Shown: positions 1 to 64,000 of the stretch, one piece after another
Layout of the letters: each line of letters opens with the position of its first letter
Position numbering within the stretch: the first letter of the stretch is position 1
From: Mycoplana rhizolycopersici
Lineage (GTDB): Bacteria > Pseudomonadota > Alphaproteobacteria > Rhizobiales > Rhizobiaceae
DNA: 64,000 nucleotides
Reading direction: 5' to 3'
NCBI RefSeq assembly: GCF_013378445.1
Contig: NZ_JABXYK010000001.1
Span: 434,001 to 498,000 of the forward strand
Position numbers and translations under genes: made by a program
The notes under the pieces: generated by a model
Told to the model about the DNA's origin: nothing
Database searches by the model: none
The model's input: the letters and a program-made list of their open reading frames with translations, nothing else

Positions 1-899
1 GAGAGGCCGTCGCACGCATCGAAAACGCCGACGGGCCCGGCCTCTCCGGGCGAAAATCCCGCTGGCAGTGGGATGCGCAGGAGGCGGCGCGGAACGATCC
101 CCCGGCAACAGACGGCCTCGATGCTATTTTTGCAGCCGGCCTGCCGGCCTGCGGGCTCGTCGAGATCCGCAATGCGCAGACGCGCGACATGGGCGCGGCC
201 ACCGGCTTCACGCTTGCCGTTGCCGCCATGCGGCAGGAGATCGCGAAGACCGGCGCAACACTTTGGATCAGCCAGGCAATGGCACTTTCGGAGGCCGGAA
301 TGCCCCATGCCCCGGGCTTGAAGAACTATGGCCTCGACCCGGCACGCTTCTTCCTCGCCCGCCCGCGGACGGTTCAGGATGCGCTCTGGATGGCGGAAGC
401 CGCACTCGGCATCTCGGCCTTTTCGGCCGTCATTCTGGAGATCCGCGGCAATCCCGCCTGTTTCGGCCTGACGGAAAGCCGCCGCCTGCAACTGCGCGCG
501 AAGGCGAACGGCAGCCTTCTTCTGCTGCTGCGCCAGGCGGGCGAGGAGGAGGCAAGCAGCGCGCTCTGCCGCCTGCGCGTCGAGCCGGCGCCTTCAGGCG
601 AACGCCCGCTGCCGGACGGGTCGACGCTGGCCGGTAGCCTCGGCAATCCGGCTTTTCTCGTCACCCCGGAAAAAAGCAAGATCGCCGACGCCGTCGGCAC
701 AGTCCTGGAGTGGAACACCGATGACCGCCGCTTTCGCCGCACAGAAACCTGCCCCGAACCCCATCCTGAATCACACCCTGCCGCTCAGCAGCCACAGCGG
801 CAGCCAGAGGATACTTTGCCTTTGGTTTCCTTATCTTCCCGCCGACAGGGTGGCCCGGGCCCGCTGGGGACGGTCGTGGCTCTCCAAAGGACGCCCTGA
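1..899 (+). CDS. imuA: ImuA-like SOS mutagenesis protein, 5' end cut by window
   Basis: The open frame enters at base 3 and stops with TGA at 897-899, leaving 298 visible residues; the true start lies upstream of the window. ImuA is a RecA-like accessory protein of the ImuA-ImuB-DnaE2 translesion mutasome. The visible part has RecA-like stretches such as ATLWISQAMALSEAGMP and the ILEIRG strand, but no complete Walker A loop; that part may lie outside the window. The identification rests mainly on context: imuB starts inside its 3' end (overlap 721-899) and dnaE2 follows. The C-terminal 60 residues are proline- and glutamine-rich and look unstructured. Any LexA operator would sit outside this window. 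A generic RecA-like protein is the only alternative. Confidence 0.87.
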   Translation, partial: EAVARIENADGPGLSGRKSRWQWDAQEAARNDPPATDGLDAIFAAGLPACGLVEIRNAQTRDMGAATGFTLAVAAMRQEIAKTGATLWISQAMALSEAGMPHAPGLKNYGLDPARFFLARPRTVQDALWMAEAALGISAFSAVILEIRGNPACFGLTESRRLQLRAKANGSLLLLLRQAGEEEASSALCRLRVEPAPSGERPLPDGSTLAGSLGNPAFLVTPEKSKIADAVGTVLEWNTDDRRFRRTETCPEPHPESHPAAQQPQRQPEDTLPLVSLSSRRQGGPGPLGTVVALQRTP

Positions 900-2366
900 T
901 CATCCGCCCGTCGTCTTCGCCAGCCGCAGCGAAAATGCCATGCGGATAAGCCGTCTCGATCGTGAGGCCGAACGCATCGGCCTGCGCAAGGGGCATGGGG
1001 TCACGGAGGCACGTGCCATCTGCCCGTCGCTGGATATCCTTCCCGCCGAGCCCGCCGCTGACCGGGCGCTGCTCGAGGCCCTGGCCGACTGGTGCGACCG
1101 CTACACGCCGCTCGTCGCCCTCGACGGCGACGACGGGCTCTATCTCGACATCACCGGCTGCGCCCATCTGCACGGCGGTGAGCGGGCCCTGCTCGATGGA
1201 CTTCTATCCTCGCTCTTTGCGCTCGGCGTCGAGGCACGCGGAGCGATTTCGTCCTCTCCCGGCTTGTCCTGGGCGGTCAGCCATTTCGGCGAGGGCGGCG
1301 TGATCGATGCCGATGTGGCGGAAGCGGCGCTGGCACCTCTGCCGACGCCGGCGCTGCGCCTGCCCAAGGATACAGCCGAGATGCTCGGGCGGGTCGGGCT
1401 GAAGGCAATCGGCGATCTTCTGCCCCTGCCGCGCGCGCCGCTTGCCCGCCGCTTCGGACCGTTGCTGCTCCTGCGGCTGGACCAGGCGCTCGGCCTGGAG
1501 GACGAGCCCATCTCGCCGCGCTTGCCGGTACCGGTTCTTTCGGCAGAGCGCCGTTTGTTCGATCCCGTCAGTTCCGCGGACGACATCCTGGCGCTTTCCG
1601 CCCATCTTGCAGGGTCGCTCAAGGAGGGCCTCGAGCGACGCGGCGAGGGCGGACGCCTGTTTGCGCTTCTGCTCTTTCGCGTCGACGGCCGCGTCTTTCG
1701 CATCCATGCGGCGACCTCCGCCCCCCAGCGCGATCCCGATCGCATCACGCTTCTGTTCCGCGAGCGGCTTGCGGCGGTTCATGACGGGTTGGATGCCGGA
1801 TACGGGTTCGAGATCGTCCGCCTCTGCGTGCTCACCGCCGAGCCTTTCGAGACGGTGCAGGAGGGCTTTGCCGACGGCACCGGCGACAGTTGCTCGCTGT
1901 CTGCCTTCGCCGAGCGGATCGTCGCCCGCTTCGGCCCCGACAGCCTGCTTGCCGTCACGCTTGCCGAAAGCCATCTGCCCGAACGCGCCGCGCGTCTCGC
2001 CCCCATCCTGGACCGTCTGGAGAGCGAGCGAGCCGTCGGCCGGAACGGGGCGGCAGCGGTCACGGCAACCGCCTGCATGGACCGCCCGTTGCGCCTCTTC
2101 ACCCCGCCCGAGCCGGTCGAAACCATGGCCGGCGTACCTGAGGACGCGCCGAAAAGCTTCCGCTGGCGCCGGAGCCTTTATCGGATCGCCCGCACGGAGG
2201 GTCCTGAACGGATCGCTGCAGAGTGGTGGATCGACGGGGAGAACCAGCCGTCCCGCGACTATTTCCGGGTCGAAGACGAGGCCGGTCGCCGCTTCTGGCT
2301 GTTCCGCGAGGGGATCTATGGGGAACAGCCGCACCTTCCGCGCTGGTTCATCCATGGGATCCTGGC

Positions 2367-2370
<4 letters not shown>
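721..2370 (+). CDS. imuB: ImuB, Y-family DNA polymerase-like protein
   Basis: 549 residues, a Y-family (DinB/UmuC-like) protein. ImuB homologues recruit DnaE2 to the sliding clamp during SOS mutagenesis and are thought to be non-catalytic. Here the segment [10 protein letters not shown] (about residues 34-43) occupies the place where active Y polymerases carry the first acidic metal-binding motif. The palm-like [19 protein letters not shown] segment and a long C-terminal part follow. The ATG at 721 is the only usable start before the conserved [10 protein letters not shown] block, so the large overlap with imuA appears genuine. The stop overlaps the next gene in an ATGA, suggesting translational coupling to dnaE2. 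Loss of polymerase activity is inferred from the missing acidic residues and from family knowledge. Confidence 0.93.
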
Positions 2371-5738
<3,368 letters not shown>

Positions 5739-5905
5739 GGCAGGACGAAAACGCGCATCGCGCCGGCCGAGTTTTTCGCAGTCGATCTCCCGTGGAAAAG
5801 GCCAGCCTGCAACAAAAAGTGATCGCCGGCCAGGGCGACATCTGCCATCGCTAAAACAGCAATTGATCAATCCAACATTTTGAAAACACGAACAAATTTC
5901 TCAAG

Positions 5906-5922
5906 TTTAGAATGACTTTAAA
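5906..5922. promoter_or_regulatory. Iron-control-element-like (Irr-type) box upstream of bfd-bfr
   Basis: The sequence TTTAGAA-TGA-CTTTAAA closely resembles the rhizobial iron control element TTTAGAA-N3-TTCTAAA bound by Irr (12 of 14 palindrome positions). It ends about 30 bases before the -35 hexamer of the bfd promoter. Irr control of iron storage genes is known in related bacteria; binding here is inferred. Confidence 0.45.
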
Positions 5923-5953
5923 GAATGCGGCAGCGATGCTGACCCGTTTTATC

Positions 5954-5982
5954 TTGACAGCAAATATCTCCTTTTGCTTAAT
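5954..5982 (+). promoter_or_regulatory. Sigma70-type promoter of bfd-bfr
   Basis: TTGACA at 5954-5959, a 17-base spacer and CTTAAT at 5977-5982 form a good housekeeping promoter. The predicted transcript start near 5988 gives a leader of about 34 bases before the bfd ATG at 6022. Confidence 0.6.
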
Positions 5983-6021
5983 CGCTGGAATTCAGGGCGT
6001 TACGCATGGCAGGCAGAACAA

Positions 6022-6333
6022 ATGCTGGTTTGCAGCTGCAACTTCATTAGCGACAAAGAGATCGTTGACGTCATAAACGAGCTCCTCGATCAGGACCGTT
6101 GGCAACTGATCGTGCCGGCAAAAGTCTATCATGCCATGGAGAAACGTGGCCGCTGTTGCGGCTGTTTCCCCAACGTCGTCGACATCATCATCCGCACCAC
6201 CGAACAGTATCACGCCGACCGCTACTCGACGGACGCGGAGATATTTGATTTCATGGCCCGCCTCAAACAATTCCATGAAGACAACAGGAGAGCGGACCTT
6301 GAAAGGCGACAAAAAAGTAATCGAGCAGCTTAA
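6022..6333 (+). CDS. bfd: Bacterioferritin-associated ferredoxin, (2Fe-2S)-binding
   Basis: 103 residues. Bfd carries a 2Fe-2S cluster and passes electrons to bacterioferritin to release stored iron. The cysteines fit the family pattern: Cys4 and Cys6 (MLVCSCNF), then Cys45, Cys46 and Cys48 (RCCGCFP). The gap between the two pairs is several residues longer than in E. coli Bfd, and the protein has a longer charged C-terminal tail. The start at ATG 6022 puts the first cysteine pair at the N-terminus as in homologues; a TTG 48 bases upstream is in frame but lies inside the promoter. The gene overlaps bfr by 35 bases, so the two form one transcript. Likely iron-regulated (see the upstream box). 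Confidence 0.85.
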
Positions 6334-6784
6334 CGAGGCGCTTTATCTCGAGCTCGGGGCCGTCAATCAGTACTGGCTGCACTACCGCCTGCTGGAAGAC
6401 TGGGGCTACACGCTCCTCGCCAAGAAGGAGCGTGCCGAATCGATCGAGGAAATGCAGCACGCCGACAAGCTGGTCGCGCGCATCATCTTCCTCGAAGGTC
6501 ATCCCAACCTGCAGACGGTCGCCCCCCTGCGCATCGGCCAGAACGTCAAGGAAGTCCTCGAAGCCGACCTCGCTGGCGAATACGACGCCCGCACGGCCTA
6601 CAAGAAGTCCCGCGACATCTGTCATGACGCCGGCGACTACGTCACCATGAAACTCTTCGAAGAGCTTCTGGCCGACGAAGAGGGACACATCGATTTCCTC
6701 GAAACGCAGCTGGAGCTGCTGAACACGCTCGGCGCCGAGAAATACGGCCAGCTCAACGCAGCTCCGGCCAACGAAGCAGAATAA
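6299..6784 (+). CDS. bfr: Bacterioferritin
   Basis: 161 residues, the usual length. Bacterioferritin forms a 24-subunit shell with heme that oxidises and stores iron. Ferroxidase ligands Glu18, Glu51 and His54 and the heme ligand Met52 are in the canonical places ([27 protein letters not shown]), and the second ligand set appears in [12 protein letters not shown]. The start is a TTG at 6299, giving [16 protein letters not shown] as in homologues, with AGGAG at 6286-6290 eight bases upstream. It lies inside bfd, indicating translational coupling. A longer frame from ATG 6131 would add 56 residues of bfd shadow and is rejected. A strong terminator follows. Confidence 0.93.
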
Positions 6785-6830
6785 CCGGCGTTCGTCACAA
6801 CCATTCGACGCCACCGTCGCTCGACATCGA

Positions 6831-6861
6831 ATCCCCGGCCATCCGCCGGGGATTTTTTTTT
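6831..6861 (+). terminator. Rho-independent terminator after bfr
   Basis: A perfect 9-base stem (ATCCCCGGC at 6831-6839 with GCCGGGGAT at 6845-6853), a five-base loop, and a run of nine T from 6853 to 6861. Confidence 0.9.
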
Positions 6862-7404
6862 CGCGAATATCATCCGCCGCAGCATCGCAACAGGGTTGCG
6901 GCAAACGCAACGCTCGCCGGTCGCCGCAGCCGAACATTCCCGCATCCCGACCAGACCTCGCCATGGCTACGTCTCTGCCTCCGCAAACCGGGGTGCCTGA
7001 CCCGTGTGGCGCATGGCCGGGCGGCTCGAACTCTCGTTCCCCCTGAACAACGCGACGCGCAGAGAAGATGGACGTCGCGGGTGTGCCGGCTCGGTGGCAG
7101 GCTAGCGTAGTGCCCGCGCCCCACCCGCTCATCCTAGGCGTATTCTCCATCGCTGGTTGCTGTTCCCGGCGGAACAGAGAACCCGCCCTTTCTCCTCAAT
7201 ATGGCTGCGTGAAGCAGCGTTTGGCGCGCCGCTTCGAAAGCCGGAGCCTCCGGCAGCGTGTGGAGGACGAAAGCCAGGTGCAGTGACGCGAAGCAATGTC
7301 CGGCGCTGCAGTCTCCGCCGACGCTCCTCCCGTCCCGGCCGGCGGTACGACTGCCGTCTCCGGGAAATGCAAATCCCGACAACAGCCATCACTAGGAGAA
7401 ACGC
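6862..7404. other. Gene-free stretch before the RTX gene
   Basis: No convincing coding frame was found on either strand across 540 bases: the frames present lack ribosome sites and read as low-complexity arginine/alanine/serine translations. No clear sigma70 promoter was recognised. The only clear signal is an AGGAGA ribosome site (7394-7399) ahead of the RTX ATG. It probably holds the RTX promoter and a long leader. Confidence 0.5.
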
Positions 7405-10400
7405 ATGGCAACGATCATGGGCTCGATGGGAGCCGACAATCTGATAGGCAAGGACCTCTTGGGGGCCGAGCAGGATATGATCATGGCGCTCGACGGCGAC
7501 GATATCGTCAATGGCGGCATGGGAAGCGATACGATCATGGGCGGCGTCGGCAACGACCAGCTCAACGGCTCCTTCCAGAGCGACTATATTGTCGGCGATA
7601 CCGGCAACGACACGCTCAACGGCGACAGTGGCGACGACATGCTTACCGGCGGTCTCGGCGCCGACCGTCTCAATGGCGGATCCGGCCGCGACACGCTCAT
7701 GGCCGGCGGGCTCGTGGATATGGCCGGCGACATCGTCCATGGCGGGTCGGGCACCGACCGCCTGATCGTCGACTATGGCGACCGCACAAGCGGCGTTTCA
7801 ATCTCGATCAAGGACTGGATTTCCGAACAGACGCTCATCGGCAACATCAAGACGAGCTACGTCGAGAGCTACCAGATCACCGGCACGGACTTCGCCGACA
7901 GTATCACCGGCGGCAACTACAACGACATGTTCATGGGCGGCGGTGGCAACGACACCCTCAAGGGCGGCCGCGGCAGCGACTACCTCGACGGCGGCGAAGG
8001 CGACGACACGCTCTATGGCGGCCACGGAATCGACATTCTCAACGGCGCGGAGGGCAAGGACACACTCTACGGTGAAAAAGGGATCGATATCCTTTCCGGC
8101 GGCGAAGGCGACGACAGGATCTGGGGCGGCGACGACGGCGACATGATCAATGGCGACGACGGCAACGACCTCCTTTACGGCGACAATGGCAACGACACCA
8201 TAAATGGAGGCGCCGGCAAGGACACGATGAATGGCGGGTCCGGCGACGACGACCTCACGGGGGGCCTCAGCGATGACGTCATCGAGGGCGGTAGCGGCAA
8301 CGATACCTATCGTTATGCCTTCGGCGACGGCAAGGACAAGATCACCGATGCCAGCGGCAGCGACCGCCTCATCGTCACCAAGTTCACCGGCGACTTCACA
8401 GCCAAGCTGCCGACCCAGGTCAACACGCTTTCCGGCGGCACGACCTTCTCCGGCATCGAGCACTACAGCATTCATGCCGTAGGTTCCGGTGCCAACAAGA
8501 TCACGACCGGCAGCGGCCATGACGTCGTCGATGCCGGGGCAGGAAACGACACGATCAACGGCGGAGCCGGAAACGACGAACTGCGCGCCGGGACGGGCAA
8601 GGATACGGTCAATGCCGGCGATGGCGACGACCGCGTCTATCTCGGCGACGGCGGGGCCGACAAGGCCGATGGCGGCGCAAACACCGACCGCCTCTATGTC
8701 GACCGCAAGTCGCTGACGTCGAGCCAGACCTTCTCCGTGAACGCCGCGACGGCGTCCCTGACGGACGGCACCTCGATGAAGAACTTCGAGTATTTCCAGG
8801 TCGAGTTCGGCTCCGGAAACGACGTGGTGAAATCGGTCGGCGCTGCCAAGGGCGTCACCTTCTACGGCTATGCCGGCAACGACACGCTGATCGGCACGGC
8901 CTACAGCGACGTCCTCGACGGTGGCGAGGGCAATGACAAGCTCACCGCCGGCGCGGGCAACGACGTGATCCGTGACGCCGGCGGCACGAACACCATCGAC
9001 GCCGGCAGCGGAGCGGATGACATCTATGTCCGCGACGGTGCCAAGGCCGTGGGCCATTACAGCGTCAACATGGGTGACGGCGACGACAAGTTCTACCGCG
9101 CGGCTTCCACGGGCAAGCTGACGCTCGACGGCGGCACCGGCACGGACTTCGCCTCCATCGACTTCAGCAAGTATACCCAGGGCATCACCTACAAGGTCGC
9201 CTCTACCGTGACCGTGGCCAATGCGCCGGTGACGGTGAAGAGCGTGGAGCGCGTCTCCCTGGTCGGCGGGTCCGGCAAGGACATCTTTACCGGTGGCAAC
9301 CTGGCCGACGAGTTGCGCGGCCGGGCGGGTGACGACACCCTCACCGGCGGCGGCGGAAACGACCTTCTGTCAGGGGATGCCGGCAACGACACGCTGCGTG
9401 GCGGTGACGGCAATGACACGCTTTACGGCGATGGCCTCGGCCTCACCGGCGGCAAGGACAAGCTCTACGGCGACAAGGGCAACGACCATGTCTATGCCGG
9501 CGCGGGCGACTTTGCCGATGGTGGCGAAGGCGGCGACACGCTGCATCTCCTGATGACGGAGCAGACGAAGGACATCGCCTTCAACTTCTCCACCGGTACC
9601 GTAAAGGTCGATGCAACGACGTCCTTCCAGGGCTTCGAAGCGCTGGACTATGATGGCGGCAAGGCCAAGGATTCCGTTTCGGGCGGTGCGCTGGCCGACT
9701 GGCTGAAGGGCAATGCCGGCAACGATACGTTGCGCGGCGGCGCTGGCGCCGACAAGCTGGAAGACGGAGCCGGCAACGACAGTCTGTTCGGTGACGCCGA
9801 CAATGACCTGCTCATCCGGACCGACTTCGGCGGCAAGGACGCTTTCGACGGCGGGTCCGGCACCGACACGCTGTCCTTCAGAGGGGGCACCACCTCCGTG
9901 GTCCTCGACCTGCAGAACCAGGCGACGAACAAGGGCTTGGCGCTTGGCCTGACGGTGAAGAACATCGAAATCATCCAGGGCAGCAACAATGACGACGCCA
10001 TTCGCGGCGACGCCGGGAACAACGTGTTCTACGGCAACGGTTCGGACGACGTCCTCGACGGCCGTTCCGGCAACGACAAGCTCATCGGCGGGGCCGGTGA
10101 CGACTGGCTGACCGGTGGCACCGGCAATGACCAGTTTGTCTTCGACAGCGCCGGTCGCGACGGCGAGGGCGACGTGATCACGGACTTCACCCGTGGCCAG
10201 GACAAGCTCGTCATCTCCAAGGGCGCCTATGGCATCGCCGCGGCGGACAAGACCGTGACGCTCGTGACCGGCGCCGACCCGGTCGCGACCGCCACCAAGG
10301 GCACCTTCCTGTTCGAGACCGACAACGGGCGCCTCTGGTTCGATGCGGATGGCAAGGGAACGGACGCCGATCTGGAGCTCGTCGCCACGCTGCAAGGCGT

Positions 10401-10437
10401 GAAGTCGCTGAGCGTCGACGACTTCGCCTTCATCTGA
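7405..10437 (+). CDS. RTX-repeat calcium-binding protein, probable type I secretion substrate
   Basis: 1010 residues, acidic, cysteine-free and rich in Gly/Asp/Asn. Dozens of hemolysin-type nonapeptides (GGxGxDxLx, for example GGEGDDTLYGG and GGNGNDTLKGG) bind calcium as parallel beta-rolls. Six non-RTX modules of 50-57 residues interrupt the arrays (listed separately). There is no N-terminal signal peptide. The last 100 residues (from GGTGNDQFVFDSAGRDGEGD) match the C-terminal block of T1SS substrates and end in DDFAFI, a typical uncleaved export signal. No enzymatic domain is visible, so it may be an adhesin or biofilm-matrix protein such as rhizobial Rap-like or surface RTX proteins; that role is inferred. 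No ABC exporter or membrane-fusion gene is nearby. ATG 7405 has AGGAGA six bases upstream. Confidence 0.88.
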   Translation: MATIMGSMGADNLIGKDLLGAEQDMIMALDGDDIVNGGMGSDTIMGGVGNDQLNGSFQSDYIVGDTGNDTLNGDSGDDMLTGGLGADRLNGGSGRDTLMAGGLVDMAGDIVHGGSGTDRLIVDYGDRTSGVSISIKDWISEQTLIGNIKTSYVESYQITGTDFADSITGGNYNDMFMGGGGNDTLKGGRGSDYLDGGEGDDTLYGGHGIDILNGAEGKDTLYGEKGIDILSGGEGDDRIWGGDDGDMINGDDGNDLLYGDNGNDTINGGAGKDTMNGGSGDDDLTGGLSDDVIEGGSGNDTYRYAFGDGKDKITDASGSDRLIVTKFTGDFTAKLPTQVNTLSGGTTFSGIEHYSIHAVGSGANKITTGSGHDVVDAGAGNDTINGGAGNDELRAGTGKDTVNAGDGDDRVYLGDGGADKADGGANTDRLYVDRKSLTSSQTFSVNAATASLTDGTSMKNFEYFQVEFGSGNDVVKSVGAAKGVTFYGYAGNDTLIGTAYSDVLDGGEGNDKLTAGAGNDVIRDAGGTNTIDAGSGADDIYVRDGAKAVGHYSVNMGDGDDKFYRAASTGKLTLDGGTGTDFASIDFSKYTQGITYKVASTVTVANAPVTVKSVERVSLVGGSGKDIFTGGNLADELRGRAGDDTLTGGGGNDLLSGDAGNDTLRGGDGNDTLYGDGLGLTGGKDKLYGDKGNDHVYAGAGDFADGGEGGDTLHLLMTEQTKDIAFNFSTGTVKVDATTSFQGFEALDYDGGKAKDSVSGGALADWLKGNAGNDTLRGGAGADKLEDGAGNDSLFGDADNDLLIRTDFGGKDAFDGGSGTDTLSFRGGTTSVVLDLQNQATNKGLALGLTVKNIEIIQGSNNDDAIRGDAGNNVFYGNGSDDVLDGRSGNDKLIGGAGDDWLTGGTGNDQFVFDSAGRDGEGDVITDFTRGQDKLVISKGAYGIAAADKTVTLVTGADPVATATKGTFLFETDNGRLWFDADGKGTDADLELVATLQGVKSLSVDDFAFI
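7486..10140 (+). repeat. RTX nonapeptide arrays with six interspersed modules (coding)
   Basis: Tandem 27-base units encode GGxGxDxLx. They fall in blocks separated by six related modules at about 7753-7914, 8359-8530, 8683-8847, 9142-9297, 9532-9687 and 9862-10011. Each module opens with an acidic TDxL-like turn, runs through beta-strand-like sequence, and usually ends with a hydrophobic-Glu step, a glycine/acid segment and return to an RTX repeat. These are protein repeats, not CRISPR. Confidence 0.8.
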
Positions 10438-10497
10438 CCGGGAATGGCTTCGGCTGGAGGCGACTTTCGTCGTCGTCCAGCCCGACCGCCAAACAGC

Positions 10498-10529
10498 AAA
10501 CCGCCCGCGGCGCAAGCCGTGGGCGGTTT
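10498..10529. terminator. Hairpin terminator between RTX gene and rppH
   Basis: A long stem pairs AAACCGCCC (10498-10506) with GGGCGGTTT (10521-10529), extended inward by GCGGC/GCCGT around GCAA. It lies between convergent genes and could serve both. T-runs are short, so efficiency is uncertain. Confidence 0.6.
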
Positions 10530-10564
10530 CACGTGGAGCGTTCAACAGACCAGACGGATGGAGC

Positions 10565-11092
10565 CTACGGGGCGAGATGGGCGAAGGCCGCGACGACCTC
10601 CTCATAGACCTTGCGCTTGAACGGCACGATGAGTTCCGGCAATTGCCGCATCTCCTTCCATTCCCAGGCGTCGAACTCCGCCTCGTGACCGCCGGGCGGC
10701 GGATTGATGGCGATCTCGTTCTCGTCGCCCTCGAAGCGGAATGCGAACCAGCGCTGCGTCTGACCGCGATACTTCCCCTTCAACCCGATGCCCATCAAGT
10801 GCTGTGGCAGATCGTAGTTGATCCAGCGGCCGGCATCCGCGATGAGCGACACCGAGCGCATGCCCGTTTCCTCGTAAAGCTCGCGATGCGCCGCTTTCAG
10901 CGGATCTTCGTTTTTGTCGATGCCGCCTTGCGGCATCTGCCACAGCTGCGGCGAGCCGTCATATTCGGAATTGCCGATGGCGATGCGCCGCCCCGCCCAG
11001 ACCAGCCCCTGCCGGTTCAGCACCATGATCCCCACGCAGGGGCGGTACGGCAGGTCTTCGGCCAGCACCGACCGCTTCTTTTCCTTGCTCAT
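10565..11092 (-). CDS. rppH: RNA pyrophosphohydrolase (Nudix)
   Basis: 175 residues. RppH removes pyrophosphate from the 5' triphosphate of mRNAs and triggers RNase E-dependent decay; rhizobial and Bartonella homologues were first named IalA or diadenosine-polyphosphate hydrolase. The complete Nudix box GX5EX7REUXEEXGU spans residues 56-78, with Glu62, Arg70, Glu71, Glu74 and Glu75 all present. The N-terminal [19 protein letters not shown] and the tryptophan-rich C-terminal half are typical. It is the last gene of the envC-ctpA-deacetylase-rppH series, 38 bases after its neighbour's stop. Confidence 0.92.
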
Positions 11093-11130
11093 CGTCGTTT
11101 CCGTTTCTGATTGTCTCTACTCCAGCCGGA

Positions 11131-12345
11131 TTACTGCTGGCTTTTCTGTTCGGCAAGTGCGGCGACACCGACGACCTCCAGACCGCGCTGGCTGGCCTCC
11201 TGATACCATTCTGCGATGGCCTGGACGCTCTCGTCGAAGGCTGAGGCCACGCCGATCGCGCTGCCATTGCGTCGCGCGATCCGCTCCAGCTCGTCGAGCT
11301 TGCGCAGGATGGCGTCTCGCGAAAGCGTCGCGTCGAGCTGCACGTCGGCAAAGGCGTGCGGCATGTCGAGCGCACCGGCGATCGTGCCGGACAACGACTG
11401 GGCGGAGGAACCGTCGTCGAGAAACAGAAGCCCACGTTCGGAAACGTCGCGCATGACCGGTTCCATGGCATCGGCGTCGGCCAGGAACCGTCCGCCCATG
11501 TAGTTCATGATGCCGGTATAGTTGGTGATCTGCCCCATCGCCCGGTGCAGTTCGTCCAGATTGCGTTTGGCGCTGAAATCGGTGCGCAGCGTATGCGGAC
11601 CAGTTTCGTTGCTCGGATCCTCGAAGGGCTCAAGCGGTATCTGAAGCAGGATCTCGTGTCCCTCGCGGCGGGCCTCCTGCATCCAGCGCGGAAGGCTGTT
11701 GCCGCTCGATGCAAAGGCGAGCGTCACCTCCGGCGGCAGGTCTCGAATCGCCTTCTGCGTACCGGTCTGGCTGAGGCCCAGCCCACCGACCACGATGGCG
11801 ATCCGCGTGCCGCGTGCGCCCGACCAGGGACGGGCGTACTGCTCCATCGGACGCAGTCCGTCAGGTCCGACAATCGGCAATTTTCCGTAAGAGGTCGTCT
11901 CGACGAGGTCTTCGTTGGGGAAGGCGGCGGAGCGCGGATCCTGCCCGATCCGGCTAGCTTCGATGATCAGCGGCCCCGTGCCGTCGCGATCCTTTGGCGT
12001 GAATATTCTCACGATGCTGCCATCGGCATTGCGGGTTTCTTCCACGCTCGCGCCGGAGAGACCCCGTTCGCGCCGCACGCCGCCGGCCGCGGGCGAACCT
12101 GCGGCGCTCTCCGAAGATGAGTCCGGAACGGCGGGCTGGTTCTCCGCCTTCTGCGCTTGCTGGTCGACCGGATTGGGCGTCTTGAAGTCGCCGCGCGGGC
12201 CGAGTGCCGACCATGCTGAAAGGCCAAGAACGCCGGCTATGACGAAGAAGGCGGCCAGGCGCACCGCCGAATGGCGCGGCGCGCGCTTGCGGCCGGACGA
12301 CACCTTCCGGTTCTGACCGAGGGGTGCATTGAGATCCGTTCCCAA
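11131..12345 (-). CDS. Divergent polysaccharide deacetylase (YibQ-like) membrane protein
   Basis: 404 residues. A basic N-terminus precedes one membrane segment at about 27-47 (LAAFFVIAGVLGLSAWSALG). A disordered Gln/Pro/Ser-rich linker runs to about residue 100, and a NodB-fold divergent deacetylase domain starts near RIAIVVGGLGLSQTGTQ. The family is predicted periplasmic and is regularly found next to envC and ctpA, so a role in envelope or peptidoglycan processing is inferred; enzymatic activity is unproven. The gene lies between ctpA and rppH, with a hairpin terminator in the ctpA-side gap. Confidence 0.83.
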   Translation of the reverse strand: MGTDLNAPLGQNRKVSSGRKRAPRHSAVRLAAFFVIAGVLGLSAWSALGPRGDFKTPNPVDQQAQKAENQPAVPDSSSESAAGSPAAGGVRRERGLSGASVEETRNADGSIVRIFTPKDRDGTGPLIIEASRIGQDPRSAAFPNEDLVETTSYGKLPIVGPDGLRPMEQYARPWSGARGTRIAIVVGGLGLSQTGTQKAIRDLPPEVTLAFASSGNSLPRWMQEARREGHEILLQIPLEPFEDPSNETGPHTLRTDFSAKRNLDELHRAMGQITNYTGIMNYMGGRFLADADAMEPVMRDVSERGLLFLDDGSSAQSLSGTIAGALDMPHAFADVQLDATLSRDAILRKLDELERIARRNGSAIGVASAFDESVQAIAEWYQEASQRGLEVVGVAALAEQKSQQ

Positions 12346-12370
12346 GTGAGGCCGCCCTGCCCGCGAATGC

Positions 12371-12405
12371 GAAAGACCCGGCTCGCCACAGCAGCAAGCC
12401 GGGTC
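12371..12405 (-). terminator. Hairpin terminator downstream of ctpA
   Basis: GACCCGGCT (12375-12383) pairs with AGCCGGGTC (12397-12405). Read on the minus strand it is followed by TTTC. It may only partly stop transcription into the deacetylase gene. Confidence 0.55.
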
Positions 12406-12413
12406 GTCTGAGT

Positions 12414-13736
12414 TCAGTTCTTCAGCTCAGCCTTTTCAGGATTGGCGGGGAACGACGGATCGGTCTTCTCGCCGCGCAGCAGTTCGAGGGCGTACTGCAG
12501 CTGCAGGTCGTCCTTTGCTTCCGGCGGCACGTAGGCAGCGGAGCCGGAGCCTTCCTCGTTCTCGCTCTGGCCCTTGATATGGCCACGCAGGCTCGATTCG
12601 CCCGCGGTTTCGAGCTTGCCCTGCAGTTCCGGCGGCAGCGGCTGGTCGACCTTGATGTCCGGCGTGATACCCGTGCCCTGGATCGACTTGCCCGACGGCG
12701 TGTAATAGAGCGCCGTCGTCAGGCGCAGAGCACCGGCGTCGCCGAGCGGAATGATCGTCTGGACCGATCCCTTGCCGAACGAACGGGTACCGACGACGGT
12801 GGCACGGCGCAGATCCTGCAGCGCACCTGCCACGATCTCCGAAGCCGAAGCCGAGCCGCCGTTGATCAGAACGACCAGCGGCTTGCCGTCGGTCAGATCA
12901 CCCGGGGCGGCGTTGAAGCGCCGGGTCTCGTCCTCGTTGCGGCCGCGCGTCGACACGACCTCGCCGCGTTCCAGGAAAGCGTCCGAAACGTTGATCGCCT
13001 GATCCAGCAGGCCGCCCGGATTGAGGCGCAGGTCGAGAACGAAGCCCTTGAGTTTGTCTGCGGGAACATCGGCCTTGATCTTTTCGATGCCCTTTTCGAG
13101 GTCATCGAAGGTCTTCTCCGTGAACGAAATCACACGCAGGTACCCGACGTCGTTCTCGACGCGATACTTCACCGCTTTCACCGCGATAATGTCGCGCATG
13201 ATCTCCAGTTCGATTGGCTTGTCGGCACCCTTGCGGATGAGCGTGAGCTTGATCGGCGTGTTGACCTTGCCGCGCATCTTGTCGACGGCTTCCTCAAGCT
13301 TCAGGCCGCGAACGTCCGCGCCATCGATCTTCGAAATCAGGTCGCCTGCAAGTACGCCGGCGCGGGCAGCCGGGGTGTCGTCGATCGGCGTGATGACCTT
13401 GACCAGTTCATCTTCCATCGTCACTTCGATGCCGAGGCCGCCGAATTCGCCGCGCGTCTGCGTGCGCATGTCCTCGGCATCCTTGGAGTTCATGTAGGAC
13501 GAATGCGGATCAAGCGAAGAAAGCATGCCGTTGATCGCATTTTCGATCAGCTGGTCTTCCTTGGGCGGGGTCACATATTGCGCGCGCACACGCTCGAAAA
13601 CGTCGCCAAAGATCGACAGTTCGCGGTAGGTTGACGAACCCGCAGCCTCTGCCGGCGCCGTCACCGAATAGATTGCGCTCATGGCCGTAGCACCCATCAG
13701 TGCTCCGACGAGAACAAGGGAAGCCCTACGAATCAT
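12414..13736 (-). CDS. ctpA: C-terminal processing peptidase, S41 family
   Basis: 440 residues. A periplasmic Ser/Lys protease that trims C-termini of envelope proteins. An N-terminal signal/anchor (MIRRASLVLVGALMGATAMS) is followed by a PDZ domain at about 98-172 and the protease core. The nucleophile lies in NGGSASASEI (292-301, probably Ser297) and the general base Lys322 in RSFGKGSVQ. The chosen ATG at 13736 starts the hydrophobic signal and has GGAAAGG upstream; the longer frame adds only envC shadow. It overlaps the envC stop by 11 bases, implying coupled expression; EnvC-like activators and Ctp proteases act together in cell-wall remodelling. Confidence 0.93.
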   Translation of the reverse strand: MIRRASLVLVGALMGATAMSAIYSVTAPAEAAGSSTYRELSIFGDVFERVRAQYVTPPKEDQLIENAINGMLSSLDPHSSYMNSKDAEDMRTQTRGEFGGLGIEVTMEDELVKVITPIDDTPAARAGVLAGDLISKIDGADVRGLKLEEAVDKMRGKVNTPIKLTLIRKGADKPIELEIMRDIIAVKAVKYRVENDVGYLRVISFTEKTFDDLEKGIEKIKADVPADKLKGFVLDLRLNPGGLLDQAINVSDAFLERGEVVSTRGRNEDETRRFNAAPGDLTDGKPLVVLINGGSASASEIVAGALQDLRRATVVGTRSFGKGSVQTIIPLGDAGALRLTTALYYTPSGKSIQGTGITPDIKVDQPLPPELQGKLETAGESSLRGHIKGQSENEEGSGSAAYVPPEAKDDLQLQYALELLRGEKTDPSFPANPEKAELKN

Positions 13737-15162
13737 CACGTACCTTTCCAGAGACACTTGCGGTCCACCAGGGTCTGGGATCAACCGGTTTGCCGTTCTT
13801 TCGAAACTCAATGTAAAGCGTTGGCCGATCCGTTTCCAGCGCCAATGCATTCACGCTTGCCACTCTTTTTTCACCCATCACGGCGAGCGGCTCACCCGCC
13901 ACGACGAACTGTCCTTCTCTGACATTCACCCGGTCCATGCCCGACAGCACGAGATGATAGTCGTCCCCGACATTGAGGATGACCATCCGGCCATAGCTCC
14001 TGAATGTCCCTGCGAACACCACCCAGCCATCGGCGGGCGCCGTTACCAGCGCACCCGCATTCGTCGCAAGAATCAGCCCCTGTGACGAATGGCCCGTGCC
14101 ATCCGCATCGCCGAACTGCCGCACCGCGTCACCCGCAACGGGAAAAGCCAGCCGCTTCTGCAATTCGGAGAACGGATATGCGGGAGCAATGCGGTTTTTG
14201 TCGGGCGAGGCGGAGAGCGCCGCCTCGCGCGCGCGCCGGCGTTCGTCTTCCGTCTGCTTCGCCCGTTCGGCTTCCTGCACGCGTGCAAGAGCTGCTGCCT
14301 CGCGGACCGATGCGATTTCGCGCTCCATGCTGCCGATCAGGCCTTCCAGGCTGGTGGCACGTCCGGCGAGTTCGTCCGAGCGCCGACGCTCCGCTTCCAA
14401 CGTCCGCGTATTCTCCGCCGCCAGAGCCTCGTTCTCGCTGATCAGGAGTTGCGACCGCTTCTCCTCTTCCAGCCGGTTGCCCATGGCGGTTGCCAGATCG
14501 GCTTTCTCCTTGCCGATCTCGTTTCGGATCGCGATAAGCTTCTGCAGGTCGGCGACAAGCTTGTCAGTCTCGGCCCGGATTCCGGGAACGACGGCGCCGA
14601 GCAGGATGGCGCTACGCACCGAGCCGAGCGCGTCGTCGGGCGTGACCAGGATGGCAGGGGGCGGATTGCGTCCCATGCGCTGCAGCGCCGCCAGCACTTC
14701 GGCAAGCAGGCCGCGGCGCTCGTGCAGCGAAGCGCGGGCCGCCTCTTCCTCGCCGCGCATTTCGGCCAGGCGCTTTTCGCCGGCGAGAATCTTCGCTTCC
14801 ATTTCCTGGCGCGCCCGGGCGGATTGGACAATCGCCTCGCGCAGCGACGCGCGATCCTTTGCCAGCCGGTCGATACCGACTTCCAGCTCTCGAACCTTGT
14901 CCTGCGAAAGCGTTATGGTTTTCGACAGCTCCTCCAACTCGCGCCGGGTGCCGTCGCGACGAAGCGCGATCGCGGCCGCCGGATCGGCTTCCCCATCCGA
15001 GTTCTGGGCGATCCGCCCCGTCGTGCCGGGCTCCTGTTCCGAAGCGGTTGCAAAGACGGGGGCGGAAAGCACTGCCGCAAGGGCAAACGCAACCAGGCCC
15101 AGTCGCGATGCGCGACGGGCCGCCCTTCGTTCCCCGCTTCTGTCTGGTGCCGACGCTGCCAT
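13726..15162 (-). CDS. envC: EnvC-like murein hydrolase activator (M23/LytM fold)
   Basis: 478 residues. An N-terminal membrane/signal segment (about 20-42) is followed by about 270 residues of heptad-rich coiled coil and a LytM domain from about 345 onwards. The LytM domain appears degenerate: where active M23 enzymes carry zinc ligands this protein reads GHSSQGLILATNAG and YIEFRKNGKPVDPRPW, as in EnvC, which activates amidases rather than cutting peptidoglycan. A role in septal splitting is inferred by homology. It overlaps ctpA, and rlmH lies upstream in the same orientation. Confidence 0.88.
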   Translation of the reverse strand: MAASAPDRSGERRAARRASRLGLVAFALAAVLSAPVFATASEQEPGTTGRIAQNSDGEADPAAAIALRRDGTRRELEELSKTITLSQDKVRELEVGIDRLAKDRASLREAIVQSARARQEMEAKILAGEKRLAEMRGEEEAARASLHERRGLLAEVLAALQRMGRNPPPAILVTPDDALGSVRSAILLGAVVPGIRAETDKLVADLQKLIAIRNEIGKEKADLATAMGNRLEEEKRSQLLISENEALAAENTRTLEAERRRSDELAGRATSLEGLIGSMEREIASVREAAALARVQEAERAKQTEDERRRAREAALSASPDKNRIAPAYPFSELQKRLAFPVAGDAVRQFGDADGTGHSSQGLILATNAGALVTAPADGWVVFAGTFRSYGRMVILNVGDDYHLVLSGMDRVNVREGQFVVAGEPLAVMGEKRVASVNALALETDRPTLYIEFRKNGKPVDPRPWWTASVSGKVRDDS

Positions 15163-15322
15163 GTTCCCGCGCCTTGTTTATCCGAACCGTCTAGCGCACG
15201 CGGGTGCGCAACTGGAAATCAATTTTGCTTGCACGCGCGCTCGATCGAATCGTCCTCACGAGACCTAGCGCAATTTCGCCAGAACACAGCGCCGAAATTT
15301 CGACCTGACGGACAAATCCTGC

Positions 15323-15805
15323 CTAGACACGGTGATAGGGATGGCCGGAGAGAATGGTGGTGGCGCGATAAAGCTGCTCGGCGATGAGGATGCGGACAAG
15401 CTGGTGCGGCCAGGTCATCTTGCCGAGGCAAAGAACAGCATCGGCGCGCGCGTGCAGAGCCGGTTCCAGCCCGTCCGCGCCGCCGATCGCGATCATCACC
15501 TCGCGCTTGCCATCGTCGCGCCATCTTCCGATCAGGCCCGCGAAATCTTCCGACCCGATCGCCTTGCCGCGCTCGTCCAGCAGCACGAGCACAGCGTCCG
15601 TGGGAAGCGCCTTTTCGAGAAGGGCCGCTTCCTCCCGTTTGCGGGTCTGCGCATTTGCGGCACGGCTCTCCGCCACCTCGACCATCTTGCCGAGTTCGAG
15701 CCCGATTGCCGGACCCGACTTGGCAAAGCGATCGAGATAACGCGCGGCAAGATCCTTCTCGGGCCCGGCCTTCAGCCGTCCCACCGCAAAAAGCCCGATT
15801 CGCAT
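15323..15805 (-). CDS. rlmH: 23S rRNA (pseudouridine1915-N3)-methyltransferase RlmH
   Basis: 160 residues, near the family length of 155-160. RlmH is a SPOUT-fold, SAM-dependent enzyme that methylates pseudouridine 1915 in helix 69 of 23S rRNA. Conserved pieces are LLDERGKAIGSEDFA, IGGADGL (SAM loop) and the C-terminal HPYHRV. The start at ATG 15805 gives MRIGLFAVGRLKAGPEKDL as in homologues; an in-frame start 57 bases upstream is less likely. It lies 97 bases after rsfS, in the conserved obgE-proB-proA-nadD-rsfS-rlmH order. Confidence 0.95.
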   Translation of the reverse strand: MRIGLFAVGRLKAGPEKDLAARYLDRFAKSGPAIGLELGKMVEVAESRAANAQTRKREEAALLEKALPTDAVLVLLDERGKAIGSEDFAGLIGRWRDDGKREVMIAIGGADGLEPALHARADAVLCLGKMTWPHQLVRILIAEQLYRATTILSGHPYHRV

Positions 15806-15902
15806 TGACCCGGTACCTCCGTCGCACAGCGGCAACGCTCGCCCCAAGGGGCGTCTCAACATTTGGCCGCCTGGCGCGCTCCGAAGGCGGGCGCGCGACG
15901 TT

Positions 15903-16313
15903 CTAGTGCAACGTGCCCTCTTCCATGTCCGGAGCGGCCCACATCTTTTCGATGTTGTAGAACTCGCGGACTTCAGGACGGAACACGTGGACGATGATGT
16001 CGCCCGTATCGATCAGCACCCAGTCGCCGGTCTCCAATCCTTCGACGCGGGCGGAACCGAAGCCCTCATCCTTCAGGTCGGTGGTCAGGTGGTCGCAGAT
16101 CGCCGCGACATGACGGTTGGATCGCCCGGACGCGACCACCATGTAGTCGCCCAGCGCGGATTTCCCGGCAATGTCGATCGTGACGATATCTTCGGCCTTC
16201 GAATCCTCGAGGCTTGCGAGGACGGCTTGAAGAGCGCGTTCGGCAGCATCGTCGCCGCGTCCTGCGCTTTTGGGAAGAGCGCGAACGCTTCCCTTCGCGT
16301 GCACTGTTGTCAG
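15903..16313 (-). CDS. rsfS: Ribosome silencing factor RsfS
   Basis: Binds uL14 and blocks subunit joining when nutrients are short. The Iojap/RsfS domain is clear: DIVTIDIAGKSALGDYMVVASG, TGDWVLIDTGDIIVHVF and EVREFYNIEKMW. The start is unusual: no ATG precedes the domain. The family-typical LTTVHAKGS begins at a CTG (16311-16313) with AAGGA six bases upstream, giving 136 residues. Alternatives are a GTG at 16304 without a well-placed ribosome site, or a GTG at 16376 with none. The downstream stop is certain. It lies between nadD and rlmH. Confidence 0.88.
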   Translation of the reverse strand: MTTVHAKGSVRALPKSAGRGDDAAERALQAVLASLEDSKAEDIVTIDIAGKSALGDYMVVASGRSNRHVAAICDHLTTDLKDEGFGSARVEGLETGDWVLIDTGDIIVHVFRPEVREFYNIEKMWAAPDMEEGTLH

Positions 16314-16415
16314 AGTAAATCCTTTCCACTTAACAGATCCGGCACGGTAGTGATTCGCGCATTCGCGTCGAACCACATCTAGATTTAGGCATCAATAGGG
16401 GCCGGTTTCAAGATA

Positions 16416-17060
16416 CTACTCTTCATCCCTGCGTTTCTGGGCTTCGGCCCGGTGGCGAAGCGCGCTGGAACTGAGGAGCGAGCGCGGGCCGTGAATGAAC
16501 GTCCAGGCGGGCGCACGACGATAGGCAAGCGCGCCGGCATCCTCCTCGTCCACGCGGGCATGGTCGAACGTCTTGGCCATCATCGAGGACAGGAAGGCCA
16601 GCGTAGAGCCCGGCCGGTCCACCACCGCAATGGGAAAGGTCCGGGCAATCCTCTGCCAGTTCTGCCAGCGATGAAAGCCCTGCAAGCTGTCTGCGCCCAT
16701 GATCCAGACGAAATGGACGCCGGGATTGCGAGCCCTGACGATTTCAAGCGTGCGGGCCGTATAGTTCTGTCCAGTCGTCTTTTCGAAGGCGGTCACCTTG
16801 ATACGCGGATCGGGGGTGATCGCCTCCGAGAACTGCAGGCGCTCGGCGAGCGGCGCGAGCTGGCGATGATCCTTGAGCGGATTTCCGGGCGTTACCATCC
16901 ACCAGAGCTGATCGAGGCGAAGGCGGCGAAGCGCGATATCGGCCACGAGCACATGGCCCTCGTGCGGCGGATTGAACGAGCCGCCGAACAGGCCCACCGC
17001 CATGCCCTTTTCGACATGCGGCATCCGCAGGTAGCGCGACTCGATCCCCTCCGGCTTCAC
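16416..17060 (-). CDS. nadD: Nicotinate-nucleotide adenylyltransferase
   Basis: 214 residues. NadD joins nicotinate mononucleotide with ATP to form deamido-NAD. The nucleotidyltransferase signature GLFGGSFNPPHEGH lies at about residues 23-36, and the C-terminal SSSALR corresponds to the ISSSxIR motif. The start is a GTG at 17058-17060 that directly follows the proA stop codon without a gap, with GGCG/TAAG context only; a later ATG (MPHVEKGM) is possible. Co-transcribed with proA upstream and rsfS downstream. Confidence 0.93.
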   Translation of the reverse strand: MKPEGIESRYLRMPHVEKGMAVGLFGGSFNPPHEGHVLVADIALRRLRLDQLWWMVTPGNPLKDHRQLAPLAERLQFSEAITPDPRIKVTAFEKTTGQNYTARTLEIVRARNPGVHFVWIMGADSLQGFHRWQNWQRIARTFPIAVVDRPGSTLAFLSSMMAKTFDHARVDEEDAGALAYRRAPAWTFIHGPRSLLSSSALRHRAEAQKRRDEE

Positions 17061-18332
17061 TTACGCCCGCACCTGTCCGGTGCCGCGCACCCTGTATTTG
17101 AACGAGGTCAACTGCTCCACGCCGACCGGGCCGCGGGCATGCATCTTGCCGGTGGCGATGCCGATCTCGCCGCCCATGCCGAATTCGCCGCCATCGGCAA
17201 ACTGGGTGGAGGCATTGTGCAGAAGGATCGCAGAATCGATCTCCGCAAAGAAGCGGTCGGCCACGGCCTGATCCTGCGCGATCACGGCCTCGGTATGCGC
17301 CGATGACCAGCGGCCGATATGCTCGATCGCGCCCTCGACGCCATCGACCAGCGCCACGGCAATGATTGCGTCGAGATATTCGGTCGACCAGTCCTGTTCG
17401 GTCGCCAGCTCGAGACCCGGGACACGGGCGCGAATCTCGTCGGTGGCACGGACTTCGCAGCCGGCTTCCTTCAGCGCCGAAACAAGCGGCGAAAGCAGCG
17501 TCTCGGCGCCCGCCCGGTCAATCAGAAGCGTCTCGGCCGCACCGCAGATGCCGGTGCGGCGCATTTTCGAATTGACGACGATGCGGCGCGCCATCTCCAG
17601 GTCGGCGGAACGGTCGACGTAGATGTGGCAGAGCCCTTCGAGATGGGCGAAGACCGGAACGCGCGCCTCGTTCTGCACACGGGCGACCAGGCTCTTGCCG
17701 CCGCGCGGCACGATGACGTCGATGCAGCCGTCGAGGCCCGACAGCATGGCACCGACGGCCGCCCGGTCGGCAACCGGGACCATCTGGATCGCATGCTCGG
17801 GCAATCCGCCTTCCTTCAGGCCCTGCACCAGGCAGGCATGGATGGCCTGTGACGAGTTCAGGCTGTCCGAGCCGCCCCGCAGGATGACCGCGTTGCCGGC
17901 CTTCAAGCACAGCGCGCCAGCGTCCGCCGTCACGTTCGGCCGGCTCTCGTAGATCACCCCGATGACGCCGAGCGGCGTGCGCACACGCTCGATATGCAAC
18001 CCGTTCGGGCGATCCCATTCGGCGATCACGTCACCGACAGGGTCTTTGAAGGCAGCGATGTCGCGAATGCCGGCGGCAACCGCCTCGATCCGCTCCGGCG
18101 TCAGCGTCAGCCGATCGATGAAGGATGCTGCAACGCCGCTCTCGCGGGCATGCACAAGGTCGATCGCATTGGCTGCAAGGATCGTTTCGCTTTCCGCCTG
18201 GATGGCCTTCGCCATCGCTTCGAGCGCGCGGTTCTTCGTCTCCGTCGACGCCGTTGCCAGCGGGCGGGCGGCTGCGCGCGCTCTTTTGCCGATCGTGGCC
18301 ATCAGTTCGGCGACGTTGGTTTGCTCAAGCAT
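17061..18332 (-). CDS. proA: Gamma-glutamyl phosphate reductase (glutamate-5-semialdehyde dehydrogenase)
   Basis: 423 residues. Second step of proline synthesis: NADPH reduction of gamma-glutamyl phosphate. The ALDH-fold catalytic cysteine is Cys263 in [13 protein letters not shown], and [17 protein letters not shown] and [11 protein letters not shown] are typical cofactor-site blocks. The start at ATG 18332 gives [11 protein letters not shown] and overlaps the proB stop by 8 bases, so proB and proA are coupled. Confidence 0.96.
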
Positions 18333-19500
18333 GGGCGGGATCCTTCTTCTGCGCCGACGCGCCGTCCGGCCGCATTGCACCGGTCATGACGAGGTCGTCG
18401 CGGTGTACCATCGCGGCCCGCCCCGGATAGCCGAGGATGCCGGCGATCTCCGCCGATTTCTTTCCCGCAATCTGCCTGGCCTCTTCGGCGTCATAGCTCG
18501 CAAGGCCGCGTGCGATCTCGCGGCCATTCAAGCCGACGATCGCAATAGTGTCGCCGCGTGAGAACAGGCCGGACACCGACCGCACCCCGGCGGGAAGGAG
18601 GCTCTTGCCGGAGCGCAGCGCCGCCTCCGCACCCTCGTCGATGGAAAGGATGCCGGCCGGCTGCAACTGTCCGGCGATCCACGTCTTGCGGGCAGTAACC
18701 GGCGAACCGGCTGGGGCAAACCACGAGGAACGAGCCCCTTCCGCAATGGCGCGGAGCGGATGGTCCGGCTTACCGGATGCGATGATCATCGCGCAGCCCG
18801 CAGCGGTGGCGATCTTGCCGGCATCGATCTTGGTACGCATGCCGCCGCGCGACAGCTCGGAAGCGGCCCCGCCCGCCATTGCCTCGATTTCCGGTGTGAT
18901 CTCGGCGATCGTGTCGAGAAACCGGGCCTGCGGATCGAGATGCGGGGGCGCCGTGTAAAGCCCGTCGATGTCGGAAAGCAGCACCAGCAGGTCCGCGCCC
19001 GCCATGGTCGCAACGCGCGCGGCCAGGCGATCGTTGTCCCCATAGCGGATCTCGGTCGTTGCGACCGTGTCGTTTTCGTTGATGATCGGAACGGAGCCGA
19101 GCTTCAGAAGTTGCTTCAACGTTGCGCGTGCATTGAGATAGCGCCGCCGCTCTTCCGTATCGCCAAGGGTCAGCAGGATCTGACCGGCCACGATTCCCTC
19201 GGTCGAAAGGCTCTCCGACCACGCCCGGGCCAAGGCGATCTGGCCGACGGCGGCGGCCGCCTGGCTTTCCTCAAGCTTCAAGGCGCCCTTGGGCAGGTTC
19301 AGCACGGTCCGGCCGAGCGCGATCGCCCCCGACGAGACCACCAGCACCTCCGCGCCGCCGGCGCGAAGTGCTGCGATGTCGGCGCAAACCGCATCCAGCC
19401 AGGCCTTTTTCAACCCTGTCGCCCGATCGACCAGCAGCGCAGAACCGATCTTGATGACGATGCGCTTGTGGCTCGAAAGCGCCGTGCGGGTCGAAGCCAT
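18325..19500 (-). CDS. proB: Glutamate 5-kinase
   Basis: 391 residues, two domains. The N-terminal amino-acid kinase domain opens with [13 protein letters not shown] and holds the [26 protein letters not shown] active-site region. The C-terminal PUA domain (about 280-380) contains [21 protein letters not shown] and TIAIVG. ProB phosphorylates glutamate and is normally feedback-inhibited by proline. The start is ATG 19500, giving [15 protein letters not shown]; obgE ends only one base upstream. Confidence 0.96.
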
Positions 19501-19501
19501 G

Positions 19502-21449
<1,948 letters not shown>

Positions 21450-21481
21450 GCCGAACCGCCGCGATCGTGCGATGGCCGATG

Positions 21482-22072
21482 TCACCGCCGCGATGCAGCC
21501 GGGCGAAAATCGCCCGGTGAAAGCAGCGTCTCCACATGCGGCACCATCGCGCCGCGCGCGACCGAGTAGATCTCGCTCAGCCCGGTGATGCGGAAGCCGA
21601 TCGTCTCCTGCACCTTCAGCGAGGCGGGATTGTCGGCAAAGACGCCGGAATGGACCTCCACGCCCGGCATCCGCATGAGGAACCGCGCCGTTGCCGCCTG
21701 CACGGCCTCGCCCATATAGCCGCGAGCCCAGTAGAAGCGGTTCAGCCAGTAGCCGAGATGCCAGCCGCCGGCCCGCTCCTCGAAGGTCACGGCTCCGATA
21801 TGAACGTCGTCCCCGGTGGTGATGGCAAGTGCCCAGCCCGGCACGAGCCCGCTCGTCACGCCCGCAAGCCACTCTTCCGCATCCTGCCGGTCGAACGGTG
21901 CGGGGACCCGCGCCAACATGCGCGAGACCCGGAAGTCGTTCAGCGATTCCGCAATTGCAGACGCATCGGCAAGCCGGTGCGGACGCAGAGCCAGCCGCGC
22001 CGTCGCAATGGCGGGCACGGCTCCCGGGTCTGCGACGGCGTGGTCTTCCCGCTCGTGACGAAGCGCGCTCAT
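21482..22072 (-). CDS. GNAT family N-acetyltransferase (RimJ-like)
   Basis: 196 residues. RimJ/RimL-type acetyltransferase fold: TARLALRPHRLADA at the N-terminus, HLGYWLNRFYWARGYMGEA as the acetyl-CoA binding motif, and NPASLKVQETIGFRITG near the end. The acceptor is unknown. The start ATG at 22072 overlaps the stop of the preceding acetyltransferase gene (ATGA), so the two are coupled and perhaps duplicated. Most of a longer upstream frame is a shadow of that gene. Confidence 0.88.
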   Translation of the reverse strand: MSALRHEREDHAVADPGAVPAIATARLALRPHRLADASAIAESLNDFRVSRMLARVPAPFDRQDAEEWLAGVTSGLVPGWALAITTGDDVHIGAVTFEERAGGWHLGYWLNRFYWARGYMGEAVQAATARFLMRMPGVEVHSGVFADNPASLKVQETIGFRITGLSEIYSVARGAMVPHVETLLSPGDFRPAASRR

Positions 22073-22701
22073 CCTATGTTCCCCCAGCTCTTCAGGGAAA
22101 CCCAGGTTCGCCGGTCCAACCGGTACCATTCGACCGATACCATTCCCCCCACGGCAAGGCTCTGGACCATGCCGGTCGCCTGGAACTGAAAGCCGCACTT
22201 CTGGATGACGCGTCGCGAGGGGATGTTCATGACGCGGCAGCGCGCATCGATCTGGTCGACGTCGCGGGTCCTGAAGACCATGTCCGTCAGGCTTTGCGCC
22301 GCTTCCGTGGCGTAGCCCTGGTTCCAGTATGGTTCGCCGAGCCAGTAGCCGAGTTCGACCGTGCGCCCGTCTTCCTGGGGCTCGACACCGCAGCAACCGA
22401 TGAACGCGCCGTTATCCGCCGTTGTAATCGCATAGACGCACTTGCCAATCGCGCCGGCTTTTGTGCGTCGCACGAAGTCAGCCGCGTCCGCGATCGTGTA
22501 TGGATGCGGCATGCGGGCAACCATCGTTGCAATGTTGGCGTTGTTGGCGAGATGGGCAAGGGCGTCGATGTCGTCTTCGTGCGGGGCTCTGAGAACGAGC
22601 CGCTGCGTCAATAAGATCGGGCAATCGGTCCTTGACCGTTCCGGCCTTGGCCGTTGTTCGGGAGACCGGGATTGGTCTTCCCTCAACAATTCGCTGAACA
22701 T
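22069..22701 (-). CDS. GNAT family N-acetyltransferase (RimJ-like)
   Basis: 210 residues, the same fold as its downstream neighbour: TQRLVLRAPHEDDID, ELGYWLGEPYWNQGYATEA (acetyl-CoA loop) and IPSRRVIQKCGFQFQ. Acceptor unknown. ATG 22701 is preceded by GGAGG; the longer frame would read through the upstream terminator hairpin. Rhizobial genomes commonly have such a pair between rpmA and obgE. Confidence 0.88.
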   Translation of the reverse strand: MFSELLREDQSRSPEQRPRPERSRTDCPILLTQRLVLRAPHEDDIDALAHLANNANIATMVARMPHPYTIADAADFVRRTKAGAIGKCVYAITTADNGAFIGCCGVEPQEDGRTVELGYWLGEPYWNQGYATEAAQSLTDMVFRTRDVDQIDARCRVMNIPSRRVIQKCGFQFQATGMVQSLAVGGMVSVEWYRLDRRTWVSLKSWGNIG

Positions 22702-22722
22702 GTTCGATCCTCCAGATGAACA

Positions 22723-22756
22723 AAAAGGGGAGATGGATTGCCCCATCTCCCCTTTT
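22723..22756 (-). terminator. Strong hairpin terminator after rpmA
   Basis: A 14-base perfect stem (AAAAGGGGAGATGG at 22723-22736 with its complement at 22743-22756) and a six-base loop; on the minus strand a run of T closes it. It separates rplU-rpmA from the acetyltransferase genes. Confidence 0.9.
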
Positions 22757-22828
22757 GTTTCTGCAGGTTCGATACCTGTAGCATCAGCCGGGTCGATGAG
22801 ACGCCGGCTGTTTTAGAGCGCTACCGGC

Positions 22829-23098
22829 TTATTCCGCTGCTTCGGCTTTCGGCATTACAGACACGTACACGCGGCCATTGGCCTTCGTACGGAAGTTCAC
22901 GTTGCCAGCCGTAAGCGCAAAAATAGTGTGGTCCTTGCCGAGGCCGACATTGGCGCCCGGATGCCACTTCGTACCGCGCTGACGCACGATGATGTTGCCT
23001 GCAATGACGGTTTCGCCGCCGAATTTCTTCACGCCGAGGCGCTTGGACTCCGAATCGCGACCGTTACGCGAGGAACCGCCAGCTTTTTTGTGTGCCAT
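22829..23098 (-). CDS. rpmA: Large ribosomal subunit protein bL27
   Basis: 89 residues. bL27 reaches toward the peptidyl transferase centre. It begins [20 protein letters not shown] without the cleaved leader seen in Firmicutes and contains GVKKFGGE and the [10 protein letters not shown] block. It follows rplU by 30 bases. Confidence 0.97.
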
Positions 23099-23128
23099 GG
23101 GAGTTCTCCTTTACCTTCGTCCTGATCT

Positions 23129-23503
23129 TCAGTTCGCTGCTGCTTCGGCAGCGGCTTCGGTCTTCTTGGAAGACTTCTTTGCCTTGCCGCCGGCTGCCGC
23201 GATGTCGACGATCCGGACAGTCGTCTGGTGCTGGCGATGGCCGCGCGAACGCTTGGAGTTCTGGCGGCGACGCTTCTTGAAGGCGATGACCTTCTTGGCG
23301 CGACCCTGCTCGACGACTTCGGCGGTCACGACCGCGCCTTCGACGAAGGGAGCACCGATCGTCGCGTCGGCGCCTTCGCCAACCATCAGCACTTCGGTGA
23401 ATTCAATCTTGTCGCCAGCGACAGCGACGAGCTTTTCAACCGTCACGACGTCGTTGGCTGCCACGCGGTACTGCTTACCGCCGGTCTTGATGACTGCGAA
23501 CAT
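23129..23503 (-). CDS. rplU: Large ribosomal subunit protein bL21
   Basis: 124 residues. The core starts [14 protein letters not shown] and contains [19 protein letters not shown], an rRNA-binding basic stretch. An Ala/Lys-rich tail of about 20 residues follows, common in rhizobia. Start ATG 23503 is preferred over an in-frame ATG 15 bases upstream because it gives the family-typical N-terminus. The first gene of rplU-rpmA, behind a leader of roughly 170 bases. Confidence 0.96.
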
Positions 23504-23676
23504 TTCTTGTCCTTTCATGTTCGTTCCGGCTCTTCGCAGAAAGGCGAGGCCGTCTTTTTGTCAGTCGGTTTGGACGGGATTGATCCCGCCGGTGAAAATG
23601 GTCCGGGCACTTGTCGCCGTAGCGCAAAGTACCGACCCACTGCAGGCAGACCCTAGGCCTTTGCCACGCACGTGCG

Positions 23677-23705
23677 GCAATAGGCGAGCTTCCAAAACCT
23701 GTCAA
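23677..23705 (-). promoter_or_regulatory. Sigma70-type promoter of rplU-rpmA
   Basis: On the minus strand TTGACA (23700-23705), 17 bases, then TATTGC (23677-23682). The predicted leader before the rplU ATG is about 165 bases, long enough to hold a folded regulatory element. Confidence 0.5.
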
Positions 23706-23756
23706 GGCGTTTTGCCGCTTTCCGGTCAATTAGTTGCCTCTGGGCGAAACTGCCCC

Positions 23757-23785
23757 TTGCAAGCGCGCAAATCAGCCGCTATGTA
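23757..23785 (+). promoter_or_regulatory. Sigma70-type promoter of tRNA-Ser
   Basis: TTGCAA (23757-23762), 17 bases, TATGTA (23780-23785), about 26 bases before the predicted processing site of the tRNA. Confidence 0.5.
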
Positions 23786-23817
23786 GCCGGCGCGCTGAAC
23801 AAGCGCCGACCGTATGC

Positions 23818-23909
<92 letters not shown>

Positions 23910-24076
23910 GGTTCCTTGGGCTGCCAAGGCCCCCATCGACCAGCCGACATCTTCTTGATTTCGATATTCGTGCCGAGGTTGGCCAGGGCCACAATGATGG
24001 CACTAACGAAACGGCGCAAGCTCATCATGCGTTGCAGCTACGAGGCGCCCACAACACAACACAGCGAGATACGCCG

Positions 24077-24751
24077 ATGCTTCCCTGGATTCAGCTTGAT
24101 CGCGCGACCATTCCTGGCGATGGGGGAGAGTTGCGCCTGAAGCAGCGGGGTAGCGAATTCTCCATCATGCTCGGCTCGACGGAGCTGATGAACAGCAGGC
24201 TGAGCGGTTCTGAGGAAGCGCTGGCCACGCTGTGCTGTGAGCGGATTTCCGGTCGGAAAGGCGCCAGCATCCTGATCGGCGGCCTCGGCATGGGCTTTAC
24301 ATTGCGGGCCGCCCTGGGCGGACTGCCCGACGATGCCCGCGTCACAGTCGCTGAACTCGTTCCGGCCGTGGTCGATTGGGCGCGGGGACCGATGTCAGAT
24401 CTCCACAAGGGCACGCTCGACGATCCGCGTGTCGGCATCGAAATAGGCGACGTCGGCGCGCTGATCCGGTCACGGAAAAATGCTTACGATGCCATCTTGC
24501 TCGATGTCGACAATGGTCCCGACGGGCTGACGCGCGCCTCCAACGACGGCCTCTATAACCACAGCGGTCTTCGTGCCGCCCAAAGTGCCCTGCGCGCGAA
24601 CGGCGTGCTTGCGGTCTGGTCATCCGCGCCGGACAGTGCCTTTACGCGTCGCTTGCGGGGGGTCGGCTTTGCCACCGACGAGGTCAATGTGCGCGCCAAT
24701 GGAGAACGCGGTGGCGCCCGCCATGTATTGTGGATGGCAACCAAACGGTAG
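24077..24751 (+). CDS. Spermidine-synthase-like SAM-binding protein
   Basis: 224 residues. Rossmann-fold SAM-binding core: ILIGGLGMGFTLRAAL (motif I glycines), VTVAELVPAVVDWARG, and YDAILLDVDNGPDG, where spermidine synthases carry the catalytic Asp. The set resembles SpeE-like 'spermine/spermidine synthase' proteins of proteobacteria whose substrate is unknown; true polyamine synthesis is not established. ATG 24077 was chosen because it starts LPWIQLDRATIPG. The gene follows the tRNA-Ser and faces cfa. Confidence 0.78.
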   Translation: MLPWIQLDRATIPGDGGELRLKQRGSEFSIMLGSTELMNSRLSGSEEALATLCCERISGRKGASILIGGLGMGFTLRAALGGLPDDARVTVAELVPAVVDWARGPMSDLHKGTLDDPRVGIEIGDVGALIRSRKNAYDAILLDVDNGPDGLTRASNDGLYNHSGLRAAQSALRANGVLAVWSSAPDSAFTRRLRGVGFATDEVNVRANGERGGARHVLWMATKR

Positions 24752-24814
24752 CATTTCAGTTATGCGCGAACCGCCACCTACGACAGAGCGCTGGGCAAAG
24801 CCCAAAATGTCGGT

Positions 24815-26056
24815 TCACACAGACAGACTGAGCGTTTTCTCTCGTTCGATGTAGTCACGCTGTTTGTCGGTGATGTAGTCGCGAACAATCGGCGCGGCGT
24901 CACGAGAGCGCGAAAGCTGCATATGGAAAACGAGCTGGCTGCCGGTGCGGAACATCATCTCCGCGCTGATCAGGTAGAATTCCCACATGCGCGCAAAACG
25001 CTCGTCGTAAAGCGCAATCACCTTGTCGCGGTTCGCCTCGAAGCGGTCGGTCCAATGGGCGAGCGTCGTGGCGTAGTGAACACGCAGGAATTCCAGATCC
25101 GTCACCCAGAGGCTGTTGCGCTCAACGACCTCGAACACTTCCGAGAGCGCCGGCGAATAGGCCCCGGGAAAAATATACTTGCGCAGCCACGGGCTTGCCA
25201 TACCCGGCGGACTCATGTGTCCAATCGAATGCAGCACTGTCAGGCCGTCATCCGGCATCAGTGCATTCAGCTTCTTGAAGAATTCATCATAGTGATGAAC
25301 GCCGACATGCTCGAACATGCCGACGGAAACGATGCGGTCGAACGGTCCCTCGACGTCCCGATAGTCCTTCAGCTCGAAACGGACGCGAGCGGCAAGCCCT
25401 GCGTTTTCAGCCCGCCGCGAGGCAAGCGCCTGTTGTTCCCTGGACAGCGTCACGCCGAGAACGTCCACATCCTCCAGTGCCGCCAGATAAAGCGCGAGGT
25501 CGCCCCAGCCGCAGCCGATATCGAGCACCTTCATTCCAGGTTTCAGTCCGAGCTTGCTGGCGAGTAGCCGGAGCTTGTTGCGTTGAGCCTGCTCGAGGGT
25601 CTCGCCTGGCTCCCGGAAATAAGCGCAGGAATACAGCATGTTCTCATCGAGAAACAGCCGGTAGAAATCGTTGCCGAGATCGTAGTGGTGGGCGACGTTC
25701 TGCTGCGCCTGTCCCTTACGATTCGACTGCTGGCGCTTGCGGAAGCGCATCTTGATGGCGCGCAGGACCTTCTGGATCGGATAGGAGCCGAGCGAGAGGC
25801 GGTTGACCGAGAAGAGCGTCAGAAAATCCCGTAGCGTCGAGCCCTCCTCGAACCGCATCGTTCCATCCATGTAGGCTTCGCCAGCGGCAAGCTCAGCATT
25901 GAAAACCAATGTCCGGTAGAGCTTCCTGTCGGTTAGCCTCATCGTCACCTGCGGACCGGGCGCGCCTTTGAATACATGGCGCTTTCCTTCTGCGTCGATG
26001 ACGGTCAGACAACCTTTGCGTATGAAGGACTTCATCATATGCGAAAGTGGAAACAT
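24815..26056 (-). CDS. cfa: Cyclopropane-fatty-acyl-phospholipid synthase family methyltransferase
   Basis: 413 residues. It transfers a methylene from SAM to the double bond of membrane phospholipid acyl chains, a stationary-phase and acid adaptation. Conserved blocks are VAHHYDLGNDFYRLFLD (121-137), LYSCAYF (141-147) and VLDIGCGWGDLALYL (177-191), the SAM motif. Start at ATG 26056 (MFPLSHMMKSFIRKG) has GAGG five bases upstream; a longer frame gives 31 unlikely residues. Isolated, in the accessory-looking stretch after tRNA-Ser. Confidence 0.88.
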   Translation of the reverse strand: MFPLSHMMKSFIRKGCLTVIDAEGKRHVFKGAPGPQVTMRLTDRKLYRTLVFNAELAAGEAYMDGTMRFEEGSTLRDFLTLFSVNRLSLGSYPIQKVLRAIKMRFRKRQQSNRKGQAQQNVAHHYDLGNDFYRLFLDENMLYSCAYFREPGETLEQAQRNKLRLLASKLGLKPGMKVLDIGCGWGDLALYLAALEDVDVLGVTLSREQQALASRRAENAGLAARVRFELKDYRDVEGPFDRIVSVGMFEHVGVHHYDEFFKKLNALMPDDGLTVLHSIGHMSPPGMASPWLRKYIFPGAYSPALSEVFEVVERNSLWVTDLEFLRVHYATTLAHWTDRFEANRDKVIALYDERFARMWEFYLISAEMMFRTGSQLVFHMQLSRSRDAAPIVRDYITDKQRDYIEREKTLSLSV

Positions 26057-26207
26057 GAGCGCCTCGAGTTGTTCCTGAATGCCGGGAAGTCCGGTTGCCC
26101 AACTCTCATCTGATCGATGGGTTCGGTCAACTTGCTTCCTAGCTCTCAATCATTATGGGATCTTCAGTTCTGTCGCACGAGATGCGGCGCACAGCGAGGG
26201 CCAAGCC

Positions 26208-26423
26208 ATGCCGACATTCGCAGTCACTACTACCCTTAAGATAGAAGCAGACACCGCCGAGGAGGCTGCCCTGCAGATGTATCGAGAGCTAAGTAGAGGA
26301 TCGGCGCCGATCAACTACCTGGTCACAGACGAGACAAAGACGACAACGGAATTGGTGCTCGATCGAGAAAAGGCAGACGAGTATGCGGTGACCGATCACA
26401 CTGCCGACCCTGGTAACTGGTGA
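26208..26423 (+). CDS. Small protein of unknown function
   Basis: 71 residues, not recognised. Begins MPTFAVTTTLKIEADTAEEA and reads as a short beta-alpha protein, acidic, no signal peptide or membrane segment. The region around it holds 25-55 percent GC codon choices looser than its neighbours. GCGAGGG lies eight bases upstream as a weak ribosome site. It starts 151 bases from the cfa start, divergent, and converges on the DUF6880 gene. Confidence 0.5.
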   Translation: MPTFAVTTTLKIEADTAEEAALQMYRELSRGSAPINYLVTDETKTTTELVLDREKADEYAVTDHTADPGNW

Positions 26424-26481
26424 GTGTCACATGGTCCGGAAGACGACGAGCGCGGGTGCTTTGGTCCAAACCTCAACTGCA

Positions 26482-27918
26482 TTACCCGACCAAGCTCCAG
26501 AAGCCATGCTTCTTGCCGTGTCGATGCTTCAGATCGGCAACATAGGCGTCATGGGATTCAGCACTGCCGTAGTCATCAATGCGCCGTGCAAGCGATGAGC
26601 ATTCGGCGAGATGCCGTGCGGCGTGCTTGTAGCGGCTGGAACGAGCGCTATCGAGCGTGAAGTCGATCATCGCGCGCAGAACGGTGGTCGCCGCCAGTGG
26701 ATACTTCTCAGCCAGGACCTCTGCTGCGGGCGTCATCAGTTCGTAGAGATCGCCGTCTAGTTCGCCCCTTCGCCGGCAGACGAGCTTCGCCGCCTCGGCT
26801 GAAGAAGGCCAGCGGAGGAAAAAGGCGAGTGCCAGGTGAATATCGGGATAGGCCTGGGCATAGGCGAATGCGTTTTCCTCGGCCTCGAGGTCGTCGAAGT
26901 CCGGCAGCCGTCGCAGGAAGGCACGTAGGTGTTCATCGTTCAGCGACTGCTCGAAACACGTCCAGCGAAACGCTTGCGCCTCCTCGCCGCGTCCCAGGGC
27001 GTCCAGCGTCTCGACGCGGGCCAGTTGCCAATCGAACGGGACGTCGGCTCGGCCCTTCGTGTCGACCTTGTCCAGCGCCGTCAGCGCCTCCTTTGCTCGT
27101 CCGGCAGAGCGTAGTCGGTTGGCGATATCGGCCGCTACCAACGGTGCGCTGCGCGTCTTCTCCGGCTGCTGGGCGATATAGGCGTCGACGTCGCCCAGCG
27201 CGTCGGCTATTTCCTGCAAGGCGATGCGCACCGTGAGGTCTCGGCGAGTGGCGTAGACCTCGTCCTCGTAGATCGGTCCCCGGCTGCTCCAGCCGATGAC
27301 CTTGCGTTCATCTTTCGCCGGTTTCTCCTTGGGTTCTTTCGCCCATTGCACGAAGAGACCCTTCAGGCGTTCGAGACCGTCGTTGCCAAGCGCCGGCACC
27401 ATGGATGTGATAAGTTGATCATACTGGCCGTAGCCGTTGTCCTGCACCGCGACGAAGATCTTGTCGGCAAGGATGTCGAGATCCACGCCCGCAGACTTGG
27501 CGATGGCGCCGGCGTCCGCGCAAGCCTGGTGGAAGCTCTCGATCAGCGAGCCGCTGCCGTCGTTCGATCGCTCGAATACCGAATCCGCTAAGGCAAGGAA
27601 CTGCCAGATGAGCTCGAAGGCTTCCTTTGGATCATCGGCGGCAACGGTTTCGACGATCGTCTTGCGCTGCGTTTCCAGGTCGGTCTTGACGCGCTTGACC
27701 TTGCGCCAGTCGATGAAGGTGCGGGCGCGGGCAATGCTGGCAAGCCGCTTGCGCACTTCGCGCGCCACTTCTGCGCTGCTGTGATTGCCGGCAAGCGCCA
27801 TGCGAAGCCGTCGCTTGTGGGCGGCGCTGCCGGTGCTGATTTCGATCAGAAGCTCTGCCAGGCGCGGTGCGCCGAGTGCTTCCAGGTTCTTGGCGTTTAG
27901 GGTTGTCTTGGCTGCCAT
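26482..27918 (-). CDS. DUF6880 family protein
   Basis: 478 residues, cytoplasmic and helical. The N-terminus (KTTLNAKNLEALGAPRLAELLIE) and the TPR-like helices that follow (for example LADSVFERSNDGSGSLIESF and EALTALDKVDTKG) match DUF6880; no catalytic motif is visible. No function is established. DUF6880 genes are scattered in rhizobial genomes, in line with an accessory origin. The C-terminus ends HRHGKKHGFWSLVG. Confidence 0.75.
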   Translation of the reverse strand: MAAKTTLNAKNLEALGAPRLAELLIEISTGSAAHKRRLRMALAGNHSSAEVAREVRKRLASIARARTFIDWRKVKRVKTDLETQRKTIVETVAADDPKEAFELIWQFLALADSVFERSNDGSGSLIESFHQACADAGAIAKSAGVDLDILADKIFVAVQDNGYGQYDQLITSMVPALGNDGLERLKGLFVQWAKEPKEKPAKDERKVIGWSSRGPIYEDEVYATRRDLTVRIALQEIADALGDVDAYIAQQPEKTRSAPLVAADIANRLRSAGRAKEALTALDKVDTKGRADVPFDWQLARVETLDALGRGEEAQAFRWTCFEQSLNDEHLRAFLRRLPDFDDLEAEENAFAYAQAYPDIHLALAFFLRWPSSAEAAKLVCRRRGELDGDLYELMTPAAEVLAEKYPLAATTVLRAMIDFTLDSARSSRYKHAARHLAECSSLARRIDDYGSAESHDAYVADLKHRHGKKHGFWSLVG

Positions 27919-28234
27919 CGATCATTGCCGTCTGCGTTGGGCTGACATTATCCCGACCCTTCAAGATGTCCAAGGCAACGCCTCAGTATGCTGGTCAATC
28001 CTTGGCGCCTCTCCAACAGAAGGCTAGACGCTACGTTCAAGGGCATTCAGCGCTGGTAGCTGTCTGACCTTGCCCCGTTGAAATAACCCATTTTGAAGAA
28101 AACTCTGGCCCAAGGCTCAAAGACACTGCCAGATTTCGCTTCCGACCGACGATGCGATTTCGGATGCCCCTCGCTACAGCCTGAACAGCCCTGATCATGG
28201 TTAACGATCCGTTTTGAATTTTCGGCGTAGGCAT

Positions 28235-28259
28235 GGAACGGAAACGGCGAATCGCCGTT
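28235..28259 (+). promoter_or_regulatory. EcfG-type (general stress response) promoter
   Basis: GGAAC (28235-28239), 16 bases, CGTT (28256-28259), the consensus of the alphaproteobacterial general stress sigma factor EcfG. The predicted start near 28266 leaves a short leader before GGAGG (28273-28277). A 10-base inverted repeat (GAAACGGCGA / TCGCCGTTTC, 28241-28261) covers the spacer and -10. Confidence 0.6.
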
Positions 28260-28284
28260 TCTGCGCTGACCTGGAGGAATGACC

Positions 28285-28482
28285 ATGCTTTCAAATCTGC
28301 TGAGCGTCTTGCGCTTCGATCGATCGGAAACCGTCGACACCGGCACTTTTGCCGACGGAACCTTCCAGCTTGCCGAACACGAACTGAAACGCCTGCCGAA
28401 AGTCGGCCGCGGGCAGATTTCCTACAGCCGCGACTATGGCAGGGACAGAAGCGTGCAACCCGGCGCGATTGGCCGCGTATAG
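28285..28482 (+). CDS. Small protein of unknown function behind a stress promoter
   Basis: 65 residues, not recognised. Sequence starts MLSNLLSVLRFDRSETVDTG and ends GRDRSVQPGAIGRV, soluble and weakly basic. Support comes from context: GGAGG seven bases upstream (28273-28277) and an EcfG-type promoter 26 bases before the start. ATG 28279 is possible but overlaps the ribosome site. The frame is short, so chance is not excluded. Confidence 0.5.
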   Translation: MLSNLLSVLRFDRSETVDTGTFADGTFQLAEHELKRLPKVGRGQISYSRDYGRDRSVQPGAIGRV

Positions 28483-28846
28483 TCAAACGCCGCGCCCAAG
28501 TGCGAAATCATGCGGAAGCCGCTTGCCCGCATTCGCCAATTCCAACTCGGGCGACGGGCGAACGCGTCGCCCCGCGAACTACGGGATGGTGACTTGCGTC
28601 CCTGCTACGCCGTATCCGACGCCGGGATAAGATGTCCGGAGTAGCCCGGCGCAGTTTTGTGCAGCCGCGCACGGCAAGTCCCACATGGCTCGTCATATCT
28701 CAGGATACCCACCGTACTCGCTTGCCTCAAGGCAGCTACAGCTGCGCAGCTGAGTTTGGCCCTCCACCGCGTCCGAGTGTGGAGGGGTCTCAATCCACAT
28801 GCAGTCGCCCTGTTGCGGCACCTGTCACCCTTTACAGACAGTCGCC
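28483..28846. other. Gene-free stretch with inverted repeats
   Basis: No supported gene. CGCCGGG (28620-28626) pairs with CCCGGCG (28645-28651), and CCCTCCAC (28760-28767) pairs with GTGGAGGG (28779-28786). The block 28590-28846 is rich in short inverted repeats and may be an interspersed repeat or remnant; purH ends immediately after it. Confidence 0.35.
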
Positions 28847-30457
28847 TCAATGGCGGAAGTGGCGCATGCCGGTAAAGACCATGGCAACGCCAGCTTCATC
28901 GGCGGCGGCAATCACTTCGGCATCGCGCATCGAGCCACCGGGCTGGATGACGGCGGTGGCGCCGGCGGCGATCGCCGACAGCAGGCCGTCGGCAAAGGGC
29001 AGGAAGGCTTCCGATGCGACGGCCGAGCCGCGCGTCAACGGTTCCGACAGCCCCATCGCCTTTGCGGCCTCCTCGGCCTTCAGCGCGGCGATGCGGGCCG
29101 AATCGACCCGGCTCATCTGGCCCGCGCCGATACCGGCAGTCTGGCCGTCCTTGGCGTAGACGACCGCGTTCGACTTCACGTGCTTGGCCACCTTGAAGGC
29201 GAACTTCATGTCCGCAAGCTCCTGCGCGCTCGGAGCGCGCTTCGTCACCACTTTCAGTTCCAGGTCCTCGACCATGCCGTTGTCCCGGCTCTGGACGAGC
29301 AGGCCCCCTGAAACGGTCTTTGCCGAGATGCCAGGCGTGCGCGGGTCGGGCAGGCCGCCGGTGACGAGCAGGCGCAGGTTCGGCTTGGCGGCAATGACGG
29401 CACGGGCGGCATCGTCCGCCGCCGGGGCGATGATGACCTCGGTAAAGAGCTTGACGATCTCCTCCGCCGTGGCCGCGTCCAGAGGGCTGTTCAGCGCGAT
29501 GATGCCGCCAAAGGCCGAGACCGGATCGCAGGCGAGCGCCCGATGGTAAGCTTCCTTCAGGCTCGGCGCGGTGGCGACGCCGCAGGGGTTGGCATGCTTG
29601 ATGATCGCACAGGCCGGACCGTTCTGTGGCAGAAATTCGGCAACCAGCTCGAAGGCGGCATCCGTGTCGTTGATGTTGTTGTAGGACAGCTGCTTCCCCT
29701 GCAGCAAAGTTGCCGTTGCGACACCCGGCCTGTTCTCGCCGGTCACGTAGAACGCCGCCTTCTGGTGCGGGTTCTCGCCGTAGCGCATCTCTTCCTTCAA
29801 AACGCCGCCGACCGTGCGGTAGGCCGGCGTGGCGATGTCGAGCGCTTCCGCAAACCAGTTCGATATCGTCGTGTCATAGGCAGCGGTACGGGCGAATGCC
29901 TTGGCGGCAAGCCGCTGCCGGAACGCATAGGAAGTCGCCCCGTCTGCAAGCTCTTCGACGAGTGCGGGATAATCGGCCGGGTCGGTGACGATCGTCACAT
30001 AGGCATGGTTCTTCGCAGATGCGCGGATCATCGCCGGACCGCCGATGTCGATGTTCTCGACCGTCGTCGGATAGTCGCCGCCCTTGGCGCGCACTTCCTC
30101 GAACGGGTAGAGGTTGATGACCGCCAGGTCGATGCTGCCAATGCCATGCGCCTTCATCGCCTCGACATGCTCGAGATCATCGCGGATGGCGAGAAGACCC
30201 CCATGGACGTTCGGGTGCAGCGTCTTGACGCGACCGTCCATGATTTCCGGAAAGCCGGTAATCTCGGACACGTCGGTCACGGCAAGACCGGCATCGCTCA
30301 GAGCCTTGTGCGTCCCACCGGTGGAGAGAAGCCGCACACCCTTTGCCGAAAGGGCGCGCGCGAGATCGACGATCCCGCTCTTGTCGGACACCGAAAGAAG
30401 TGCGGTCCGAACTTCGACGCGGTCGGGAGCGGGAATTTTCTTGGAAGCGACGGCCAT
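28847..30457 (-). CDS. purH: Bifunctional AICAR formyltransferase/IMP cyclohydrolase
   Basis: 536 residues. Last two steps of IMP synthesis. The N-terminal MGS-type cyclohydrolase domain starts [20 protein letters not shown]; the transformylase domain holds the catalytic [15 protein letters not shown] and the C-terminal FRH. Start ATG 30457 ([18 protein letters not shown]). It lies after the heparinase-like gene and on the same strand; a 117-base gap separates them. Confidence 0.97.
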
Positions 30458-30574
30458 GGGGTATCTCCGGGAGGATAGGGCCGGCGCCCGAGCGAGCCGC
30501 CGGCGAAAACATGCCGCCCCGTTAACACACGAGCCCAGGCGAGGAAACCGGCAATTTCCCCTTGGTCGCCGCCG

Positions 30575-32260
30575 TCAACGGCGTTCGCGCCGCATGAACC
30601 ACTGGATTTCGGGAACGGTACCGAGCGGCATGGCAAGCGTGAGTTGTCTCCCGGCCCGGACGCCGGAAGGATCGGCGAAGAAGACGTCCTCCTCTTCGGC
30701 CACCGCAACATCAAGGCAGGAGAACCGCCAGCTTTCGCCGTCATTGGCCACAAGGCGGACCTCGTTTCGATCGACGGGCAGGATGCGGATGGCGGGATGA
30801 ATGTGAAAGCGGGCGACCGCGACGTTGCCGCCACCGTCCGGCGCACCGCCACCCGGCTTCATGAAGCGCTCCCGTCCACGGATATCGGTTCCGGCGGCGT
30901 TGACGTAGAGATCCCGCTCGTAGAGCAGGCCGAAGTTTGCCAGATAGCCGTCGTGGGTTGCCACCAGACCGTCAGCCCCGTCCGTCTTTTCGTAACGTGC
31001 GACCTCGACCTTCGACACGCCGCCGAAGATGACCGGGCCGAGATATCCCGAAGCGGAGATGCGTGCCGACGAGGTATCGTTGAGGACTGCGACGGTTTGC
31101 GCAGCCGTTGCGCGAGACAACTGCCGGATCGCTTCACCCGCAAAGCGCGGGCAGCCGGAATTGACGAAATAGCGGTGCCGACCGGAGGACATTTCCAGCG
31201 AAAGGCACCCAGCCGTCGCCGTGGTCGAAAGGGCGACGGCGTGCGGCTTGCCGGTATCGACGATGATCGTCGTTTCGCCGGCTTCGATCCGCTCGTAGCC
31301 GGTCTGCGGCAACCCCCGAAAGGGCGCCCCCGACGTCTCGTCGTAACGCAGCACGGAAAGGAGTTCGTTGGCAAGCGTGTAGGTGGCGCCGTTGAAGAGG
31401 GCAAGCTCGCCGCCCTGATGCCGGAAGAAGCGAAGCGCCGGAAAGATCCGGTCGATGCACGGAATAAGCCGCTGCGGAACGTCGTGGCCGAGATTCACAT
31501 AAGTCTGGCGCAGCGGCAACAGGTCGAACAGCAGATCCAGCCCGACGCGCGGATTGCGCGAGACATGTCCGCCGTCCGGCAGGATCTGGCGATCGAGTTC
31601 GCGATCGAGATGCCGCGACGCGCGACGTATCGCAGAAGCCGCATTGGGCATGGCGATCGACGCCATCGCAAGCGCAATGCGCGCCCTGAGCCGGGGTTCG
31701 CCATCCCGCGTCGTATCGGCGATGTGGCGCAGATACCGCACCTGGAACGCCAGGCTTTTGAGAAATCGCCGATAGAAGGAGTAGTCGGCCTCGCGCAGCA
31801 CGACTGGCGAATGCGACAACCAGGCGATGATCCGCTGCGCGATCACCTCCGGACGCCAGGCGATACCGGCTATGACGCGGCCATGCGTCTGGATCCAGTC
31901 GTCGATGATGCGGCGAACGACGAAGGAAGCGGCATCCTTCTCGGCCATCCGCATGTGACGCAGCCAGGCGAAGCAATGCAGCCTGGCCGCGAATTCTTCC
32001 GACGGAAGTTCCAGCGCGAAGGGCGATTCCCCTTCGCAATCGAGCATGCGCCCGGCCAGCGGAAACCGGCCGGCGATGATTTCTTCGGCCGTGAACGGAT
32101 CGGCCGGGCGCAGATCCGTCGGCGCGACCACCAGCCTCTCCGGTGTGCGGCCAGCAAAGCGCATCGCCGAAACGCGCCCCACGGCAAGCCGCCGCGAAAA
32201 CCGCCTCCACGTCTCATGTCCATAGAGATAGGCCAGCCGTTGCCGGTCAGAGAGCCGCAT
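30575..32260 (-). CDS. Heparinase II/III family protein
   Basis: 561 residues. Begins MRLSDRQRLAYLYGHETWRR, a basic N-terminus shared by rhizobial homologues; an alpha/alpha-toroid (about 100-300) and a C-terminal beta-sheet domain of the heparinase II/III type follow (TTIIVDTGKPHAVALSTTAT, RERFMKPGGG). Homologues cleave uronic-acid polysaccharides, but the substrate here and its location are unknown; no signal peptide is evident. ATG 32260 was preferred to a TTG nine bases upstream. Located between rsmB and purH, an order often kept in Rhizobiaceae. Confidence 0.83.
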   Translation of the reverse strand: MRLSDRQRLAYLYGHETWRRFSRRLAVGRVSAMRFAGRTPERLVVAPTDLRPADPFTAEEIIAGRFPLAGRMLDCEGESPFALELPSEEFAARLHCFAWLRHMRMAEKDAASFVVRRIIDDWIQTHGRVIAGIAWRPEVIAQRIIAWLSHSPVVLREADYSFYRRFLKSLAFQVRYLRHIADTTRDGEPRLRARIALAMASIAMPNAASAIRRASRHLDRELDRQILPDGGHVSRNPRVGLDLLFDLLPLRQTYVNLGHDVPQRLIPCIDRIFPALRFFRHQGGELALFNGATYTLANELLSVLRYDETSGAPFRGLPQTGYERIEAGETTIIVDTGKPHAVALSTTATAGCLSLEMSSGRHRYFVNSGCPRFAGEAIRQLSRATAAQTVAVLNDTSSARISASGYLGPVIFGGVSKVEVARYEKTDGADGLVATHDGYLANFGLLYERDLYVNAAGTDIRGRERFMKPGGGAPDGGGNVAVARFHIHPAIRILPVDRNEVRLVANDGESWRFSCLDVAVAEEEDVFFADPSGVRAGRQLTLAMPLGTVPEIQWFMRRERR

Positions 32261-32421
32261 TGTCAACAAACTCTTTCATCGATTCATTGGTAGGCGCAGG
32301 CTATCGCTGCGTCAATTCGCCGATCAACGATGGATTGTTGATGAAAACTGCGCGCTGAAGCGACGTTTCTCTCGCTGCCGGCCATTTTGAATGCCGGTAA
32401 TGGCCAGAAACGCCAGAGGGT

Positions 32422-33816
32422 TCACGCCTGCCGTTGAAGCAGCACCGCATAAAAGCCGTCGAGCCCTCCGGCCACGGCCTCTCCGCCCGGCAGCATCGCC
32501 GGCGTGGTACGGAATTCGCCGATCGGCGAAATGGCTTCCTCCAGACCGGGCCAGCGGGCCGGATCGATTGGCACTCTCGACCACTCGGGATGATCAGCGA
32601 GCACGCGTGCCGTCACTTCCTCGCCCTCGCGGGGATCGAGCGAGCAATTGGAAAAGACGAGGTGGCCGCCGGGCTTGACCAGCGTCGTGGCGTGACGAAG
32701 CAGGCGTTCCTGTAGAAGCGCGAGCTTTTCGATATCGGCCGCGCCCTTGGTCCACAGGACGTCCGGATGACGGCGGATGGTCCCCGTCGACGAGCAGGGC
32801 GCGTCGAGCAAGACGGCATCAAAGAGCTCGTCCGGCCGAAAGTCCAGCAGATTGGTCTCCGCCGTCTTCGCCGAAAGGCCCAACCGGGCGAGATTGCCCT
32901 CGAGACGCTTGAGACGGCTCTTTGACTGGTCGAGCGCGGTTACCCTTGCGCCGGCCAGCGCCAGTTGTGCCGTCTTGCCCCCGGGAGCCGCACACAGATC
33001 TGCCACAACCTTGCCGGCAGGCTCGGGAAAGAGTTTGGCGGGAATGGCAGCTGCGGCATCCTGCACCCACCATTCGCCGGCGGAAAAGCCCTCGAGATCC
33101 GGAACCTTTCCGGAAAATGCCGTCAGGCGCACCGATCCCGTCGGCAGGACCGCGCCACCGAGCTTTTCGGCCCATTCATCGGGTGCCGATTTGACGGTGA
33201 GATCGATTGCGGCCGGCGCAAGCAGAGAGTCCGCGATCCGCAAAGCATGGTTGCGGCCGTAGACCTGCTCTAGCCGCTCGTAGAACCACGATGGTATGAC
33301 CGGTATGACATGGGTGGCGGTGAGGTGCGTAACCTTCTCGCGTGCCAGCCGACGCAGCACGGCGTTGACGAGTCCTGCGAAGCGTCGACTGCGTGGGTCG
33401 GAGCGCGCCTGCTCCACGGCAATATCCACGGCGGAATGATCCGGCACGTCCAGATAGAGGATCTGCGCGGAAGCAACCGTGAGGAGATGGTAGAGGGATC
33501 GCGCACCCTCGGGAAGCGGCGTTTCCACCAAAGAATCGATGATCGCCTGAATCCGGGGCAGATGACGAAGCGAGGTATTAAGAATGGCCCGCGTCAGCGC
33601 CCGGTCGGCATCGTTCAACGCCCGATAGCCCGGATTGCCGTTCTCCGCGTCAAGCATGCCGTCGAGCGAGGTTTGCCGGTCGACCACCGCTGCCAGCAGC
33701 CGGCTTGCGACAAGGCGCGGTTTGATGCCGGGCTTTTCGGCGTCCTCGCGGGTATCAGACTTGCGTCCCGAATTTCGTTTCGGATGCGTTTCTTTTTTTG
33801 TTCTATTGATTGTCAA
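32422..33816 (-). CDS. rsmB: 16S rRNA (cytosine-C5)-methyltransferase, RsmB family
   Basis: 464 residues. An N-terminal NusB-like domain ([17 protein letters not shown]) precedes the SAM domain with [14 protein letters not shown], the catalytic motif [18 protein letters not shown] and motif [14 protein letters not shown]; both cysteines of RNA C5-methyltransferases are present. RsmB modifies C967 of 16S rRNA in E. coli. The start is TTG at 33816 (MTINRTKKE), overlapping the htpX stop (TTGA); AAAGG lies ten bases upstream. Paralogous family members exist, so the exact target cytosine is inferred. Confidence 0.87.
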
Positions 33817-34835
33817 GACCAGGGACCTTTTGGTGGCTCCGAACCACCGCGTCCCCAGCCAGTCGTCGGAACGGAACGCGATTTGCGTTCGGGCTTAGCA
33901 GCCTCGGGCTGCCGCGTCGAGGTCTCACTTCTCTCGGCCTGCCATCCACTGCTCTGACTTCCGCCGGTCTGTCTTGCACCAGTCTGCCGCATTCCTGTCG
34001 CCATCGCCTCCAGCGCGGCAATTCGGTTGCCAGTATCCGGATGGGTGGAGAACAGGTTGTCCATCCGGGCGCCGGACAGCGGATTGATGATGAACATGTG
34101 TGCCGTGGCAGGGTTGTGCTCCGCCTCGTCGTTGGGAATGCGGCCGGCCGCAACGGCGATCTTGCGCAGCGCCGACGAGAGCCAGAGCGGATTGCCGCAA
34201 ATCTCGGCACCGCGTCTATCGGCCGAATATTCCCGCGTGCGGCTGATCGCCATCTGCACCAGCATCGCGGCGAAGGGCGCGACGATCATGGCGACCAGGA
34301 TGCCGATGAAACCGAGCGGATTGTTGTTGTTCTCGCGATTTCCGCCGAAGAACATGGCAAAGTTTGCCAGCATCGAGACCGCGCCGGCAATGGTGGCCGT
34401 GATCGTCATGGTCAGCGTATCGCGATTTTGCACATGAGCGAGTTCATGCGCCATGACGCCGGCCACTTCCTCATAGGTCAGGCTATGCAGAAGACCCGTC
34501 GAGGCAGCGACTGCCGCGTTCTGCGGATTGCGGCCCGTGGCAAAGGCATTGGGCTGATCGCTGTTGATCACATAAACGCGCGGCATCGGCAGACCGGCGC
34601 GCGCGGCAAGATCGCGTACGATGCCGTAGTATTCCGGCGCGCTGCGCTCGTCGACCTCCTTGGCCCCGTACATCGACAGGACCATCTTATCCGCATTCCA
34701 ATAGGAGAAGAGGTTTGTCGCCGCGGCAATGACAAGCGCGATCATCATGCCGCCCTTACCGCCGATCAGGAAGCCAACAGCCATGAAAAGGGCCGTCAGG
34801 AAAGCCAATAGCATCGCTGTGCGGACGAGATTCAT
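33813..34835 (-). CDS. htpX: Zinc metalloprotease HtpX
   Basis: 340 residues. An inner-membrane M48 protease acting in quality control of membrane proteins. Two N-terminal membrane segments (about 4-22 and 29-46) flank the cytoplasmic domain; zinc motif HELAH is at 130-134, followed by two more membrane segments and the third ligand in [13 protein letters not shown]. The C-terminal tail (about 285-340) is Gln/Ser/Arg-rich and disordered, longer than in E. coli. Its stop overlaps the rsmB start. A parS-like site lies 34 bases upstream of the start. Confidence 0.95.
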
Positions 34836-34868
34836 GTTACGTCTCCGAGGTCAGTCGGGGTGCAGCAA

Positions 34869-34884
34869 TGTTTCACGTGAATCA
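34869..34884. promoter_or_regulatory. parS-like site 1
   Basis: TGTTTCACGTGAATCA, differing at one position per 16 from the palindromic parS consensus TGTTTCACGTGAAACA. ParB binds this sequence. It is intergenic, upstream of htpX. Confidence 0.8.
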
Positions 34885-34966
34885 AAACTTTGCCCCTGTT
34901 CGAATTCCACCTATATGATGGGGAACAATGCCCCTTTCTTCAATACGGCTCTCTCAGGACGACGCG

Positions 34967-35164
34967 ATGCAAGGCGATAATGATAATGTCAGCGGTGCGG
35001 GCCGCTCCCTTTCCCCGGCCGCACTCCGCGCCCTGAAGGAAGCGGAGGAACGTCGCGCCGCCGCCAAGTCGCCCGATCTTCCGCCCGAAATCGGCGGACG
35101 CGGCGGTCTTGACCCGGCACGTTTCGGCGATTGGGAAATCAACGGCCGGGCGATCGATTTCTAA
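34967..35164 (+). CDS. DUF1674 small protein, succinate dehydrogenase assembly factor 4-like
   Basis: 65 residues. The C-terminal GLDPARFGDWEINGRAIDF is the diagnostic DUF1674/SDHAF4 motif; the N-terminal half is charged and probably disordered. In eukaryotes SDHAF4 helps assemble the flavoprotein subunit of succinate dehydrogenase; a bacterial role is inferred. ATG 34967 has AGGA eight bases upstream; an in-frame ATG at 34928 is possible but lacks one. Divergent from htpX. Confidence 0.8.
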   Translation: MQGDNDNVSGAGRSLSPAALRALKEAEERRAAAKSPDLPPEIGGRGGLDPARFGDWEINGRAIDF

Positions 35165-35212
35165 GCTTAAATTCCTATTGCCGCCGCAGCAATTGCGGAA
35201 TATATTCCTTAT

Positions 35213-35677
35213 ATGAAGCGATTCGGTGCGTATATACAAGTCATCGCATGCCTCATCGTCGCAATCGCGACGCCTGGACGTGCGCGCGATGCCCATTTCG
35301 TCGCCGGACCGGTGACGGCAGATCTGCTAAGAGTGGTGGACGGAGATACGCTTCTGGTCTCCGCACGTCCATGGCCGCAGCAATCGATCGAGGTCCTGGT
35401 TCGCCTCCGCGGCATCGACGCACCGGAGTTGCGCGCCAAATGCCCGGCAGCTCGCGGGTCGGCGCACGCCGCCAGGCTACTGCTTGGCCGACTGGTTGGC
35501 GTGGGCGCGCCTGTCATTCTCACAAACATCGCCGGTGACAAATATTTCGGCCGGGTTGTCGCCGATGTACGGCTTTCCGATGATGTGAATCCGGCTCACG
35601 AACTCGTCGCTGCTGGTCTTGCAATACCATACGACGGCGCAGCAAGGCGACCCTGTGAAGCGTCCTATTCCCAATGA
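35213..35677 (+). CDS. Thermonuclease (SNase-like) family protein
   Basis: 154 residues. A hydrophobic N-terminal segment (about 7-22) is followed by an OB-fold nuclease domain. Residues equivalent to the staphylococcal catalytic triad are present: Arg in VRLRGIDAPE, Glu in the same DAPE, and Arg in KYFGRVVADV; calcium-site VVDGDTLL lies upstream. Probably exported to the periplasm. Biological role unknown. Faces acsA; a weak inverted repeat (35713-35743) lies between. Confidence 0.85.
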   Translation: MKRFGAYIQVIACLIVAIATPGRARDAHFVAGPVTADLLRVVDGDTLLVSARPWPQQSIEVLVRLRGIDAPELRAKCPAARGSAHAARLLLGRLVGVGAPVILTNIAGDKYFGRVVADVRLSDDVNPAHELVAAGLAIPYDGAARRPCEASYSQ

Positions 35678-35757
35678 TATAGGTCGAGCCGCGCATCAGC
35701 GGCGAAGACGGCCGATCTGCCCGGGACCAAGTCGGGGGCAGATCGTAAGGCGGACTA

Positions 35758-37713
35758 TTAGCCGGCAGCCTTGTTTTGCCGATTGGCGATCAAGTCATCC
35801 ACGACCGCCGGCTCGGCGAGCGTCGACGTGTCGCCCAGGGCCCCGAAATCGTCTTCGGCGATCTTGCGCAGGATCCGGCGCATGATCTTGCCCGAACGCG
35901 TCTTGGGTAGGCCAGGTGCAAACTGGATCTTGTCCGGGGTCGCGATCGGTCCGATCTCCTTGCGCACATGCTTGACGAGGTCCTGCCGGAGCGCGTCGGT
36001 TCCTTCCTGTCCGGCCATCAGTGAGACGTAGCAGTAGATACCCTGACCCTTGAGGCTGTGGGGATAGCCGACAACCGCCGCTTCCGAGACGAGGTGGTGC
36101 GAGACCAGCGCCGATTCGACCTCGGCCGTGCCGAGCCGGTGGCCGGACACGTTCAGCACGTCGTCCACGCGCCCCGTGATCCAGTAATAGCCGTCTTCGT
36201 CTCGCCGGCAGCCGTCGCCGGTGAAATACTTGCCCTTGTAGGTGGAGAAGTACGTCTGCACGAAGCGGTTATGGTCGCCATAGACGGTCCGCATCTGACC
36301 GGGCCAGCTATCGGTGATGCAGAGATTGCCGTCAGCGGCACCCTCCAGGACGGCGCCTTCGTTGTCGACGAGCTGCGGGCTTACGCCGAAGAACGGACGG
36401 GTCGCTGAGCCTGGCTTCAGGTCGGTCGCGCCGGGGAGGGGGCTGATCAGGATACCGCCCGTCTCGGTCTGCCACCACGTGTCGACGATCGGGCAGCGAT
36501 CCTCGCCGACCGTGTGATAGTACCATTCCCAGGCTTCCGGGTTGATCGGTTCGCCGACCGAGCCCAGCAGGCGCAGCGAGGAGCGCGAGGAGCGCTTCAC
36601 GAACTCGTCGCCGGCCCCCATCAGTGCGCGGATCGCCGTCGGCGCGGTATAGAAGATGTTGACCTTGTGCTTGTCGACCACTTCCCAGAAGCGACCGGCA
36701 TCAGGGAAATTCGGAACGCCCTCGAACATCAGCGTCGTCGCCCGGTTCGCGAGCGGGCCATAGACGATATAGGAATGCCCGGTGACCCAGCCGACGTCGG
36801 CGGTGCACCAGTAGATGTCACCGTCCTGATAGTCGAAGACGTATTTGTGCGTCATCGATGCGTAGACGAGATAACCACCTGTCGTATGCAGCACGCCCTT
36901 CGGCTTGCCTGTCGAACCGGAGGTGTAGAGGATGAACAGCGGATCCTCCGCCTTCATCCGCGCCGGCGGACAATCGCGCGGCACGGTGGCGATCTCCTGA
37001 TGGTACCAGAGGTCGCGCCCCGGCGCCCAGCCGGTCTTGCCGCCCGTACGGCGCACCACCAGCACCTTGTTCACGATGACGAACTGCTTGGCGGCGATGT
37101 CGATCGCGATATCGGTGTTTTCCTTGAGCGGGATCGGCTTGCCGCCGCGCACGCCCTCATCGCAGGTAATGACGAAGGTCGATTCGCAATCGACGATACG
37201 GCCGGCAAGCGCATCCGGCGAGAAGCCGCCGAAGACCACAGAATGGATCGCACCGATGCGCGCGCAGGCAAGCATCGCATAGGTAGCTTCGGGGATCATC
37301 GGCATATAGATGGTGACGCGGTCACCTTTCTTGACGCCGTGCTTCTTCATCACGTTCGCCATGCGGCATACGTGCTCGTGCAGCTCGTTGTAAGTGATCT
37401 TCTTGTCGATATAGGGGTTGTCGCCTTCCCAGATGATCGCCACCTGGTCCCCATGCGTCTTCAGGTGTCGGTCGATGCAATTGTAGGAGACGTTGGTAAT
37501 GCCGTCTTCGAACCACTTGATCGACACCTTGCCGGTAAACGAGGTGTTCTTGACCTTCGTATAGGGCTTGAACCAGTCGATCCGCATGCCATGCTTGTCC
37601 CAGAAGCGCTCCGGATTCTCGATGCTTTCGCGATACCACTTCTGATAGGTATCATTGTCGATCAGGGCGCGGCTCTTGGCGGACTTCAGGACCGGATAGG
37701 TCTTGGCAGACAT
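35758..37713 (-). CDS. acsA: Acetate--CoA ligase (acetyl-CoA synthetase)
   Basis: 651 residues. ATP-dependent activation of acetate. Adenylate-forming motifs: [11 protein letters not shown] (P-loop), [32 protein letters not shown] (A5), [10 protein letters not shown] (A8) and [11 protein letters not shown] with the lysine regulated by acetylation in this family. Start at ATG 37713 ([19 protein letters not shown]) has a strong AGGAGGA seven bases upstream; a frame starting 63 bases further up is unlikely. Divergent from trcR. Confidence 0.95.
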
Positions 37714-37829
37714 ACAATTCCTCCTCATGCAAATACTCGGACCGAGCTCCTCCGGTCTCGACGTCGTCGCATTCATAACAGGTCAAAGCCTTCGAGCAAT
37801 TAGACAAAGGTCATTTGTCGCTTGAAGAA

Positions 37830-37857
37830 TTGCATTTCTGCTACAGTGGCGTTATAG
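37830..37857 (+). promoter_or_regulatory. Sigma70-type promoter of trcR
   Basis: TTGCAT (37830-37835), 16 bases, TTATAG (37852-37857). It would give a leader of about 70 bases before the ATG at 37934. Confidence 0.4.
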
Positions 37858-37933
37858 AGTGCGCCATTCCCGGAAATCAGTGGTTTATCCCCACGGCCCG
37901 CGACCGGCGCGGACGGACAGAAGGATTGCATCC

Positions 37934-38641
37934 ATGGCCCAACAACTGCTTATGCCAAAGGCAACGGCCGTCTGGCTTGTCGACAACACGGCGCTGTCGT
38001 TCGACCAGATCGCCCAGTTCTGCAAGCTGCACCCCCTCGAAGTCAAGGCGATTGCCGACGGCGAGTCTGCGCAGGGCATCAAGGGCCTCGATCCGATTGC
38101 AACGGGGCAGCTGTCGCGCGACGAGATCGCCCGCGCCGAAGCCAACCCGAACCATAAGCTGAAGCTTTCCGAGCCGAAGGTTCGCGTGCCGGAATCCAAG
38201 CGCAAGGGCCCCCGCTATACCCCCGTGTCCAAGCGCCAGGATCGGCCGAATGCCATTCTCTGGCTCGTGCGCAATCATCCGGAACTGAAGGACGCCCAGA
38301 TTTCGCGGCTCGTCGGTACGACGAAATCGACCATCGAGCAGATTCGTGAGCGCACCCATTGGAACTCGGCCAACCTCGCGCCGATGGATCCGGTTACGCT
38401 CGGCCTGTGCTCCCAGATCGATCTCGACCTCGAAGTCGAACGCGCCTCGAAGGGACGTCCGCTGCCGACCGCCGCCGAACTCGGCGCCACCCTCGAATCG
38501 GCCCGCGAAACCGAGAAGCTTCCCTTCGGCGATCACGAGCGCGAAGAGGAGAAGGAAATCGATGCGGACGCCGTCTTCGCAAAACTGAAGTCGCTGAAGT
38601 CCAATCGCGACGAAGACGAGGACGACGATCAGCGCTTCTGA
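37934..38641 (+). CDS. trcR: TrcR, DUF1013 cell-cycle transcriptional regulator
   Basis: 235 residues, DUF1013 family. An N-terminal compact domain (MAQQLLMPKATAVWLVDNTA) and a helix-turn-helix-like stretch (AQISRLVGTTKSTIEQIRER) are conserved. The acidic C-terminal tail (DEDEDDDQRF) is typical. The Caulobacter member, TrcR, is reported as a cell-cycle transcription regulator; function in this organism is inferred. Ends with a clear terminator. Divergent from acsA and convergent with prpE. Confidence 0.85.
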   Translation: MAQQLLMPKATAVWLVDNTALSFDQIAQFCKLHPLEVKAIADGESAQGIKGLDPIATGQLSRDEIARAEANPNHKLKLSEPKVRVPESKRKGPRYTPVSKRQDRPNAILWLVRNHPELKDAQISRLVGTTKSTIEQIRERTHWNSANLAPMDPVTLGLCSQIDLDLEVERASKGRPLPTAAELGATLESARETEKLPFGDHEREEEKEIDADAVFAKLKSLKSNRDEDEDDDQRF

Positions 38642-38666
38642 TACGAACTTTATCGAACGTGAAACG

Positions 38667-38700
38667 AAAACCCGGCCGACCCGTTTCGGCCGGTTTTTTT
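38667..38700. terminator. Terminator after trcR
   Basis: CCGGCCGA (38672-38679) pairs with TCGGCCGG (38686-38693), followed by at least seven T on the plus strand and preceded by AAAA, so it may also serve prpE from the other side. Confidence 0.75.
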
Positions 38701-38725
38701 GTGCCTGCTTGAATGTCCCACTTGC

Positions 38726-40633
38726 TCAGACGGGCAGATGCCGTCCCGCAAGCGCGCTCTCGATTTCCTCCAGGATCGCCGGATCGTCGATGGTCGCGGG
38801 CATCTTCCACTCCTGTCCGTCGGCGATCTTCTGCATCGTGCCGCGCAGTATCTTTCCCGAGCGGGTCTTCGGCAGGCGCTTCACGCAGATAGCCAGCTTG
38901 AAGGCGGCGACGGGGCCGATCCGGTCACGGACAAGGGCAACGACCTCCCTTTCGATCATCGATGATTCACGTGAAACACCGCTGTTGAGCACCAGGAAGC
39001 CCGCAGGCACCTGGCCCTTGACCGCGTCGGCGATACCGATGACGGCGCATTCGGCAACGTCGGGATGGCTTGCGCAGACCTCTTCCATGGCTCCGGTCGA
39101 CAGCCTGTGGCCGGCGACATTGATGATATCGTCGGTGCGCGACATGATGAAGAGATAGCCGTCCTCGTCAATGAAACCGGCATCGGACGTCTTGTAGTAG
39201 CCGGGAAACTCCGCAAGGCAGGCCGAGCGAAAACGCTCGTCGGCATTCCAGAACGACGGCAGGCAACCGGGGGGCAGGGGCAGTTTCACCGCGATATTGC
39301 CGAGCGCGCCCGCCGCGACCGCGTGCCCCGCATCGTCCAGCACATGGATCTCGTAGCCGGGGAGGGGAACGGTCGGGGAACCATGCTTCACCGGAAGCAG
39401 GCCCAGGCCCAGCGGATTGCCGGCCATCGGCCAGCCGCTTTCCGTCTGCCACCAATGGTCGATTACAGGAACAAGCAGCACCTGTTCGGCCCATTGGAGC
39501 GTATCGGGATCGGCGCGCTCGCCGGCGAGAAACAAAGCGCGCAGGGAGGAAAGATCGTATCCCGCAATCAGGCTTCCCGACGGATCGTCTTTGCGAATGG
39601 CCCGGAAGGCCGTCGGCGCGGTAAAGAGCACTCGAACCCCATGTTCCTCGATCACCCGCCAGTAGGCGCCGGCGTCCGGGGTGCCGACGGGCTTGCCTTC
39701 ATAGAGCACGGTCGTGCTGCCGTTCAGAAGCGGCCCATAGACGATATAGGAATGGCCGACCACCCAACCGATGTCGGAAGCCGCCCAGAAAACTTCGCCG
39801 GGCCGGGCACCGTAGAAATGCTGCATGCTCCAGGCGAGGGCCACCATATGGCCGCCATTGTCGCGCAACACGCCCTTCGGCTGCCCGGTCGTTCCGGACG
39901 TGTAGAGAATGTAGAGCGGCTCCGTCGCACCCAGGGATACGCACGGCACAACCGTACCTTCAGTCAGGACTTCGGTAACTGCATCGGCAAAATCGATGTC
40001 CCGTCCGGCACTCATGGCGGCAGACAGTTCCGGCCGCTGCAGGATGAGGCAATGCTCCGGTTTGTGCGCAGCCAGCTCGATCGCTGCATCGAGCAGCGGC
40101 TTGTAGGCGACGATGCGACCCGGTTCGACGCCGCAGCTCGCCGAAATCACCACCTTCGCCCGGCAGTCATCGATCCGCGTCGCGAGCTCGTTTGCCGCAA
40201 AGCCGCCGAAGACGACGGAATGGACCGCACCGATGCGGGCACAGGCCAGCATGGCGAACACCGCCTCGGGCACCATCGGCATGTAGATGATGACCCGGTC
40301 GCCTCGATCGACGCCGAGCCCAAGAAGAACGGCGGCGACGCCCTCCACCTGCGTCAACACCTCGCGATAGGTGTAGGACCGCTTCTGCCCGGTCACCGGG
40401 CTGTCGTAGATCAAAGCGGCCTGGTCGCCGCGGCCTGCCGCGACATGTCGGTCGACGCAGTTGAAACAGGTATTCGTCTCGCCGTCCGGAAACCACCGGC
40501 CATAGACCCCGCGCTCGCCGTCAAACGTCTTGGCAGGCGTTTTGAACCAGTCGATTGCGGCGGCAGCACCGCTCCAGAAGCCTTCCGGATCGGCCTTCCA
40601 GCCGGCATAGGTCTTTGCATAGCTGCTCGCCAT
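38726..40633 (-). CDS. prpE: Propionate--CoA ligase (acyl-CoA synthetase)
   Basis: 635 residues. PrpE-type adenylate-forming enzyme, related to AcsA but distinct at the N-terminus (SYAKTYAGWKADPEGFW). Motifs: [43 protein letters not shown] (A5, the Trp context differs from acetyl-CoA synthetases), GHRLSTGAMEE and [11 protein letters not shown]. Substrate may include propionate and other short acids. ATG 40633 has GGAGGAG upstream. A parS-like site lies inside the gene (38963-38978). Confidence 0.88.
   Translation of the reverse strand: MASSYAKTYAGWKADPEGFWSGAAAAIDWFKTPAKTFDGERGVYGRWFPDGETNTCFNCVDRHVAAGRGDQAALIYDSPVTGQKRSYTYREVLTQVEGVAAVLLGLGVDRGDRVIIYMPMVPEAVFAMLACARIGAVHSVVFGGFAANELATRIDDCRAKVVISASCGVEPGRIVAYKPLLDAAIELAAHKPEHCLILQRPELSAAMSAGRDIDFADAVTEVLTEGTVVPCVSLGATEPLYILYTSGTTGQPKGVLRDNGGHMVALAWSMQHFYGARPGEVFWAASDIGWVVGHSYIVYGPLLNGSTTVLYEGKPVGTPDAGAYWRVIEEHGVRVLFTAPTAFRAIRKDDPSGSLIAGYDLSSLRALFLAGERADPDTLQWAEQVLLVPVIDHWWQTESGWPMAGNPLGLGLLPVKHGSPTVPLPGYEIHVLDDAGHAVAAGALGNIAVKLPLPPGCLPSFWNADERFRSACLAEFPGYYKTSDAGFIDEDGYLFIMSRTDDIINVAGHRLSTGAMEEVCASHPDVAECAVIGIADAVKGQVPAGFLVLNSGVSRESSMIEREVVALVRDRIGPVAAFKLAICVKRLPKTRSGKILRGTMQKIADGQEWKMPATIDDPAILEEIESALAGRHLPV
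38963..38978. promoter_or_regulatory. parS-like site 2 (inside prpE)
   Basis: TGATTCACGTGAAACA, the reverse complement of site 1 and therefore the same asymmetric parS variant, here within prpE coding sequence. Confidence 0.8.
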
Positions 40634-40822
40634 GACATCTCCTCCCGAACTTGCATGGCCGCCGTAACGGCCCCTCCGGAAGAAAGGATAGAAAACTCCC
40701 CGCGGGCAGGGAAGTAAGACCATTGGGCTAGAAGTCGGCCCCGGCGCTCCAGCGCCTGAAAAGGAGCGGATTGGTGGGTAGGAAGAATGCGTGACAAGTC
40801 GCGCGAGCAGATCTGCGCCCGC

Positions 40823-41482
40823 TCAACGGGTGCCGAAAATCGCGGACCCGACACGCACGCTTGAAGCGCCGAAAGCAACGGCAATCTCATAGTCGCCGGA
40901 CATGCCCATCGACAGGCGTTCGACGCCCGCCTCTTTGGCGAGCTTCGCCAGCAGCGCGAAATGGGGGCCGGGATTCTCGTCCACGGGCGGAATGCACATC
41001 AGCCCTTCGACCGAAAGTCCAAGCTCGTCACAGCAGAAGGCGACAAAAGCCTTGACGTCGTCCGGCACGATGCCCGCCTTTTGCGGCTCCAGGCCGGTGT
41101 TCACCTGAACGTATAGGCGCGGCTGGCGGGACTGCCGGTGCATTTCAGCCGCAACAGCGCGGGCGATCTTCTCGCGATCGATCGTCTCGATCACGTCGAA
41201 AAGTGCGACAGCCTCTGCCGTCTTGTTCGACTGCAGCGGCCCGATCAGGTGCAGTTCCAGCCCTGGCGTTTCCTCGCGCAAGGCCGGCCACTTGCCCTGC
41301 GCTTCCTGAACACGGTTTTCGCCGAAGACCCGCTGGCCTGCCGCTATGGCCGGCCGGATAGCATTGGCATCGAAGGTCTTGGAAACTGCGACCAGCGTCA
41401 CGGCGTCGACGTCCCGACCCCCATTGACGGAGGCCTTGCGGATTCGGGCGCGAACCTCGTTCAGGCGTTCTTCCACTTCCAT
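40823..41482 (-). CDS. YggS family pyridoxal phosphate-binding protein
   Basis: 219 residues, PLP-homeostasis (PLPBP/YggS) family. Single-domain alanine-racemase-like barrel with the PLP lysine Lys35 in LVAVSKTF, HLIGPLQSNK, LYVQVNTGLEPQKAG, and SMGMSGDYEIAVAFGASSVRVGSAIFG, the phosphate-binding site. Known to buffer PLP rather than catalyse a reaction. Start ATG 41482 (MEVEERLNEV) with AAGGAG eleven bases upstream; a GTG 12 bases further up overlaps it. Confidence 0.92.
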   Translation of the reverse strand: MEVEERLNEVRARIRKASVNGGRDVDAVTLVAVSKTFDANAIRPAIAAGQRVFGENRVQEAQGKWPALREETPGLELHLIGPLQSNKTAEAVALFDVIETIDREKIARAVAAEMHRQSRQPRLYVQVNTGLEPQKAGIVPDDVKAFVAFCCDELGLSVEGLMCIPPVDENPGPHFALLAKLAKEAGVERLSMGMSGDYEIAVAFGASSVRVGSAIFGTR

Positions 41483-41664
41483 TCTTGTCTCCACTCCTTG
41501 ATGTCGGGCCCGGACGTACCGAAATCAGGCCTGCTTGCCAAGATCGCACGACGCGCCCCGCCGCTCGAACGGCCGTCAAAACTTGACGCTACTGCGGTTT
41601 CATGGTGAAGGTCACGCCACATATTCGTAAGGGCTTCGCCCCCAATTTCCGGAAATTCGACGAC

Positions 41665-44295
41665 ATGGCCACCGAACGTTATAACCCGCGCGATGCCGAG
41701 CCCCGCTGGCAGGCGAAATGGAACGAAGAGAACGTCTTCCTGACGAAGAACGACGATCCGCGCGACAAATACTATGTCCTTGAGATGTTCCCCTATCCAT
41801 CCGGGCGCATTCACATGGGCCACGTGCGGAACTACGCGATGGGCGATGTCGTTGCCCGCTACAAGCGCGCCCGCGGCTTCAACGTGCTGCACCCGATGGG
41901 CTGGGACGCCTTCGGCATGCCGGCCGAAAACGCCGCGATGGAACGTGGAGTGCACCCTGCCGCGTGGACCTACCAGAACATCGCCTCGATGAAGGCGCAA
42001 CTGAAGGCCATGGGCCTCTCGCTCGACTGGTCCCGTGAATTCGCCACCTGCGACGTCGAATACTACCAGCACCAGCAGCACCTGTTTCTCGATCTGCTCG
42101 AGAAGGGGCTGGTCTATCGCAAGCAGTCCAAGGTCAACTGGGATCCGGTCGACAACACGGTGCTTGCCAATGAACAGGTGATCGACGGTCGCGGCTGGCG
42201 CTCCGGCGCGCTGGTGGAACAGCGCGAGCTGACCCAATGGTTCTTCAAGATCACCGATTTTTCCGAGGATCTGCTGGAAGCACTCGACAGTCTCGACCAG
42301 TGGCCGGAGAAAGTCCGGCTCATGCAGAAGAACTGGATCGGCCGCTCCGAAGGCCTCATGATCCGCTGGGAGATCAGCGATCGCGCGGGCATGACCGACG
42401 AAAGCGAGGTCACGGTCTATACGACGCGGCCGGACACGCTGTTTGGCGCATCGTTCATTGCGATTTCCGCCGACCACCCGCTGGCGCGGGATGCGGCCGC
42501 ACGCAATCCCGAGATCGCCGCCTTCTGCGAAGAAACCCGACGCGCAGGCACCTCCCTTGCCGCACTCGAAACGGCGGAGAAGAAGGGCATCGACACCGGT
42601 ATCAGGGTTCGCCACCCGTTCGACGCCAGCTGGGAATTGCCGGTCTACGTCGCCAACTTCGTGCTGATGGACTACGGTACGGGCGCCATATTCGGCTGCC
42701 CGTCGGGCGACCAGCGCGACCTTGATTTCGCTCGCAAATACGGTCTTCCAGTCGTTCCGGTCGTCATGCCGGAAGGCGGTGAAGCGGCAAGCTTTGCGAT
42801 CGGCGACGAGGCCTATGTCGGCGACGGCGTGATGATCAATTCACGCTTTCTCGACGGGCTGTCCACCGAGGCCGCCTTCGAGGTGGTGGCGAACCGGCTG
42901 GCCGCCGCTTCCGTCGGCAATGCGCCGCAGGGCGAGCGCAAGGTCAACTTCCGTCTGCGCGACTGGGGCATTTCCCGCCAACGCTACTGGGGCTGCCCGA
43001 TCCCGATCATCCATTGCGAAGATTGCGGCGTCGTTCCGGTGCCGAAGCAGGATCTTCCCGTCAAGCTGCCGGGCGACGTGACCTTCGACAGCCCGGGCAA
43101 TCCGCTCGACCGCCACCCGACCTGGCGGCACGTGGCATGCCCGCACTGCGGCAAGGATGCGCGACGCGAAACCGATACGATGGATACCTTCGTCGATTCG
43201 TCCTGGTACTTCGTGCGCTTTACCGCGCCCTGGGAAAGCCGCCCGACCGATCCGGCGGCTGCCAATGCATGGCTGCCGGTGGACCAGTACATCGGCGGTA
43301 TCGAACACGCGATCCTTCACCTGCTCTACTCGCGCTTCTTCACCCGCGCCATGCAGGTCGCGGGCCATCTGGACGTCAGGGAACCCTTCAAGGGGCTCTT
43401 CACCCAGGGGATGGTCGTGCACGAAACCTACAGCCGCGGGGAGGGCGCCAAGCGCGAATGGGTCACCCCGGCTGATATCCGTATCGAGGAGATCGACGGC
43501 AAGCGGCACGCCATGCACGTCGAATCCGGCGAAGAGATCACCATCGGCTCGATCGAGAAGATGTCGAAGTCGAAGAAGAACGTGGTCGACCCGGACGACA
43601 TCATTGCCTCCTACGGCGCCGATACCGCCCGGTTCTTCGTGCTGTCGGATTCGCCGCCGGATCGTGACGTCATCTGGTCGGAAGCCGGCGTCGAAGGCGC
43701 ACATCGCTTTGTCCAGCGCATCTGGCGTCTCATCTCCGAGGCTGCCGGCGCGCTTGCTGCGGCATCACCCGCGCCCGGTCGGGACGGTGAGGCCTTGGCG
43801 CTCTCGCGTATCGCCCACAAGACGCTGAAGGCGGTACAGGCAGACTACGACAAGCTTGCCTTCAACAAGGCCGTGGCCCGCATCTACGAATACGTCAACG
43901 CGCTGGCGGGACCGCTCACCGCGGCCGCCGAAGGCAAGGCAACCGCCGAGATGGCGTCCGCGCTGCGCGAAGGAGTGGAGGTCCTCATCGCGATCATCGC
44001 CCCGATGATGCCGCACCTTGCCGAAGAGTGCTGGAAGGCGGTCGGCGCCAGCGAGCTGGTCGCTCGCAGCCCCTGGCCGACCTATGACGAGGCACTGGTC
44101 GCCGAGAACGAAATCACACTCCCGGTCCAGATCAACGGCAAGAAGCGCGGCGATTTGACAATTGCCCGCGATGCGGATCAGATGACCGTCGAATCGGCTG
44201 TTCTGGCTCTTGAATCGGTTCAGGCCGCGCTTGGCGGCAAGACGCCGAAGAAGATCATTGTGGTTCCGCAGAGGATCGTGAATGTTGTTGTCTGA
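41665..44295 (+). CDS. leuS: Leucyl-tRNA synthetase
   Basis: 876 residues. Class I synthetase: HIGH-type [11 protein letters not shown] (HMGH at 50-53), an editing CP1 insert (about 230-420, [17 protein letters not shown]), zinc-type Cys pairs in CEDCG and CPHCG, and KMSKSKKN at 632. Start ATG 41665 gives [15 protein letters not shown] as in relatives; a frame reaching 41602 is less likely. lptE begins within its last codons, so the three genes leuS-lptE-holA form an operon. Confidence 0.96.
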
Positions 44296-44806
44296 GGGAT
44301 CGCGCAGCAGGAGGCTTTTCGCTTCGGCGTTCGGCCTCGTAGCACTCGCATTAACCAGTGGTTGTCAGGTCAAACCGCTCTATTCGACCGGATCGAACAC
44401 CGCCGCAGGAACAGCTTCCGTCTCCATCTCGGAAGCCGAAGACCGCGTCGAGCAGCGGGTTCGCAACGAGTTGATCTTCCTTCTCGCCGGCGGAGCCGGC
44501 GAACCTGCCAATCCGACCTATCACCTTGAACTGAACGTCAGTTCACGCGATTTCGGCGTGCTGTTGTCACAGTCGGACGACGTTGCGCGCGCCGGTCGAC
44601 TGGTTGTCACCGCCGACTATAACCTGACCCGTATGGAATCCGGCGAAACGATCCGTTCGGGCCGTCGTCAGGTCGTTTCGCTCGTCGATTTCCCCGTGCA
44701 GGAATTTGCGAAGTTGCGCGCCATCCGGGACGCGGAAAATCGTGCCGCGCGCGAGATGGCCGAGCTTGTAAAGGCGGATGTGGCCGCAGCGCTGGCCGTC
44801 CGATAG
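44282..44806 (+). CDS. lptE: LPS-assembly lipoprotein LptE
   Basis: 174 residues. A signal peptide ([16 protein letters not shown]) ends in lipobox LTSGC with the lipidated Cys28. The soluble domain has the LptE pattern of beta-strands and a C-terminal helix ([29 protein letters not shown]-like segment). LptE plugs LptD in the outer membrane and guides lipopolysaccharide insertion. The ATG lies inside leuS (overlap 14 bases), and holA follows by 6 bases. Confidence 0.87.
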
Positions 44807-44812
44807 CCGGCT

Positions 44813-45847
44813 ATGACCGAGGTAAAATCGCACGAGTTCGATGGCTTTCTCCAGCGGGCGCCACGGTCCGGCGGCATCTTTCTGGTCTATGGACCCGATC
44901 GAGGCCTGGTATCAGAACGCGCCAGCCAGCTCGCCGCTAGGACCGGTGTCGCACTGGACGATGCATTCGCCGTGCTTCGCACGACAGCATCCGATCTGCA
45001 GGGAGCGCCCGGCCGGCTACTGGACGAAATGAATGCCATCGGACTTTTCGGCGGCGATCGGCTCGTATGGGTAAAGGATGCCGGCAACGAACGCTCGCTG
45101 GTGGATGCGATCGAGATCCTGAATAAGGAACCACCGCAGGGCTGCACCTTGCTCATCGAAGCAGGCGATCTGAAGAAGGGTTCGGCGTTGCGCAAGGCCG
45201 TCGAGAGCTCGCGGGGAGCGGTCGCCATTCCCTGCTACGCCGACGACACACGGGCACTAAGCACTCTTGTCGACAACGAGTTGGAGTCAGCCGGCCTTCG
45301 CATCGTACCGGCCGCCCGTCAGCGTCTGCTGGAATCGATTGGCGGAGACAGGCTCGCCTCGCGCAACGAGATACGCAAGCTGGCCCTTTATTGCCACGGC
45401 CGCACCGTTGTTGAGGAAGAGGACGTTCTAGCGGCGATTGGCGATGCCAGTGCCATATCGGTAGATGACGCCGTCGACGCTATCCTGAAGGGTGATCAGA
45501 GCACGTTTCTCGCATCCATGCAGAAGATTGCGGCGTCGAAGACGCCTGTGTTCCTCGTCATGCAGGCCTGCCTCAGACAGTTCCAGTTGCTCGAACTGAT
45601 GCGGGCTGAAATGGACGAAAAGCGAGCAAACGCCGCTCAGGTCATGGGAACACTCGGCCGCCACCTTCATTTTCGGCGCAAGCCCGTCATCGAACAGGCT
45701 TTACGGAAATGGCAGTTGCCGGCGCTCCGACGCGAGACCGCACGCCTCCAGGCCGCCATACTCCAGACACGGCAAAGATCGTCCCTTGAAGGCACGATTG
45801 CGATGCAGACGCTTCTCTCAACCGTCCTGCAATCCGCGCGAGGCTGA
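44813..45847 (+). CDS. holA: DNA polymerase III subunit delta
   Basis: 344 residues. HolA opens the beta clamp ring as part of the clamp loader. An AAA-like N-terminus (FLVYGPDRGLVSERASQLA) and the DALNEMNAIGLFGGDRLVWV-like region are conserved, with a helical C-terminal collar domain (LRQFQLLELMRAEMDEKR). Third gene of leuS-lptE-holA. Converges with parB, leaving only 14 bases. Confidence 0.93.
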   Translation: MTEVKSHEFDGFLQRAPRSGGIFLVYGPDRGLVSERASQLAARTGVALDDAFAVLRTTASDLQGAPGRLLDEMNAIGLFGGDRLVWVKDAGNERSLVDAIEILNKEPPQGCTLLIEAGDLKKGSALRKAVESSRGAVAIPCYADDTRALSTLVDNELESAGLRIVPAARQRLLESIGGDRLASRNEIRKLALYCHGRTVVEEEDVLAAIGDASAISVDDAVDAILKGDQSTFLASMQKIAASKTPVFLVMQACLRQFQLLELMRAEMDEKRANAAQVMGTLGRHLHFRRKPVIEQALRKWQLPALRRETARLQAAILQTRQRSSLEGTIAMQTLLSTVLQSARG

Positions 45848-45861
45848 GACCCGCATCAGGC

Positions 45862-46758
45862 TCAACGGCGTTCGAGCAAGCGGCAGATCTCCTCCAGCTG
45901 CTCGAGCGTCTTGTAATTGATACGGAGATAGCCGCCATTGGCTTTGTGGCTGACGGAAACCTCGAGTCCGAGGCTGTCGGACAGCGTGCGCTCCAAAGCC
46001 AGGGTATCAGCGTCCTTGTCGTCCTTCTGGGCCGCACGACGGCCGTGTTCAGGATCGGACTGCGCCTTGATATCGTTCTGCGCGATACGCTCGGCGTCGC
46101 GCACGGAGAGCCCCTTGGCAACGATCGTCTTTGCCAATTGCACGGGATCCGAGGTGGGCACCAGCGCACGCGCATGGCCCGCAGAGAGCGCGCCGGAGGC
46201 GAGCATGTCACGCACCGGTTCCGGCAGCTTCAGAAGACGCAGACTATTGGCCACGTGGCTTCGGCTCTTGCCAATGATCTCACCCAGATCGTTCTGCGTA
46301 TATCCATGCTCCGCAATCAGTTGATCGTATCCCAATGCCTCTTCCAACGGATTGAGATCCGAACGCTGGACGTTCTCGACGATCGCAATTTCCAGTGCGG
46401 TTCTGTCGTCGACATCCCGGACTATGACCGGAATTTCAACAAAACCCGCCAGCTGCGCCGCCCGCCACCGCCGTTCGCCGGCGATTATTTCAAATCGCTC
46501 GGGCGCGATCGTCCGCACCACAACAGGCTGTACGATGCCATGTTGGCGGATCGAAGCGGCGAGATCCTGCAGTTCCGCCTCGTCGAAATAGCGGCGAGGG
46601 TTGCGCGGATTTCGGCCAACGAACTCGATCGGAACCATGCGATCCGGATTGACCGTTGCTTCCGCGGCTGCGGTACCGATCGCCACCGGCTGGTCCATCT
46701 CTCCGATCAGGGCAGCCAGACCTCGGCCAAGCCGCCGCTTCGAGTTGTCGTCGTTCAT
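45862..46758 (-). CDS. parB: Chromosome-partitioning protein ParB
   Basis: 298 residues. N-terminal KRRLGRGLAALIGE contacts ParA. The CTP-switch domain holds GRNPRNPRRYFDE (48-60) and AGERRWRA (93-100); the HTH that reads parS is at about 153-176 (YTQNDLGEIIGKSRSHVANS), and a C-terminal dimerisation domain ends RLLERR. ParB loads at parS sites near the origin and slides along DNA. The gene is 21 bases after parA. Six parS-like sites are within the window. Confidence 0.97.
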   Translation of the reverse strand: MNDDNSKRRLGRGLAALIGEMDQPVAIGTAAAEATVNPDRMVPIEFVGRNPRNPRRYFDEAELQDLAASIRQHGIVQPVVVRTIAPERFEIIAGERRWRAAQLAGFVEIPVIVRDVDDRTALEIAIVENVQRSDLNPLEEALGYDQLIAEHGYTQNDLGEIIGKSRSHVANSLRLLKLPEPVRDMLASGALSAGHARALVPTSDPVQLAKTIVAKGLSVRDAERIAQNDIKAQSDPEHGRRAAQKDDKDADTLALERTLSDSLGLEVSVSHKANGGYLRINYKTLEQLEEICRLLERR

Positions 46759-46779
46759 CTCTACTACTTCCGATAACAG

Positions 46780-47574
46780 TTATGCCGCTTTTCGCTGCCG
46801 CTCGCGCTGGATCACTTCGGAGGCCAGTTGCAGATAGGCCTGACTGCCGGCGCACTTGAGATCATAGAGGATCGCAGGCTTGCCGTAGGACGGGGCCTCC
46901 GAAACACGGACATTACGCGGGATCAGCGTATGATAGACCTTCTCGCCTAGATGCGTACGAACGTCATTGACGACCTGGAGCGCGAGATTGTTGCGCGAAT
47001 CGTACATGGTCAGCACGATCCCCTGAATGTCCAGCGACGGATTGACCGTCCGGCGGATCTGGTCGACCGTCTCGAGCAACTGGCTCAGCCCCTCCAGCGC
47101 AAAGAACTCGCATTGTAACGGCACCAGAACGGAATGTGCGGCCGTCATCGCGTTCATGGTCAACAGATTAAACGACGGCGGGCAGTCCACGAGGATATAG
47201 GAGTACTGTGCCGCCTCTTCGGAAAAGAGGGCGCGACGCAGACGGAAGACCCGATCGCTTTCGCCGGCAATCTCCATTTCGATACCCAGAAGATCCATCG
47301 TCGAAGGCAGGATCGAGAGATTGGGGACAGCCGTCTGCTGCACAATATCGAAAATCCCGTGCGTCCCCATCAATAGATCATAGGAGGACAGTTTGCGATC
47401 CCGCCGATCGATGCCCAACCCGGTACTGGCATTGCCCTGCGGATCCAGATCGACGATCAGCACGCTTTCGCCAATGGCAGCCAACGCCGTCGCGAGATTG
47501 ATCGCGGTTGTGGTCTTGCCGACGCCGCCCTTTTGGTTGGCGATAGTGATAATTCTGTTGGAATGGCTTGCCAT
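46780..47574 (-). CDS. parA: Chromosome-partitioning ATPase ParA
   Basis: 264 residues. Deviant Walker A KGGVGKTTT (15-23, signature Lys15) and the PPSFNLLTMNA and LVPLQCEFFALEGL blocks of the MinD/ParA family. ParA-ATP binds the nucleoid and moves ParB-parS complexes. Start ATG 47574 (MASHSNRIITIANQKGGVG). Twelve bases upstream ends rsmG; the order mnmG-rsmG-parA-parB is the conserved origin-proximal block. Confidence 0.97.
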   Translation of the reverse strand: MASHSNRIITIANQKGGVGKTTTAINLATALAAIGESVLIVDLDPQGNASTGLGIDRRDRKLSSYDLLMGTHGIFDIVQQTAVPNLSILPSTMDLLGIEMEIAGESDRVFRLRRALFSEEAAQYSYILVDCPPSFNLLTMNAMTAAHSVLVPLQCEFFALEGLSQLLETVDQIRRTVNPSLDIQGIVLTMYDSRNNLALQVVNDVRTHLGEKVYHTLIPRNVRVSEAPSYGKPAILYDLKCAGSQAYLQLASEVIQRERQRKAA

Positions 47575-47586
47575 ATGGATCCGCCG

Positions 47587-48222
47587 TCACTGACCGCTGC
47601 GCGAAAGCCCCGTTATCTCCAGCACGACAGAATCATGCTCAACGACGCTCTGGTGTTTTATCAGATCGAATGCCCACTCACCACGGGCTTTGTCCACTTC
47701 GATCTGGTAATCCCGCCCTTTGTGAAAGAAAGCACGGCAAGCCTTGTTGCGATTCATCCATGGCGACGCGTATTTCAGGAGAAGCGGGAGCTCGGCCAGC
47801 GCCCTGGCTGATATGGCATCGCAATCGGTGACGACGTCCGGCGATGCCTCAATGCGGATCGGATGGACGCTGGCTCGCGCACCGGTTTCCCCGATCGCCT
47901 GGCGCAAAAATGCAGCCTTCTTGTTGTTGCTCTCGATCAGGTGAACCCAACCACCACCGGCCTCATGCAGAAGAATGGCCGTAATGATGCCCGGAAAACC
48001 ACCGCCACTGCCCAGATCGACCCATGTCAACGGCTGGGGTGAAAGCGAAAAAATCTGGGCACTGTCCCGGATATGCCGGGCGCCAAAGTCCTGCAATGTC
48101 GATGGCGCCACGAGATTGATGGTTCGCGCCCACTTGTCGAAAAGCAGAATAAATGTTCGCAAGCGCTCTTCCGTTTCACGTGAAACATTCAAGTCGCCAA
48201 GCGAGATATCCTCAACTTTCAT
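47587..48222 (-). CDS. rsmG: 16S rRNA (guanine527-N7)-methyltransferase RsmG
   Basis: 211 residues. Methylates G527 of 16S rRNA using SAM; loss gives streptomycin resistance in several bacteria. SAM site [11 protein letters not shown], a downstream [16 protein letters not shown], and [16 protein letters not shown]. Start ATG 48222 overlaps the mnmG stop (48219-48221). A parS-like site (48172-48187) lies in the 5' part of the coding sequence. Confidence 0.94.
48172..48187. promoter_or_regulatory. parS-like site 3 (inside rsmG)
   Basis: CGTTTCACGTGAAACA, a near-perfect parS with the 14-base core GTTTCACGTGAAAC intact, 1.4 kb from parA. Confidence 0.85.
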
Positions 48223-50099
48223 CGGGCAATACCTTGGCCTTTGGCAAGTTCATGTGTCTCCGCTCGTCTTAGAGCGGCCAGCAGAAGCGAAATAGCAGCC
48301 GGCGTCATCCCGTCGATACGCGACGCTTGCGCAACATTCGCCGGACGATCACGATTGAGCTTCACACGCAATTCATTCGACAAGCCGGGCAGGTCATCGA
48401 AACTGAACTCGACCGGAATCATCCGCTGCTCTTCTCGTTGCACGTCAGCAATATCGCTGGCCTGGCGATTCATATAGACGGCATAGCCAGCCTCGATCTC
48501 CAAAGCTTCACGTGTGCGGTCTGGGATAGCAGCCAGCTCTGGCCAGATCGGCGCCAGCGTGGCGATGGAGTGCTCACTGTAGGACAACAAGTCGTAGGCG
48601 CTTCGACGCTGCCCATCTTGATTGAGACGGATACCATATTGCTGCGCCTGGCTTGGTGTAACTGACAGCGACTGCGCCAAGTCACGGAAGTGTCCCAGCT
48701 CTACCTGCCAGCCAGAAAACCGCGATCGCCGTTCATCCGTCACGATGCCAAGCTCGATCCCGATCGGCGTCAGTCGCAGGTCCGCGTTGTCCGCGCGCAA
48801 TGACAGTCGATACTCGGCGCGCGAGGTAAACATCCGGTAGGGCTCTGCCACGCCCCGCGACGTCAGATCATCGATCATCACGCCGATATAGCTGTTCGTA
48901 CGGCTGAAATGATAGGGAGCCTGACCGCCAACCTTGCGTGCGGCATTGACGCCGGCAACCAAACCCTGTGCTGCCGCTTCCTCGTAACCTGTAGTTCCGT
49001 TGATCTGGCCGGCCAGGAAGAGGCCGGGCATTTTTGTCACTTCCAGTCCGAGCGACAGTTCGCGCGGATCAACGTGATCATATTCGATTGCATAACCAGG
49101 CTGCAGGATCTCCACATTCTCCAGTCCGGGAATCGTGCGGATGAACGCGGCCTGCACCACAGCTGGCAGCGACGTGGAGATACCGTTCGGATACACGGTG
49201 TCGTCGTCCAAGCCTTCTGGCTCCAGAAAGATCTGATGCCCGTCTCGTTCTCCGAAACGGACAATCTTGTCCTCGATAGACGGGCAGTAACGCGGACCTA
49301 CCCCTTTGATCTGGCCGGAGTACATGGCGGACTGCCCAATATTCTCCTCGATGATCCGGTGCGTTTCCGCCGTGGTGCGCGTCACGCCACACTCGATCTG
49401 CGGATTTGTAATCCTATCCGTCATGAACGAGAACGGTACCGGGTCGTCATCAGCGGCCTGGCGCCCGACCCTGTCCCAAGCAATCGTCTTACCGGAGAGG
49501 CGTGCCGGCGTTCCCGTTTTTAACCGGCCGAGGCGCAAACCGAGCCGCGACAGCGTCTCGGAAAGCCCCAAGGATGGCTGCTCGCCGACTCGTCCGGCCG
49601 GTGTGGTTTCGCTTCCGAGATGAATAAGGCCACGCAGGAAAGTCCCCGTCGTCAGCACGACGGCCGCACAGGGGATGCGGCGGCCATCCTTGGTGATGAC
49701 CGCGGCGATCTGATTTCTTTCGATCTCGATGTCGTAGGCGTCACCCTCGATGACGTCGAGATTGGCGGTCGCTTCAATTTCTGCCTGCATCGCCGTGCGG
49801 TAGAGCCGACGATCGGCCTGCGTGCGCGGTCCGCGGACTGCTGGTCCTTTACGGCGGTTCAGCAGACGAAACTGGATTCCGGCGCGATCGGCCACGCGTC
49901 CCATCAATCCGTCCAGCGCATCCACTTCTCGCACGAGATGTCCCTTGCCAAGGCCACCGATGGCGGGATTGCAGGACATAACGCCGATCGTTTGCCGCGA
50001 ATGGGTTAGCAACGCCGTGCTGGCTCCGGCGCGCGATGCTGCGGCCGCCGCTTCGCAACCTGCATGCCCGCCGCCGATGACGATGACATCATATCTCAT
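48219..50099 (-). CDS. mnmG: tRNA uridine-5-carboxymethylaminomethyl modification enzyme MnmG
   Basis: 626 residues. FAD-binding GxGxxG ([14 protein letters not shown]), catalytic-site [12 protein letters not shown], and [16 protein letters not shown]. With MnmE it forms the cmnm5 group at wobble U34 of tRNA. Start ATG 50099 ([11 protein letters not shown]); the longer frame from 50141 runs through a parS-like site. Two parS-like sites separate it from mnmE. Confidence 0.96.
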
Positions 50100-50133
50100 G
50101 CTGCATGTCCGTTTATCTGGTGGGTCGATGAAT

Positions 50134-50149
50134 CGTTTCACGTGAAACG
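50134..50149. promoter_or_regulatory. parS-like site 4 (between mnmE and mnmG)
   Basis: CGTTTCACGTGAAACG, a perfect 16-base palindrome with the parS core, intergenic between mnmG and mnmE. Confidence 0.88.
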
Positions 50150-50180
50150 TTAAAACTCGACTCGCTTTCGTTGCATTACA

Positions 50181-50196
50181 TGTTTCACGTGAATCA
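50181..50196. promoter_or_regulatory. parS-like site 5 (overlaps mnmE stop)
   Basis: TGTTTCACGTGAATCA, the asymmetric variant in the same orientation as site 1. It starts 31 bases after site 4 ends and its last bases overlap the mnmE stop codon (50194-50196). Confidence 0.85.
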
Positions 50197-51507
50197 TTTG
50201 CCGATGCAGAATTCGGAAAAGATCACGTCGAGCAGGTTCTCGACGTCGACACGTCCCGTTATACGCCCGATCTCAGTCGCTGCCACCCGGAGCCATTCTG
50301 CCTGCAATTCCAGGTCGTCACTTATCTGTAGAGCGTTCTCAATTGCCCTGACCGCCTCATTAAGCGTCTCATTGTGCCGTTGCCGTGAGGGGATTGCAAA
50401 GGCTGACGCGTCCGTCAAATCCGGCAATCTCGACCTAACACATGCAAGTAGCAGGTCAATACCCGCACCGGTCAGCGTCGATATAGCAATCTCACCGTCC
50501 CTCGGCACACGCCCTATGCCGATATCCTGTTTGGTGAAGACGCGGATAGTCTGAGCACTGGTACCCTCCGCGGGTATCGTTCCTTCTTCGGGTCCGACGA
50601 GATGAAGCACCAGATCCGCTGTTTCGACTGCAGCTTTGGCGCGACGAATGCCCTCACGCTCGACAAGTTCGGTCGTCTCGCGAATACCGGCGGTGTCGAC
50701 CAGTCTAACTGCGAAGCCGTCGAGATCTAGATCGACCGAAACAATATCGCGGGTCGTCCCCGGAATATCCGTCACGATCGCCACGTCACGATTTGCGAGG
50801 TAGTTGAGCAGGCTCGACTTTCCGACATTCGGAGATCCGGTAATTACCACGGTCAAGCCGTCCCGAATAATTTCGGCCGTGCGGCTCCCGCGCAGGTGCT
50901 TGCGCATCACAGATGCAAGATCTTCCAGGTCCGCTCTAATGGTGTGACCGATCGCGCCCGGTATGTCGTCCTCGTCGGCGAAATCCAGTTCCGCTTCGAT
51001 CATCGCGCGCGCATGTGTCAGGCGTCTAGCCCATGCACCGTAGAGATTCGACAGTCCGCCAGAAGCATGTTCAATGGCAAGCCGGCGCTGCATTTCGGTC
51101 TGCGCGGCAACAATATCCGCCAGCCCCTCGATCTCGACCAGATCAAGCTTGCCGTTATGAAACGCACGTCGACTGAATTCGCCCGGATCAGCAGCGCGCA
51201 GGCCGGGTAGGTCGCCAAGTTCATCGAGAACCGCACGTACCGTGGCTCGCCCACCATGGACATGCAGTTCTGCAGAGTCTTCACCCGTAAATGACGCCGG
51301 CCCGGGAAAATAGATCACGAGACCTTGATCGAGCAGAAGACCGTTTCGGTTTCGAATCGATCTTAGGCTTGCCTTCCTTGCAGGAGGCAGAGCGCCGGCG
51401 ATCGTTTCAACGGCGCCTGCACATTGGGGTCCACTGATGCGCACGACAGCAACGCCGGACGGAAGCCCGCCGCTCGAAAGCGCGAAGATTGTGTCGTTGC
51501 TGACCAT
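50194..51507 (-). CDS. mnmE: tRNA modification GTPase MnmE
   Basis: 437 residues. N-terminal tetrahydrofolate-binding domain, helical domain, G domain with P-loop GSPNVGKS (224-231) and DIPGTTRD, and the C-terminal CIGK (434-437) with the conserved Cys. Acts with MnmG on U34. Start ATG 51507 ([16 protein letters not shown]). The 3' end overlaps parS-like site 5. Confidence 0.96.
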
Positions 51508-51639
51508 ATTTCACCAGAGGCATCCAGGCCGGGCAGTATCCACATCTGCCGCCATGGCCGACCGAGCGCGTCGATACAACATTGGCGCGGCCCAGTCCAG
51601 TTTTGCCTGCATTAGGATAGGAGACACCACGCGTCCTCA

Positions 51640-51679
51640 AATAGAAAACGGCGAAGCGCCCTTAGAGGTGCTTCGCCGT
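51640..51679 (-). terminator. Terminator after rho
   Basis: ACGGCGAAGC (51648-51657) pairs with GCTTCGCCGT (51670-51679); on the minus strand TTTTC follows. Lies just beyond the rho stop. Confidence 0.75.
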
Positions 51680-51708
51680 ATTCATGCGAATCCGGATAAG
51701 AATCCGGC

Positions 51709-52974
51709 TTATGTATTCATCGACTCGAAGAAGTCGCCGTTGTTCTTCGTCTGCTTCAGCTTGTCGATGAGGAATTCGATGGCATCCGTCGTTCCCATCG
51801 GCGCAAGAATCCGGCGCAGTACGAATATCTTCTGCAGATCCTGACGCGGTACGAGCAGGTCTTCCTTACGGGTGCCCGACTTCAGGATGTCCATTGCCGG
51901 GAAGATCCGCTTATCGGCAACCTTGCGGTCGAGGACGATTTCGGAGTTGCCAGTGCCCTTGAATTCTTCAAAGATCACTTCGTCCATGCGGCTGCCAGTG
52001 TCGATCAGCGCGGTGGCAATGATCGTCAGCGAGCCGCCTTCCTCGATATTGCGCGCCGCACCGAAGAACCGCTTCGGACGCTGCAGCGCGTTGGCGTCCA
52101 CGCCGCCGGTCAGAACCTTGCCCGATGACGGAACGACCGTATTGTAGGCCCGTCCGAGGCGGGTGATCGAGTCGAGCAGGATAACCACGTCACGGCCGTG
52201 CTCGACCAGACGCTTGGCCTTCTCGATGACCATCTCGGCCACCTGCACGTGGCGCGTGGCGGGCTCGTCAAACGTTGAGGACACCACTTCGCCCTTCACC
52301 GAGCGCTGCATGTCGGTCACTTCTTCCGGACGCTCATCGATCAGAAGGACGATCAGATAACATTCCGGGTGGTTGGCAGTGATCGAGTGGGCGATGTTCT
52401 GCAAAAGAACCGTCTTGCCTGTACGTGGCGGCGCGACGATCAGCCCGCGCTGACCCTTGCCGAGCGGGGCAACCAGGTCGATGACACGCGACGAAAGGTC
52501 CTTCGAAGTCGGAACTTCCAGCTCCATCTTGAAACGCTCATTCGGATAAAGCGGCGTCAGATTATCGAAGTGGACCTTGTGGCGGATCTTTTCCGGATCG
52601 TCGAAATTGATCGTGTTTACCTTCAGCAGCGCGAAGTAGCGCTCGCCCTCCTTCGGACCCCGGATCGGGCCTTCGACGGTGTCGCCAGTTTTCAGCGAAA
52701 ACCGTCGGATCTGCGAGGGGGAGATGTAGATATCATCCGGGCCGGGAAGATAGTTCGCATTGGCGGAGCGAAGGAAGCCGAAGCCATCCTGAAGCACTTC
52801 GACCACGCCCTCGCCGATGATTTCCGTATCTTGCGCGGCCAGCATCTTCAGGATTGCGAACATCAGCTCCTGCTTGCGCATCGTGCTGGCGTTCTCGACC
52901 TCGAGTGATTCGGCAAAGGCCAGAAGATCGGTCGGCGTCTTATTTTTCAGTTCTTGAAGCTTCATTTCAGCCAT
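51709..52974 (-). CDS. rho: Transcription termination factor Rho
   Basis: 421 residues, the usual alphaproteobacterial length. N-terminal helical cap and cold-shock-like RNA-binding domain ([17 protein letters not shown]), then a RecA-like ATPase with P-loop [12 protein letters not shown] (181-192) and the R/Q-loops. Start ATG 52974 ([18 protein letters not shown]); a frame 30 codons longer is upstream leader. Followed by a hairpin terminator. Confidence 0.97.
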
Positions 52975-53162
52975 GAAGGGGGGACCATGCGTAATTTCAG
53001 GATGGGGATTGGCGTGCGAGTCAAGACTGAGCTGCAGGGGGAGCAGTTCACGAAGCAGGTACACATGCCACGAGAGATGAGATGTTGCGAAAATAGCGCT
53101 TCATTGCCACGCCCGCAAGGGGCTCCGAAAATTTCCCCGTTGGGACCCGCATAGCGCTCGCC

Positions 53163-53702
53163 TCAGAACGGCTTGACGACGACGAAAATGACGATCGCCA
53201 CCATCAGGAGCGCCGGCATCTCGTTGAGAAAACGCCAGCCCCGCGGGCTGATACGGTTCTCGTCGCGGCTGAAGGCCCTGACAGAACGGCCAAGGAAGAC
53301 ATGAAATCCGGTCAGAACCAGGACGAAGGCCAACTTTGCATGCAGCCAGCCTCCGTGGAAGCCGTAGACCGACCAGGCGAGATAGAGGCCGAGAACCCAG
53401 CTCAGCATCATGGCCGGGTTCATGATGACGAAATAGAGGCGGTTCTCCATCGTCTTGAAGGTTTCCGCAGCATCCGATCCAGCCGCAGCGTCGGTGTGAT
53501 AGATGAACAGGCGCGGCAGGTAGAGCAGGCCGGCCATCCAGGAGATGACGGCGACAACGTGAAACGCCTTGATCCAGAGATAGAGGTCGTCCGGCGGATG
53601 GGCGATCAGCATCGCTGCAATCGCAGCGAAGACAACGATGACGGATACGGCGCGGATCGCCGCGCGCCGACCGGCCCGTCGGCCCGTCTGCTGCTCGCTC
53701 AC
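53163..53702 (-). CDS. hemJ: Protoporphyrinogen oxidase HemJ
   Basis: 179 residues. Four or more membrane segments and the conserved [23 protein letters not shown], with a His in segment one and the [10 protein letters not shown] motif near the C-terminus. HemJ replaces HemG/HemY in most alphaproteobacteria. GTG start at 53702 overlaps the hemE stop (GTGA), so both heme genes are coupled. Confidence 0.9.
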
Positions 53703-54733
53703 GAGCGGTAGCTCCGAACACGCTGCACGAGGTCGGCAACGTTGGCCGGGTCGGCCTGAGGGGTGATCCCGTGGCCGAGATTGAAAATCAGCGGGCCGTT
53801 TCCAAGTGCAGACAGGATCGCATCGATGCCCTCGTGCAAAGCGGCGCCACCGGCAACGACGCGCTGCGGGTCGAGATTGCCCTGTATCGGTCCGTCCTTC
53901 TGCAATTCCACCGCCATCGAAAGTGGGATGGTCCAGTCCAGGCCGATCGCATCGGCGCCGGTCTGCTGGCGGTATTCGCGCAGGAACAAACCCGCTCCCT
54001 TGGCGAAGGCAATGATCTTTGCCTGCGGACGCGCGGCCCGGACTATATCGACGATGCGCCGTACCGGCTTGACGGCGTAGGCAGCAAATTCATGCTCGCC
54101 AAGCACGCCTGCCCAGGAATCGAAGATCTGCACGGCGTCCGCCCCGGCATCGATCTGTGCGATCAGGTATTCGGCGGATTTCTCGGCCAGGATATCGAGC
54201 AGCAGTGCGAACGTTTTTGGCTCCTTATAGGCGAAGAGCCGCGTCGGCGCCTGATCCGGCGTACCCTGTCCGGCAATCATATAGGTCGCAACGGTCCAGG
54301 GCGCGCCACAGAAGCCCAGCAGGGCCGTCTCCTGCGGCAATTCCTTGCGAAGGCGTCCGACCGTCTCGATCACCGGTGCCAGGTGCTCCATCACCCCCAG
54401 CTTTGAAAGAGGCGGTATCTCGTCCGGTGTCAGCGGCTGCAATCGCGGTCCATGCCCCTCTTCAAACCGAACCTGTCGTTTCAAGGCATCCGGAATGACG
54501 AGGATGTCGGAGAAGAGAATGGCAGCATCGAAGCCGTAACGCCGGATCGGCTGCAAAGTCACTTCGACAGCGTGATCGGGCGAATAACAGAGATCAAGGA
54601 AGCTGCCGGCTTTGGAACGCGTCTCGCGATATTCCGGCAGATAACGCCCGGCTTGGCGCATCAGCCACACTGGTGGGGGAGACACGGTCTTCCCGTTCAG
54701 AACCTCGACAATCTTCCGCGTTCCGCTCGCCAC
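53699..54733 (-). CDS. hemE: Uroporphyrinogen decarboxylase
   Basis: 344 residues. Converts uroporphyrinogen III to coproporphyrinogen III. Active-site [28 protein letters not shown] and the Asp-bearing [12 protein letters not shown] are present. The start was set at GTG 54733 ([20 protein letters not shown]) with AGAGGAG eight bases upstream; a TTG at 54754 would add seven residues. It borders the probable origin and transcribes away from it. Confidence 0.95.
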
Positions 54734-55135
54734 CGCTGCGGCTCCTCTAATCAAAGAAATCTATATTGAAGAGGTTTCTATTTCTTAGAGTCGGTGACTA
54801 TCAAGGATTAAATTCCGTCCACATCTTTCCCGGACGAAGTGGGAACGATCCTGCAGACCGCAAAAAAAACGCAGCTGAACGAAGGGTTGCGGGATATCTG
54901 AAATAATCCTTTTATTTCAAAATCTTCGTTTAATCCTCGTTTTTGCTATCCTGTGGACAATGTGAGGATTTGCGTGACAGAATGTCGCCGCGGCGGAGTT
55001 GTCCACATCGCCACTGGAAATCGATCCCGCAAAAACCGAATTGTGGAAAAATCGAGACTTTTCCACGGGGGTGGGTCGCGAGGCGGATTCTTCGGTCATC
55101 CTATCCCACCCTATCAACAGCCTGCCGAGGATCAT
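54734..55135. other. oriC: Probable chromosomal replication origin (oriC)
   Basis: About 400 bases between the divergent hemE and ppsR, the conserved origin position in related rhizobia. DnaA-box-like nonamers: TGTGGACAA (54952-54960), TTGTCCACA (54999-55007), TGTGGAAAA (55042-55050), TTTTCCACG (55059-55067), and a weaker CCGTCCACA (54815-54823). An AT-rich unwinding-like tract lies at about 54888-54950, and CcrM sites GAGTC (54788-54792) and GATTC (55086-55090) flank it. Genes on the left run leftwards and genes on the right mostly rightwards. Confidence 0.8.
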
Positions 55136-55957
55136 GTGGAGAACCCCAAAAACTACTTTCACCTGCATCTGATCTCCGATTCGACGGGTGAGACGCTGAT
55201 TGCGGCGGGGAGGGCCGCGGCTGCCCAATTCCAGGCGTCGCAGGCGCTCGAACACGTCTACCCCCTCATTCGTAATCGAAAGCAGCTGACACCGGTCCTC
55301 GACGCGATCGACAGTGCGCCGGGCATCGTGCTCTACACGATCGTCGACCGGGAGCTTTCCGCCATCATAGATCAGCGCTGCCGCGAGATGGGGCTGCCCT
55401 GTGTGTCCGTGCTTGAGCCCATCCTTGACGTCTTTCAGTCCTATCTCGGTGCGACCTCTCGTCGTCGGGTGGGGGCGCAACACGTGATGGACGCGGAATA
55501 TTTCGCCCGTATCGAGGCGCTCAACTTCACCATGGATCACGACGACGGTCAGCTGCCGGCCGACCTGGAGGAGGCGGATGTCATTCTGGTCGGCATCAGC
55601 AGGACGTCGAAGACGCCGACCAGCATTTATCTTGCCAACCGCGGCATCAAGACGGCGAACATTCCGATCGTCCTCGACGTGCCCCTGCCGGAACGTCTCT
55701 CCCAGGTGGCTCGCCCGCTGGTGGTGGGGCTTATTGCGACGACCGATCGCATCGCCCAGATACGTCACAACCGCGTCCTCGGTGCTGCGAAGGATTTCAA
55801 GGGCGAGGACTACACTGACAGGGCGCAGATCGCCGAGGAGCTGAAATACGCGCGCATGCTCTGCGCGCGCAACAATTGGCCCGTAATCGACGTCACGCGT
55901 CGTTCCATCGAGGAGACCGCTGCAGCAATTGTTGCCCTGAGACCGAAGCTTCGGTAA
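55136..55957 (+). CDS. Pyruvate, phosphate dikinase regulatory protein (PPSR/DUF299)
   Basis: 273 residues, bifunctional kinase/pyrophosphorylase family. N-terminal [20 protein letters not shown] and the ATP/ADP-site-like [15 protein letters not shown] (153-167) are diagnostic. It reversibly phosphorylates PPDK or PEP synthase. GTG start (55136-55138) with GAGG five bases upstream; a longer frame reaching 54953 would cover the DnaA boxes. First gene right of the origin. Confidence 0.9.
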
Positions 55958-55988
55958 GCCCTCAGACCCAAAGACCAAGAGCTTCGCC

Positions 55989-56600
55989 ATGACAGTGCCG
56001 CAGAAACACCGCCTCATCCTCGCCTCGCAAAGTCCGTTCAGGAAGATGCTGATGGAAAACGCCGGACTGACGTTCGACGCCTTTTCGCCAGAAATCGACG
56101 AACGTGCAATCGAAAGCGAACTGGAACGGCAGGCACCGTCGCCCGCAGATGTCGCCCTGCATCTGGCAGAGGCGAAGGCAACGGCGGTATCCGTGCGCCA
56201 TCCGGGAAGACTGGTGATAGGTTCCGACCAGACGCTGTCGCTGGCCGATCGGGTGTTTCACAAGCCGGAAGGCATTTTGGGGGCGAGAGAGCACCTTCTT
56301 GCCCTGTCAGGCAGGACCCACGCGCTGAACAGCGGCGTGGTGATCGCTGTGGGCGGAGAGGTGGCTTGGCGTCACGTCTCCACCGCCAGTCTGACAATGC
56401 GTCCCTTGAGTGCGGACTTCATCGATCGCCACCTGGCACGGGTGGGGGAACGCGTGTTGGGCAGCGTCGGGGCATACCAGTTGGAAGGCGAGGGCATACA
56501 GCTGTTCGAGAGGATCGAGGGTGACTATTTCACCATCATCGGCCTTCCGATGTTGCCGCTCCTGGCGCAACTGAGATCGATGGGGGCGATCGATGCGTGA
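55989..56600 (+). CDS. Maf-family nucleotide pyrophosphatase
   Basis: 203 residues. [21 protein letters not shown] contains the Maf phosphate motif, and [34 protein letters not shown]-type C-terminal pieces follow. Members hydrolyse non-canonical or pyrimidine nucleoside triphosphates; septum-inhibition effects are known for some. It overlaps the aroE start by 8 bases. Confidence 0.9.
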
Positions 56601-57453
56601 TTCACGTGAAACATTTGTTAACTATGCCTTCGTGGTCGGGCATCCGATCAAGCATTCCCGCTCGCCTCTGATCCACGGCCATTGGTTGGAGAAGTTTGGG
56701 ATTGCAGGAAGCTACAGGCCGATCGACGTCACCCCCGCCGCATTTCCCGATTTCGTCGCAAGCCTCAGAGGGGAGGACCGCGCCTTTGTCGGCGGCAACG
56801 TCACGATCCCGCACAAGGAGGCAGCATTTCAGCTCGTCGATCGACCTGATGCGCTCAGCGAAGAGCTTGGCGCCAGTAACACGATCTGGATCGAAGAGGG
56901 CAGGCTGCATGCGACCAACACCGATGGTCACGGCTTCGTTTCCAATCTGGACGAGCAGGCCTCGGGCTGGGACCGCATCGATCGAGCGGTCGTTTTCGGC
57001 GCCGGCGGCGCAAGCCGGGCAATTCTGCAGGCCTTGCGTAACCGTGGCATCAGTGAGATCCACGTCCTGAACCGCACGGTTGGGAGAGCGCAGGAACTCG
57101 CAGACCGCTTTGGCTCAAGGATATATGCACATCCGATGGAAGCGCTTCGCGAAGTGATGAGCGGAGCCGGCCTCTTCGTGAACACGACCTCGCTAGGTAT
57201 GGACGGCGACGCGGCGCCGGACATCGACTTCAGCGGGCTGGTGCCCGGCGCGATCGTCACCGACATCGTCTACGTGCCATTGAAGACGCCGTTCCTCGTC
57301 CAGGCGGAACGCCAGGGCTTAGCCACCGTCGATGGGCTGGGAATGCTGCTGCATCAGGCAACGCCCGGCTTCGAAAAGTGGTTCGGCGTCCGGCCGACAG
57401 TGGATGCCGCGTTGCGCCAGGTCATCGTCGACGACATGGAGCGGCACGGATGA
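56593..57453 (+). CDS. aroE: Shikimate dehydrogenase
   Basis: 286 residues. NADPH-dependent reduction of 3-dehydroshikimate. Substrate-site [10 protein letters not shown] (22-31) and NVTIPHKE (69-76, catalytic Lys75), NADP loop [13 protein letters not shown]. The start ATG lies within the maf gene; the first codons contain parS-like site 6. The stop overlaps the coaE start (ATGA). Confidence 0.95.
56598..56613. promoter_or_regulatory. parS-like site 6 (overlaps maf stop and aroE start)
   Basis: TGATTCACGTGAAACA, the same asymmetric variant as site 2, beginning at the maf TGA and covering codons 2-7 of aroE, about 1.6 kb from the DnaA-box cluster. Confidence 0.82.
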
Positions 57454-58049
57454 TCATCGTCGGGCTGACAGGATCGATCGGGACCGGCAAGTCGACGACG
57501 GCCGGCATGTTCCGTGATCTGGGCGTGCCCGTGCATGATGCGGATGCGGCCGTACACGAGCTCTATGCGAACGAGGCGGTCGGGCCGGTCGGCGAAGCAT
57601 TTCCGGCAGCGATCGTATCCGGCGCCGTCGATCGCAAGGCGCTGGCAGCCGAACTGGCCAAAAGCCCGGATGGTTTCAACCGTCTGGAACGGATCATTCA
57701 CCCGCTCGTCCGGCAGAAGGAGGCAGCCTTTCTGGAGGCGCAACGCACGGCCGGAACTCGTCTTGTCGTGCTTGACATTCCGCTGCTGTTCGAGACCGGA
57801 GGCGAGCGGCGGGTGGATAAGGTCGTCGTCGTCAGTTGTTCGCCCGACGTGCAGAGGCAGCGTGTGATGGCCCGTCCGGGCATGACCGAGGAAAAATTCG
57901 CCATGCTTTTGTCACGGCAGCTGCCGGATGTCGAAAAGCGGGCGCGTGCGGATTTTGTGGTCAACACGGACAACGGGCTTGATGCGGCGCGCGAACAGGT
58001 GAAACAAATCCTCGGCACACTCATTCAGGAAAGCGACGCCGATGCGTGA
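57450..58049 (+). CDS. coaE: Dephospho-CoA kinase
   Basis: 199 residues. Last step of CoA synthesis. P-loop GSIGTGKST (8-16), the [12 protein letters not shown] substrate region and the [15 protein letters not shown] lid. ATG 57450 overlaps the aroE stop, and the 3' end overlaps dnaQ by 8 bases. Confidence 0.95.
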
Positions 58050-58764
58050 GATCATCTTCGATACGGAAACCACCGGCCTCGACAGTCGCTCCGACCGCGT
58101 CATCGAAATCGGCGGGGTCGAGCTCGACAATCATTTTCCGACCGGGCGCACTTTCCATGTCTATATCAATCCGGGCGACAAGAAGGTGCATCCGGACGCG
58201 TTGGCCGTTCATGGGATCACTGACGAGTTCCTGAAGGACAAGCCTCCCTTCGCAGAAATCGCCGAGGACCTGCAGTCCTTCTTTGCAGATGCCCGTTGGG
58301 TGGCCCACAATGCCACCTTCGACATGGGCTTCATCAACGCGGAGTTCGAGCGTCTCGGAATTCCACCGGTGCCAGCTGACCGCGTGACGGACACGCTGGC
58401 GCTGGCGCGTCGCAAGCATCCGATGGGGCCGAACTCGCTCGATGCGCTCTGCCGGCGCTATGGCATCGACAATTCGCATCGGACAAAACACGGCGCACTC
58501 CTCGACTCCGAGCTTCTGGCCGAGGTCTACATCGAAATGATCGGCGGCAGGCAGGCCGCCCTCGGGCTTGGCGTCGCCGAACAGCGTGAGCGGCTGGACC
58601 AGGCGGATGGCGAGGAGATTGTCCTGCCGATCGAACAGCGCCCAAGACCCTTGCCGCAGCGAATCAGCGAAATCGAGATTTCCGCGCATGCGGCAATGGT
58701 CGAGAAGATGGGCGACAAGGCGATCTGGCTGAAATACCGGCCTGAACCCGGAGACCAGGACTGA
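58042..58764 (+). CDS. dnaQ: DNA polymerase III subunit epsilon (3'-5' exonuclease)
   Basis: 240 residues. Proofreading exonuclease of the replicase. DEDDh motifs complete: Asp7 and Glu9 (FDTETTGLD), Asp94 (HNATFDMGF), His150 and Asp155 (HGALLDSEL). A C-terminal tail binds the polymerase subunit. Last gene of the maf-aroE-coaE-dnaQ series, followed by a bidirectional terminator shared with secB. Confidence 0.96.
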   Translation: MREIIFDTETTGLDSRSDRVIEIGGVELDNHFPTGRTFHVYINPGDKKVHPDALAVHGITDEFLKDKPPFAEIAEDLQSFFADARWVAHNATFDMGFINAEFERLGIPPVPADRVTDTLALARRKHPMGPNSLDALCRRYGIDNSHRTKHGALLDSELLAEVYIEMIGGRQAALGLGVAEQRERLDQADGEEIVLPIEQRPRPLPQRISEIEISAHAAMVEKMGDKAIWLKYRPEPGDQD

Positions 58765-58776
58765 AAGCCCAAACGA

Positions 58777-58803
58777 AAAACGCCCGGCAGAACCGGGCGT
58801 TTT
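58777..58803. terminator. Bidirectional terminator between dnaQ and secB
   Basis: AAAACGCCCGG (58777-58787) pairs with CCGGGCGTTTT (58793-58803), with A/T flanks on both sides. Confidence 0.85.
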
Positions 58804-58824
58804 CAGTTTCCATCCTGTGACGGA

Positions 58825-59310
58825 TCAGTTGGTGTTGCCGGCGACCTTGGCCTTCAGCTGCTCTTCGGCCATGCGCTGCTGGAACATCTGCGCAAAATCG
58901 ATGGGGTCGATCATCAGCGGCGGGAAGCCGCCGTTGCGGGTCGCATCGGCAATGATCTGGCGGGCGAACGGGAACAGCAGGCGCGGGCATTCGATGAAGA
59001 GAACCGGCAGCATGTGCTCCTGTGGGAAACCGGAGATGCGGAAGACGCCGCCATAAGCCAGTTCCGCGTTGAAAAGAACCTTGCCGTCGTCCTTGGCCTC
59101 GGCGTTCAGCGTCAGAACGACGTCGAATTCCGTTTCCGTCAGCGGATTGGCATTGACGTTCACGTTGATGTTGATCGACGGAGCCTTCTCGCGCGCCTGC
59201 AGCGAGCGCGGAGCGCCGGGGTTTTCAAAGGAAAGGTCCTTCACATACTGCGCCAGGATGTTGAGGGACGGGCTGGCCGCGTTGTTGGCCGCTTCGTTTT
59301 CGGTTGCCAT
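58825..59310 (-). CDS. secB: Protein-export chaperone SecB
   Basis: 161 residues. Cytosolic tetramer that keeps preproteins unfolded for Sec[21 protein letters not shown] and the [21 protein letters not shown] block are family-diagnostic. Start ATG 59310 ([15 protein letters not shown]). It converges with dnaQ. Confidence 0.95.
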
Positions 59311-59400
59311 TGTTCTTTCCTCGAGACGTAAAAATCGTGGCAGCCATCTAGCATTTCGACCGGGGGCTTACAACCCTGCCGGCCCTGGCGGGCATCGGCC

Positions 59401-59859
59401 TCAGCGCGGCTCGTCGCGATTATAATCGTCCGTGTCGAGATCGATCGTGCGCAGCTGTTGCGGACGCGACCCGCGAGGATCGGTCGAGGCCTCGAAATTG
59501 ACGACGACGGCGCGCGCGGCAAGGCGGCGGGCAATGAAGGTGCGGACGAAGGGCACAAGCACCAGGATTGCGATGATATCCGTGAAGAACCCGGGCACGA
59601 TCAGAAGCAGTCCGGCAAGCAGGACCATGGCGGTGTCGAAGAACTTCTCGGCTGGAAGGTCGCGCGGCAAGTTCTGTTGGCGTAGTTTGGACAAGGCCTG
59701 AAAGCCTTGCCTTCTCAGGATCGCCATTCCAATTACGGCTGAGGCGATGACGAGAAGAAGTGTTGCCAAAAGCCCGATCTGCCGCCCGACGATCACGAAG
59801 CCGGCGATTTCGATCAGCGGAAGAAGCAGGATGAGGATGGCGATGAAGATTCGTGTCAT
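59401..59859 (-). CDS. FxsA family membrane protein
   Basis: 152 residues. Two or three N-terminal membrane segments with the family Ile/Leu-rich pattern (IAILILLLPLIEIAGFVIVG; GLLLIVPGFFTDIIAILVLV) and a polar C-terminus ending DTDDYNRDEPR. FxsA affects T7 exclusion in E. coli; cellular role unclear. It lies 90 bases after secB in the same orientation. Confidence 0.85.
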   Translation of the reverse strand: MTRIFIAILILLLPLIEIAGFVIVGRQIGLLATLLLVIASAVIGMAILRRQGFQALSKLRQQNLPRDLPAEKFFDTAMVLLAGLLLIVPGFFTDIIAILVLVPFVRTFIARRLAARAVVVNFEASTDPRGSRPQQLRTIDLDTDDYNRDEPR

Positions 59860-60052
59860 TGTCTGTTGCCTGACTGCATGGAAGGCTTACTTGTAGACCA
59901 TGCCGGGTTCGCTTGTCTGCGCGCCATCGATGGTGGTCAAGGTTAAGTGATGGCCATTCGACCATCGGGTGCTCACGCGCATTTGAAGAATGTGCGTGAG
60001 CAGATTATATGGGGTGCAGATCAGAAAAGATGAACGGTGGTTCCGGACCGAT

Positions 60053-60757
60053 ATGGGCTCATTCGACTTTGTAACGATTTTCTTCCTTGTGGCGGCCGTT
60101 GTGATTTTCCTGCAGCTGCGCAATGTTCTCGGCCGCCGAACGGGGAATGAAAAGCCGCCCTTCGATCCCTATTCCCGTCGCGAGAACTCTGAGGGCGCGC
60201 CGGGGCCGGATCGCGGCAAGGTCGTGACCCTGCCGCGGCGCGATGGCGCGGACGGCGAAGAGGGCGCCTATGCCGTTGTCGATGCCTTTACGCCGACCGG
60301 AACACCGCTGAACGATTCCCTGCGCCGCGTGGTCGACGCCGACCCGTCCTTCGACCCGAAGGAATTCGTCAACGGTGCCAAGATGGCCTACGAAATGATT
60401 GTCGTGGCTTTTGCCGATGGCGATCGCAAGACCCTCAAGAACCTGCTTTCCCGCGAGGTCTATGAAGGGTTTGACGGAGCCATCAGCGAGCGCGAGGGCA
60501 AGGGCGAAGTGGTCAAGTCCAGCTTCGTCGGCATCGAGAAGGCCGATATCGTCAGTGCCGAGGTGAAGGACAACGAGATCAACATCACGCTGCGCATCAT
60601 CAGCCAGTTGATTTCGGCGACCTACGACAAGGCAGGCGGCCTGATCGACGGCGATGCCGAAATGGTCGCGGAGGTCAACGACCTGTGGACCTTCGCCCGC
60701 GATGTCCGTTCGCGCGATCCCAACTGGAAGCTGATCGCCACCGAATCCGAAGGCTGA
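60053..60757 (+). CDS. timA: Tim44-like domain protein (TimA-type)
   Basis: 234 residues. One N-terminal membrane segment (about 6-22, FVTIFFLVAAVVIFLQL) and a C-terminal Tim44/TimA domain from about 90 (FDPKEFVNGAKMAYEMIVVAFADGD). A disordered linker separates them. The mitochondrial relative anchors a protein-import motor; the bacterial job is inferred as a membrane-bound adaptor. ATG 60053 starts MGSFDFVTIFF. Divergent from fxsA, and followed by mltA 11 bases downstream. Confidence 0.85.
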   Translation: MGSFDFVTIFFLVAAVVIFLQLRNVLGRRTGNEKPPFDPYSRRENSEGAPGPDRGKVVTLPRRDGADGEEGAYAVVDAFTPTGTPLNDSLRRVVDADPSFDPKEFVNGAKMAYEMIVVAFADGDRKTLKNLLSREVYEGFDGAISEREGKGEVVKSSFVGIEKADIVSAEVKDNEINITLRIISQLISATYDKAGGLIDGDAEMVAEVNDLWTFARDVRSRDPNWKLIATESEG

Positions 60758-60768
60758 TTGGCAAAACG

Positions 60769-61884
60769 ATGGACTTCCGTCTGAAACCGGTCGCTTTTTC
60801 GGATCTGCCCGGATGGACGGAAGATGATCCCTCCGCGCTGTTCGGAGCGATGGCGCGCTGTCGCGATCACATCGTCGCCACCAAACCCTATCGCACAGGG
60901 CTGTTGGGAGTTGCTGCCGCGGATCTGCTTCCCGCGTTGAATGCGGCTGCAGGGACAACGCCTTCCGGGCCTTCGCAGGCCCGGGCCTTCTTCGAGGACT
61001 GGTTCCAGCCGTTCCTAATCGAGAACAGGCAGGGCGAAAGGGGCTTCGTCACGGCCTACTACGAGCCGGAAGTGGAGGTGCGAGGCAAGCCTGACGCCGA
61101 CTTCCGCTATCCCTTCTACCGTCGCCCCGACGACATGGTCGACATGGACGACGCAAACCGGCCAGCAGGTTTCGACCCCTATTTCGCGTTCGGCCGCATG
61201 CGGGAGGGCAAGATCGAGGAATACCCCGATCGCCAGGCCATCGATCAGGGCCTTCTCGACGGGCGAAACCTCGAGATCGCCTATGCGCGCTCGAAGGTCG
61301 ATGTCTTCTTCATCCACGTGCAGGGGGCTGCCCGGCTCCTTTACCCGGACGGCTCGGTGCGGCGCATAACCTATGCGGCCAAGACCGGCCATCGCTTTTC
61401 GCCGATCGGCAAGCTTCTGATCGAACGCGGTGAAATCGATCCAGCGACGGTGTCTATGGGGTCGATCCGGAGCTGGCTGGCGCGCAACCCGGATCGGATC
61501 GACGAGATCCTCTGGCACAACCGCTCCTACATCTTCTTCCGCGATGCCCAGGTGGACGATGCAGAGCTGGGCCCGGTCGCTGCGGCGAAGGTTCCGATCG
61601 TCGCCGGCCGTTCGCTCGCCGTCGATCGCCTGATCCACACCTTCGGCACGCCTTTCTTCATCCGCAGCGACAGCCTGACACATATGGACGGCGGCATGCC
61701 GTTTGCCAGAACCATGCTGGCGCTTGATACCGGCTCGGCGATCGTGGGCGCAGCCCGCGGCGACATCTTCACCGGGTCCGGTGACGCCGCCGGTGAGTTG
61801 GCCGGCAACGTCCGCGACGCCGCCGACTTCCACATTTTTGTTCCCAGGTCGATCGCCGAGAGATTTCGCCATGGCGAGGGATAA
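60769..61884 (+). CDS. mltA: MltA-type murein transglycosylase
   Basis: 371 residues. An MltA domain with a double-psi barrel and 3D-type C-terminus (LDTGSAIVGAARGDIFTG), and the YYEPEVEVRGKPDADF stretch. It cleaves glycan strands to anhydromuropeptides in homologues. No signal peptide or lipobox is visible, unlike E. coli MltA. Start ATG 60769 (MDFRLKPVAFSDL); the upstream frame offers no export signal. Overlaps the Smr gene by 14 bases. Confidence 0.88.
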   Translation: MDFRLKPVAFSDLPGWTEDDPSALFGAMARCRDHIVATKPYRTGLLGVAAADLLPALNAAAGTTPSGPSQARAFFEDWFQPFLIENRQGERGFVTAYYEPEVEVRGKPDADFRYPFYRRPDDMVDMDDANRPAGFDPYFAFGRMREGKIEEYPDRQAIDQGLLDGRNLEIAYARSKVDVFFIHVQGAARLLYPDGSVRRITYAAKTGHRFSPIGKLLIERGEIDPATVSMGSIRSWLARNPDRIDEILWHNRSYIFFRDAQVDDAELGPVAAAKVPIVAGRSLAVDRLIHTFGTPFFIRSDSLTHMDGGMPFARTMLALDTGSAIVGAARGDIFTGSGDAAGELAGNVRDAADFHIFVPRSIAERFRHGEG

Positions 61885-62440
61885 GTCGCTCAGCGCCGAG
61901 GACCGCATCCTCTGGGGCAAGGTCGCACGAAGCGCCAAGGCACTCCCGGGCCGGATGGAGGAACTGAAGACGCTCGAGGCCCTGTTCGCTCCGGAACCTG
62001 AAGCCGCTTTGCCGGCTGAGGATGTCGGGACACTGAAGAAGGATGCTTCCGAGAACGGTGGAATCCGGATAACGAATGCCGGCAAGGGTGAGCGCCAGCA
62101 TCATCCGCTGGAACGTCCGGTCCGGCGCAAGCTGGCAAAAGGCCGGCTGGCCCTGGAAGCGCGTATCGACCTGCACGGCATGATCCAGAGCGAAGCGCAT
62201 GGTCTGCTGCTGAGCTTCATGATCCAGGCGCACGCGCGCGGGATGCGCCATGTGTTGGTGATCACCGGCAAGGGCGCGTCGATTGGAAGTGACGGGGCCT
62301 TGAAGCGCGCCGTGCCGCTCTGGTTCTCGCTGCCGGAATTCAGGCCGCTGATTTCATCCTATGAGCCGGCGGCGCGCAATCATGGCGGCGAGGGTGCATT
62401 ATATGTGCGGCTGGCGCGGGCGAAGGGGGCGCACGAATGA
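61871..62440 (+). CDS. Smr/MutS2 C-terminal domain protein
   Basis: 189 residues. A charged N-terminal segment followed by a small Smr domain (about 105-185), with RIDLHGMIQSEAHGLLLSF and LVITGKGASIG. Smr domains act as RNA/DNA nucleases or in ribosome rescue in some bacteria; no substrate is known here. Starts within mltA and its stop overlaps the next gene (ATGA). Confidence 0.85.
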   Translation: MARDKSLSAEDRILWGKVARSAKALPGRMEELKTLEALFAPEPEAALPAEDVGTLKKDASENGGIRITNAGKGERQHHPLERPVRRKLAKGRLALEARIDLHGMIQSEAHGLLLSFMIQAHARGMRHVLVITGKGASIGSDGALKRAVPLWFSLPEFRPLISSYEPAARNHGGEGALYVRLARAKGAHE

Positions 62441-62817
62441 CCACCCCGTTTGGCGTTGCGGTGCGTCACCTGCGCTCCAGGAAAGGCGTCACGCAGAAGG
62501 ATATGGCCGTGGCGCTCGGCGTCTCTCCGGCCTACCTGTCGGCGCTCGAACACGGGCGGCGCGGGTTGCCGAGTTTCGAGTTCCTGCAGCGGGTGGCCGG
62601 TTACTTCAACATCATCTGGGATGAGGCGGAGGAGCTTTTCCGCATCGCCCGGATTTCCGACCCGAGGATCACCGTGGATACGGCCGGCCTGCCACCCGAA
62701 TACACGGCCTTTGCCAACCGCCTCGCCGTCGAAATCGGCAATCTGCCGCCCGAGACGATCAGGCGGCTGGCCGGGATACTGGAAAAGGCCTGCAGTTCGC
62801 GCCGGAAATCGCCGTGA
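62437..62817 (+). CDS. XRE-type helix-turn-helix transcriptional regulator
   Basis: 126 residues. An N-terminal HTH (AVRHLRSRKGVTQKDMAVAL and VSPAYLSALEHGRRGLP, about residues 8-45) and a C-terminal helical part (LPPETIRRLAGILEKACSSRR). Translationally coupled to the Smr gene. It sits 132 bases before gyrB; a link to gyrB control is only a hypothesis. Confidence 0.85.
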   Translation: MTTPFGVAVRHLRSRKGVTQKDMAVALGVSPAYLSALEHGRRGLPSFEFLQRVAGYFNIIWDEAEELFRIARISDPRITVDTAGLPPEYTAFANRLAVEIGNLPPETIRRLAGILEKACSSRRKSP

Positions 62818-62853
62818 TCCCCTGATTTCTGCCGCTATTGGCGGTCACACGGT

Positions 62854-62882
62854 TTGGAGAAACGAGGCGAAATCCCTATATT
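62854..62882 (+). promoter_or_regulatory. Sigma70-type promoter of gyrB
   Basis: TTGGAG (62854-62859), 17 bases, TATATT (62877-62882); predicted start near 62888, about 60 bases before the gyrB ATG. Confidence 0.5.
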
Positions 62883-62949
62883 CGTCAAGCTGGAAAACCG
62901 GTGATTCGCCGTTTCCCACTTCTTCAGGAACGCTGGAAAGACACCCCGT

Positions 62950-64000
62950 ATGACTGACATCACCGAGACCGACAACGGCCCGGCCGAGTATGGCGCAGAT
63001 TCCATCAAGGTGCTCAAGGGCCTTGATGCCGTGCGCAAGCGTCCCGGCATGTATATCGGCGACACGGACGACGGGTCCGGCCTGCACCACATGGTCTATG
63101 AAGTCGTGGACAATGCGATCGATGAAGCGCTGGCCGGTCATGCGGATCTCGTGACGGTGACGCTGAACGCGGACGGTTCCGTCACCGTGACCGACAATGG
63201 CCGCGGCATCCCGACCGACATTCACAAGGAAGAAGGCGTCTCGGCTGCCGAGGTCATCATGACCCAGTTGCATGCCGGCGGAAAGTTCGACCAGAACTCC
63301 TACAAGGTCTCCGGCGGCCTGCATGGCGTTGGCGTTTCGGTGGTGAACGCTCTGTCGGTGTCGCTGAAGCTGAAGATCCGCCGCGGCGGGAACATCCACG
63401 AGATGAGCTTCACGCACGGCGTTGCCGACGGACCGCTCGTCGTGACCGGCAAATGCGGCGACGAGACCGGCACTGAAGTCACCTTCCTTCCGAGCACCGA
63501 GACCTTCTCCAACGTCGATTTCAACTACCAGACGCTGGAGCATCGCCTTCGCGAACTGGCATTCCTGAATTCCGGAGTCCGCATCCTCTTGACCGATCGG
63601 CGTCACTCGGACGTCAAGCAGGACGAATTGATGTATGACGGGGGCCTGGAAGCCTTCGTCAGCTATCTCGACCGCGCCAAGAAGCCACTGGTTGCAAAGC
63701 CCGTCTCCATTCGCGGCGAACGCGACGGAATTACGGTCGAAGTCGCCATGTGGTGGAACGACAGCTACCACGAGAACGTGCTGTGCTTCACCAACAACAT
63801 CCCCCAGCGCGACGGCGGCACGCATCTTGCCGGCTTCCGCGGGGCGCTGACGCGTCAGGTTGTCTCCTATGCCGAGAGCTCGGGCATCCTGAAGAAGGAA
63901 AAGGTCTCACTGACGGGTGACGATTGCCGCGAAGGCCTCACCGCCGTACTCTCCGTCAAGGTGCCGGATCCGAAGTTTTCCTCGCAGACGAAGGACAAGC
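62950..64000 (+). CDS. gyrB: DNA gyrase subunit B, 3' end cut by window
   Basis: 350 codons of the N-terminal part. The GHKL ATPase is clear: [16 protein letters not shown] (Bergerat N-box), [18 protein letters not shown], and the [18 protein letters not shown] lid; a transducer domain follows before the window ends. GyrB introduces negative supercoils with GyrA and is the target of coumarin antibiotics. Start ATG 62950 ([20 protein letters not shown]). Confidence 0.97.

Follow-up and report, generated by a model that had tools for sequence, protein, structure and literature searches.

The chromosomal oriC of S. meliloti has reportedly been mapped by experiment to a position next to hemE. In S. 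meliloti strain 4H41 (locus L048) the gap beside hemE has the same gene context and the same length as the gap analysed here, five corresponding DnaA boxes and a conserved block with GAGTC; 215 of 406 aligned positions are identical, and the strengths of the boxes differ, for example TTGTTCACA versus TTTTCCACA. Cori, the origin of Caulobacter crescentus, likewise adjoins hemE and is described as containing DnaA boxes and an AT-rich region (PMC8959179), the Caulobacter forms being given as a G-box, TGATCCACA, and a W-box, TCCCCA, in PMC4285127.

Here we analyse the gap between hemE and the PPSR gene in a stretch of 64,000 nucleotides from Mycoplana rhizolycopersici, which we call the window. 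A first, sequence-only reading had proposed this gap as a probable oriC. That interpretation held up, as the box cluster, the parS-like sites, the skew switch, the conservation and the homology to S. meliloti 4H41 all concur, and we conclude that the gap is almost certainly the oriC of a Rhizobium-like main chromosome, an assignment that is well supported. An origin at this place was to be expected and confirms the known address for the group. The gain from the comparison is a 40-bp element beside hemE that is conserved family-wide, with a CcrM target fixed in what is likely the opening site.

Genomic context and comparative samples

The origin is placed, as in the hemE-type alphaproteobacterial oriC, in the non-coding gap between the divergent hemE and PPSR genes (54755-55135; 381 bp if hemE starts at 54754). 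The left neighbour, hemE (53699-54754, minus strand; PF01208), and the right neighbour, the PPSR gene (pyruvate, phosphate dikinase regulator type; 55136-55957, plus strand; PF03618), are transcribed outward, as had been noted from the sequence. Pfam also recovers the whole gene order claimed for the locus, with Maf, AroE, CoaE and a DnaQ-type exonuclease following PPSR. The over-long PPSR frame from 54953, against which the sequence-only reading had warned, is mechanical: similarity to relatives starts only at the GTG codon at 55136, from which the start of the gene was taken. The hemE start is uncertain (54718-54754), in that the listed codon is a TTG at 54754 and the local alignment of most relatives begins several residues later (residues 1-15), so that the gap may be slightly longer.

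Relatives were collected in three samples. The named loci came from a search with the PPSR protein and are the best 80 of 164 places encoding a relative. The family sample started from 121 genomes, of which 28 without a PPSR match were left out; 90 of the 93 PPSR-positive genomes were read, as 30 loci and 60 stretches (G382, G369 and G385 were left out), and hemE was not found next to PPSR in two of them (L147, L185), giving 88 genomes, mostly one per genus. For the class sample we took 143 genomes, of which 44 had no match and 10 further matching genomes were left out; 29 loci, 60 fetched stretches and L088-L092 made up 94, of which 9 had no detected adjacent hemE, giving 85 gaps (L087 was likewise without a detected adjacent hemE). 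From the family alignment, 5 of 138 gaps were removed as duplicates. The family and named samples overlap, so that their 162 gaps represent 157 distinct ones.

Across the family the length of the gap is nearly fixed. Its median in the 88 genomes is 378 bp, with half of the values between 372 and 382 and the 5 to 95% range at 360-422, and in 50 named Rhizobiaceae loci (among the best 80 of 164) it measures 377-386 bp. The nearest named relative among the same best 80 of 164 is Rhizobium subbaraonis, with a PPSR identity of 98% and agreement at 327 of 412 aligned origin positions.

One locus stood out by its label. L059, on a MAG contig labelled Arenimonas sp., which we take to be a gammaproteobacterial name, has a rhizobial-type hemE-gap-PPSR arrangement with 74% identity in both proteins and a gap of 380 bp, and is probably mis-binned or mislabelled.

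Two features of Cori distinguish it from the gap described here. Whereas Cori has five CtrA sites, a search for TTAA-N7-TTAA found none in 54500-55300, and none with one mismatch in the gap. In addition, the CcnA-like RNA of Cori has no counterpart in the gap according to Rfam, which returned no RNA, CcnA-like or other, at gathering score in 48000-64000.

DnaA boxes in the gap

All four DnaA-box-like nonamers that had been noted in 54952-55067 were found, three of them within one mismatch of TTATCCACA. Using a 51-row alignment and a genome box scan, we identified TTGTCCACA at 54952-54960 (minus strand) and again at 54999-55007 (plus strand), and TTTTCCACA at 55042-55050 (minus strand), whose inverted partner is the fourth nonamer, TTTTCCACG, at 55059-55067 (plus strand). 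A further conserved box, CTATCAACA, absent from the first list, lies near the PPSR start (55111-55119, plus strand); both the family consensus and S. meliloti 4H41 have TTATCAACA there. The weaker fifth box that had been placed at 54815 corresponds to CCGTCCACA (54815-54823, plus strand), which has three mismatches to TTATCCACA and a right half that is fairly conserved among relatives.

The chance level was set by 300 mononucleotide shuffles of the gap. Three boxes with at most one mismatch to TTATCCACA compare with a shuffle mean of 0.10 and a maximum of 2, and five boxes with at most two mismatches with a mean of 1.06 and a maximum of 5; as the shuffles reach five at the looser threshold, chance could account for the weaker boxes taken by themselves. 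Throughout the 5.6-Mb, 78-contig draft genome TTDTCCACA is no commoner than its control, the same pattern read backwards (44 versus 48 matches), and the only matches less than 1 kb apart are the three of the gap. When the 64-kb window was divided into 335 tiles, three or more boxes occurred only in the two tiles over the gap, which locates a cluster of DnaA boxes there.

A terminator-like hit at 55043-55066 (0.9 expected) was rejected, being the inverted pair of DnaA boxes, which the terminator scan takes for a hairpin. The pair is largely kept in relatives.

GC skew and parS sites

The GC skew of the 564-kb contig C1 switches around the gap, with 11 of 14 pieces negative to the left and 3 of 3 positive to the right (window pieces included); the assembly of the strain being a draft, this describes one contig and not the whole chromosome. 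Within the window the cumulative minima flank the gap, at 52338 for GC skew and at 56182 for keto skew. In two near-complete relatives the skew is negative in 7 of 9 and 8 of 8 samples left of the orthologous gap and positive in 9 of 11 and 10 of 12 samples right of it; these samples are 12 kb wide, far apart and in some cases of the wrong sign, the nearest lying 189 kb to the left and 31 kb to the right in one relative and 42 kb and 13 kb in the other, so that, with circularity assumed, the switch is placed only that finely.

The same neighbourhood is marked by parS-like sites. Seven sites with at most two mismatches occur in the genome, all of them on the contig of the gap and six within 20 kb of it. 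The nearest is at 56598-56613, and others are at 34869, 38963, 48172, 50134 and 50181.

A conserved block beside hemE

The most conserved element of the gap is a block at 54773-54812 (plus strand), which the first reading had not singled out. In 51 aligned rows its mean identity to the window is 0.96, compared with 0.54 for the whole gap, 0.68-0.84 for the strong boxes with their flanks, 0.71 for the right-hand box region and 0.36 for 54824-54948. The block is recognisable family-wide, with a consensus, drawn by eye, of approximately TTCTnATTCTTAGASTCTGTGnnTAnCGGGGATTAAA. It combines triplets resembling a DnaA-trio, a GANTC and two degenerate DnaA-box-like sites, and we propose it as a candidate unwinding element.

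The weakest 40-bp duplex of the region (54748-54787; -42.3 kcal/mol, against a window mean of -61.1 kcal/mol and an sd of 3.8) overlaps this block and is a candidate melting site. The AT-rich tract that had been noted before the first box is confirmed as the other of the two weakest 40-mers (54895-54934; -42.6 kcal/mol); it lies within the poorly conserved 54824-54948 and is a rival melting candidate. As the two are nearly equal in the window, the placement of the opening rests on the relatives. In 132 of 133 family rows, with three gaps longer than 700 bp excluded, we compared three regions with centres at aligned 54755-54810, 54870-54945 and 54946-55130, with 54811-54869 outside the comparison, and the hemE side held the weakest 40-mer in 113 of the 132. 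Of 106 gaps from other Alphaproteobacteria, 101 likewise have the start of their weakest 40-mer in the third next to hemE. These predicted duplex energies suggest that unwinding is likelier at the block beside hemE than at the AT-rich tract preceding the first strong box.

A CcrM site at the triplet/box junction

The two methylation sites that had been reported at the edges of the gap are both present. GAGTC, a CcrM (GANTC) site, lies at the junction of the triplets and the box-like sites (54788-54792), and GATTC at 55086-55090 is little conserved and falls outside the recurrent GANTC columns. Two GANTC in 381 bp are no clear excess on their own, with 98 in the 64 kb, and enrichment is not claimed from the window alone.

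The comparison with relatives is more telling for the junction site, as 79 of 83 genus-sample rows (48 GAGTC and 31 GACTC) and all 50 named Rhizobiaceae rows (among the best 80 of 164) share this methylation target in the likely unwinding region, with N varying and the rest fixed. As it is conserved while N varies, the junction GANTC looks selected. GANTC followed by TGT or GGT was found in 83 of the 88 gaps of the family sample, in all 50 named Rhizobiaceae gaps, in 22 of the 24 gaps of named relatives outside the Rhizobiaceae (Methylobacterium-like and others; both named sets among the best 80 of 164) and in 4 of 85 class gaps, whereas the control motif with CANTG was found in 5, 1, 0 and 2, respectively. 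With Rhizobiaceae and Methylobacterium-like gaps combined, the junction motif is present in 155 of 162 gaps, or 150 of 157 distinct ones. Densities in the family sample follow the same line, with 30.7 GANTC per kb over the 90 bases adjoining hemE, 5.1 over the remainder of the gap and 1.2 at the hemE start, compared with 1.1-10.1 per kb for seven control palindromes. In the named set the values are 14.9 per kb beside hemE versus 7.9 (among the best 80 of 164), and 56 of 83 genus-sample rows have two to four GANTC in the likely unwinding region.

The junction GANTC was rejected as a class- or order-wide feature: the class sample has it in 3 of its 54 elements and 4 of its 85 gaps, and in one of these four gaps (L301) it falls in the box element. 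The two genomes of that sample from the same order, but another family (L188, L189), are both without it. The genome analysed here encodes a CcrM-like protein of 375 aa, and CcrM was found in all 80 genomes searched (80 of the 93 with PPSR). Loss of CcrM was rejected as the explanation for missing junction sites, as the genomes of the four family origins without one (L181, L183, L184 and L187; G359, G322, G334 and G329) have CcrM.

A second palindrome is raised at the same place. CTNAG (CTTAG in the window, 54784-54788) reaches 8.8 per kb beside hemE in the family sample, because CTTAG belongs to the conserved block; PMC3973325 mentions that CTNAG is biased genome-wide.

Resemblance to the DnaA-trio unwinding module

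In Rhodospirillales and other orders, the place of the block is often taken by (TAG/TTG/TGG)n followed by CTGTGGATAA and CGGGGATTA. Many alphaproteobacterial origins thus show the one-strand order described for the basal unwinding system in PMC8287927 and PMC6669920, namely triplets, a short spacer and tandem TGTGGATAA-like boxes. The pattern CTGTGGATAACGGGGATTAA was devised after part of the class sample had been viewed, so that only the count in the 53 held-out gaps serves as a test; there it occurred in 29 (at least 13 of 20, first 160 bases), whereas the reversed pattern occurred in 5 and shuffles predict 1.9. The 33 bases preceding the pattern hold 3.15 triplets on average, versus 2.27 when shuffled and 0.62 on the other strand, and runs of three or more were found in 13 of the 53 gaps, which makes the triplet signal moderate.

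In the window, TCT ATT TCT TAG (54777-54788, plus strand) stands in the place of the trio-like triplets in a degenerate form. It is followed by two degenerate DnaA-box-like sites on the minus strand, both of low match: GGTGACTAT at 54793-54801, which reads TGTGnnTAn in relatives and TGTGGATAA in other orders, and CAAGGATTA at 54802-54810, which reads CGGGGATTA in relatives. As a criterion for trios, PMC8287927 asks for three or more NAN triplets no further than 16 bp from a DnaA box. With TAG as the only one of the four window triplets to have a middle A, hence fewer than three NAN triplets in register, and with degenerate box-like sites, the block is not classed as a basal unwinding system, from which it also differs by the GANTC at the junction. 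Visual inspection shows three such NAN triplets in a row in a small number of relatives (TAT TAT TAG). By analogy, the block of the window may work like a DnaA-trio unwinding module, and the element offers a precise target for the question of where DnaA opens alphaproteobacterial origins.

Proposed mechanism of initiation and alternatives

We consider it very probable that the gap is a DnaA-dependent origin of the main chromosome in which DnaA bound to the array opens 54748-54812 and parS aids segregation. DnaA would bind the array at 54952-55067 together with the box at 55111, and would extend toward the hemE side via the weak sites in 54793-54823. The duplex would then open at the AT-rich conserved block, predicted at 54748-54812 in site as in direction, the helicase would enter at the opened block, and the forks would leave past hemE and past PPSR. 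ParB acts at parS in chromosome segregation, and on the sites observed around the gap it would help to carry the new origins apart.

The best-surviving alternative accepts the gap as an origin, takes the block at 54773-54812 mainly for a hemE promoter under GcrA/CcrM control via the GANTC, and lets DnaA open 54895-54934. At some 20-60 bp upstream of hemE, the block indeed has the position expected of a promoter, and TTGATA could act as a minus-strand -35 element, but this hexamer is clade-specific, its columns being variable across the wider family. No sigma-70 promoter was found on the hemE side; the sole match, at 54954 (0.4 expected), is on the plus strand. S. meliloti GcrA is described as binding GANTC better when methylated (PMC3667746), and changes in CcrM are reported to have left A. 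tumefaciens ori1 visibly unaltered (PMC11514494), both of which suit a promoter; other orders, however, carry triplet-plus-box sequences at the same place. The tract at 54895-54934 is also a very weak duplex, but it is poorly conserved (0.36) and the hemE side is the weakest of the three compared regions in 113 of 132 rows. On balance we find this account rather unlikely, although promoter and unwinding roles of the block could coexist.

A second alternative assigns the right half of the block (TATCAAGGATTAA) to the binding of a bending protein, for instance IHF, and places it outside the melting element. This sequence departs from an IHF consensus at one position and hardly varies in the clade of the window, but in the wider family these columns have TAnCGGGGATT and no longer match. 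IHF is reported to bind the Caulobacter origin (PMC4285127); a bending site would, however, leave the conserved left half with the GANTC unexplained. We regard this reading as very unlikely. That the gap is a mere divergent intergenic region with DnaA-regulated promoters, the origin being elsewhere, is scarcely credible: DnaA boxes can regulate promoters, and in this draft genome the skew is known along one contig, but the skew switches at the gap here and in two relatives, parS sites cluster around it, the genome has no second cluster of strong boxes and the locus is the one at which the S. meliloti origin is said to map.

Methylation and origin opening

If the block beside hemE is where array-bound DnaA opens the duplex, gating of this step by methylation at the junction GANTC is possible, judging from the conservation of the site. 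The arrangement would resemble that of E. coli oriC (Dam GATC, SeqA) in that the likely unwinding region repeatedly contains a methylation target; it differs in its methylase, CcrM, and in the single GANTC that the block has in the window, and published tests of CcrM saw no strong influence on DnaA-dependent origins. When CcrM was depleted or in excess in A. tumefaciens, ori2 alone changed and ori1 showed no measurable effect (PMC11514494), and the DNA-content profile of Caulobacter was normal when CcrM was missing (PMC3973325); such experiments speak against a strong methylation effect. A modelling paper assumes that Cori must be fully methylated before refiring (PMC2217572). The four family origins without the junction site despite the presence of CcrM also count against a role of methylation.

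It is tempting to speculate that the opening element of Rhizobiaceae and Methylobacterium-like origins was rebuilt around a CcrM site set between the DnaA-trio-like triplets and the neighbouring DnaA sites, whose full, hemi- or absent methylation would tune DnaA-driven opening, but we hold this to be a doubtful proposition with little probability in its favour. If true, methylation-tuned opening would be an alphaproteobacterial counterpart of Dam/SeqA that acts on melting itself. The element also raises the question of why origins carry CcrM sites when CcrM loss barely affects DnaA-dependent initiation. Among the matches listed for GANTC or CcrM together with origins, the titles and abstract openings, drawn mostly from outside the subscription literature, name no CcrM site conserved within the unwinding element of origins in rhizobia.

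Over the window as a whole (1-64000) GANTC is depleted, with 98 sites compared with 363 expected from dinucleotide shuffles, and its rarity in Alphaproteobacteria has been published (PMC3973325). In Methylobacterium-type origins (L064-L086) GANTC extends across the entire gap. The Methylobacterium-like set is rich in it throughout, at 13.9 and 17.3 per kb, and the 24 named non-Rhizobiaceae gaps average 7.58 sites each (all among the best 80 of 164).
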